Shown piece by piece: positions 1 to 32,834 of a stretch of 32,834 bases of DNA. Source of the stretch: a virus; the IMG/VR virus record IMGVR_UViG_3300039018_000161, positions 1 through 32,834 of that record. The stretch is one strand, 5' to 3'. The position numbers and the translations under genes are program-made. Position 1 is the first letter of the stretch. Each line of letters starts with the position of its first letter. The notes below the pieces were generated by a model. The model ran no database searches. It saw nothing but the letters and a program-made list of their open reading frames with translations, and was not told the DNA's origin.

Positions 1-1
1 T

Positions 2-1747
2 ATTTTCTTTAATGGTCAAGGTGTAACTCAGCAATTAACTACTGCTGGAGTGACCATTGCAAGCAATGTCCTTGCTGATAACGCTACTGGCATATTGCAA
101 CTTCAAGATAATTGCACATTAGGTTCTGCAGTTACATTTACATTAGGTTCTGGAACTTCTGGTAATTTAGACCTTAACAACTTTACATTAAGCACAGGAT
201 TTTTTAATTCATCTAGTTCTAATACAAGGTCTATAGCATTTGGTACTGGTCAGATTAACATTACTGGTAATGGCACAACTATTTGGGCTACAACAACAAC
301 TACTGGTTTTAGCTATACAGGAACTCCAACAGTTAATTGTACTTATTCAGGTTCAGTTGGAACTAGAATATTAAACATTGGAACTTTAACGGAAGCACAG
401 GCATTAAATTTTAATATTTCTGCTGGTACAGACATTATTTCTACTTCTGGTTCTGTAGCTGGAATTAAAAATTTAAACTTTACAGGGTTTAGCGGTTCTT
501 TTGCTAATAATGCAAGAACAATATATGGTAATTTAACGATTTCTAGTGGAATGACTGTAACTGGTGGAACAAATACAACTACTTTTGCAGCTACATCAGG
601 CACTCAGTTAATTACCACTAACGGCAAAACAATAGATAACTCTATTACTCAAAACGGTGTAGGTGGAACAGTACAGCTACAAGACAACCTAACAATGGGT
701 TCTACTCGTACATATACGCTGACGAATGGAACATTAGATTTATCTAACGGTAACAGAACATTAAGCACAGGTATATTTAGTTCAACAAACTCCAATATTC
801 GTTCTATTTTGTTTGGCTCAGGTAACATCACCTTAACTGGTAATAATGCAACTATTTGGACTACTGCTACATCAACAAACTTTAGTTACACAGGAACACC
901 AACAGTAAACTGCACATACTCAGGTTCTACAGGAACTAGAACTATAAATTCTGGCTCAGGATTAATCGAAGCTAATGCAATTTCGTTTAATATTAGCGCA
1001 GGTTCTGATACTGTAACAAGCGGTGCTGGTTCATATCTTTTTAAGAATTTAAACTTTACTGGTTTTAGTGGAACATTATCAAACCTTACTAGAGGTATTT
1101 TTGGTAATTTAACTATTTCTAGTGGAATGACTTGCACGGCAGGGGCAAACGCCACAACATTTTTAGCTACATCAGGAACACAGCTAGTTACCACTAACGG
1201 TAACACAACCATTGATTTTCCTATTACACAAGATGGAGTAGGTGGTACTGTTCAATTAGTAGATTCGTTTACTATGGGCTCTACAAGGGCTTATACATTA
1301 ACCAACGGAACATTCAATGCTAATAATCAAAATGTTACTCTCGGAGCTTTTGTTTCCAGTAATACGAATACTAGAACCTTAACAATGGGTTCTGGTACTT
1401 GGACAATTCAAGATAGTGGAACTTCGTGGGACATTGGCACAACAACTGGATTGACTTTAAATCGAGGTACTTCTACGATTAGTATGACATCTGCTTCAGC
1501 TAAGACATTCGCTGGTGGTGGCTTAACATACTATAAAATAAACCAAGGCGGTGCAGGTACATTGACATTGACAGGTGCTAATACTTTCTTTGATATGACC
1601 AACACAGTACAGCCATGTACCATTACTTTCCCTGCTTCTACTACAACTAGCTTCTCTAATTTTAGTGTTAAAGGAACTGCAGGTAATCTAGTGTCATTAC
1701 GGTCTAGTACCTCTGGAACTCGTTACACTTTAGCAAAGGTAGCATAA
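2..1747 (+). CDS. Repetitive beta-strand tail fibre/adhesin, 5'-truncated
   Basis: The frame is open from base 2 and the translated start of the window already matches the repeat unit, so the gene begins upstream of the window. The GTG at 50 is only the first in-frame start-like codon, not the real start. The visible 581 residues are Ser/Thr/Gly/Asn-rich, almost free of charge and Cys, and built from short alternating strands. Units recur every 192 residues, each with a TT-G..T.....Q.GVGGTVQLQDN-type block followed by an LSTG-F.S...NTRS-type block. Such composition is typical of beta-helical or beta-solenoid adhesins in phage tail fibres. Inferred role: receptor binding or virion surface decoration. 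The stop overlaps the next start (TAATG). Family assignment is by composition only. Confidence 0.7.
   Translation: MFFNGQGVTQQLTTAGVTIASNVLADNATGILQLQDNCTLGSAVTFTLGSGTSGNLDLNNFTLSTGFFNSSSSNTRSIAFGTGQINITGNGTTIWATTTTTGFSYTGTPTVNCTYSGSVGTRILNIGTLTEAQALNFNISAGTDIISTSGSVAGIKNLNFTGFSGSFANNARTIYGNLTISSGMTVTGGTNTTTFAATSGTQLITTNGKTIDNSITQNGVGGTVQLQDNLTMGSTRTYTLTNGTLDLSNGNRTLSTGIFSSTNSNIRSILFGSGNITLTGNNATIWTTATSTNFSYTGTPTVNCTYSGSTGTRTINSGSGLIEANAISFNISAGSDTVTSGAGSYLFKNLNFTGFSGTLSNLTRGIFGNLTISSGMTCTAGANATTFLATSGTQLVTTNGNTTIDFPITQDGVGGTVQLVDSFTMGSTRAYTLTNGTFNANNQNVTLGAFVSSNTNTRTLTMGSGTWTIQDSGTSWDIGTTTGLTLNRGTSTISMTSASAKTFAGGGLTYYKINQGGAGTLTLTGANTFFDMTNTVQPCTITFPASTTTSFSNFSVKGTAGNLVSLRSSTSGTRYTLAKVA
38..1450 (+). 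repeat. In-frame 576-bp (192-aa) tandem repeats in fibre gene
   Basis: Equivalent codons (the first of the TT(A/N)G motif) lie at 38, 614 and 1190, exactly 576 bp apart each time. Units 1 and 2 are seen in full. Unit 3 matches at its start (GVGGTVQLVDS, TLTNGTF, NTRTLTMGSG) and then diverges into a different C-terminal region. DNA identity is clearly lower than the protein-level pattern, so this is an old, selected repeat rather than a recent duplication. Confidence 0.85.
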
Positions 1748-2079
1748 TGGCTTTTACTGTTTCTTTTACAGACATTCAAGACTCTAATGTTGTTGGTGGT
1801 AACTGGAGAGCACCGTTAGTTGCTCCGCAGAACAATGTAGATTCAGGTAACAATGTAGGCTGGAAGTTTGGAAAGATTGTTAGAGATTTCTTTCCATTCT
1901 TAAACCTGCCTATCTCGCTTGCTGCTTCTGATGTTTTAAGCATACCGAGATTACAGTTTGTTAGTGTTCAAGACTGTGAAGCAACTGGAGAAACTTGGAT
2001 TGCCACTACCTCAACAGGTAACGTAGATGATGGCAACAATACAGGATTTGATTTTACAAGTAACTTAACTATTAACTAA
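1747..2079 (+). CDS. Small fibre-associated protein with internal duplication
   Basis: A 110-aa protein of unknown family. It carries two related blocks, around residues 9-40 and 72-103. Each runs (D/V)QD-x-x-x-x-G-x-x-W, then a variable stretch, then NVD(S/D)GNN-x-G-(W/F)-x-F. The start overlaps the stop of the fibre gene (TAATG), so the two are probably translationally coupled and may act together as a fibre tip, cap or chaperone (inference). No signal peptide or membrane segment is seen. Confidence 0.6.
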   Translation: MAFTVSFTDIQDSNVVGGNWRAPLVAPQNNVDSGNNVGWKFGKIVRDFFPFLNLPISLAASDVLSIPRLQFVSVQDCEATGETWIATTSTGNVDDGNNTGFDFTSNLTIN

Positions 2080-2089
2080 GAACAATATT

Positions 2090-2296
2090 ATGAATGAGAT
2101 TAATCCTGTAGAGTACGGTAAGTTAGTACAGTCCGTAGATAGCCTAGAGCGTAAAGTAGATGCTTTAGAAGTAGACATCAAGAAGTTAGTTGCTATGGCA
2201 GAGCGTAGTAAAGGTTCTCTATGGGCTTTGATGGGAGTTGCATCAGTTGCTGGTGCATTTATTAGTTACATGACTGAATTAGTATTTAAGAAATAA
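2090..2296 (+). CDS. Small coiled-coil membrane protein, holin-like
   Basis: A 68-aa protein. Residues 8-40 form a heptad-like coiled coil (VDSLERKVDALEVDIKKLV), followed by one hydrophobic segment (about residues 43-62, starting LWALMGVASVAGAF) and a short Lys-ended tail. This architecture resembles XhlA/haemolysin-type phage accessory holins. A second holin candidate of a different family sits next to the endolysin at 10544, so this protein may be an accessory lysis or virion-membrane protein. The start is supported only weakly by an AAGAA upstream. Confidence 0.55.
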   Translation: MNEINPVEYGKLVQSVDSLERKVDALEVDIKKLVAMAERSKGSLWALMGVASVAGAFISYMTELVFKK

Positions 2297-2297
2297 T

Positions 2298-2648
2298 ATG
2301 AGACCAGTATCCGTCGGTAAGAACTTAACTGATAATACCCTAACTACATTGTTTACTGTTCCGACTAGAAACATTGCTACTGTTCGTAATATTTTAATGA
2401 CAAACAGAGGTGCGGGAAATAAGCATATTTCTGTTTATTGGTATGATAAAAGCACGAACACTAGCATTGAAGTGGTGCATGAACGAACCATTACTTCTAA
2501 AACATCCCAAACAATAGATAGTAATTTTCAATTTGTATTGGATGAAGGAGATGAATTACGGTCTATCTCTGAAACAGGGTCAACAATGACTGTAGTAGCT
2601 ACCTTTGAATTAGAAGCAACATCAGCAGTACAGTACACTCAATATTAA
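2298..2648 (+). CDS. Unknown small virion-type protein
   Basis: A 116-aa, mostly beta-predicted soluble protein (segments such as ISVYWYDKS and [11 protein letters not shown]) with no recognised motif. It starts one base after the stop of the preceding gene and lies in the structural operon between fibre-related genes and the adaptor. A minor tail or head-decoration role is plausible from context only. Confidence 0.55.
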
Positions 2649-2656
2649 GGACTAAT

Positions 2657-2815
2657 ATGCCACTCAAAACAGGTAAATCAGATAAGGTTATTTCAGCTAA
2701 CATCCGTAAAGAGATGAAAAGCGGTAAACCTCAGAAACAGGCAGTAGCGATTGCTTTGTCAAAAGCAGGTATGTCAAAGCCTAAGATGATGAAAAAATCA
2801 GCACGAGGACGTTAA
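2657..2815 (+). CDS. 52-aa basic protein, DUF6496-like
   Basis: ATG at 2657 is preceded by TAAGGA. The 52-residue product is very basic, with the core KP(Q)[14 protein letters not shown] and a Lys/Arg-rich tail. I recognise the KQA(V/I)AIAL(S/N)-x-AG core from small phage proteins grouped as DUF6496; the function is unknown. The basic charge would allow nucleic-acid binding. It is the last gene before an apparent new promoter. Confidence 0.7.
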
Positions 2816-2822
2816 ATAGTTC

Positions 2823-2851
2823 TTGCAATTTATCTAAAAGTATGATAACAT
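2823..2851 (+). promoter_or_regulatory. sigma70-like promoter before adaptor gene
   Basis: TTGCAA (2823-2828), 17-bp spacer, TAACAT (2846-2851), with a TGn extended -10 (TGA at 2843-2845). The 13-mer TATGATAACATGG recurs with one change at the 32427 promoter. The start codon of the next gene is only 10 bases past the -10 box. Confidence 0.6.
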
Positions 2852-2860
2852 GGTACAAAT

Positions 2861-3520
2861 ATGGCTCTAACTAACTATTTAGACTTAACCAATGAAGTGT
2901 TAATCCGACTGCGTGAGCCAGAGGCTTCCTCAGTATCGGATAACGCCTATGTCAAGCTCATTGCCAAGTATGTTAATGATGCTAAGAGACAAGTAGAAGA
3001 TGCTTACAACTGGAACTGTTTAAGTAACACATTAACTGCTTCCACTCAGGCTTCTATCTTTAGTTATGCACTGACAGGCTCAGGACAACGATTCCGTGTT
3101 ATCGATGTATTGAATGATACCACGAATACTTATGTGCGTAACATCAGCACAACTGAGATGAATAAGTTGTTCCTCATGGCAGCAGGTGTTGCTAGTGGAC
3201 CTCCTGTGTACTATAACTTTAACGGTACAGACAACAACGGCGATACCTTAATTGACTTCTACCCTGCTCCTGATACAGCCTATCAGGTTCGTGTAAACAT
3301 TATTCAACCTCAACCTGACTTAGTTGCTAACTCAGATGAGATATTAGTCCCTGCTAACATTGTGGTCTTAGCTGCTTTAGCAAGAGCGCAAGCGGAACGT
3401 GGAGAAGATGGCGGTGTACAGTCTGCAGAGACATACGCACTCTTTAAACAAAGCCTTGCTGACGCTATTGCACTAGAAGCAGGTCGTTACATTGAAGATT
3501 CATACTGGGTGTCTATCTAA
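2861..3520 (+). CDS. Head-tail adaptor (gp11/SU10-adaptor-like)
   Basis: A 219-aa protein. The N-terminus (LTNEVLIRLREPEASSV) and the helical YVNDAKRQVEDAYNWNCL segment match the pattern of podovirus adaptor or tail tubular A proteins. These form the ring between the portal and the tail nozzle. The length is close to T7 gp11. It sits directly upstream of the nozzle gene, as in T7. There is no Shine-Dalgarno before ATG 2861, and the promoter at 2823 leaves almost no leader. The stop overlaps the next ATG (TAATG). Confidence 0.75.
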   Translation: MALTNYLDLTNEVLIRLREPEASSVSDNAYVKLIAKYVNDAKRQVEDAYNWNCLSNTLTASTQASIFSYALTGSGQRFRVIDVLNDTTNTYVRNISTTEMNKLFLMAAGVASGPPVYYNFNGTDNNGDTLIDFYPAPDTAYQVRVNIIQPQPDLVANSDEILVPANIVVLAALARAQAERGEDGGVQSAETYALFKQSLADAIALEAGRYIEDSYWVSI

Positions 3521-5139
3521 TGGCTGGACAACTCCAAACTTCATCGATAGCTGCTCCGGGATTCTACGGACTTAATCTTCAAGAGTCTAGTATTACCCTG
3601 TCTTCAGGCTTTGCACTGAAGGCACAGAACTGTGTTATTGACCGTTATGGTCGTATCGGTGCTCGTCGTGGTTGGACTGCGCTGAACGCTGTTAATGCAG
3701 ACTTAGGTTCTAACCCGATTGAATCAATGATGGAGGTCGTAGATGGCGGAAGCAATACTATTATATCAGCAGGTAATAACAAGTTATTCACTGGTCGTGC
3801 AACACTTACACAACGTCTTGTCCGAAATGCAACAAATTCAGGAAACGCTACTTACACGATAACAGGTAACAACTGGCAGATGGCAGCAATGCCGTACGGT
3901 GATGTCAATGACTTTCAGCCCCATGCCTATCTTGCACAGGCTGGACACCCGATGCTGGTTTGGCATGAGTTACCAGTATCCGGCGGAGACCCACACGACC
4001 ATGACTCAGGAACCTTTGGTTTTCAACAAGTAGGAGATGTCGGTACATTACCGGCTAATCACACTACTGCATCGTTTAAGCCTAACGCAGTGTTCTCTGG
4101 TTTTGGTCGTATCTGGGTTGGGAACATTGTTGGCGACACACAGACTGTATACTTCAGTGATTTACTACGTGGTTCAGACTTTACCACTGGTTCTGCTGGT
4201 TACTTGAACTTACAAGAAGTATTCCCTAACGGGGACAACATCGTCGCTATCGCAGGACACAATGGGTTCTTGATTATCTTTGGTCGTAACAACATTGCCA
4301 TCTATGAGAATCCGATTGACACCAGTAGCTTACGTCTTGTTGAGTGTATATACAATGTAGGCTGTATTGCTCGTGATTCCGTACAGAACATAGGCACAGA
4401 TATTCTGTTCTTGTCCGATGCTGGTGTACGCAGCCTTGCTCGTGTGATTCAAGAGAAGTCATTACCGATGAACGACATCTCTAAGAATGTTCGTGATGAC
4501 TTAATGGGTAACGTAGCTTCTGAAGCAGACTTAGGTAAGATTAAGAGTATTTACCACGATAGAGATGCTATCTATTTATTGTCCCTACCAACTACTAAGT
4601 TCGTATATTGCTTTGATACTCGCTCACGCCTTCAAGACGGTTCTGCTCGTGTAACTATTTGGGATAACTTACAACCTAAGTCATTCTGCATTACACAGGC
4701 TAAAGAGTTACTCATTGGACAGACATCGTACATTGGTAAGTACTTTGGACACTCTGACAACGGAGTAGCTTATCGCTTACAGTATTACACCAACTACTTT
4801 GACTTTGATGCTTCTACCAAGCTCAAGATTCTGAAGAAGATTGGTTGGGTTTTGATTGGTGGTACAAACCAAGCAGTCTCTGTTAAATGGGGTTTTGACT
4901 ACACCGAAGGCTATCAAGCCACTACCTACAGCTTAGACACTGCAGTAGTCTATGAATACGGCATTGGTGAATACAACATCGCTGAATACAGCTCAGGTAT
5001 CGTCATTGACCGCTTCTCTGTTAATGCTGGTGGTCAAGGAACAATTATGCAACTTGGACTAGAAGCAGACATCAACGGCAACCCTTTGTCTATTCAAAAG
5101 ATAGACGTTGCGGTAAAAGCTGGAAAAACAATCGTTTAA
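3520..5139 (+). CDS. Tail nozzle protein (gp12-like)
   Basis: A 539-aa soluble protein. The opening (GLNLQESSITLSSGFALKAQN, then RYGRIGARRGW) is the signature of nozzle or tail-tubular-B-like proteins. The rest has the repeated beta-rich pattern of a propeller-type tail tube. It is expected to form the distal tube through which DNA leaves. It is shorter than T7 gp12 (794 aa). It is coupled to the adaptor by TAATG. The name rests on motif and position, not on alignment. Confidence 0.7.
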   Translation: MAGQLQTSSIAAPGFYGLNLQESSITLSSGFALKAQNCVIDRYGRIGARRGWTALNAVNADLGSNPIESMMEVVDGGSNTIISAGNNKLFTGRATLTQRLVRNATNSGNATYTITGNNWQMAAMPYGDVNDFQPHAYLAQAGHPMLVWHELPVSGGDPHDHDSGTFGFQQVGDVGTLPANHTTASFKPNAVFSGFGRIWVGNIVGDTQTVYFSDLLRGSDFTTGSAGYLNLQEVFPNGDNIVAIAGHNGFLIIFGRNNIAIYENPIDTSSLRLVECIYNVGCIARDSVQNIGTDILFLSDAGVRSLARVIQEKSLPMNDISKNVRDDLMGNVASEADLGKIKSIYHDRDAIYLLSLPTTKFVYCFDTRSRLQDGSARVTIWDNLQPKSFCITQAKELLIGQTSYIGKYFGHSDNGVAYRLQYYTNYFDFDASTKLKILKKIGWVLIGGTNQAVSVKWGFDYTEGYQATTYSLDTAVVYEYGIGEYNIAEYSSGIVIDRFSVNAGGQGTIMQLGLEADINGNPLSIQKIDVAVKAGKTIV

Positions 5140-5154
5140 TAAAAGGAATATATC

Positions 5155-5814
5155 GTGGCGGACTACTCAAAGGCAACTAACTTTACAGCCAAGGATGGCT
5201 TACCGACAGGAAACGCTGGTAAGATTGTCAAAGGCACTGAGATTGATACTGAACTGACTGCAGTGTCTAACGCTATTGCTTCTAAATCAGACATCAATAG
5301 CCCAACATTTACTGGTACTCCTGCTGCACCTACAGCGTCTGCAGGAACGAACACAACTCAGTTAGCTACAACAGCGTTTGTTACTGCTGCTCTGCAAGCT
5401 GCATACCCTGTTGGCTCTATCTACATCAATGCCTCTAGCGCTTCTAATCCATCGACCTTACTAGGCTTTGGTACATGGACAGCTTTTGGCGCTGGTCGTG
5501 TCATAGTTGGTCTTGATGCTAGTGATGCACTGTTTGACACTGCTGAAGAGACTGGCGGTTCTAAAGACGCTGTTGTTGTGTCTCATACACACACCGCAAC
5601 TGTTACAGACCCCGGACACGCTCACTCATATAACCAACCAGTAGCAAGTAATGCTGCTAACCCTCCCGGTGCATCAGGTTCACAGGCAAGTGCAACCACT
5701 ACTGGAACTGCAGTTACAGGTATCTCTGTAACCAATGCTTCTACTGGTGTAAGTGGTACTAACGCTAACGTACAGCCATTCATTGTAGTTCGTATGTGGA
5801 AGCGTACAGCTTGA
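5155..5814 (+). CDS. Short tail fibre with gp10/collar-type C-terminal domain
   Basis: A 219-aa protein starting at GTG 5155 behind AAAAGGAA. Residues 1-75 resemble a fibre shaft start (SPTFTGTPAAPTAS, TTQLATTAFV, a motif common in phage fibres). From about residue 84, YPVGSIYI begins a baseplate-gp10/collar domain, followed by LLGFGTW, GAGRV(I)VG, the His motifs SHTHT and DPGHAHS, and the ending QPFIVVRMWKR. In related short fibres such His pairs bind metal in a trimer. Probably a receptor-binding or collar component. Confidence 0.8.
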   Translation: MADYSKATNFTAKDGLPTGNAGKIVKGTEIDTELTAVSNAIASKSDINSPTFTGTPAAPTASAGTNTTQLATTAFVTAALQAAYPVGSIYINASSASNPSTLLGFGTWTAFGAGRVIVGLDASDALFDTAEETGGSKDAVVVSHTHTATVTDPGHAHSYNQPVASNAANPPGASGSQASATTTGTAVTGISVTNASTGVSGTNANVQPFIVVRMWKRTA

Positions 5815-6104
5815 GTTTTAAAGTACCAGTCGTTATTCGTGAAGACTATACGATGTTATTAGAGCTTCACAATGATTTAATATGGTTTCACACAGACGTA
5901 CGAAAGTGGACACCGACAGTAAAAGCAAAGTATTTAGAAGATTTAAATTTATTACAACATCTTGTGTCTGTTCCTTTAGTGGCTATAGCACATGAAGACA
6001 ATAAGAAATTGGTTAAGTTTGGGAAATCAATCGGCTTTGAATTTCAACAAGATTTTATAAATCAGGATAAACAGATGTATCACATATACAGTAGGAGTCT
6101 ATAA
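5811..6104 (+). CDS. gp13-like internal virion protein, GNAT-like fold
   Basis: About 97 aa from TTG 5811, which overlaps the previous stop and has GGAAG eight bases upstream. A GTG at 5796 would give 102 aa. The C-terminal part (VPLVAIAHEDNKKLVKFGK, then IGFEF) resembles the end of a GNAT acetyltransferase fold, as in the phage gp13-like (DUF2833) family. Its place immediately before the gp14-like gene matches T7 gene 13. No acetyl-CoA-binding P-loop is evident, so catalysis is doubtful. Confidence 0.55.
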   Translation: MSFKVPVVIREDYTMLLELHNDLIWFHTDVRKWTPTVKAKYLEDLNLLQHLVSVPLVAIAHEDNKKLVKFGKSIGFEFQQDFINQDKQMYHIYSRSL

Positions 6105-7174
6105 TGGGTGGATTTACTTCAGCAATCGGTGGATTAGTTGGAACTGCAGGAGGCGTTATTGGTGGAAGCAAAGCCGCTGCTGCCGCTAAAGGACAAGCCG
6201 AAGCGTTACGGGCTGCTGCTGACAAAGCGTCCGCAATGGCGCAGTTCCGACCAATGGGAATGACTACAGCCTTTGGCTCGTCTAAGTTTGAAGATGATGG
6301 CACAGGTAGCTATACACTATCGCCTGAACTACAGGCAATTCAGCAACGTCTGTTCGGTCAAGCAGGTGCTTATGACCCTTCACAACTTGGAACTGCAGCA
6401 CAGCCTATTATGGGCGGTGCTTCTAGTTTATTTAACTTAGGTCAGCAGTATTTAGCACAGTCTCCAGAGCAAGCTGCTCAAGACTATATGAATCAACAAC
6501 AGGGTTTGTTATCTTCTTCAAGAGCAGCGGATTTAGCTCGATTACAGACTACTAACTTTGGTCGTGGTACAGGAGGGCTTGGTGTTAATACAGGTACTGG
6601 GGGAGCTGCTTCTAACCCATTAGCACAAGCATTATTTAATGCTCAAGCTAAACAAGATTTACAACTTGCTTCACAAGCAACTGAAGCTGGCATGGCTAGA
6701 ACTAAGTTTGGTGCTGGCTTGTTTGGCACTGGCGGAGAACTTCTTGGACAAGTCCCTCGTTTAACAACTGCTGGATATGGTCCGTTAGAAGCTCAGTTAG
6801 GTTTATTAGGTACAACAGAGAAGCTAGGTCAACAACCGTTTATGCTGTCTCAAGACTTGGCAAACCAATACGCTCAAGCAGGTGCAAGAGCAGGGCAACT
6901 ATATCTACAACCTCAGCAAGCTGCCGCTACTGCTTACAGTCAGTATCAAGGCTATAGCCCAATGGCGGTTGGTTTACAAGGCATTGGACAGTCTATTCAG
7001 TCGTTTGGTAGTGGCTTTATGCCGGGAAGCACAACAAGTAATACTTCTTCTTATTATAATACTAATCCCGGCAGTCAACAGACTAGTATGCTTGCTCAAC
7101 AAGACCAAGGAATTGGAAACTGGGGTGACAGTGGCGGTAGTTCTTGGTTTAGCAGTTTATTAGGAGGAAAATAA
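6104..7174 (+). CDS. gp14-like internal virion/ejection protein
   Basis: A 356-aa Ala/Gly/Gln-rich protein. The N-terminus is a Gly-rich hydrophobic segment (IGGLVGTAGGVIGGSKAAAA) that could insert in a membrane. It is followed by long Gln-rich helical and low-complexity stretches and a Gly/Ser-rich C-terminus. T7 gp14-type ejection proteins share this organisation and form a channel in the outer membrane. Start is well supported by TAGGAG. The stop overlaps the next ATG (TAATG). Confidence 0.6.
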   Translation: MGGFTSAIGGLVGTAGGVIGGSKAAAAAKGQAEALRAAADKASAMAQFRPMGMTTAFGSSKFEDDGTGSYTLSPELQAIQQRLFGQAGAYDPSQLGTAAQPIMGGASSLFNLGQQYLAQSPEQAAQDYMNQQQGLLSSSRAADLARLQTTNFGRGTGGLGVNTGTGGAASNPLAQALFNAQAKQDLQLASQATEAGMARTKFGAGLFGTGGELLGQVPRLTTAGYGPLEAQLGLLGTTEKLGQQPFMLSQDLANQYAQAGARAGQLYLQPQQAAATAYSQYQGYSPMAVGLQGIGQSIQSFGSGFMPGSTTSNTSSYYNTNPGSQQTSMLAQQDQGIGNWGDSGGSSWFSSLLGGK

Positions 7175-8328
7175 TGGCTGATAATATTGTAGGCGGTTTG
7201 TTTGGGTTCGACCAAGCTCAGTATGATATGCAACAACGTCAACAGAGACAGCAAGAGTTTGCTAGAGACTTTCAAGCAGTTCAACTTTCTCCTTTAGAGC
7301 AATCTAAGTTAGCTATTTTACAAGGAACTAGAGCGTTTGGACGTGGTGTTGGTACTTTGTTAGGCGCTCAAGACCCACAGTTACAGAAAGTTAGTGCTAT
7401 TAAGCAGTTGTCGTCACAGTTTGATTTAACTTCTCCAGTAGGCATGAGAGATTTTGCTCGTTCATTACAAGCACAGTTTCCACAAGAAGCAATGCTGGCT
7501 GCAAAGCGTGCTGATGAGATGGAGACATCTGGATTAACTCGTCAAAAGACACAAATGGACATAACTAGAACACAAGGTCTAATCTCTAAAGAAGATGCTG
7601 CCGCTGCACAGAATGAACAGTTGCGTGCTGAGTTGTCTGATGCAGTACAGCGAGGCGCTCCAAGACAAGAAATAACCCGCATTGCAGCGAAATATGGTTC
7701 TGCTGATAAGATTTTACAAGTTCTCAGCCAAGAGCAAAACAGAGCTGATGCCCTTGCTGCAAAATCTGCAGGTGAAGGCGGTGTCGGTACTCCCGGACCT
7801 GTAGGTAAGTCTGGAGCCTATCGTGATATTTCTGGAACTATTCTTGGACCAGCAGAAATGAAAACTGTTCGTCAAGAGTTTGAAGGCGCTCAAAAGTTAT
7901 TAAACACTTTAAATCAGATTAGCGCACAAGATGTAAAAGATGCTGAGAGCTATATTGATTGGACAACGAAAGCAGAGACAAAAGGACTAGCGTCTGATAA
8001 GACATTAAAAGCACAGACAAAGGTTGCTGCTTCCCAGCTTTTAGAACAGATTAATCAACTTCCTCCCGGCTCTGCATCGGATGCTGATATGAGAGCCGCT
8101 ATGAAGAGCTTTCCGGGTTATAGCAATCCAGAGGCTTTAGCTGAATGGGTTAATAGAACTAAAGGTCTGTTACAATTCTCTATTAACAGAGGTGTAGACC
8201 AATTCGGATTTACTTCTCGTATTCAGCCAACAGCACCTTTGGATTTAAGTAAGAAAAAATCTAAGGCGCAAACAACTACATCTGATGACGAGTTGATAAA
8301 TAAATACATCAAAGCTAAAACACAGTAA
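7174..8328 (+). CDS. gp15-like internal virion/ejection protein
   Basis: A 384-aa Gln-rich, mainly helical protein without a recognisable enzymatic motif. The N-terminal region has a glutamine-rich amphipathic stretch (residues 12-30, MQQRQQRQQEFARDF). ATG 7174 follows AGGAGG. Its position between gp14-like and large gp16-like genes suggests an ejected internal core protein. It is shorter than T7 gp15 (747 aa), so homology cannot be claimed from the sequence alone. Confidence 0.55.
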   Translation: MADNIVGGLFGFDQAQYDMQQRQQRQQEFARDFQAVQLSPLEQSKLAILQGTRAFGRGVGTLLGAQDPQLQKVSAIKQLSSQFDLTSPVGMRDFARSLQAQFPQEAMLAAKRADEMETSGLTRQKTQMDITRTQGLISKEDAAAAQNEQLRAELSDAVQRGAPRQEITRIAAKYGSADKILQVLSQEQNRADALAAKSAGEGGVGTPGPVGKSGAYRDISGTILGPAEMKTVRQEFEGAQKLLNTLNQISAQDVKDAESYIDWTTKAETKGLASDKTLKAQTKVAASQLLEQINQLPPGSASDADMRAAMKSFPGYSNPEALAEWVNRTKGLLQFSINRGVDQFGFTSRIQPTAPLDLSKKKSKAQTTTSDDELINKYIKAKTQ

Positions 8329-8336
8329 GGAACTAA

Positions 8337-10544
8337 ATGGCTACTTATGAACAAGTCATTGAGGCACTGCGTGCTGCCGATGCCGCTGGAAACATTGAAG
8401 ATGCTCAAAGACTAGCACAGATTGCTCAGTCGTTATCTAAACCACAAAAAGCCCCTATAGCTGATGTTCGTAGTGAAACAATGGCTGATACAGGTGGAGG
8501 AGCCGCTGTCGGTATGCCACGTCGTGGTCGTGCTGCTGCAGTACAACCTGTTACTCCTTTAGAAGCGACTGCTGCAGGTGTGTTTAAAGGAGCTGTTCTA
8601 AACCCAGCATTAGCTGTTACTCAGGTTGTAGGCGGTGAAGGCGGTAGGGAATATGTCAAAGGGATTCAAGACCAATACAGACAGACAAGAGAACAAGCTG
8701 GTTTATCTGGAATTGATATTCCTGAAATCGCAGGTTCTATAGTAAGTCCTATTAACAGACTATTTCCTGCCGTAACTGCTGCTGGTCCTGTCGGACGCAT
8801 TGCTCAATATGGCACACAAGGCGCTATTATCGGCGCACTGACACCAGCAGAAGAAGCTGAGAACTTGCTGACTGAAAAGTTACAACAAGTCGGAACTGGT
8901 GCTTTGTTTGGAGGTGTATTAAGCGGTGCTCTTGATTTAGGTAAAGGCGCTATTAGTATTGCTAAAGAATTTGTTAAGCCTATAACAACAGCAGGTCAGA
9001 AAGCTATCTTACAGCAGCGTCTGTTAGAGATGGCTGGTAAAGAGCCAGAGAAGATTATTAGTGCATTGCGTAACGCTCCTGAATTAGTACCGGGTTCTAA
9101 ACCAACAGCAGCGGAAGCATTAGCAGACATTCCTGTTGCAACTTCATTAGCTGCGTTTCAGAAAAGCATTGAAAAGATACCTACAAAAGGAATCGCTGCT
9201 GACTTTGCAGTACGTCGTCAAGATGTAGCAAATGCTAGACAGTCTTTGCTTCGTCAAACTGGTGGAACACAAGATGACTTGCTTGAAGCTATTGCAGAAC
9301 GTACTCGGGTAACTGCTCCGATTCGTGAAGATGCGTTAGGGCAAGCAAATATTGCAGGTCGTTTAGAACCTCAGTTTGAGCAAGAAATAGCAAAGAAGTT
9401 TACAAGCAAAGCCAAAGCACTACAAGTTGGCGGTGCTTTAGAAACAGAAGCTGCACAGCAACAACAACTTGCTCGTAACTTCTTCCCCGTCGCTGGCTAT
9501 CCTCGTGTAAGTCCTGAGTTAAGTAATAACTTTGACCGTGTCTTAGGTAATCTTGATGGTGCTATTACTTCTAAGAATATTGCTGCACAGCGTCAAGCTG
9601 AAGGTCAGTTTAAGCAACTTCAGTTACAAAGTCTTGCGGAAAATGGTTTCTATCCCCTTCGTGTCAATCCTATTATTGACAACATTGACAAAGTATTAAC
9701 AACTCCCGGTACTCGAGCTTCAGATGTTGTTGTTAATGTCTTTGGTTCGTTAAGAGAAAAGCTACAGCGTTTGTCTAACCCGAACAACGGTGTTATTGAT
9801 TCAAACGATTTGTACACTATTCGTAAAGAAATAGGTAACGACATTAAGAAGTTCTCACAGGAAAGTCAGAACTGGGATGCTCGTCTTACAAGCGGTTTAG
9901 AAAAGAATGTTAAGAGCTACATCGATAACGCTATTGAAAAAGCAGGGAATAGCGGTGACTGGAAGCGTTACTTAGATACATTCCAGCAGCAATCTACTAA
10001 GATTAATCAAATGCAGATTGCACAAGCACTTGAGAAACAACTAGGCACTCCATTAGGTAATGCTGAACGAGTTGCTGGGTTTGCTGCAGCCGTTGAAAAT
10101 GCACCTAATCTGATTAAGCGCTCTACGGGTCAGGCTCGTTTCCAGAAGTTAGATGAAATTATGACTAAGAAGCAGATGAACGACATTGACAGTTTACTGG
10201 CTGATGTTAGCCGTGAAGCTAAAGGCGATACATTAGCAAGTTTATCAAGAGCTGAAGGACAAACAACTGCTGACCTCCCTAACTTACTGAACCGTTATGC
10301 CACAGCTACTAACACTGTATTAAAGCTAATTAAAAAGGATGCTGTAGCCGACATTAATAGATTAATGGCTACTATGACGTTAAACACTACTTTACTGGCT
10401 GACTTTATGCAAGGTGTTCCTCCAAGTAAAGCAGAAGCAGTTGTGAAGGCTTTGTGGTCTAGACTTACACCTGAAAACAGAGAAGCGTTAAATAGAGCAT
10501 TGATTATCAGAGCTGTTGTTCCACAGATGACAGAAGGCGAATAA
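8337..10544 (+). CDS. gp16-like large internal virion/ejection protein
   Basis: A 735-aa, Ala-rich, largely helical protein. Residues about 75-205 hold several Gly/Ala hydrophobic stretches (for example GVFKGAVLNPALAVTQVVGG and GTGALFGGVLSGAL), compatible with membrane insertion during DNA ejection. The remainder is charged helical repeats. No lytic transglycosylase motif was seen, unlike T7 gp16. SD AAGGA precedes ATG 8337. The stop overlaps the holin start (TAATG). The role is inferred from order and composition. Confidence 0.55.
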   Translation: MATYEQVIEALRAADAAGNIEDAQRLAQIAQSLSKPQKAPIADVRSETMADTGGGAAVGMPRRGRAAAVQPVTPLEATAAGVFKGAVLNPALAVTQVVGGEGGREYVKGIQDQYRQTREQAGLSGIDIPEIAGSIVSPINRLFPAVTAAGPVGRIAQYGTQGAIIGALTPAEEAENLLTEKLQQVGTGALFGGVLSGALDLGKGAISIAKEFVKPITTAGQKAILQQRLLEMAGKEPEKIISALRNAPELVPGSKPTAAEALADIPVATSLAAFQKSIEKIPTKGIAADFAVRRQDVANARQSLLRQTGGTQDDLLEAIAERTRVTAPIREDALGQANIAGRLEPQFEQEIAKKFTSKAKALQVGGALETEAAQQQQLARNFFPVAGYPRVSPELSNNFDRVLGNLDGAITSKNIAAQRQAEGQFKQLQLQSLAENGFYPLRVNPIIDNIDKVLTTPGTRASDVVVNVFGSLREKLQRLSNPNNGVIDSNDLYTIRKEIGNDIKKFSQESQNWDARLTSGLEKNVKSYIDNAIEKAGNSGDWKRYLDTFQQQSTKINQMQIAQALEKQLGTPLGNAERVAGFAAAVENAPNLIKRSTGQARFQKLDEIMTKKQMNDIDSLLADVSREAKGDTLASLSRAEGQTTADLPNLLNRYATATNTVLKLIKKDAVADINRLMATMTLNTTLLADFMQGVPPSKAEAVVKALWSRLTPENREALNRALIIRAVVPQMTEGE

Positions 10545-10918
10545 TGGACCCAATAACACTACTAGCAGCTTTTGCTCCTTTAGCGGTAGATTTGGGTAAG
10601 TCGCTTATTGCTAAGTTTGTCGCTCCTGAGAACTTCAAACCAGCCACGATTGAGCAGTATGTTGAAGTTAAGAAGATTGACTTGGAGATGTTCAAGGCTT
10701 TAAACGAAGCTGGAGGCTCTAATCCTTCGTACCTGTGGGTAGAGGCTATTGTACGTCTTCAGCGTCCGTTAGTGGTTGCTGTAGCTCTTGGAGCATGGGC
10801 TTGGACACACATTGCAGGAGTTCCTAGCCCTGAAGTAGATAACTTTGCTGCTATAGTTGGTTTCTACTTGTTTGGTGACAGAACCATGTTCTACGCTAAG
10901 AATGGTAGAGCTAAGTGA
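10544..10918 (+). CDS. Holin, GTA 3-TM type
   Basis: A 124-aa protein. The central motif (LNEAGGSNPSYLWVEAIVRL, then QRP) followed by hydrophobic segments (about residues 75-92 and 98-113) matches the Holin_3TMs (gene-transfer-agent release) family. It has an N-terminal hydrophobic stretch, residues 4-25. It is expected to permeabilise the inner membrane for endolysin release. The start overlaps the preceding stop (TAATG), and the endolysin GTG overlaps its stop by 4 bases, making a holin-endolysin cassette. Confidence 0.75.
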   Translation: MDPITLLAAFAPLAVDLGKSLIAKFVAPENFKPATIEQYVEVKKIDLEMFKALNEAGGSNPSYLWVEAIVRLQRPLVVAVALGAWAWTHIAGVPSPEVDNFAAIVGFYLFGDRTMFYAKNGRAK

Positions 10919-11349
10919 ACTTGAGTAGCAACTTTACTTTAGAAGAACTCACCGCATCACAAACAGCAGTCCGCAAGGGCTTTGACAACACCCCTAACGC
11001 TACCGAGATAGCTAACTTAGTTCGGGTTGCAGCATTGTTAGAGCAAGTCAGAGCCTTAGTCAAGAAGCCTATTTCAATTACTTCTGGCTTTAGGTCTAAG
11101 CAAGTCAATGACGCTGTAGGTTCAAAAGATACGAGCCAACACCGTATCGGCTGCGCTGCTGACTTCAAAGTCCCCGGAATGACCCCTAAACAGGTCGTAG
11201 AGGCGTGCGTTAAAGCCGACATAGGGTACGACCAAGTCATCCAAGAATTCGACTCATGGGTCCATATAAGCGTTCCTGATAGCCCTTCTAGACCACCCCG
11301 GAAACAAGCCTTAATTATTGACCGTCAAGGCACTCGTCCGTTCAAGTAA
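10915..11349 (+). CDS. Endolysin, M15 zinc D,D/L,D-peptidase
   Basis: A 144-aa protein from GTG 10915, which overlaps the holin TGA by 4 bases. It has the peptidase M15_3 signature: ITSGFRS (residues 55-61), S-x-H-x-x-G-x-A-x-D with H76 and D83 as zinc ligands, and WVHIS with H117 as the third. E111 is a likely catalytic base. Such enzymes cut peptidoglycan stem peptides. No signal peptide is present, so export depends on the holin. It is the last gene of the rightward late block. Confidence 0.88.
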   Translation: MNLSSNFTLEELTASQTAVRKGFDNTPNATEIANLVRVAALLEQVRALVKKPISITSGFRSKQVNDAVGSKDTSQHRIGCAADFKVPGMTPKQVVEACVKADIGYDQVIQEFDSWVHISVPDSPSRPPRKQALIIDRQGTRPFK

Positions 11350-11377
11350 AACTGTATTTCATTTTATACAAAAATCG

Positions 11378-11392
11378 TGTGTATTGTACACA
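11378..11392. repeat. Inverted repeat TGTGTA-TTG-TACACA
   Basis: Perfect 6-bp arms with a 3-bp centre in the convergent intergenic region, 29 bases after the endolysin stop. It has no T-tract. It could be a protein-binding site or an RNA 3' structure. Confidence 0.4.
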
Positions 11393-11418
11393 TTGTGAGA
11401 CACAGCGCAACATTTATT

Positions 11419-11486
11419 TATCCTAGAATCCTAGTCTTTTCTGCACGACACAGCTTAACAACTCAATAAATCCTAGAATCTTAGGA
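11419..11486. repeat. Paired ATCCTAGAATC elements
   Basis: ATCCTAGAATC occurs at 11420-11430 and 11470-11480, 50 bp apart. The second copy forms the inverted repeat TCCTA-GAATCT-TAGGA (11471-11486). Read leftward, this inverted repeat is followed by TTTATT, so it may be a weak second leftward terminator. Confidence 0.4.
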
Positions 11487-11487
11487 C

Positions 11488-11512
11488 AAAAAAAGAGGAC
11501 TCCGAAGAGTCC
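11488..11512 (-). terminator. Rho-independent terminator of leftward operon
   Basis: Read on the - strand: GGACTC, UUCG tetraloop, GAGTCC, then TC and seven T. A 6-bp stem closed by C(UUCG)G and a U-tract is a canonical intrinsic terminator. It lies 32 bases past the HNH stop and ends the leftward replication operon. On the + strand there is no U-tract, so it is essentially one-directional. Confidence 0.88.
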
Positions 11513-11543
11513 CCGTCAAGGTACTACTACACAAGGAATAGTG

Positions 11544-12014
11544 TTATAGCTTATTAGCTTTTTGTCTGTTTTGCTCCATTGTAATTACCTGTAGATTCCA
11601 AGGAACATGGAGACCACAAACGGTTTTGCCCTGTAGCGGAACGATGTGGTCAACCTCATACTTAGTCTCTGTCAATTCCTGCTGAAGTTTAGCAAGCCAA
11701 TAAAAAGCATTTATCTGATTGTGTTGGTCTTCCGTTAACCACAGCGGAGTACGACACATCAAGGATGCCCTTCTCTTAGCCTTCCTAACATAATATGACT
11801 GCTTTGTCTGTTTGTAATATGTTTTTCTAGCTTCTCTGTTTACTTCAAGATTGCTGTAATACAACTCGCTACGCTTTGTTGAGTCATAACGAGCTGTATC
11901 ATATTCCGAACGACAAGCCTTGCAATAACTGTGGTGTCCGTCTTTGTTCTGTTTCTGTTTAGGAAACAAAGACAGCTCTTTACTACATCCACACTTTTTG
12001 CAAGTTTTTATCAT
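11544..12014 (-). CDS. HNH endonuclease with zinc-ribbon N-terminus
   Basis: 156 aa from ATG 12014, which overlaps the RNR stop as ATGA and has AGGAGG nine bases upstream. An upstream TTG at 12038 is less likely. The N-terminal CKKC...CKAC pattern (two Cys pairs) looks like a zinc ribbon. The C-terminal EVDHIVPL, then GLHVPWNLQV and N-x-x-K form the HNH core. Free-standing HNH genes of this kind often sit beside phage RNR or polymerase genes as homing nucleases. It is the last gene of the leftward operon. Confidence 0.85.
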   Translation of the reverse strand: MIKTCKKCGCSKELSLFPKQKQNKDGHHSYCKACRSEYDTARYDSTKRSELYYSNLEVNREARKTYYKQTKQSYYVRKAKRRASLMCRTPLWLTEDQHNQINAFYWLAKLQQELTETKYEVDHIVPLQGKTVCGLHVPWNLQVITMEQNRQKANKL

Positions 12015-13918
12015 ATTTCGCATCCTCCTGCGGTACAACTTAGAGTTTGTACACCTTCTACATTATCATCGTACTCTTTAAAACCGTCCCAATTAATTCC
12101 TGCTGGTTGTTTTGATAAGAGTTCTTGATACTGCTCTTCGCTGCACTCTTCGTAAGGACTTTGCTTATAAGTGCCTCCATCCATTGGAAGAAAGGAGACT
12201 CCTGTTACTTCGTCGAAGTGCTTATACACCCATGCGCCTACGTCCATCCATTCGTGTTCTTTAACTGAAATGGTGACAGAAGGTTTATGTTCTGTGTAGT
12301 GGCGCTGAAACAGCAACCACAACTTCAAGTGCTTGAGTGCAGATAGTTCTTCACGCAATAGCGCACCGTCGTTTACTTTGACTGGGAAACTAAAGACTGT
12401 AGTTGACTCAGGCTTCATTACACAAGGCTCACCAACGAACCCTGCATCAGTCATAAACTGTGTCAAAGGGTCTTTATTATCAGCTCGTACACGACGAATA
12501 TAATACTTGCTATGCTGAGGGTGGATGCCAGATGCGGTAGAACAGAGTTGTGATACTGTTCCTTCCGGCTTAACAGCCGTAACTGCCACACTCTGATTGA
12601 TTCCAATAGCGTTAGCAAACTCAGCGTTAACAGTAATAGCAACATCTCGCAACCTTTCTAATCGTGCAGGTAAATCCTCATCATCAGGGTCGTTAAGAAG
12701 TGCATTGTCGCAGATACCAGTCATCGACACACCTAACAACGCTTCGTCTTCAGTATTCTTCTGCCAAATCTTACGCAAGTATGGGAAGTCGGTTAACGAC
12801 GCTTGAAACGTACCAAGAATCGTTGCAATGCGGATTTTAGACTCGATAGTATCCATAGTATCATCGCTACGAATGATACAGCTAGAAAGATTACAGAACT
12901 GGTAAGGACGGAGAATAATCTCAGAACAAGGATTAGTACCGAAAGCAAAACTTGCATCCCTACGCCCATTCTTTGCTGCTTGTTGTTGACTTGCTTCACG
13001 GTTAAAGATTCCTCGCTCACCAGAATGTGATTCATAAATAGAAGACCACTCACGCATAAACTGACCAATAGATGGTGTCTCTTCGTAAGTAGCAGAGTTG
13101 TTTGCTAAGGCACGTTGTCCTTGTCCATCCCACCAGTTACCTGCTTTAGCGTGTGCCATCTTGTCGTCTGTTAAGTCAGACAAACTAATCATTGCTGACC
13201 GTCGGACTCCACCCACAACAACAACTTCCCCGATTTTGCACAGAATATCATGGCACTCAAGGGAAGTGAGACGGCGACCAGTTGCTCCTCTGAATTTTGA
13301 GACACAGAACTTATAAAGCTCTTCCAAAGGTCCGGGTCCAGAAGCACGTCCACCGAAAGTCTTGAGTCTTGCTCCGGCGGGTCTAACTCGAGATGTGTCA
13401 AATTTTGGAATCTCGCCAGAGTAGAGAAGAGCGATGAGTTGGCGAAGTGATTTTGCCCATCCTTCTTTAGAATCCGACACAACAACAGTGCTCTTACTAT
13501 CAAACAACTGCTCTGGAACTTCAGGTAATTTCTTAACATATTGCTGCTCCACAGAGAAACCTACACCAGTACCGCATAGGAGGATGTACATAGCCTCGTC
13601 AAAGGCTTTAGGGTCGTCAATCGGTAAATATGAACAGTTAAAGGCAGCGACGTTCTGACGCTCTAGCGCAGGACCAGCAGTCATTACCGCACGCATTGAC
13701 GGTACGACTTCTAGGTTTACTACAGCCTCTTCTAACTCTTTACGCAGTTCAGGAGACAAGATGTACTTTTGTTTCTGTGCTAAGTGTTTCTCCATAAAGT
13801 CAAAGTATCGCTTTACGGTTTCATCCCAGTGCTCACGACGACCTTTATCGTCTAGGTATCGTGAATACCTGCTCTTAGCAATGAATGTGTTATAGGGTGT
13901 CATTGTGTATTTATTCAT
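12011..13918 (-). CDS. nrdJ: Class II (B12) ribonucleoside-triphosphate reductase
   Basis: A 635-aa protein with all catalytic residues of monomeric adenosylcobalamin-dependent RTPR. These are C95 (FNCS) and C342 (QFCNLSS) as the redox pair, N329-C331-E333 (NPCSEI) with C331 as the thiyl-radical Cys, and a C-terminal C628-x4-C633 (SCTAGGC) shuttle pair. It converts NTPs to dNTPs for phage DNA synthesis and needs host or imported B12. It is somewhat shorter than the 739-aa Lactobacillus enzyme. It is coupled by ATGA to a 51-aa gene upstream and to the HNH gene downstream. Confidence 0.93.
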   Translation of the reverse strand: MNKYTMTPYNTFIAKSRYSRYLDDKGRREHWDETVKRYFDFMEKHLAQKQKYILSPELRKELEEAVVNLEVVPSMRAVMTAGPALERQNVAAFNCSYLPIDDPKAFDEAMYILLCGTGVGFSVEQQYVKKLPEVPEQLFDSKSTVVVSDSKEGWAKSLRQLIALLYSGEIPKFDTSRVRPAGARLKTFGGRASGPGPLEELYKFCVSKFRGATGRRLTSLECHDILCKIGEVVVVGGVRRSAMISLSDLTDDKMAHAKAGNWWDGQGQRALANNSATYEETPSIGQFMREWSSIYESHSGERGIFNREASQQQAAKNGRRDASFAFGTNPCSEIILRPYQFCNLSSCIIRSDDTMDTIESKIRIATILGTFQASLTDFPYLRKIWQKNTEDEALLGVSMTGICDNALLNDPDDEDLPARLERLRDVAITVNAEFANAIGINQSVAVTAVKPEGTVSQLCSTASGIHPQHSKYYIRRVRADNKDPLTQFMTDAGFVGEPCVMKPESTTVFSFPVKVNDGALLREELSALKHLKLWLLFQRHYTEHKPSVTISVKEHEWMDVGAWVYKHFDEVTGVSFLPMDGGTYKQSPYEECSEEQYQELLSKQPAGINWDGFKEYDDNVEGVQTLSCTAGGCEI

Positions 13919-14070
13919 TTCACTTCTCTTTCTAGTTTATCGGCATTGTCCTCGATGCGCTCCGAGAACATCTCTACAAGGTCTTCGCTACTAATTTCTA
14001 GTAGCTCCAACAATGTTACTTCATCTAAGGCTTTAAGACGCTCCTTGATTTCATGTAAAAGCAACGGCAT
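13915..14070 (-). CDS. 51-aa acidic helical protein coupled to RNR
   Basis: ATG at 14070; the TGA overlaps the RNR ATG by 4 bases (ATGA). The 51-aa product is Leu/Glu-rich and probably one or two amphipathic helices (IKERLKALDEVTLLELLEI, then SSEDLVEMF). Similar tiny proteins appear directly before RNR genes in other phages. A role in RNR regulation or assembly is only inference. Confidence 0.7.
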   Translation of the reverse strand: MPLLLHEIKERLKALDEVTLLELLEISSEDLVEMFSERIEDNADKLEREVK

Positions 14071-14071
14071 C

Positions 14072-14395
14072 TTAGTCTTCCTTGTTGTAATACTTTTCAG
14101 TTACTTCGTCGTAGTTCTCAATTAAGTAATCGAGATAGTGTTTAATCTTCTTTAAATCCTCAATTCCTCCTTTGTATGGAAAGCGAAGTATGTATTTTAC
14201 CACATTGTGCGACCAAGGGTCTAATCCCCACTCAAGGGCGATAGTCCAAGGCTGTACACCTTTCTTGTAGTGTGTACCACCTACTTGATGTGCTAAAGTG
14301 TTTACTTTCTTGTCGTCGTACTCTTTGATTAAGTCCTGTAAAGTTTCTTGACGAATATAACCAAACGGTGTTGGCATTGCTACTGGGTTTGTCAT
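14072..14395 (-). CDS. DUF3310 protein (T7 gp1.7-related)
   Basis: A 107-aa protein. Residues about 37-95 match the DUF3310 pattern: GGTHYKKGVQPW.., EWGLDPW, N-V-V-K-Y-I-L-R, K-G-G-I-E-D-L-K-K-x-x-H-Y-L. The domain is found in T7 gp1.7 (a nucleotide kinase) and in many phage nucleotide-metabolism operons. Its position beside the RNR supports a nucleotide-related role, but kinase activity cannot be claimed. The start overlaps the stop of the exonuclease gene upstream. Confidence 0.8.
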   Translation of the reverse strand: MTNPVAMPTPFGYIRQETLQDLIKEYDDKKVNTLAHQVGGTHYKKGVQPWTIALEWGLDPWSHNVVKYILRFPYKGGIEDLKKIKHYLDYLIENYDEVTEKYYNKED

Positions 14396-15129
14396 ACGAT
14401 TCCTTTCACTTCTACACGACCTCTAGTTGATTTAGTTCCTTGGCTCCATGTACCACAGTCACGGCACTGGTAGCGTTGATATGCACCAGTGGTTGACATT
14501 GCTACACCACGCTTCTGTAAGTGCGTAGATGAGCAGTTAGGACATACAGCGCCTTCGGAGTACATATTGTGATTCGGATGGTTCTTAATCCAAGGACGTA
14601 GGGTATCGTATAGCGACTCTAACAACACTACGTCTTGAATGTTGTAAGACTCCATGCGCTTCCACGCATCCTTGTCGCCTTTCATGCACTTTGTCCACAA
14701 CTCCATTCCTTCATGCTCTTGTTTCTTACCTAAGCCAAGACGCTGTGCTACGAAGTCCAGCTTGTTACTAGGAAACCTGAAGTTGCTACGAACAACACGA
14801 AGTAAATCAATCTGTTTATAGGGACTAGGAGGACTAAAACTGTTGAGGATAAATTCTTTATTGATAGTAGGCATATCAAACTTATTACCATTATAGTGAA
14901 CCACAGCGTCTGCATCGGAGAGAAGTCCATGAAGTCCTTTTAACATCTTCTTGGTTTTGGAATTATGAACAGAATCAAACATAACAGTCTCATCACCGTG
15001 CCACTTCGCAGCATAGCAGAGCATATTAGATGAATCAATGATGTGGTTGGGTGAGATGTTTTGGTCCCACAGTCCCCACACCAATGCCGTCATCGGTGCT
15101 GTTTCTATGTCAAGGAGAAGTATCTTCAT
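14392..15129 (-). CDS. RNase H-like 3'-5' exonuclease with C-terminal zinc ribbon
   Basis: A 245-aa protein. N-terminal exonuclease motifs: LLDIETAP (D6, E8), VVHYNGNKFDMP and YNIQDVVLLESLY, a DEDD/RNase_H_2-type arrangement. The C-terminal part has CPNC...CRDCG, a zinc ribbon. It probably degrades or processes DNA or RNA during replication or host DNA breakdown. The fusion of the nuclease domain to a zinc ribbon is clear from the sequence. The substrate is unknown. It overlaps both neighbours by 4 bases. Confidence 0.78.
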   Translation of the reverse strand: MKILLLDIETAPMTALVWGLWDQNISPNHIIDSSNMLCYAAKWHGDETVMFDSVHNSKTKKMLKGLHGLLSDADAVVHYNGNKFDMPTINKEFILNSFSPPSPYKQIDLLRVVRSNFRFPSNKLDFVAQRLGLGKKQEHEGMELWTKCMKGDKDAWKRMESYNIQDVVLLESLYDTLRPWIKNHPNHNMYSEGAVCPNCSSTHLQKRGVAMSTTGAYQRYQCRDCGTWSQGTKSTRGRVEVKGIV

Positions 15130-15416
15130 AGATTACCTTGCGACTCCATAAAGGAATCAAAGTCTTGCTGAGAAATACATAACTCACCGGCTGTTCCATG
15201 ATGACACTCTGGGTAAGTAACGATGAACCGCATCTTTTCTTTGAGGTTATAACCGTAGTAGGCAGATAACCCGTCAGCTACTTTAGCCATTACGTTTGTC
15301 CATGACTCATCGTAGGGCAAAGTAAACTGTTTAGTAACTGTATCGTTGTTGTCTTCAATCGTAAGGCTTACTGTGAAAGTATCGCCGCTGTCGTCAAAAT
15401 TCATCATCATCTTCAT
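15126..15416 (-). CDS. Unknown 96-aa protein
   Basis: An acidic soluble protein (N-terminal MMNFDDSGDTFTVSLTIED) with no recognised domain. A central beta-rich half is followed by a helix around VMAKVADGLSAYYGY. It overlaps the exonuclease start by 4 bases and the PD-(D/E)XK gene end by 23 bases, so it is well embedded in the replication operon. Confidence 0.6.
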   Translation of the reverse strand: MKMMMNFDDSGDTFTVSLTIEDNNDTVTKQFTLPYDESWTNVMAKVADGLSAYYGYNLKEKMRFIVTYPECHHGTAGELCISQQDFDSFMESQGNL

Positions 15417-15753
15417 CTCCGTTGTTAGCCATCAAATCAAATAAAAGTTCTGCATCAATTACAGCTAAAGGTTTAGAATTGTTTTGTTTAATAATCACAA
15501 TCGGTTCACCGTCGCCATGTTTCTTGCACTGCTCGTAGTAATTATACACCGCAATCTTTGCTAAGGACTTACATTCAAATGTTGCTGGTAGTTCCTCTTT
15601 AGCGTATTGCGACATCACTACATCTTCACCGTGACTACCCATCGGACAACTGCGTAAGTCCTTGTCCGTCAGTTGTGGATACCTCTCCAGTAACTTCTTT
15701 ACGGTCCACTGCTGGAGCAGTCTTCCTTTTTGTTTTGCGGAGCTTGTTTTCAA
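15394..15753 (-). CDS. PD-(D/E)XK endonuclease, resolvase-like
   Basis: 119 aa from TTG 15753 (RBS AAGGAA seven bases upstream). The N-terminus (KQKGRLLQQWTVKKLLERYP, then LRSCPMGSHGEDVVMS) and the E-x-K motif (FECKSLAK) fit a phage PD-(D/E)XK family whose members begin K-x-KGR-x-LQ and contain G-x-GEDV...ECK. GED and ECK supply the metal ligands. A Holliday-junction or structure-specific nuclease role, as T7 endonuclease I has, is inferred. Its first 119 bases lie inside the upstream gene in another frame. Confidence 0.72.
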   Translation of the reverse strand: MKTSSAKQKGRLLQQWTVKKLLERYPQLTDKDLRSCPMGSHGEDVVMSQYAKEELPATFECKSLAKIAVYNYYEQCKKHGDGEPIVIIKQNNSKPLAVIDAELLFDLMANNGDEDDDEF

Positions 15754-16000
15754 CTTTAATTTCCTTTATCTTGGTTAGCATCTTCTTAGGGATGGTGATA
15801 CTGTTGTTACACATTCCTGCAGTAATCGTACCTGCTAACTCAATCTGTTCATCGTCTTCAAACACCACAAAACCTACTGTCTTACACTTTAAATCTTCCC
15901 GCTTTGCTTCGTGCCATTCACCTTGTGCTAAGGCATCTAGCCACTCGACTAAGACGAGCTTGGTGGAGTCCAAGTCTGATTTAGACTTCTTTGTAGCCAC
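15635..16000 (-). CDS. Unknown conserved-looking protein with extensive overlaps
   Basis: Taken from GTG 16000 this is 121 aa; the frame is open to 16087 and a TTG at 15970 is also possible, with none having a good Shine-Dalgarno. The core is KLVLVEWLDALAQGEWHEAK followed by VGFVVFEDDEQIELAGTI, then a basic tail. The tail overlaps the nuclease gene by 119 bases, and the start overlaps the exonuclease end by about 50. The V-x-W-x-D-A...G-F-V-V-x-x-D core is the part most likely to be constrained. Function unknown. Confidence 0.6.
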   Translation of the reverse strand: MATKKSKSDLDSTKLVLVEWLDALAQGEWHEAKREDLKCKTVGFVVFEDDEQIELAGTITAGMCNNSITIPKKMLTKIKEIKVENKLRKTKRKTAPAVDRKEVTGEVSTTDGQGLTQLSDG

Positions 16001-16635
16001 AGTAGCTGTGCGTTCTCCAGTACTCGCTGCAGGTCGCCCTCGTAGGCTTTGAGGACTGCTTCGTATAGTTCGTTTTCGTTTGTACATTCTGCTAGTATCC
16101 TTTTAGCTTTAACAGGTCCAATTCCTTTGAGACCAACGATGTTGTCAATCCTATCGCCAGTCAATATCTGTGTATAGAAAGCGGTTAAGCCTTCAAACTC
16201 AGAGACATAATATTTCTCTTTCTTGCGGTAGTTGTAATGCCAACCACGAAACTGATTGAGGTCTTTGTCGATGTGAACCATGATGGACTCATCTTCTGGT
16301 ACTGCGTAGGCAGCGATGCCGACTGCATCGTCAGCTTCAATGCCGTTGACTACCTCAAAACCCCATGAGTTTACTAGGTGGTCTCTAAGTGCTTGTAAAT
16401 GCACTGGCTTATCAATAGATGCTCTCTGACCCTTGTATGGAACTGTAACTGCTATCGAATCTCTAAAGTTGCCTTTGCCCGTTAGGAAGCCCTTGTAATC
16501 TTCACAGTCCAAGTCCATACAAAGTTCAGTCATTGATTGCTCAAGTCTGGACAACGCAATCTTTTCCTCTACATCGTTGCTAGAGAAGCCGACTGCGTAG
16601 CACAGACTGTCTGCATCAATGAGTGCGGTTATCAC
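15949..16635 (-). CDS. 5'-3' exonuclease (FEN/T7 gp6-type)
   Basis: A 228-aa protein with the metal-binding acids of the FEN superfamily: LIDADS (D7, D9), GIEADDAVG (E100, D102, D103), HIDKDL (D123, D125), and TGDRIDNIVGLKGIGPVKA (D161, D164) with the helix-3-turn-helix DNA-binding loop. It would remove RNA primers and 5' ends during replication and degrade host DNA. GTG 16635 overlaps the SSB stop (GTGA). The polymerase in this genome has no such domain, so this gene provides it in trans. Confidence 0.88.
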   Translation of the reverse strand: MITALIDADSLCYAVGFSSNDVEEKIALSRLEQSMTELCMDLDCEDYKGFLTGKGNFRDSIAVTVPYKGQRASIDKPVHLQALRDHLVNSWGFEVVNGIEADDAVGIAAYAVPEDESIMVHIDKDLNQFRGWHYNYRKKEKYYVSEFEGLTAFYTQILTGDRIDNIVGLKGIGPVKAKRILAECTNENELYEAVLKAYEGDLQRVLENAQLLWLQRSLNQTWTPPSSS

Positions 16636-17048
16636 AGGATGTCGTCGTCCAAGTCTTCAATCTTGCTATCACCGTTGGCATCGTACTTCACCAAGTCAGT
16701 AATCACAATCTTCGCCAAGGAAGCACTAACACCTTCTTTGTTCTTCCACTTCCAGCTATAAGGCTTAATCATTGCAACAGCCTTAGAGCCGTTACCTACG
16801 ATGTCCTTAATCTCGTTACCTTCTTTGTCAAAAGGCTGGATGGCGTAGTTTGACTTCACCGTCAAGAACCAACCCTTCTCAGGTTTGTCTTCACGCTTGC
16901 GTGGTGCAAGACCAATCTCTTCCAAGGCTTTGACAGCGGTGTCGGACAGATTAGCCAAGTCACATTGGAACTTGCCACTCATGTCGTTTACTTTGTCAAA
17001 GAAAGCCCACTGAATTTCTGCTTGAATCTTAACTGGTTTAATTTCCAT
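16632..17048 (-). CDS. Single-stranded DNA-binding protein (gp2.5-like)
   Basis: A 138-aa protein that fits the T7 gp2.5 pattern: beta-rich OB-type body (GKFQCDLANLS, GWFLTVKSNY, DIVGNGSKAVAMIKPYSWKW) and an acidic C-terminal tail (IEDLDDDIL) ending in a hydrophobic residue. In gp2.5 such a tail binds polymerase and primase-helicase. ATG 17048 follows AAGGAGA. It lies between the polymerase and exonuclease genes, as expected for a replisome operon. Confidence 0.8.
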   Translation of the reverse strand: MEIKPVKIQAEIQWAFFDKVNDMSGKFQCDLANLSDTAVKALEEIGLAPRKREDKPEKGWFLTVKSNYAIQPFDKEGNEIKDIVGNGSKAVAMIKPYSWKWKNKEGVSASLAKIVITDLVKYDANGDSKIEDLDDDIL

Positions 17049-17105
17049 TTTAAATCTCCTTATCTACTACGGTTTAGAAATACTGCTACAACTATTGTAC
17101 CACAA

Positions 17106-17312
17106 CTACTGCAAGGTTTGGGTATATGGATTAAGACTTTCTTCTAGTGTCCCATCTTCTATATCCAATACTGCATCCTTTAATAAATCGTAAGTTTCCT
17201 TTAAATCAAAGCTAGAACTTAGCGAATATGTTCCGTCTTTGTAGGCAGACACCGCCACCATCCCAAGTAAATTCTCGTCTTTTTCTTCTATCATTAGTGT
17301 GTCTCTTTCCAT
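17106..17312 (-). CDS. Unknown 68-aa acidic protein
   Basis: A soluble acidic protein (EEKDENLLGMVAV, LKETYDLLKDAVLDIEDGTL) without a known motif. It overlaps the 3' end of the polymerase gene by 19 bases. A 57-base gap separates it from the SSB gene, and no clear terminator or promoter was found in that gap. Confidence 0.55.
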   Translation of the reverse strand: MERDTLMIEEKDENLLGMVAVSAYKDGTYSLSSSFDLKETYDLLKDAVLDIEDGTLEESLNPYTQTLQ

Positions 17313-19021
17313 GAGTTGCCTACTTTAAACTCGCCGTCCAAAGGACAGCGCATCTTCAACATTATACCAGCATCTACAATAGATTGAACACCTATTTTAC
17401 CTACAGTTTCTGAATCTGCTTCTTTACACTCTATCTGCCACTCATCGTGGACATTGGCTTTGAACTCATACCAAATCTTCTGCTTTGTCAATTCTTTTTT
17501 AAACAAGACTAAAGCCTGTTTCATAACGATTGCACCAGCGCCTTGCAGTAGTGTGTTAAGTGCCGAGTGCTCCGCACGAACGAGTAGCTTGCGTCCGTCA
17601 AGACCCGGTAGCCATCCTTTCGTAGCATAGATACGAGCCACTTTCTCTCGCAGAGCTTTAAGTTTCGGCGTGTTGCGTAGAAAACTATCAATGAGTTTCT
17701 GTCCTTCTTTCGCACTACCTCCAACAATCGACCCGATTTTGGCACTTCCTGCGCCATACAAGAAGGCATAGATAAACGTCTTAGCTTGATTCCTCGTTTG
17801 CAACCCAGCAGCGGTTTGATTCGCTGTGTGTATATCGCCTGATACAACCTCATTCGTATATTCATCGTCGTTCATATAGTGAGCCAGCATACGCAATTCT
17901 AATCCGCTTGCATCAATGCCAACTAACTTATTTCCTTTCTCTATTGTCCAAAGTTCACGACACTCGTGTCCATAAGGGCTACCGCTATTTGGAATCTGTG
18001 CCATGTTGGGAGACATATGCGTCATCCTCCCAGTCACTGCACCGTTGGTGATAACCCTACCGTGAACACGACCATCCTTTTGCACTGCATCAATCCATGA
18101 TTCTATCTGACCGATACGTTTCTGTAACATCAGGTATTCTGCGATGGCTTTCGCTTCGGGGATGTCGATGCCTTCGAGCGTGGTTTCATCGACGATGACG
18201 CTACCTTTTTCGGTGTGCTTTTTGGGTTTCCAACCCTTTTCTTGAAGTCTTTTAGCAATTTGCTGTCTGCTGCCGGGGTTGAACGGGGTGACGATGTCTT
18301 TGAGCGGCTTCCCACTTGTGCCATGTGTTCTGCCACTGATGACGACTGGCGGAAAGATGGTTTCCATTTCAACTTGAATAATATCCAACTTAGTTTTAAG
18401 TTCAGATAATAGTTGTATAGCTTTAGGCATATCCAGTCTAAAGCCGTTTCGCTCTTGCCCAGCAATGATAATTGCGACTTCGTGTTCAAGCGTGATGCTT
18501 TCTTGTGAAAAATCATTTTCCATCTCCTGAGTTAAATGTTTGTACAGCTCTGCTGTTACTTTGGTATCTTGTACGCAGTACCACAATAGCGCTGACATGA
18601 CAGGCTCGTCAAACGCTAAATTACTTTGGTCAACTTTCTTACCATTCTCGTCTTCACCAATTAAAGACTTTCCAGTAAGCCAAGACCATATCTTTTTATA
18701 CGGTGCTTTGTAGTGTCCTAAACGCTCTCCCCAAGCCTCTAGCGAGTGTCCTCCTTCAATGCTAGGGTCGTACAGTCTTGCAAGCACTAGAGTATCTACA
18801 ACCTGTGACTTTTTGACAGTAATTCCCCAAACCTTCTTCAGTACAGGGAAATCAAAAAAGATGCCGTTGTGTGTTACAACACTGTCACAGCCGTTGATAA
18901 AGTCTTGCAGTGACGATGGTTGCACAAACGTAGAGACAACATCTTTGTCAATGTCACGACACATAACACACCAAATCTTATCGTGGGTGCTGTTGGTCTC
19001 GATGTCCAGTACTATACGCAT
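17294..19021 (-). CDS. Family A DNA polymerase with 3'-5' exonuclease (T7-type)
   Basis: A 575-aa protein. Exonuclease motifs: LDIETN (D6, E8), THNGIFFDFPVL (D57), YCVQDT (D152). Polymerase motif A GIDASGLELRMLAHYM (D370), motif B R410-x3-K414-x3-Y418-x3-Y422-G, motif C VHDEW (H525, D526). The position equivalent to E. coli Phe762 is Tyr418, as in T7 pol (Tyr526). T7 pol has 704 aa. The missing length fits absence of the thioredoxin-binding insert, so processivity must be handled differently. The main replicative enzyme. Confidence 0.95.
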   Translation of the reverse strand: MRIVLDIETNSTHDKIWCVMCRDIDKDVVSTFVQPSSLQDFINGCDSVVTHNGIFFDFPVLKKVWGITVKKSQVVDTLVLARLYDPSIEGGHSLEAWGERLGHYKAPYKKIWSWLTGKSLIGEDENGKKVDQSNLAFDEPVMSALLWYCVQDTKVTAELYKHLTQEMENDFSQESITLEHEVAIIIAGQERNGFRLDMPKAIQLLSELKTKLDIIQVEMETIFPPVVISGRTHGTSGKPLKDIVTPFNPGSRQQIAKRLQEKGWKPKKHTEKGSVIVDETTLEGIDIPEAKAIAEYLMLQKRIGQIESWIDAVQKDGRVHGRVITNGAVTGRMTHMSPNMAQIPNSGSPYGHECRELWTIEKGNKLVGIDASGLELRMLAHYMNDDEYTNEVVSGDIHTANQTAAGLQTRNQAKTFIYAFLYGAGSAKIGSIVGGSAKEGQKLIDSFLRNTPKLKALREKVARIYATKGWLPGLDGRKLLVRAEHSALNTLLQGAGAIVMKQALVLFKKELTKQKIWYEFKANVHDEWQIECKEADSETVGKIGVQSIVDAGIMLKMRCPLDGEFKVGNSWKETH

Positions 19022-19395
19022 ACGTTAATCATTTTAACCAAGTCTTGTAGATTAAGCAAATGCAATCGTGAAGTATTATCATCACCGCCACGAACCTGCC
19101 TTGGCATTGTTTTAGCAATGTAATTCTTGAGTATTTTAGTCGGGAACACTAAAGTCATCACAATATCCTTATCAATAGCAAGGTTATGAAACCAGTAGTC
19201 CGCTTCGGTGGTGGCGATGCCGCTAGGCTTACCACGACTCTCAAACTCAATAGCTATGTTGCCGGTACACTTCCACATATCTCGCTCGGTCTTAACCTCT
19301 ATCTTGCTGTGCTGCAACATATCAGCAACCTTTTGCTCGAATACTTGTCCGTATTGCAAGTCAAGGTCAAACCGCTTGTCGTTGTTCATAAGCAT
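19012..19395 (-). CDS. PD-(D/E)XK nuclease-like protein
   Basis: 127 aa from ATG 19395, which overlaps the upstream gene's stop (GGAA seven bases upstream). ATG 19389 and a longer frame to 19422 are alternatives. The core KIEVKTERD....GNIAIEFESRGKPSGIATT then ADYWFH has the E-V-K and I-E spacing of a PD-(D/E)XK fold. It resembles small proteins found beside polymerases in T7-like aquatic phages. Role probably DNA end processing; the substrate is unknown. The C-terminus overlaps the polymerase start by 10 bases. Confidence 0.65.
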   Translation of the reverse strand: MLMNNDKRFDLDLQYGQVFEQKVADMLQHSKIEVKTERDMWKCTGNIAIEFESRGKPSGIATTEADYWFHNLAIDKDIVMTLVFPTKILKNYIAKTMPRQVRGGDDNTSRLHLLNLQDLVKMINVCV

Positions 19396-19658
19396 TAGTA
19401 AATTCCAAACCAAGGAGCACATTCTTCCATATTCGGAAAGAGACGAGCTTCTGCTTTATGTATCTTTTCCCAAAATTCATCCTCATCAAATAGTTCTAAA
19501 GGTGGTTCCTTGTCGGTTTCATACTCTAAAACTGTAGGCTCAGTCATGTAATCCATTGGGTCATCACTGTCGCCAAGGTCGACAAATGTACATTCAGATA
19601 ACCAATACCGAACACCTTTGTAGATAAAATCACATTTTTTTGGTTTGTTTCTTTTCAT
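19395..19658 (-). CDS. Unknown 87-aa acidic protein
   Basis: A basic N-terminus (MKRNKPKKCDFIYKG) is followed by an acidic body (EYETDKEPPLELFDEDEFWEKI) and an aromatic C-terminus. No family is recognised. Nine bases separate it from the small membrane-protein gene upstream, and its stop overlaps the nuclease start. Confidence 0.55.
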   Translation of the reverse strand: MKRNKPKKCDFIYKGVRYWLSECTFVDLGDSDDPMDYMTEPTVLEYETDKEPPLELFDEDEFWEKIHKAEARLFPNMEECAPWFGIY

Positions 19659-19667
19659 ATCGTATCC

Positions 19668-19874
19668 TTATACACAGAGTTTAATTAAACCACCGAAGTA
19701 CATCAACACCGCTACTCCTTCTACCGTGAATAGCGCATAGTCGTTCTCACGATAACCCGCCCACGCCCACAGTCCGCTGCCGATAAAACCAAACCACAGG
19801 TTCAATGGAAAGATATTAAGACTGGTCAGTCCGATACCGAGTAAGCAAAGGACTGTGCCTGTCCAGCGAATCAT
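19668..19874 (-). CDS. Small inner-membrane protein
   Basis: A 68-aa protein that is nearly all hydrophobic, with three likely membrane helices (about residues 4-22, 26-42 and 48-66). There is a polar AGYREND loop between the second and third. The motif NLWFGFIGSGLWAWAGY is reminiscent of small PnuC-like or uncharacterised membrane proteins, but no function can be assigned. The start overlaps the stop of the upstream gene by 4 bases. Confidence 0.6.
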   Translation of the reverse strand: MIRWTGTVLCLLGIGLTSLNIFPLNLWFGFIGSGLWAWAGYRENDYALFTVEGVAVLMYFGGLIKLCV

Positions 19875-20095
19875 TTCTTCTTAACCGTTTTCTTCTTGAT
19901 TACAAGCGGTTCTTCCACTACTTCCACTGTCATTGGTCGTGGTTCTTCAAACATCGCAGCAAGCAAGTCTTTTATCTCCGGCTCAAGCAGTGTAAAGGAC
20001 TTACCGTTGTTCATGTGGACATCACGGTCAATGATGTAGCTAACATTCATTGTTTCAATGACGATGTTATTTATCTTGACTAGCATCTTTTTCAA
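19871..20095 (-). CDS. Unknown 74-aa protein with Lys-rich tail
   Basis: N-terminal beta-like segment (MLVKINNIVIETMNVSYIID), then an acidic linker and a basic C-terminus (VIKKKTVKKK). It overlaps the preceding gene by 29 bases and the following one by 4. Unknown function. Confidence 0.55.
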   Translation of the reverse strand: MKKMLVKINNIVIETMNVSYIIDRDVHMNNGKSFTLLEPEIKDLLAAMFEEPRPMTVEVVEEPLVIKKKTVKKK

Positions 20096-20351
20096 TCCTT
20101 TTCAGTTCGTGTTCAATCATCTTCTGTGCGCTTCCAAGTGCCTTAATCAGTTGCAGACAATCCTCGGTGTGATAGTGTGCCACAACATCAGTACCTAGCA
20201 CCTTGTAAGCCTCTAGGGTATCTCTAACGAGTTGCTTGAGTGTGGTGGTGAACTGCACTGGCTCATCCGCATCGCCAAAGAAGAAGCCATAATCCACTGC
20301 TCCATTCTCAGCAATCCAAACAAATCCATCTACTTTGACGTTCTTACTCAT
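20067..20351 (-). CDS. Unknown 94-aa protein
   Basis: A soluble protein with a beta-like N-terminus (VDGFVWIAENGAVDYGFFFG) and a C-terminal amphipathic helix (LIKALGSAQKMIEHELKRIE). No known motif. It is coupled to the upstream coiled-coil gene by a 4-base overlap. Confidence 0.55.
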   Translation of the reverse strand: MSKNVKVDGFVWIAENGAVDYGFFFGDADEPVQFTTTLKQLVRDTLEAYKVLGTDVVAHYHTEDCLQLIKALGSAQKMIEHELKRIEKDASQDK

Positions 20352-20530
20352 TTTCCTTCACACCTTTCGTTAGCAATGCTTTCCAATTTATTGAATACAT
20401 CTTTGTATTGTAAACACCAATAGTCCCTTGCGTTCTTCAATTCTGCTATCTCTGCTTCTAACTCACGAATCCGTTTCAATGCTTCAAACCCTTCAGTGAT
20501 TTCTTCTGCAAGGCTACGTTCAGTGTTCAT
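20348..20530 (-). CDS. 60-aa coiled-coil protein
   Basis: Residues about 8-55 are a continuous charged helix (EEITEGFEALKRIRELEAEI, then AELKNARDYW) with heptad spacing. Many phages encode such short coiled-coil proteins in replication operons. Function unknown. It overlaps its neighbours by 4 bases on both sides. Confidence 0.55.
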   Translation of the reverse strand: MNTERSLAEEITEGFEALKRIRELEAEIAELKNARDYWCLQYKDVFNKLESIANERCEGK

Positions 20531-20856
20531 TTACCATCCTTAATAAACTTGTCCACAGCCGTGTCAATCTCTTCACCGAGCATCCAGCGCCATTCCGACA
20601 TATCACCGTTACAGGCTATGACAGACGGAGCGACTAATTTAGTATCGACATCCCACGATGCACTGCGTAACCAGCGATAACGCTCTGCATCACGGTAGGT
20701 TTCTGTGTTGTCCTGAATCTTCGAGAACACATTAGCGTTCAGTGTGCGAAGCCTGTCAATCTCATTACACAGTGCATTGATGTAGTTACGAGTAATTGAA
20801 TACTCGTCATGCTTTGCGTAATCTCGTGCTGCTTCTACTAAATCTTTCGTTGTCAT
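20527..20856 (-). CDS. Unknown phage protein with DAERYRWLR motif
   Basis: A 109-aa protein. A helical N-terminal half with a coiled-coil-like stretch is followed by RDAERYRWLRSASWDV and a C-terminal EEIDTAVDKFI. The (D)AERYRWLR motif recurs in many unrelated phage hypothetical proteins, which supports that this is a real gene, but its role is unknown. Confidence 0.65.
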   Translation of the reverse strand: MTTKDLVEAARDYAKHDEYSITRNYINALCNEIDRLRTLNANVFSKIQDNTETYRDAERYRWLRSASWDVDTKLVAPSVIACNGDMSEWRWMLGEEIDTAVDKFIKDGK

Positions 20857-21344
20857 AGTGTGTCCTTTAAATATTGCATTGCTCTTTTAAGTATCGTTTC
20901 GTCATCATAACACTTTCCAAGAATGATGTTGCAGTTTGTACACAAAAGCCCCCGTACTTTACCTGTTCTGTGGTCGTGGTCAACGTGAAGCGCAGTTGCT
21001 GGTGTTTTAGCACGTCCTTGTGATACATCTTCTTCGTGTTTTTTACAAACAGCACAGCAATACTTTTGCTTTTTACGTAAAGCGTTATATCCGTCTAAGT
21101 CTAATCCGTACTTCTTAAGACTTAGCGACTTAGCCTTTTCAGGGTTATCACGATACCAGTTCTTTGTTCCTTGGCGGTGTATCTCTTTCTTTCCGGGTTT
21201 TGCTAAATACGCCCTACGTCTACACACCATGCAGGTAGAGTCCACATAATCCTTAGTCTCTCCTGCTTTATTTACTTTGGTGCTAACAGCAAACTTGCTT
21301 GTCGGAAGCTCGTGCTTACATACTTTACAGGTAAACTTAAACAT
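20853..21344 (-). CDS. Recombination endonuclease VII-type HNH nuclease
   Basis: A 163-aa protein with two zinc-type Cys pairs (CKVC near the N-terminus with CMVC, and CAVC with CTNC) around the endonuclease VII core LHVDHDHRTGKVRGLLCTNC, followed by N-x-x-LG. T4 endonuclease VII resolves branched DNA; homologues also occur as free-standing HNH nucleases. The central KYGLDLDGYNALRKKQ is typical of the family. The first gene after the promoter at 21374. Confidence 0.88.
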   Translation of the reverse strand: MFKFTCKVCKHELPTSKFAVSTKVNKAGETKDYVDSTCMVCRRRAYLAKPGKKEIHRQGTKNWYRDNPEKAKSLSLKKYGLDLDGYNALRKKQKYCCAVCKKHEEDVSQGRAKTPATALHVDHDHRTGKVRGLLCTNCNIILGKCYDDETILKRAMQYLKDTL

Positions 21345-21373
21345 ATAATCCCTTTATTATTTGACCACTTCTA

Positions 21374-21402
21374 ATGCTACCATAAGTCAAAGAAAATGTC
21401 AA
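21374..21402 (-). promoter_or_regulatory. sigma70-like leftward promoter before endonuclease VII gene
   Basis: Read leftward: TTGACA (21402-21397), 17-bp spacer, TAGCAT (21379-21374). It sits in the 63-base gap between the primase-helicase stop and the endonuclease VII start and would boost the distal replication and RNR genes. Confidence 0.6.
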
Positions 21403-21407
21403 CATAT

Positions 21408-23000
21408 TTATAAAGTATCTTTTATGCCAAGCATACGACCAGTTTTGCCGTTGTAAAGAATACTGCCAGCATTACCAGTAAAGCCTGAATAACGGTTTTT
21501 AAGCACCCGGACGTTCGTCGTGTTTCGTTCAATTACGTCTACTGCCTGTCCATTACGCTCTAGTCCGATTACGATGTCACTTAACTGTGCAATAGCGCCT
21601 GAGCCTCGGAGTTGTGCTAACGATGTAGAAGCACCTTCTTCGTGTCCACGGTCACTCGGACGTTTAAGATGACTGACGCAGATTAACGAAATACCAGTCT
21701 CTTGAACTAGCATACGGAGCTTCGTCATAATAGCATCGAGAGCTTTCCGTTCATCGCCAACATCACCGCCGCTAATGATAATACTAATGTGGTCCAGCAC
21801 AACATAACCACAGCCAAGACCTTTTGCCATGTAGCGCACTCGATTGACAATATTCTCCAAAGAAGTACTACCAAAATGGTCAAACAGGTAAATACGGTCA
21901 CTTCCCAAAGTTCTATCAAAAGCATCTTTCAGTTCCTCCGGTGTTACTTCAACATCAGGTAAATGGATTGGTTTGTTTACTGCCAGCGACATGAGCGAAC
22001 GAGCTGTTTTACGCACTCCTTCTTCAAGAAACATAAGTCCGATGTTGTCGGGTGTTTTGTTAAGGATATGCCATACGATTTCCCGTAGGAATTGAGACTT
22101 ACCGAGTCCACTTCCCGCAGTGACCATGACAAGTTCACCTTTGCGAATACCGTAGGTAAGTTTATTAAGTTCCTCATACGGATAATCGCAATCAGCCTTT
22201 TCAATAGGGGCTGATACCATATCCCACAAGGTGTTCCCCTGTATAATTCCATCAGGTACGTAAGACTCAGCAGCCCACCAAGAATCAATAAATTCTTTGC
22301 CAGAGCCATTCTCAAGATAATCACACGCATCCTTGTATCCTTTCCGGTGTTTCATCACCTTTACTTTACCGCCAAAGAGTTCAGCGACTGCTTGTGAAGC
22401 CTTTAGTCCTGCTTCATCGGCATCAAAGCAAATCACCACATTTTCAAACGAGTCAATCCATTCATAATTGGCTTTGCAGTCCTTTAAAGCGGCACTAGCG
22501 CCATTGCGGATACTAACGCAAGGGTACTTACTGCCTTGCATCTGATAAGCGGCTAGAGCGTCTAATTCACCCTCACAGATAGTCAGATAGCGCCCGCCCT
22601 TGGTGAACAGTTGTTGTCCAAAAAGCATAGCATCTTTAAAGTCACCAGCAATGCTGAAGTCTTTGGTTTCGACCAGTCGTGTCTTGATTGCGGTTAGTGT
22701 ACCGTCACCGTCATAGTAGGGGTAATAGTGTTTTCCGTTGTCTTGGCGTACACCGTAGGTTATGCAAGTAGCCGAAGTAATACTACGGTCAATGATACTA
22801 AGATTAGAAGCAGAGTCATAGAATTTTAAGTCCTTATTCATAGGTTTAGTTACTTTCGATTGTGTTGTGGTCGTGCCGTCACCATGCACATAGGTTTCGC
22901 AAGCAAAGCAGTACTGGTGACCATCGTCATACAGACTGTTCGCATTGCTTGACCCGCACGACTCACATGGTATGTGCCGCAGGAATTTGGATTCAGTCAT
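21408..23000 (-). CDS. Primase-helicase (T7 gp4-type)
   Basis: A 530-aa protein. N-terminal zinc ribbon C12-x2-C15...C31-x2-C34, then a TOPRIM primase core (ICEGELDAL with E143, and VVICFDADEAG with D193 and D195). The RecA-like helicase follows: Walker A GSGLGKS (296-302), Walker B YVVLDHISI, and the CVSHLKRP and QLRGSGAIAQLSD motifs. It unwinds DNA and makes RNA primers. TAATG coupling to the small gene upstream. All key residues are intact. Confidence 0.95.
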   Translation of the reverse strand: MTESKFLRHIPCESCGSSNANSLYDDGHQYCFACETYVHGDGTTTTQSKVTKPMNKDLKFYDSASNLSIIDRSITSATCITYGVRQDNGKHYYPYYDGDGTLTAIKTRLVETKDFSIAGDFKDAMLFGQQLFTKGGRYLTICEGELDALAAYQMQGSKYPCVSIRNGASAALKDCKANYEWIDSFENVVICFDADEAGLKASQAVAELFGGKVKVMKHRKGYKDACDYLENGSGKEFIDSWWAAESYVPDGIIQGNTLWDMVSAPIEKADCDYPYEELNKLTYGIRKGELVMVTAGSGLGKSQFLREIVWHILNKTPDNIGLMFLEEGVRKTARSLMSLAVNKPIHLPDVEVTPEELKDAFDRTLGSDRIYLFDHFGSTSLENIVNRVRYMAKGLGCGYVVLDHISIIISGGDVGDERKALDAIMTKLRMLVQETGISLICVSHLKRPSDRGHEEGASTSLAQLRGSGAIAQLSDIVIGLERNGQAVDVIERNTTNVRVLKNRYSGFTGNAGSILYNGKTGRMLGIKDTL

Positions 23001-23179
23001 TAGAACTGTTCTCCGTCACCGATTTCAATGTCCTGTACTTCACCTTCTTTATGTATATCTTCAATGCTCATGTTCTCAGCCTTACTTTCACACTCACTGC
23101 GACTGTTTCCATAGGTAGTGACCTTATATGTCACCGTGACTGTAAATGTCATATCGACTTCTTTAGGTACTGTATTCAT
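23000..23179 (-). CDS. Unknown 59-aa acidic protein
   Basis: ATG 23179 with AAAGGA eight bases upstream; the stop overlaps the primase-helicase start (TAATG). An N-terminal beta-like MTFTVTVTYKVTTYG is followed by an acidic C-terminus (DIHKEGEVQDIEIGDGE). No family recognised. Coupling suggests a helper of the primase-helicase or a shared expression unit. Confidence 0.6.
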   Translation of the reverse strand: MNTVPKEVDMTFTVTVTYKVTTYGNSRSECESKAENMSIEDIHKEGEVQDIEIGDGEQF

Positions 23180-23188
23180 ATCATTCCT

Positions 23189-23488
23189 TTATTCAGTTAG
23201 TCCATGTTTCATTCTTTGTGAATCCCTTACTCGCCTTGGGTACTCATTCTCAACCCAAAAGCACCTTACTTCGTGTTCATTGTAAGACACATACCCTACC
23301 CATGTTGCGTGCTTCGTTGTGAAACTAGGGCATTTCATATATTCATGCTGGTGCTTTAATTCATTGCCTAAGTAACCAAAGACAACACAAGCACACATCA
23401 GGAACACTACAATAAGCAGACTCCCAATGTCGCTAACGCAATCGCATATGGGTTCGTTTTTGCTGGTTTCGGTAGTACTTTTATCCAT
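23189..23488 (-). CDS. Unknown 99-aa membrane-anchored protein
   Basis: A polar N-terminus with C15 and C17, one membrane helix (about residues 21-42, starting IGSLLIVVFLMCACVVFGYL) and a soluble domain of about 55 residues (TTKHATWVGYVSYNEHEVRC). It resembles small inner-membrane phage proteins of unknown function. The first 82 bases overlap the end of the upstream gene in a different frame. Confidence 0.5.
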   Translation of the reverse strand: MDKSTTETSKNEPICDCVSDIGSLLIVVFLMCACVVFGYLGNELKHQHEYMKCPSFTTKHATWVGYVSYNEHEVRCFWVENEYPRRVRDSQRMKHGLTE

Positions 23489-23592
23489 AGTGATTTATCC
23501 ATTTGTATATACGTTTCTGCTTCATCACGGGTATAGAATCGTCTTACTAACCCGCCCCATTCATCCCGTACTTCGTACCGAAGATTAGACAT
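23407..23592 (-). CDS. Unknown 61-aa protein with RYEVRDEWGG motif
   Basis: The N-terminal half, LRYEVRDEWGGLVRRFYTRD, then EAETYI, looks like a conserved small phage domain (a beta hairpin plus helix). The C-terminal 20 residues are hydrophobic and lie in the overlap with the next gene. The ATG overlaps the preceding stop by 8 bases. Confidence 0.6.
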   Translation of the reverse strand: MSNLRYEVRDEWGGLVRRFYTRDEAETYIQMDKSLWIKVLPKPAKTNPYAIALATLGVCLL

Positions 23593-23737
23593 TAGTCACC
23601 TCGTACAACATTGCGTTTGCTTTGGCAGCAATCATCTCATCTAAGTCATTGATTACAGTAGCATATCCGTATTCATCGACCAAATCCGCCATATCAGACA
23701 GTACAAAATGGTAGTGTGCTTCATCGTGCTTATTCAT
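23585..23737 (-). CDS. 50-aa protein heading the replication operon
   Basis: ATG 23737 behind a strong CGGAGG five bases upstream. The 50-aa acidic helical product (HYHFVLSDMADLVDEYGYAT) has no recognised family. It is the first gene after the 221-bp regulatory gap and overlaps the next ATG by 8 bases. Confidence 0.65.
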   Translation of the reverse strand: MNKHDEAHYHFVLSDMADLVDEYGYATVINDLDEMIAAKANAMLYEVTNV

Positions 23738-23756
23738 AAAAACCTCCGTTTAGTTA

Positions 23757-23785
23757 AGACTAAGTATAGACATATCAAAAGTCAA
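23757..23785 (-). promoter_or_regulatory. Candidate leftward promoter of replication operon
   Basis: Read leftward: TTGACT (23785-23780), 17-bp spacer, TAGTCT (23762-23757). The -10 is weak (3 of 6), but spacer and position before the 23737 start fit. Direct repeats TGTCTAT(A/G) 23 bp apart lie in the spacer and just upstream of the -35. Confidence 0.35.
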
Positions 23786-23809
23786 TACATAGACACAAAA
23801 ATAAAAGAC

Positions 23810-23838
23810 TTGACACAATTTTAAAAACTTCGTATAAT
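23810..23838 (+). promoter_or_regulatory. Perfect sigma70 consensus promoter, antisense to the operon
   Basis: TTGACA (23810-23815), 17-bp spacer, TATAAT (23833-23838): 12 of 12 consensus bases with ideal spacing. It points rightward, although every gene from here to 27524 reads leftward. The expected start is near 23845. Confidence 0.8.
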
Positions 23839-23847
23839 GCTTTAACA

Positions 23848-23860
23848 ACATAGACTATGT
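23848..23860. promoter_or_regulatory. Palindrome ACATAG-A-CTATGT at transcript start
   Basis: Perfect 6-bp arms around one base, located at about +3 to +15 of the 23810 promoter, flanked by a wider AACAAC...GTTGTT pair. Operator-like. ATAGAC half-sites also occur at 23766 and 23789. Confidence 0.45.
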
Positions 23861-23894
23861 AAATTGTTGTTTTATGTAAATCATCTTAAAACCT

Positions 23895-24026
23895 ATGCAC
23901 AGTAACGATACAGACTATATAGGCGATTGCATCGGCGCATACACTAGCGTGTACACCCCTAGCGTTCAGCCCAGTATTCATCAACATCATCATCAATCGC
24001 ATCATCCCCGATATAGTCATCCATAG
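23895..24026 (+). CDS. Possible 43-aa ORF downstream of the antisense promoter
   Basis: ATG 23895 opens a 43-codon frame (N-terminus MHSNDTDYIGDCIGAYTSVY). The last 22 codons overlap the leftward gene at 23959 on the other strand, and their His-rich composition simply mirrors its Asp codons. There is no Shine-Dalgarno. It is listed because of the perfect promoter 57 bases upstream. The RNA may instead be non-coding. Confidence 0.2.
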   Translation: MHSNDTDYIGDCIGAYTSVYTPSVQPSIHQHHHQSHHPRYSHP

Positions 24027-24210
24027 AGTCCAGTAGCGACCCTATACCGCTATCTTGCTCAGTCGCTAGGTCATGCCTTACTTGTAACGGGATAACGTCA
24101 CCCATAGCGTTTAAGCACGTCATACAGGTATTTACGAATCCCTTAGTAATAGCATGGCGCATAGTCGATTCATAATCATTTAATATTGCATTGCAACATT
24201 GGCATCTCAT
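23959..24210 (-). CDS. 83-aa zinc-finger-like protein
   Basis: The N-terminal CQCC...CMTC arrangement (C3-x-x-C6 and C29-x-x-C32, MRCQCCNAIL) suggests a small zinc ribbon. A short linker and a very acidic C-terminus follow (DSMDDYIGDDAIDDDVDEYW). Similar CxxC/CxxC plus acid-tail proteins are common in early regions of T7-like phages. Possible DNA mimic or host-factor binder, by inference only. Confidence 0.65.
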   Translation of the reverse strand: MRCQCCNAILNDYESTMRHAITKGFVNTCMTCLNAMGDVIPLQVRHDLATEQDSGIGSLLDSMDDYIGDDAIDDDVDEYWAER

Positions 24211-24288
24211 TTTAAGCCTTTCTAAGCCGTTTTAGGGCATAAGTAATAGGTAGGTATTAAGTTTATCATAAGTCGGCTATAAAGCCCC

Positions 24289-24375
24289 TTAAAATTGATT
24301 TAAAATGTATCTAATGGTATGAATGTAGGCGTATGCCGCTATCGACCATATCAGCACTTTATTGAATGTAGTCAT
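24289..24375 (-). CDS. Possible 28-aa hydrophobic peptide
   Basis: ATG 24375 overlaps the previous TGA (ATGA). The 28-residue product is hydrophobic (KVLIWSIAAYAYIHTIRYIL), enough for one membrane helix. There is no clear RBS. Bases 24211-24288 between it and the next gene hold no ORF, only a weak GGCT-TTAT-AGCC inverted repeat. Confidence 0.3.
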   Translation of the reverse strand: MTTFNKVLIWSIAAYAYIHTIRYILNQF

Positions 24376-24527
24376 AACGGCTCACAGTAAATAAGCCTAC
24401 CGTCATTGTGGATATAGCATACTGTTGTGCCTGTTGGTGTGGTAATTATGACTGGTTTACTAGCGTAGGTAGTTTCCAGCATTGCCAATAGTCCGATTAC
24501 CATAAAACCCTTGATAGCGTTATTCAT
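24372..24527 (-). CDS. 51-aa exported or membrane-associated small protein
   Basis: ATG 24527, overlapping the upstream stop by 8 bases. Residues 5-17 are hydrophobic (IKGFMVIGLLAML), followed by TTYAS, giving a signal-peptide-like N-terminus with a possible cleavage after A-S. A Thr-rich mature part with two Cys (C38 and C48) follows. It could be a periplasmic peptide with a disulfide. Function unknown. Confidence 0.5.
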   Translation of the reverse strand: MNNAIKGFMVIGLLAMLETTYASKPVIITTPTGTTVCYIHNDGRLIYCEPL

Positions 24528-24708
24528 TCTCTAGTCCTTTCGCTTTAATGTTTTTGTAATACTTACGTATCACTCTATTTGATTCCTTAATTTCCTTGTG
24601 CATTACCTCTATGCCGTCCCATCTATCATCATTAAGGTAGGTTTCTATTGATTCTGTTAAGCGGCTGAGTAAATCAACTGTATAGGCTAAATCTAGGCTG
24701 TTATTCAT
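24520..24708 (-). CDS. Unknown 62-aa helical protein
   Basis: Charged helical protein (VDLLSRLTESIETYLNDDRW, then EVMHKEIKESNRVIRKYYKN) without a known motif. It overlaps its upstream and downstream neighbours by 8 bases each. Confidence 0.5.
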   Translation of the reverse strand: MNNSLDLAYTVDLLSRLTESIETYLNDDRWDGIEVMHKEIKESNRVIRKYYKNIKAKGLENE

Positions 24709-24868
24709 TGTTTAATTGCTCCGATAGTGTTAGATTGACCAAATCACTCCACAATTTATAAATGCCTTCATCGTTTACCTTATCCAAAAATTGGACTTGT
24801 TCCGGCTTTAATTGCTGCATTGCCATAATATCCTGAACCATAAATTTTCGACTATTCTCGAATGTCAT
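24701..24868 (-). CDS. Unknown 55-aa helical protein
   Basis: ATG 24868, one base from the stop of the gene upstream. An acidic helical 55-aa product (AMQQLKPEQVQFLDKVNDEG, then IYKLW). Shape resembles small proteins with a Q-L-x-x-E-Q-x-x-F-L-D-x-V helix. No function assigned. Confidence 0.5.
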   Translation of the reverse strand: MTFENSRKFMVQDIMAMQQLKPEQVQFLDKVNDEGIYKLWSDLVNLTLSEQLNNE

Positions 24869-24869
24869 A

Positions 24870-25160
24870 TTAAACCCCTAGTAAGTTAAAATGCTGCCTC
24901 ATAAATTCAGTTGTTTTTGATTGTTTAGGCTTATTCATACCGTCGGCAATGTCACTGCCGCTTATTGTTTTAATCCATACTGAACCATACCATTGCCCAT
25001 GGTTATCATTGTAATCTAGGTCGATTTGGTTTTCACCCCAAATTATAGCAATCGCCTTGCTGCCTTGTGCCATAGCGTTTTTAATACAGGCGTTAATTTG
25101 CGCCTTCGATGGTTTACGATTGAAAAATTCGTATTCATCAACTAAATATAATGTACTCAT
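24870..25160 (-). CDS. Unknown 96-aa protein
   Basis: ATG 25160 is chosen because GGAGG lies six bases upstream; an upstream TTG (25181) is weaker. The soluble alpha/beta-looking product has the N-terminus MSTLYLVDEYEFF, a helix (KAQINACIKNAMAQGSKAIA) and a strand IAIIWGENQID. No family recognised. Confidence 0.55.
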   Translation of the reverse strand: MSTLYLVDEYEFFNRKPSKAQINACIKNAMAQGSKAIAIIWGENQIDLDYNDNHGQWYGSVWIKTISGSDIADGMNKPKQSKTTEFMRQHFNLLGV

Positions 25161-25161
25161 T

Positions 25162-25380
25162 TTAATCCTCCAGTTCGTCAATAATAATCTTAATTAGGGT
25201 TTCATCGTCATAGTCTTTTAAACCCTTAACCCCATTCAGTAGTATGCATTTCAAGTAATTATCCAAATCGTCGGTGTCGTCAATCTCATACACTCGCTTA
25301 TTGACTAATTGCTCTACCCATTCCGACCTAGATTTAGTAACAATATTATCGTCATCAAATTGAACTGTTAAATTGCTCAT
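25162..25380 (-). CDS. Unknown 72-aa acidic protein
   Basis: Acidic protein (QFDDDNIVTKSRSEWVEQLV; IDDTDDLDNYLKCILL) with a high Asp content. No motif. Its 3' end carries the GGAGG for the next gene. Two bases separate it from the stop of the gene upstream. Confidence 0.5.
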   Translation of the reverse strand: MSNLTVQFDDDNIVTKSRSEWVEQLVNKRVYEIDDTDDLDNYLKCILLNGVKGLKDYDDETLIKIIIDELED

Positions 25381-25382
25381 GA

Positions 25383-25577
25383 TTAAGCCCCTTTATTGAA
25401 TGAGTTATTGAAGGAAACCATATCTTCGGTGTTTTGTGCATCATCAACCCAGCACGTATCAGCGTTTAAACCTATGCGGATTCGCTCGCATGATTCGGTG
25501 ACGCTGTTTATAATTGTGTCAGCCATTTCACTATCAGCGTCAACCCCGTTAAATTCTATTGCGATATATACTCTCAT
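25383..25577 (-). CDS. Unknown 64-aa protein
   Basis: A beta-strand-like N-terminus (MRVYIAIEFNGVDAD), then a helix (ADTIINSVTESCERIRIGL) and a WVDDAQNTEDM tail, resembling a minimal ferredoxin-like half-fold. No family assigned. The RBS is AAAGGAATT, nine bases upstream. Confidence 0.5.
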   Translation of the reverse strand: MRVYIAIEFNGVDADSEMADTIINSVTESCERIRIGLNADTCWVDDAQNTEDMVSFNNSFNKGA

Positions 25578-25592
25578 TTTTAATTCCTTTTT

Positions 25593-25685
25593 TTAAGTTA
25601 ATGATTCGGCGATAAGATACCCGAGTGAAAGCGATAAGATACAAAACAAAACAATACTTACTATCCCTGCAAAAAATTTATACAT
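25593..25685 (-). CDS. 30-aa single-pass membrane peptide
   Basis: ATG 25685; the product is almost entirely a hydrophobic helix (FFAGIVSIVLFCILSLSLGY) with a short tail. RBS GGGG is modest. A 12-bp DNA repeat lies within it in two different frames (see 25609). Confidence 0.4.
   Translation of the reverse strand: MYKFFAGIVSIVLFCILSLSLGYLIAESLT
25609..25642. repeat. Direct repeat GCGATAAGATAC x2
   Basis: Exact 12-bp copies at 25609-25620 and 25631-25642, 22 bp apart (about two helical turns). They fall in different reading frames of the 30-aa ORF, so protein sequence does not explain them. Confidence 0.5.
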
Positions 25686-25712
25686 AATTAAACCCCTAGA
25701 TTAGATTGATAA

Positions 25713-26360
25713 TTAAACCATTGCAGCAATGCGGATTACCTTCGCCATTTTAACGCCATGCGCTTTATAGGCGACGACTGCCACGTTTTTATCATAGCAC
25801 GCACGGCAGCCGTTACATTTACCTTCATTCTCATAGGCACGGCATACCGTGGCGTTATCTGGTAATTGTGCCTCACTGCTAAAAATTGTCGACGTAGTGG
25901 AACCCTGCACGGTTTCGCCGGTAATGCTATCGCTAGAATAACGCACGGCGACGTTAGGCAATGACTGCATTTTATGCAATATATTAGTAAACTTTTTAAA
26001 CTTATGCATTCTAGTAGGCAGCCAGTGGCTTACCCATGGCGTGGCAGCCATTACGGCGTATACCTTCGCCGCTAAATCAACGCTGTATAAGTCGCCGCTA
26101 TCAAACCATCTGAAAAAGCGGGAATTGCCTAGCGCCGATACCATCTCACTAACCCATTCCGGACGCTGCCAGTCGTCCCGATTTTCTAGGCGTGGCGCTT
26201 TCACGTTAGGATAATTATAGTTTCCCGTAGTCGCATAGCAGCCCTTACACGCCGGCACTAATTCGCCATTTTTTGCAATGCTGCCGGGACACGTTTCGAG
26301 CGCTTGAAGCGACCACGATAAAATGCCATCGAGTTTACTGGTTTTTGATAATCGTATCAT
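25713..26360 (-). CDS. GP88-like cysteine-rich protein
   Basis: A 215-aa protein. The N-terminus SKLDGILSWSLQALETCPGS, then C38-x2-C41-YATTG resembles the phage Gene Product 88 (GP88) family. A C-terminal cluster C173...C182-x2-C185-x2-C188 suggests metal or Fe-S binding. Between them are FFRWFDSGDL and LPTRMHKF. The layout (paired Cys clusters around an R-x-x-x-S-G-D core) recalls radical-SAM-like phage proteins such as Gp37/Gp68, but there is no CxxxCxxC. It lies directly downstream of the anti-restriction gene and has its own promoter. Function unknown. Confidence 0.65.
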   Translation of the reverse strand: MIRLSKTSKLDGILSWSLQALETCPGSIAKNGELVPACKGCYATTGNYNYPNVKAPRLENRDDWQRPEWVSEMVSALGNSRFFRWFDSGDLYSVDLAAKVYAVMAATPWVSHWLPTRMHKFKKFTNILHKMQSLPNVAVRYSSDSITGETVQGSTTSTIFSSEAQLPDNATVCRAYENEGKCNGCRACYDKNVAVVAYKAHGVKMAKVIRIAAMV

Positions 26361-26378
26361 TTTTTAATGCCTCCATTG

Positions 26379-26392
26379 TTTAGGATACTGCC
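26379..26392 (-). repeat. 14-bp leader repeat GGCAGTATCCTAAA, copy 1
   Basis: Read leftward, this exact 14-mer lies 18 bases before the GP88-like start. The same 14-mer lies 14 bases before the ArdC-like start (27334-27347). Confidence 0.6.
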
Positions 26393-26400
26393 TAGAATTG

Positions 26401-26429
26401 ATAATGCCTAGGTCGACCGACTAAGTCAA
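26401..26429 (-). promoter_or_regulatory. Leftward promoter of the GP88-like gene
   Basis: Read leftward: TTGACT (26429-26424), 17-bp spacer, CATTAT (26406-26401), in the 83-base gap after the ArdC-like gene. Confidence 0.55.
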
Positions 26430-26435
26430 CCTAGG
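26407..26435. promoter_or_regulatory. Paired CCTAGG operator-like sites in promoter
   Basis: CCTAGG palindromes at 26407-26412 (touching the -10) and 26430-26435 (touching the -35), 23 bp apart. GGTCGACC lies between them. This is a typical arrangement for a repressor that blocks the promoter. Confidence 0.45.
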
Positions 26436-26443
26436 ATAAACCC

Positions 26444-27319
26444 TTATGCCATTGCCTCTTCGCTTTCAGTCACTGCCGCCGCTTCACTGGTCGACAATGA
26501 TTTAATGTAATCCGCTGATTTTTGCGCCAGTGCTGCCGCTTTAAACACTGCCTTATTATCATTTTTGAGTACACGTAACCATGAAGCAATGTATCCGGCA
26601 TGGCGTAATTCGCCGTTGATTTGATATTCAGCGCATAAAAATGCTGCCGACAATTCCGCTATTAACTCTTCGGCGGCGTATGCCTCATTTCCAAATCGTC
26701 CGGATAAGTCACGGTTTAAGCGATTAGCAGCGCCGGACCAGTGACTTAACTCATGTAATAACGTCGCATAATAAGCGGCTTCACTATCAAAGTCGCCCTT
26801 ATTAGGCATTTGGATAAAATCATTTGATGGTGAGTAAAACGCCTTATCGCCGCCGTGTTTAATAATTGCGCCGGTATCAGTCGCCAGTGCCTCAAGCGCT
26901 GCAATGCTGTTAAATGGTTTTACCGTTACCACTGGCGGCGTATACCCGTCGATTTGGTCGGCATTAAATACACTGTATGATTTTAAAACGTAATGATAAT
27001 TTTTCTCTACGCCGCTTGCTGTAATCTTGCTGCCGCTTACAGGCGAATAAAATATTATAGTGGTTCCCTTAGTGCCTTTTCGTACTTGCCCGCCTAATTG
27101 TAGCCATTGCTTATACGTCGCCCATTGCGTTGATTTGAACCCGCCGGCAGCGGCGCTCATTGCTAGGATTAAAGTATTAATGCCATTGTAACCCTTGCCG
27201 CTTACGGCGTTATGATTTGCGCTGCTGCTGCCATTCCATTGTTTTACCCATGGCGTAGCGCCTTGCTCTAATTGCTTAATGATTTGGTCGGTTACTTGTT
27301 GATAAATTAATGCGCTCAT
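26444..27319 (-). CDS. ArdC-like anti-restriction protein (ArdcN + metallopeptidase)
   Basis: A 291-aa protein. The N-terminal ArdcN-type domain (residues 1-120) has QLEQGATPWVKQW, GYNGIN, WATYKQW and GxQVRKGTKGTxI. The C-terminal zinc metallopeptidase-like domain has LLHELSHWSGA, with H189-E190-x2-H193 as the HExxH motif, and EELIAE (E218/E222) as the likely third ligand. ArdC proteins bind ssDNA and protect incoming DNA from restriction. As an early, leftward gene next to the control region it fits a host-defence antagonist. The length matches the family. Confidence 0.87.
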   Translation of the reverse strand: MSALIYQQVTDQIIKQLEQGATPWVKQWNGSSSANHNAVSGKGYNGINTLILAMSAAAGGFKSTQWATYKQWLQLGGQVRKGTKGTTIIFYSPVSGSKITASGVEKNYHYVLKSYSVFNADQIDGYTPPVVTVKPFNSIAALEALATDTGAIIKHGGDKAFYSPSNDFIQMPNKGDFDSEAAYYATLLHELSHWSGAANRLNRDLSGRFGNEAYAAEELIAELSAAFLCAEYQINGELRHAGYIASWLRVLKNDNKAVFKAAALAQKSADYIKSLSTSEAAAVTESEEAMA

Positions 27320-27333
27320 TTTGAATAGTCCTT

Positions 27334-27347
27334 TTTAGGATACTGCC
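27334..27347 (-). repeat. 14-bp leader repeat GGCAGTATCCTAAA, copy 2
   Basis: Exact copy of 26379-26392, 14 bases upstream of the ArdC-like start and followed by an AAGGA RBS. A shared operator or translational regulator site is possible. Confidence 0.6.
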
Positions 27348-27365
27348 GGTTTAAATGTACTGCTA

Positions 27366-27524
27366 TTAAATGCCTAAGCGATGCCTTGTTTTTACTAATT
27401 TAGTAATTCTAAGTTTACAAGCCGCAATTGAGCGGCACTGTATTTTTTGATTGTACTTAGTATCTAGAATAAAGTACTTGTTTAAATCATTGTCGAATAC
27501 TATTTTAAATTGTTTATAAATCAT
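27366..27524 (-). CDS. 52-aa basic protein, first leftward gene
   Basis: ATG 27524 behind AAGGGA eight bases upstream. The product is 52 aa, Lys/Arg-rich, especially in its C-terminal half (CKLRITKLVKTRHRLGI), with two Cys. It is the first gene to the left of the divergent control region. Possible DNA-binding or host-takeover peptide, with no family recognised. Confidence 0.5.
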   Translation of the reverse strand: MIYKQFKIVFDNDLNKYFILDTKYNQKIQCRSIAACKLRITKLVKTRHRLGI

Positions 27525-27583
27525 TTTAGTCCCTTATCTACTAGTTTGAATTTTGCTGCCTTCTACTAAGTATAACGGCACAA

Positions 27584-27623
27584 TTGACGGAAAGTATACA
27601 ATTATTTTATAGGGACTTTCCCT
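27584..27623 (+). promoter_or_regulatory. Weak rightward promoter plus AGGGA-CTT-TCCCT repeat
   Basis: TTGACG (27584-27589), 17-bp spacer, TTATAG (27607-27612). A perfect 5-bp inverted repeat AGGGA-CTT-TCCCT (27611-27623) begins at the -10 end and could be an operator. Confidence 0.35.
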
Positions 27624-27663
27624 TAGTTGCATAAATACAACACTGGCTGCATTGTCTCATTAA

Positions 27664-27715
27664 TGCACTATAATGGTGCAATGGCATAGCGCTATAATGG
27701 CACTATAATGGTGCA
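27664..27715. repeat. CTATAATGG repeats in GCAC...GTGC palindromes
   Basis: CTATAATGG occurs at 27668, 27692 and 27703. The first and third are centred in TGCAC/GTGCA-type inverted repeats and share the 16-mer GCACTATAATGGTGCA exactly. No -35 boxes were found at the right distance on either strand. Confidence 0.65.
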
Positions 27716-27740
27716 TCATCGCCCTACACACTTCCTATTT

Positions 27741-27863
27741 CACAATGTGGAACAGTCCAATACAGTTTCACAATGTGATACAGTCCAGTATAGATTTCAT
27801 CATGTGGTATAGGTCTGTATCATTCCACATAGTGGTATAGACCTATATAGATTTCACAATGTG
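27741..27863. repeat. Five-copy iteron-like palindrome array, 28/29-bp period
   Basis: Units begin at 27741, 27769, 27798, 27826 and 27855: spacings 28, 29, 28, 29. Cores are CACAATGTG (three times; copies 2 and 5 are the perfect TCACAATGTGA), CATCATGTG and CACATAGTG. Core-flanking sequence is also repeated (ACAGTCCA in units 1-2, GTGGTATAG in units 3-4). TATAGGTCT (27808) and AGACCTATA (27839) form an inverted pair around unit 4. Confidence 0.8.
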
Positions 27864-27867
27864 ATAC

Positions 27868-27903
27868 TGTTGTGCTAATACAACACTGTTGCTTAATAAC
27901 AAC
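27868..27903. repeat. Two adjacent hairpin-forming repeats
   Basis: TGTTGT-GCTAAT-ACAACA (27868-27885) and GTTG-CTTAATAA-CAAC (27888-27903) are related dyads directly following the iteron-like array. Confidence 0.5.
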
Positions 27904-27919
27904 GCTGTAAAGTGACATA

Positions 27920-27931
27920 GGGGGGAGGGGG
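27920..27931 (+). other. G-rich tract G6AG5
   Basis: An uninterrupted purine tract of eleven G and one A, followed by a GTTGTTGTTG stretch. Unusual in this AT-leaning genome. It could mark a strand-switch, primer or origin feature. Confidence 0.5.
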
Positions 27932-28183
27932 TGTTGTTGTTGTGTTAATGTTGCTGTAGGCGCTATCGTATGCAAAAAGGTAAAATAGACTATATTGCAC
28001 TGCAATGTAAGTCTCTGTAATAAAAGAAGAAATAAAGCAATAATGTTTATAATGGAAACTGCACACTGCGCAGCAGGTTAGCAGAGGTCTGTAACACCGT
28101 CATAGCCCTGCTTGAGTTACCACCGTCTGCGCTACCGTAGGTCGCTATAGTAGACTGGATTGTAGGGTCTCTATAAATAATTC

Positions 28184-28212
28184 TTGACAAAACCTCGAAA
28201 GTATGCTACACT
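28184..28212 (+). promoter_or_regulatory. Strong sigma70 promoter for packaging operon
   Basis: TTGACA (28184-28189), 17-bp spacer, TACACT (28207-28212). It gives a leader of about 235 bases before terS. Confidence 0.75.
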
Positions 28213-28254
28213 CCACTTACAAGTTCAACAGCACACAATAAAGGACACAGGATA

Positions 28255-28321
28255 GTCCCCTTCGGGACGACAAGTTATAGCACCCTGTAGCACGGGGAAC
28301 AACAGCCAACAGGCGTTCCCC
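28255..28321 (+). ncRNA. Structured leader of the packaging operon
   Basis: Two hairpins in the terS leader: GTCCC-CTTC-GGGAC (28255-28268) and a long one, GGGGAAC (28294-28300) with GTTCCCC (28315-28321). The loop of the latter holds a nested GCC-AACA-GGC. The second stem is followed by TCTTAG, not a real U-tract. It could be a regulatory leader, an RNA-stability element, or DNA recognised by terminase. Further downstream lies CTATA-GTA-TATAG (28362-28374). Confidence 0.4.
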
Positions 28322-28457
28322 TCTTAGTTGATAGCGAACTTCTTAGTCTTACGACAGCACTCTATAGTATATAGGGTGTCTCTTAAAAAATTAGTAATTT
28401 GTCGCAGTAAAATGCAAAAGCAGTTTAATGTGTCTTCCTATAAGGATAAAAGACTTG

Positions 28458-28928
28458 ATGTCAGAAATAGAAAAACAATTAGAATCTGCGCTACCGGAAG
28501 GTGCTGTTGTCGAGAAGAAGGTGCGTCCGAAGATTAAAAGACGTGAAGTAGTAAATGGTAAACCAAAGTTAGGTCGTCCAACAAAGGCGGCTATCGCCAA
28601 GAAGAAGAATCCCGGCATCGTGGGTAGACCACCCGGCGATGCAGCAAGGATTGCAGAATTTAAAGCAAGGTTGTTAGCCACTGCTGGCGACACTGTGATT
28701 ACCAAGATTATTGAGACTGCCCTTGCGGACGGACACCCCGCCCAAGGAGCGATGCTCAAGTTCTGTGGCGAGAGGTTACTGCCGCTGTCGAGCTTTGAAG
28801 CCAAGAGTGGTGGCAGTGCTCCACAGATTAGTATTAACATTACTGGTATCAACAGCCCCAGTATCGAAGCATCTGAAGTAATTGAGAATGATGTCACTGA
28901 CGTAGTTATCAGGGACGTAGATGAGTGA
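28458..28928 (+). CDS. terS: Terminase small subunit
   Basis: 156 aa from ATG 28458, chosen because AAGGA lies upstream (TTG 28455 is also possible); the ATG at 28428 has no RBS. The N-terminal basic region has two GRP motifs (KLGRPTKAA and VGRPPGDAA), AT-hook-like. A helical core follows (FKARLLATAGDTVITKIIET, then AMLKFCGERLLP). TerS recognises the packaging site and regulates TerL. It overlaps terL by 8 bases, the usual order. Identification rests on this context and on the basic DNA-binding region. Confidence 0.75.
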   Translation: MSEIEKQLESALPEGAVVEKKVRPKIKRREVVNGKPKLGRPTKAAIAKKKNPGIVGRPPGDAARIAEFKARLLATAGDTVITKIIETALADGHPAQGAMLKFCGERLLPLSSFEAKSGGSAPQISINITGINSPSIEASEVIENDVTDVVIRDVDE

Positions 28929-30174
28929 ACTAAACTTTCAACTGTTGCGATGGCAACAAGAAGTGTTTAAAGACTCCACTCGCTTTAAGGTCATTGCTGC
29001 TGGTCGTCGTTGTGGTAAGTCACGACTCTCTGCAGTAACCCTACTGATTGAAGGGCTTAATTGCCCTGAAGGTTCTAGCGTAATGTACGTTGCACCAACG
29101 CTCGGACAAGCAAGAACCATTATGTGGGACTTGTTGATGGACTTAGGCAGACCCGTTATTAAATCTGCTCACATCAACAACTTAGAGATTACTTTGGTGA
29201 ACGGCAGGAAAATCCTCATTCGAGGCGCTGACAACCAAGACTCACTTCGTGGTGTGTCCTTGTCGTATTTGGTAATGGACGAAGTAGCATTTATTAAGGC
29301 AGAGATTTGGGAGCGAGTGCTTCGAGCTGCTTTGTCGGATAAGAAGGGTAGAGCCATGTTTATTTCTACTCCTTCAGGTCGTAACCACTTCTATGAGTGG
29401 TATCAGTTAGGACAGTCGGGTTCAGACGAGGATTGGAAGTCGTGGCACTTTACCACTGCGGACAATGAAACGATTGACCCAAAAGAGATTGAGGCTGCAA
29501 AGCGAACATTAAGTTCCTTTGCGTTTAACCAAGAGTATTTGTCTTCCTTCAACAACGCTGGTTCAGGTTTATTTAAAGAAGAGTGGATTAAGTTCGGTGA
29601 AGAGCCTCAGAACGGTTCATGGTACATTGCGGTAGACTGCGCTGGATTTGAAGAAGTTGGAAAGAAGCAAACCAACAAGCGATTAGATAAAACAGCAATA
29701 GCCTGTGTCAAAGTAGATACTGATAACACATGGTACGTTGATAAGATTGAAACTGGTAGATGGTCTACTGAAGACACTGCCATGAAAATCTTAAACAACA
29801 TTAAAGAGTATGAACCCACTGCAGTAGGGATTGAGCGTGGGATTGCAAAGCAAGCGATTATGACTCCACTCATGAACGCTATGCGAAGAATGAACTGCTA
29901 TGCGCACATTGAAGAATTGACGCACGGCAACAAAAAGAAAGTGGATAGGGTTACTTGGGCTTTGCAAGGTAACTTTGAACATGGTAGGGTTGTTCTCAAC
30001 GCTGAAGGTGACTTTGACCTTTTCGTTGATGAACTCTTAATGTTCCCTACGCAAGGGGTGCATGACGATACAGTGGATGCGTTAGCGTATGTCCACCAGT
30101 TAGTAAGACCTTCTTTCGATGCCGATGACGGTGGCGATGAGTGGGAAACTTTAGATGTAATTTCTGGCTATTAG
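28921..30174 (+). CDS. terL: Terminase large subunit
   Basis: A 417-aa protein. ATPase: Walker A-like GRRCGKS (residues 28-34), Walker B YLVMDE (D120, E121), and the coupling motif ISTPSG (148-153). RNase H-like nuclease: D239 (IAVDCAG), E305 (VGIERG) and D382/D383 (HDDTVDALAY). All catalytic residues are present. It packages DNA into procapsids with ATP hydrolysis and cuts the concatemer. It belongs to the Terminase_6/Terminase_6C-like group of short TerLs. Confidence 0.95.
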   Translation: MSELNFQLLRWQQEVFKDSTRFKVIAAGRRCGKSRLSAVTLLIEGLNCPEGSSVMYVAPTLGQARTIMWDLLMDLGRPVIKSAHINNLEITLVNGRKILIRGADNQDSLRGVSLSYLVMDEVAFIKAEIWERVLRAALSDKKGRAMFISTPSGRNHFYEWYQLGQSGSDEDWKSWHFTTADNETIDPKEIEAAKRTLSSFAFNQEYLSSFNNAGSGLFKEEWIKFGEEPQNGSWYIAVDCAGFEEVGKKQTNKRLDKTAIACVKVDTDNTWYVDKIETGRWSTEDTAMKILNNIKEYEPTAVGIERGIAKQAIMTPLMNAMRRMNCYAHIEELTHGNKKKVDRVTWALQGNFEHGRVVLNAEGDFDLFVDELLMFPTQGVHDDTVDALAYVHQLVRPSFDADDGGDEWETLDVISGY

Positions 30175-30181
30175 GAAATCT

Positions 30182-30415
30182 ATGTACGATAAAGAAAATG
30201 AATTTGTACCTTTAAACTTTGAACGACTCAGCAAAAACGCTGCAGTTTGGGAAGTTATCAAGGAAGAGATGAATTACCTTTCTGGTGAGTGTTTAATGAA
30301 GATTATCACAGCCGCTAAGGAACAAGGTTTAAAAGACAAACAAATCTTTATGCCAACTGAAGAAGTGGTAGAAGTAGAGTTTGTTGACCCATTCAACGAT
30401 GATATGGAAGACTAA
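30182..30415 (+). CDS. Unknown 77-aa protein between terL and portal
   Basis: ATG 30182 follows AGGA. The N-terminal part (FERLSKNAAVWEVIKEEMNY) is helical, and the C-terminus is acidic. Small genes at this place are common in T7-like phages and may encode assembly factors. No family recognised. Confidence 0.6.
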   Translation: MYDKENEFVPLNFERLSKNAAVWEVIKEEMNYLSGECLMKIITAAKEQGLKDKQIFMPTEEVVEVEFVDPFNDDMED

Positions 30416-30416
30416 G

Positions 30417-32411
30417 ATGGCTGAAATGAAAGATAACAACGAAGGCGCACAGTTCGAGCAACCGAGCGACGCTGATAGAGAGCTGACTGCGTTCGTTGTT
30501 CAGCATTGTGACCGCTGGAGAGACTTCCGTGATGAGAACTATCTCGAAGACTGGAAAGAGTACGAACGTATCTTCCGTGGTGTATGGGCTTCTGAAGACC
30601 GCACCCGTGAATCAGAGCGTAGTCGCTTAATCAGCCCTGCTACGCAGCAAGCGGTAGAAACCCGCCACGCTGAAATTATGGAAGCTGTGTTTGGTAATGG
30701 TGAGTTCTTTGACATCAAAGACGACATCATGGACTACAACGGTAACAAGATGGATGTCGAAGCAATCAAAGCATTGCTCAAAGAAGACTTAGAGCGTCAC
30801 AAGATTCGTAAGTCGATTGACCAGATTGAACTGATGGCAGAGATTTATGGTACTGGCATCGGTGAGATTATGGTTAAGACGGAGAAAGAGTTTATTCCTT
30901 CTACTCAGCCTATTCCCGGCAGTACGCAAGCTGCGTATGGTGTGGAAGAGAAAGAATACTTTTGCGTTAAAGTCAATCCAGTCAATCCTAAGAACTTTCT
31001 TATCGACCCTAACGCTACCTCGATTGACGATGCGATGGGTGTGGCAGTTGAGAAGTTTGTCTCGATTCACAAGGTTGTTGAAGGCATGGAAAAGGGTATC
31101 TATCGTAAGGTAGACATCGGACCTGCTGGCAACGACGACGACTTAGAAGTAACCCAAGAAGTTGTGCAGTATCAAGACGACAAGGTTAAACTCTTAACTT
31201 ACTACGGATTAGTACCTAGAGAGTACATAGAACAGCTTGAGAACGACGGAGAAGAGGTAGTTGACCTGTTCCCCGAGGATAGCACCGCAGACAGCTACAG
31301 CGACCTCGTAGAGGCTATTGTGGTCATTGCTAATGATGGACTGCTTCTCAAGGCAGAACGCAACCCATACATGATGCAAGACCGTCCTGTAGTTGCTTAT
31401 CAGGATGATACGGTTCCTAATCGTTTCTGGGGTCGTGGCACAGTCGAGAAAGCATACAATATGCAAAAGGCGATTGATGCACAGCTTCGTAGCCACCTTG
31501 ACAGCCTTGCTCTAACCACAGCCCCGATGATTGCAATGGATGCTACTCGTCTACCTCGTGGTGCTAAGTTTGAAGTCCGTCCCGGAAAAGCCATTCTCAC
31601 GAACGGCAACCCTGCTGAGATTATGATGCCATTCAAGTTTGGCGTTACAAGTCCTGAGAACTTCAATACCTCGAAAGAGTTTGAGCGTATGCTCTTAATG
31701 GCAACTGGTACTTTGGATAGCCAAGGCATGGTAACGCAAGCCACCCGTGATTCTAGTGGTGCTGGTATGTCGATGGCTGTTTCTGGCATCATCAAGAAGT
31801 ACAAGCGTACCCTGACGAACTTCCAAGAAGACTTCATGGTTCCGCTGATTAAGAAAGCAGCGTTCCGTTATATGCAGTTTGACCCTGAGCGTTATCCTTC
31901 TGTTGATATGAAGTTCATGCCTACCGCTACTCTGGGTATCATGGCTCGTGAGTACGAACAACAACAGCTCATTGGACTCCTGCAGACGCTTGGACCTGAT
32001 ACTCCTGTATTGCCAATCATCCTCAAAGGTATTATCGCTAACTCCAGCCTGTCAAATCGTGCTGAGATGGAGCAAGCCTTGACCCAGATGAGTCAGCCAA
32101 ACCCTGAGCAACAGCAGATGGCTCAGATGGCACAGCAAATGCAGATGGAACAGTCACAAGCAACCACTGCATCCTTGCAAGCTAGAGCACAGCGTGACCA
32201 AGCTGAAGCACAAAAGACCGTAGTTGAGACCCAATTACTGCCTGAAGAGCTGAAAGCCAAGGTTATTAGTTCCTTGTCTACCAACATTGATGGTCAAAAC
32301 CAAGATAACGAGTTTGAGAAACGTGCTCGTATCGCTGATTTAATGCTTCGTGAAAAAGATATTGACAACCGAGGCAAGATTGTTGAGCTACAGATGAAGA
32401 AAAGTCAATAA
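30417..32411 (+). CDS. Portal protein
   Basis: 664 aa from ATG 30417 (GGAAG six bases upstream; an upstream ATG at 30381 lies inside the previous gene). N-terminal region FVVQHCDRWRDFRDENYLED, then WKEYERIFRGVW and SRLISPATQQAVETRHAEI are typical of podovirus portals. The body contains RFWGRGTVEKAYNMQKAID. A Gln/Met-rich coiled-coil C-terminus follows (QQQMAQMAQQMQMEQ). It forms the dodecameric DNA entry ring and binds terminase and adaptor. Confidence 0.85.
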   Translation: MAEMKDNNEGAQFEQPSDADRELTAFVVQHCDRWRDFRDENYLEDWKEYERIFRGVWASEDRTRESERSRLISPATQQAVETRHAEIMEAVFGNGEFFDIKDDIMDYNGNKMDVEAIKALLKEDLERHKIRKSIDQIELMAEIYGTGIGEIMVKTEKEFIPSTQPIPGSTQAAYGVEEKEYFCVKVNPVNPKNFLIDPNATSIDDAMGVAVEKFVSIHKVVEGMEKGIYRKVDIGPAGNDDDLEVTQEVVQYQDDKVKLLTYYGLVPREYIEQLENDGEEVVDLFPEDSTADSYSDLVEAIVVIANDGLLLKAERNPYMMQDRPVVAYQDDTVPNRFWGRGTVEKAYNMQKAIDAQLRSHLDSLALTTAPMIAMDATRLPRGAKFEVRPGKAILTNGNPAEIMMPFKFGVTSPENFNTSKEFERMLLMATGTLDSQGMVTQATRDSSGAGMSMAVSGIIKKYKRTLTNFQEDFMVPLIKKAAFRYMQFDPERYPSVDMKFMPTATLGIMAREYEQQQLIGLLQTLGPDTPVLPIILKGIIANSSLSNRAEMEQALTQMSQPNPEQQQMAQMAQQMQMEQSQATTASLQARAQRDQAEAQKTVVETQLLPEELKAKVISSLSTNIDGQNQDNEFEKRARIADLMLREKDIDNRGKIVELQMKKSQ

Positions 32412-32426
32412 AACTAAAGAAATAGC

Positions 32427-32455
32427 TTGACTTTTTAGTCCAGATATGATAAGAT
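32427..32455 (+). promoter_or_regulatory. sigma70-like promoter after the portal gene
   Basis: TTGACT (32427-32432), 17-bp spacer, TAAGAT (32450-32455) with a TGn extended -10. The 13-mer TATGATAAGATGG differs by one base from that of the 2823 promoter. It probably drives the capsid-side genes beyond the window. Confidence 0.65.
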
Positions 32456-32471
32456 GGCAACACGAAGTCAA

Positions 32472-32491
32472 GTAAGTAAGTACTCACTTAC
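32472..32491. promoter_or_regulatory. 20-bp near-perfect palindrome in leader
   Basis: GTAAGTAAGTACTCACTTAC: 9 of 10 positions pair. It lies about 10-30 bases after the expected start of the 32427 promoter and before the RBS of 32516. Operator or mRNA hairpin. Confidence 0.55.
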
Positions 32492-32515
32492 ATACATTCT
32501 CCAAAAGGACAAAGA

Positions 32516-32770
32516 ATGATGGACGCAAAACTACAAAAGTATTATGAAGACCGTTTTTCAATGATGACGACAGACGGTTGGCAAGATTTAATCGAAGACG
32601 CACAGTCGATGTTCAATTCGTTGAACCATGTGCTCTCAATACAGAATGAATCAGATTTGATGGTTAAGAAAGGGCAACTGGACCTACTTCAGTGGCTCAT
32701 TAACCTTAAACCTGCTTCAGAACAGGCTTACGAGCAGCTCATGTCGGGAGACTCAGCAGATGGCTCGTAG
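32516..32770 (+). CDS. Unknown 84-aa helical protein
   Basis: ATG 32516 (or the ATG at 32519) with AAAGGAC upstream. A helical protein (GWQDLIEDAQSMFNSLNHVL, then LMVKKGQLDLLQWLINLK) with a Ser/Asp-rich end, of a type seen after the portal in T7-like phages. It may be a scaffold-associated or assembly protein (inference). It overlaps the next gene by 11 bases. Confidence 0.6.
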   Translation: MMDAKLQKYYEDRFSMMTTDGWQDLIEDAQSMFNSLNHVLSIQNESDLMVKKGQLDLLQWLINLKPASEQAYEQLMSGDSADGS

Positions 32771-32834
32771 GATGTATGACTTCAAATGTGAAGAATCTCA
32801 TGTGACAGAGGCTTTAGTTGATTATGAGACAACT
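32760..32834 (+). CDS. Zinc-ribbon-like small protein, 3'-truncated
   Basis: ATG 32760 opens a frame that runs off the window after 25 codons. The start MARRMYDFKCEESHVTEALV resembles FmdB-type zinc-ribbon proteins (Y-D-F-K-C, then H), which occur in the same place in other T7-like phages. Only one Cys is visible so far, so the ribbon cannot be confirmed. Confidence 0.5.
   Translation, partial: MARRMYDFKCEESHVTEALVDYETT

Follow-up and report, generated by a model that had tools for sequence, protein, structure and literature searches.

A regular array of five palindromic dyads lies in non-coding DNA upstream of the terminase genes in the window, by which we mean the whole 32.8-kb virus record analyzed here, and it occupies a slot that holds other dyads in some close relatives and, across this phage family, is rich in consensus sites for host DNA-binding proteins. 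We give about even chances to the reading that the array comprises operators for a dimeric, sequence-specific host regulator, with the IclR family the likeliest source, and represents one form of an exchangeable host-protein-site cassette that would gate transcription. The array itself is a confirmed observation, while the interpretation that the first-pass annotation of this DNA had placed on it is partly supported; the interest lies more in the slot than in its five dyads.

The dyads are of the type TTYCAYNNTRTGRWA and start at positions 27738, 27766, 27795, 27823, and 27852, giving spacings of 28, 29, 28, and 29 bp. Unit 1 (27738-27752, TTTCACAATGTGGAA) shares the core CACAATGTG with units 2 (27766-27780) and 5 (27852-27866), both of which read TTTCACAATGTGATA; the imperfect units 3 (27795-27809, TTTCATCATGTGGTA) and 4 (27823-27837, TTCCACATAGTGGTA) have the cores CATCATGTG and CACATAGTG, respectively. 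All dyads in this report, like the left boundary block described below, are given without strand. The first-pass annotation had described five palindromes at this alternating spacing, two perfect copies of TCACAATGTGA, and a regularity unlikely to arise by chance, and each of these statements was borne out. Exactly two perfect copies were found (units 2 and 5), and the five-unit periodic score of 119 was the best in the 903-bp intergenic stretch, compared with a mean of 62.3 (sd 3.2) and a maximum of 75 in 400 dinucleotide shuffles and a maximum of 77 in the rest of the window. Since there is nothing rare about the nine-base core by itself (17 matches with at most one mismatch vs 10 expected), the significance of the array rests on its spacing and conserved flanks. 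Weaker linker dyads of the TATAG..CTATA type were also visible between 27778 and 27847 (ATACAGTCCAGTAT, 27778-27791; TATAGGTCTGTA, 27808-27819; TATAGACCTATA, 27836-27847), and these were kept, with changes, in four relatives (L008, L012, L013, and L074).

The array sits where gene direction switches, with genes running leftward to the left of ~27.5 kb and rightward to the right of 28.4 kb. Earlier described as 0.9 kb of non-coding DNA, the region has that length if a 52-aa ORF (27366-27524) and the TerS ORF (starting at 28428 or 28458) are taken as its bounds. The probable small terminase subunit gene, terS (28428-28928, + strand, start possibly 28458), was assigned by its position before the large terminase subunit gene, terL (28921-30174, + strand), and is without a family match. 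A sigma-70-like promoter directed toward terS, TTGACA-17-TACACT, lies on the + strand at 28184-28212, and a similar promoter is visible in relatives. In addition to the large terminase, the window encodes a family-A DNA polymerase, a primase-helicase, a single-stranded DNA-binding protein, endonuclease VII, and an SU10-type adaptor; no RNA polymerase was found among the ORFs that were scanned against protein families. Beside the array, the first leftward gene of any size (26444-27319) encodes an ArdC-like anti-restriction protein (PF08401 plus a metallopeptidase domain). The kind of samples from which these phages come suggests that they are freshwater phages, and they are probably lytic, with no recognized integrase among the scanned ORFs.

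Since the intergenic region had no DNA similarity match in the phage collection, relatives were taken from IMG/VR, whose entries are metagenome assemblies. Three TerL searches and two DNA-pattern searches yielded 136 non-redundant upstream regions, that of the window included; a TerL search of 85,000 genomes for a host identified none. In five relatives with TerL proteins 93-96% identical (L008, L012, L013, L074, and L091), the dyads stay at 28/29 bp while their bases drift, producing the changed cores CATAATGTG, CATATTGTG, and CACATTGTG. That dyads and spacing are held despite this drift makes a multi-dimer protein-binding array a well-supported reading of the sequence. The alignment with relatives that had been proposed as a check upheld the spacing, but not the cores, and the closest relatives lack the array altogether, including L098 (TerL 98% identical) and L088 (97%). 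Some close relatives with TerL identities of 92-98% hold different dyads in the same slot.

We found no gene with which the array covaries. For each of five array phages tested, the nearest TerS-TerL neighbor, as judged by pairwise identity, was without the array, so covariation with the terminase was rejected and the array must move independently of the genes to its right. Because the genes to the left differ among array phages, it moves independently of those as well. ArdC, gp88, and the 52-aa ORF, all of which lie beside the array in the window, are missing from the other array-bearing phages, which have different small ORFs at this position and share no special neighboring gene. The 52-aa protein and an 83-aa protein had been suggested as phage-encoded binders, a proposal that finds no support here: the 52-aa ORF had no match in any other fetched locus, and the 83-aa protein is also present in many array-less phages.

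The slot is delimited by two conserved blocks, GGTGCATCATCGCC and the G-run GGGGGGAGGGGG, and lies ~0.5-0.7 kb upstream of terS. In the window, the left block reads GGTGCATCATCGCCC (27710-27724) and was recognized in 61 of 136 relatives, while the G-run forms the right cassette boundary (27920-27931, + strand) and was found in 124 of 136. Among close relatives, exchange affects the stretch between GGTGCATCATCGCC..ACAC at the left and ACATAGGGGGGAGGGGG at the right. Occurrence of the G-run reaches down to a TerL identity of ~65%, making it the most widely conserved non-coding element seen here; across the family it is of the type GGGGGGAGGGG(G). It resembles mitochondrial CSB II. A reading of the G-run as KOPS (GGGNAGGG) was rejected, several relatives having GGGGGGTGGGG, and a search of Rfam gave no match. 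The 420-bp regions to the left of the G-run in 114 phages fell into 101 clusters. One relative (L075) has a tight 22-bp tandem repeat, TTGTGTCTGTGTTGTGTCTGTG, in place of dyads in its 138-bp cassette; near the very start of another contig (L204) stands GCTCTTCCGATCT, left over from an Illumina adapter in the IMG/VR assembly.

Within the 420 bp to the left of the G-run, 93 of 114 phages had at least one of seven motifs (DnaA, NtrC, LexA, Fur, SlmA, NrdR, and parS, the site of ParB), for a total of 207 sites and 57 homotypic multiples, all of them consensus matches only. The same motifs were found in only 4 phages in the 420 bp to the right of the G-run, in none in TerL coding sequence, and in 2.5 on average in shuffled sequences; the list of motifs was partly picked after viewing the sequences, which permuted controls and the left/right contrast offset in part only. 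For Fur, LexA, DnaA, CRP, and NrdR, we searched with general consensus sequences. Published consensus sequences were used for NtrC (TGCACCAnnnTGGTGCA; PMC8743547), chromosomal parS (TGTTTCACGTGAAACA; PMC5450999), and SlmA (GTGAGTACTCAC; PMC3116907). Relative to a coding control 4 times longer than the region, the upstream region was enriched for strict NtrC sites (32 vs 0), parS (6 vs 0), DnaA (72 vs 14), LexA (43 vs 3), Fur (17 vs 0), NrdR (15 vs 2), SlmA (23 vs 11), and CRP (11 vs 1). Allowing two mismatches for NtrC inflated its count with coding matches (82 vs 44). When the motif arms were permuted, the observed count was equaled in none of 120 trials for parS, DnaA, LexA, NtrC, and NrdR, in one for Fur and for SlmA, and in four for CRP. 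Many other regulators on the same motif list, among them FNR, ArgR, FadR, PdhR, GalR, Cra, and alphaproteobacterial LexA, gave zero sites. Host-regulator consensus sites are concentrated in one intergenic region here, as they are in CtrA-type regions.

The window has two such sites next to its array: a dyad matching the NtrC consensus of PMC8743547 (TGCACTATAATGGTGCA, 27664-27680) and a second NtrC-like dyad with one mismatch (GGCACTATAATGGTGCA, 27699-27715). On the other side of the array lies TGTTGTGCTAATACAACA (27868-27885), a TGTTGT-N6-ACAACA dyad common to many relatives, which occurs in the window and 28 other phages, with 34 copies in the region and 3 outside it. This and other unassigned dyads are flagged as probable host-factor sites. 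DnaA boxes were present in 34 of 136 relatives and often form tandem runs with 11-bp steps and a single orientation; a conserved dyad, TCTTATATAAGA, was seen between DnaA boxes in distant relatives (23 phages; cassettes of L226, L255, L171, L247, L201, and L211). CRP-type sites, most of which are on the right-hand side of the G-run and close to the terS promoter, were treated apart: TGTGAN6TCACA occurs ~195-254 bp right of the G-run in seven relatives (L170, L207, L211, L247, L249, L252, and L245) and 710-720 bp upstream of terL in two (L236 and L255). Their placement on the terS side in distant relatives suggests a CRP-regulated rightward promoter.

The window dyads may be sites for a regulator of the IclR family, for one motif group of which the operator is WTTYCRYW3RYGRAAW (PMC8222616). 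The dyad TTTCACAATGTGRAA fits this palindrome. Unit 1, at 27738, is the sole perfect match in the window to the group's core consensus, TTYCRYWWWRYGRAA; three units have one mismatch and unit 3 has two, and all four occurrences with at most one mismatch in the 32.8 kb fall in the array. An idealized dyad, TTYCACANTGTGRAA, had 22 sites in 399 Burkholderiales genomes, compared with 1 for the reversed control, and no match in a second order (57 genomes). Three of these sites precede IclR-type genes that neighbor a phosphoketolase/transketolase-like gene (L338-L340; a Pfam check covered the IclR gene in L338, and those in L339 and L340 were read by eye), two lie between aceA (isocitrate lyase) and aceB (malate synthase), two are upstream of RuBisCO, and several of the remainder are inside ORFs.

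Other observations count against this assignment. The exact 16-mer TTTCACAATGTGATAC gave only scattered matches in 85,000 genomes; those in Aquabacterium and Burkholderiales, at the overlap between the end of a sigma-factor-like gene and the next start, were judged coincidental. Tandem sites in the IclR family usually have centers 18-22 bp apart, an arrangement that is common but not universal (PMC8222616), whereas the array centers are 28-29 bp apart, or ~2.7 helical turns, so that neighboring dimers would not lie on one face of the helix. Descent of the window dyad from parS with a 3-bp insert was also considered and was rejected on spacing. Since the IclR assignment was arrived at after the motif was known, it is a lead rather than a test, and we infer that the binder in the window is probably IclR-like.

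If host proteins do bind the slot, a gate on transcription would be the likely effect. The cassette appears to sit in a control region between leftward (early) and rightward (structural) genes, where regulator dimers present in the cell at the time of entry would bind the sites, and the resulting nucleoprotein block would repress or gate divergent transcription. The infection programme would then come to depend on the regulator's state, a dependence of the kind put forward for the CtrA sites of alphaproteobacterial phages and the Spo0A sites of phi29. Exchange of the cassette by recombination would switch which host signal is read. Two results count against an operator for a host regulator in its purely transcriptional form: the position of an early promoter relative to the dyads could not be fixed with confidence, and a transcription regulator leaves the parS and SlmA sites unexplained, their usual proteins not being classical regulators. 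The contig may also lack ~5 kb of the phage genome, which could encode a binder. A broader proposal, which we hold tentatively, is that this freshwater phage family has a rapidly exchanged "landing pad" beside the G-run that is filled from the sites of many host proteins, apparently those of DnaA, ParB, SlmA, LexA, Fur, NtrC, NrdR, and IclR-type regulators, where the need would be for some host DNA-binding protein to sit there, whichever it is, for control, protection, or replication of the incoming DNA.

Of the two functions that the first-pass annotation had offered for a multi-dimer array, origin iterons and a master operator, the latter fits better, because a fixed phage initiator would be expected to retain its iterons, while the closest relatives here are array-less and have other dyads in the slot, many of which match consensus sites of known host regulators. 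The region could nonetheless act as a replication origin in which the DNA between the conserved block and the G-run is remodeled or melted by DnaA or another host protein, and the G-run, in the manner of mitochondrial CSB II, promotes priming from an R-loop or G-quadruplex. We consider this doubtful, although the tandem DnaA boxes, the retention of the G-run beyond that of other non-coding elements, and the phage's own family-A DNA polymerase and primase-helicase are consistent with it. The cumulative GC-skew minimum, a proposed check for the replication start, does fall here (26.5-28 kb), but it is confounded by the switch in gene direction at the same place. Moreover, most relatives are without a perfect DnaA box and have sites for NtrC, Fur, LexA, SlmA, or other non-initiators instead, whereas an initiator-origin pair should stay constant between phages with 91% identity in their terminase genes. 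Conserved repeats with a cognate initiator gene mark an iteron origin, and here the closest relatives lack the array and no gene is linked to it. Less credible still is an immunity-like set of operators for a repressor or initiator encoded by the phage, which we regard as very improbable. Regular dyad arrays are typical of phage repressor systems, the dyad spacing is held among array-bearing phages, and part of the phage genome that may be missing from the contig (~5 kb) could encode a binder. However, the gene content beside the array is completely different among array-bearing phages, no repressor, helix-turn-helix, or integrase match was found among the ORFs scanned, the window and seven relatives have no IclR-type helix-turn-helix gene, and neighboring slots match consensus sites of host proteins.

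Two further explanations keep the host proteins but dispense with the gate. As a decoy or sponge, the arrays would titrate host regulators as phage copies build up, altering host expression or freeing host functions. The 57 homotypic multiples, the choice of proteins with strong loss phenotypes (LexA, Fur, DnaA, and SlmA), and the failure to find a fixed distance to a promoter would all suit such a role; we nevertheless judge it improbable, since 2-5 sites per genome would titrate little early in infection, and neither the one-sided placement beside the G-run nor the clustering in one slot would be needed. It is more improbable again that the region is a terminus or packaging site, with the G-run at or near a cut upstream of terS and bound host proteins shielding or ratcheting the first-entering DNA end. 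Its location upstream of terS and terL, the sharp one-sidedness at the G-run, and two contigs that start at the G-run argue for this idea. However, contig ends do not clearly accumulate at the G-run, full-length contigs break at many places, and homopolymers and strain variation also break assemblies; nor do TerS and the array covary, as would be expected of a cos or pac array.

That phages borrow a single host regulator, such as CtrA, Spo0A, or LexA, is known. Here, different members of one phage family fill a fixed slot with consensus sites for no fewer than seven cellular DNA-binding proteins. If binding proves true, the slot would be a natural catalogue of the host proteins exploited by uncultured freshwater phages, hosts and host states could be inferred from phage non-coding DNA, and whether lytic phages time infection by host physiology could be tested directly.

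Regularly spaced protein-binding repeats in non-coding DNA are a hallmark of plasmid and phage iteron origins, and the window array resembles these in its regularity and location, as do some relatives in their DnaA boxes; unlike iterons, however, its repeats are not kept within the family, have no linked initiator gene, and give way mostly to sites for other host proteins. The dyads resemble IclR operators of the WTTYCRYW3RYGRAAW type (PMC8222616), and the idealized dyad precedes an IclR-type gene in Burkholderiales, but here there are five of them, the spacing is 28/29 bp rather than the 18-22 bp of tandem sites, and the setting is a phage. In phi29 (Spo0A) and in temperate phages (LexA), control regions likewise contain host regulator sites that link the phage programme to the state of the host, as summarized in PMC9437464; those systems involve single regulators in known phage-host pairs, and the summary given there does not describe an exchangeable multi-regulator cassette. 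The closest likeness is to the Alphaproteobacteria phages in which large intergenic regions are dense in CtrA sites; experiments there demonstrated binding and regulation, and "lytic deferment" was put forward (PMC9437464). Whereas those phages use one experimentally established regulator, the slot described here, as read from sequence, presents various host-protein sites across close relatives and homotypic dyad arrays beside a conserved G-run.
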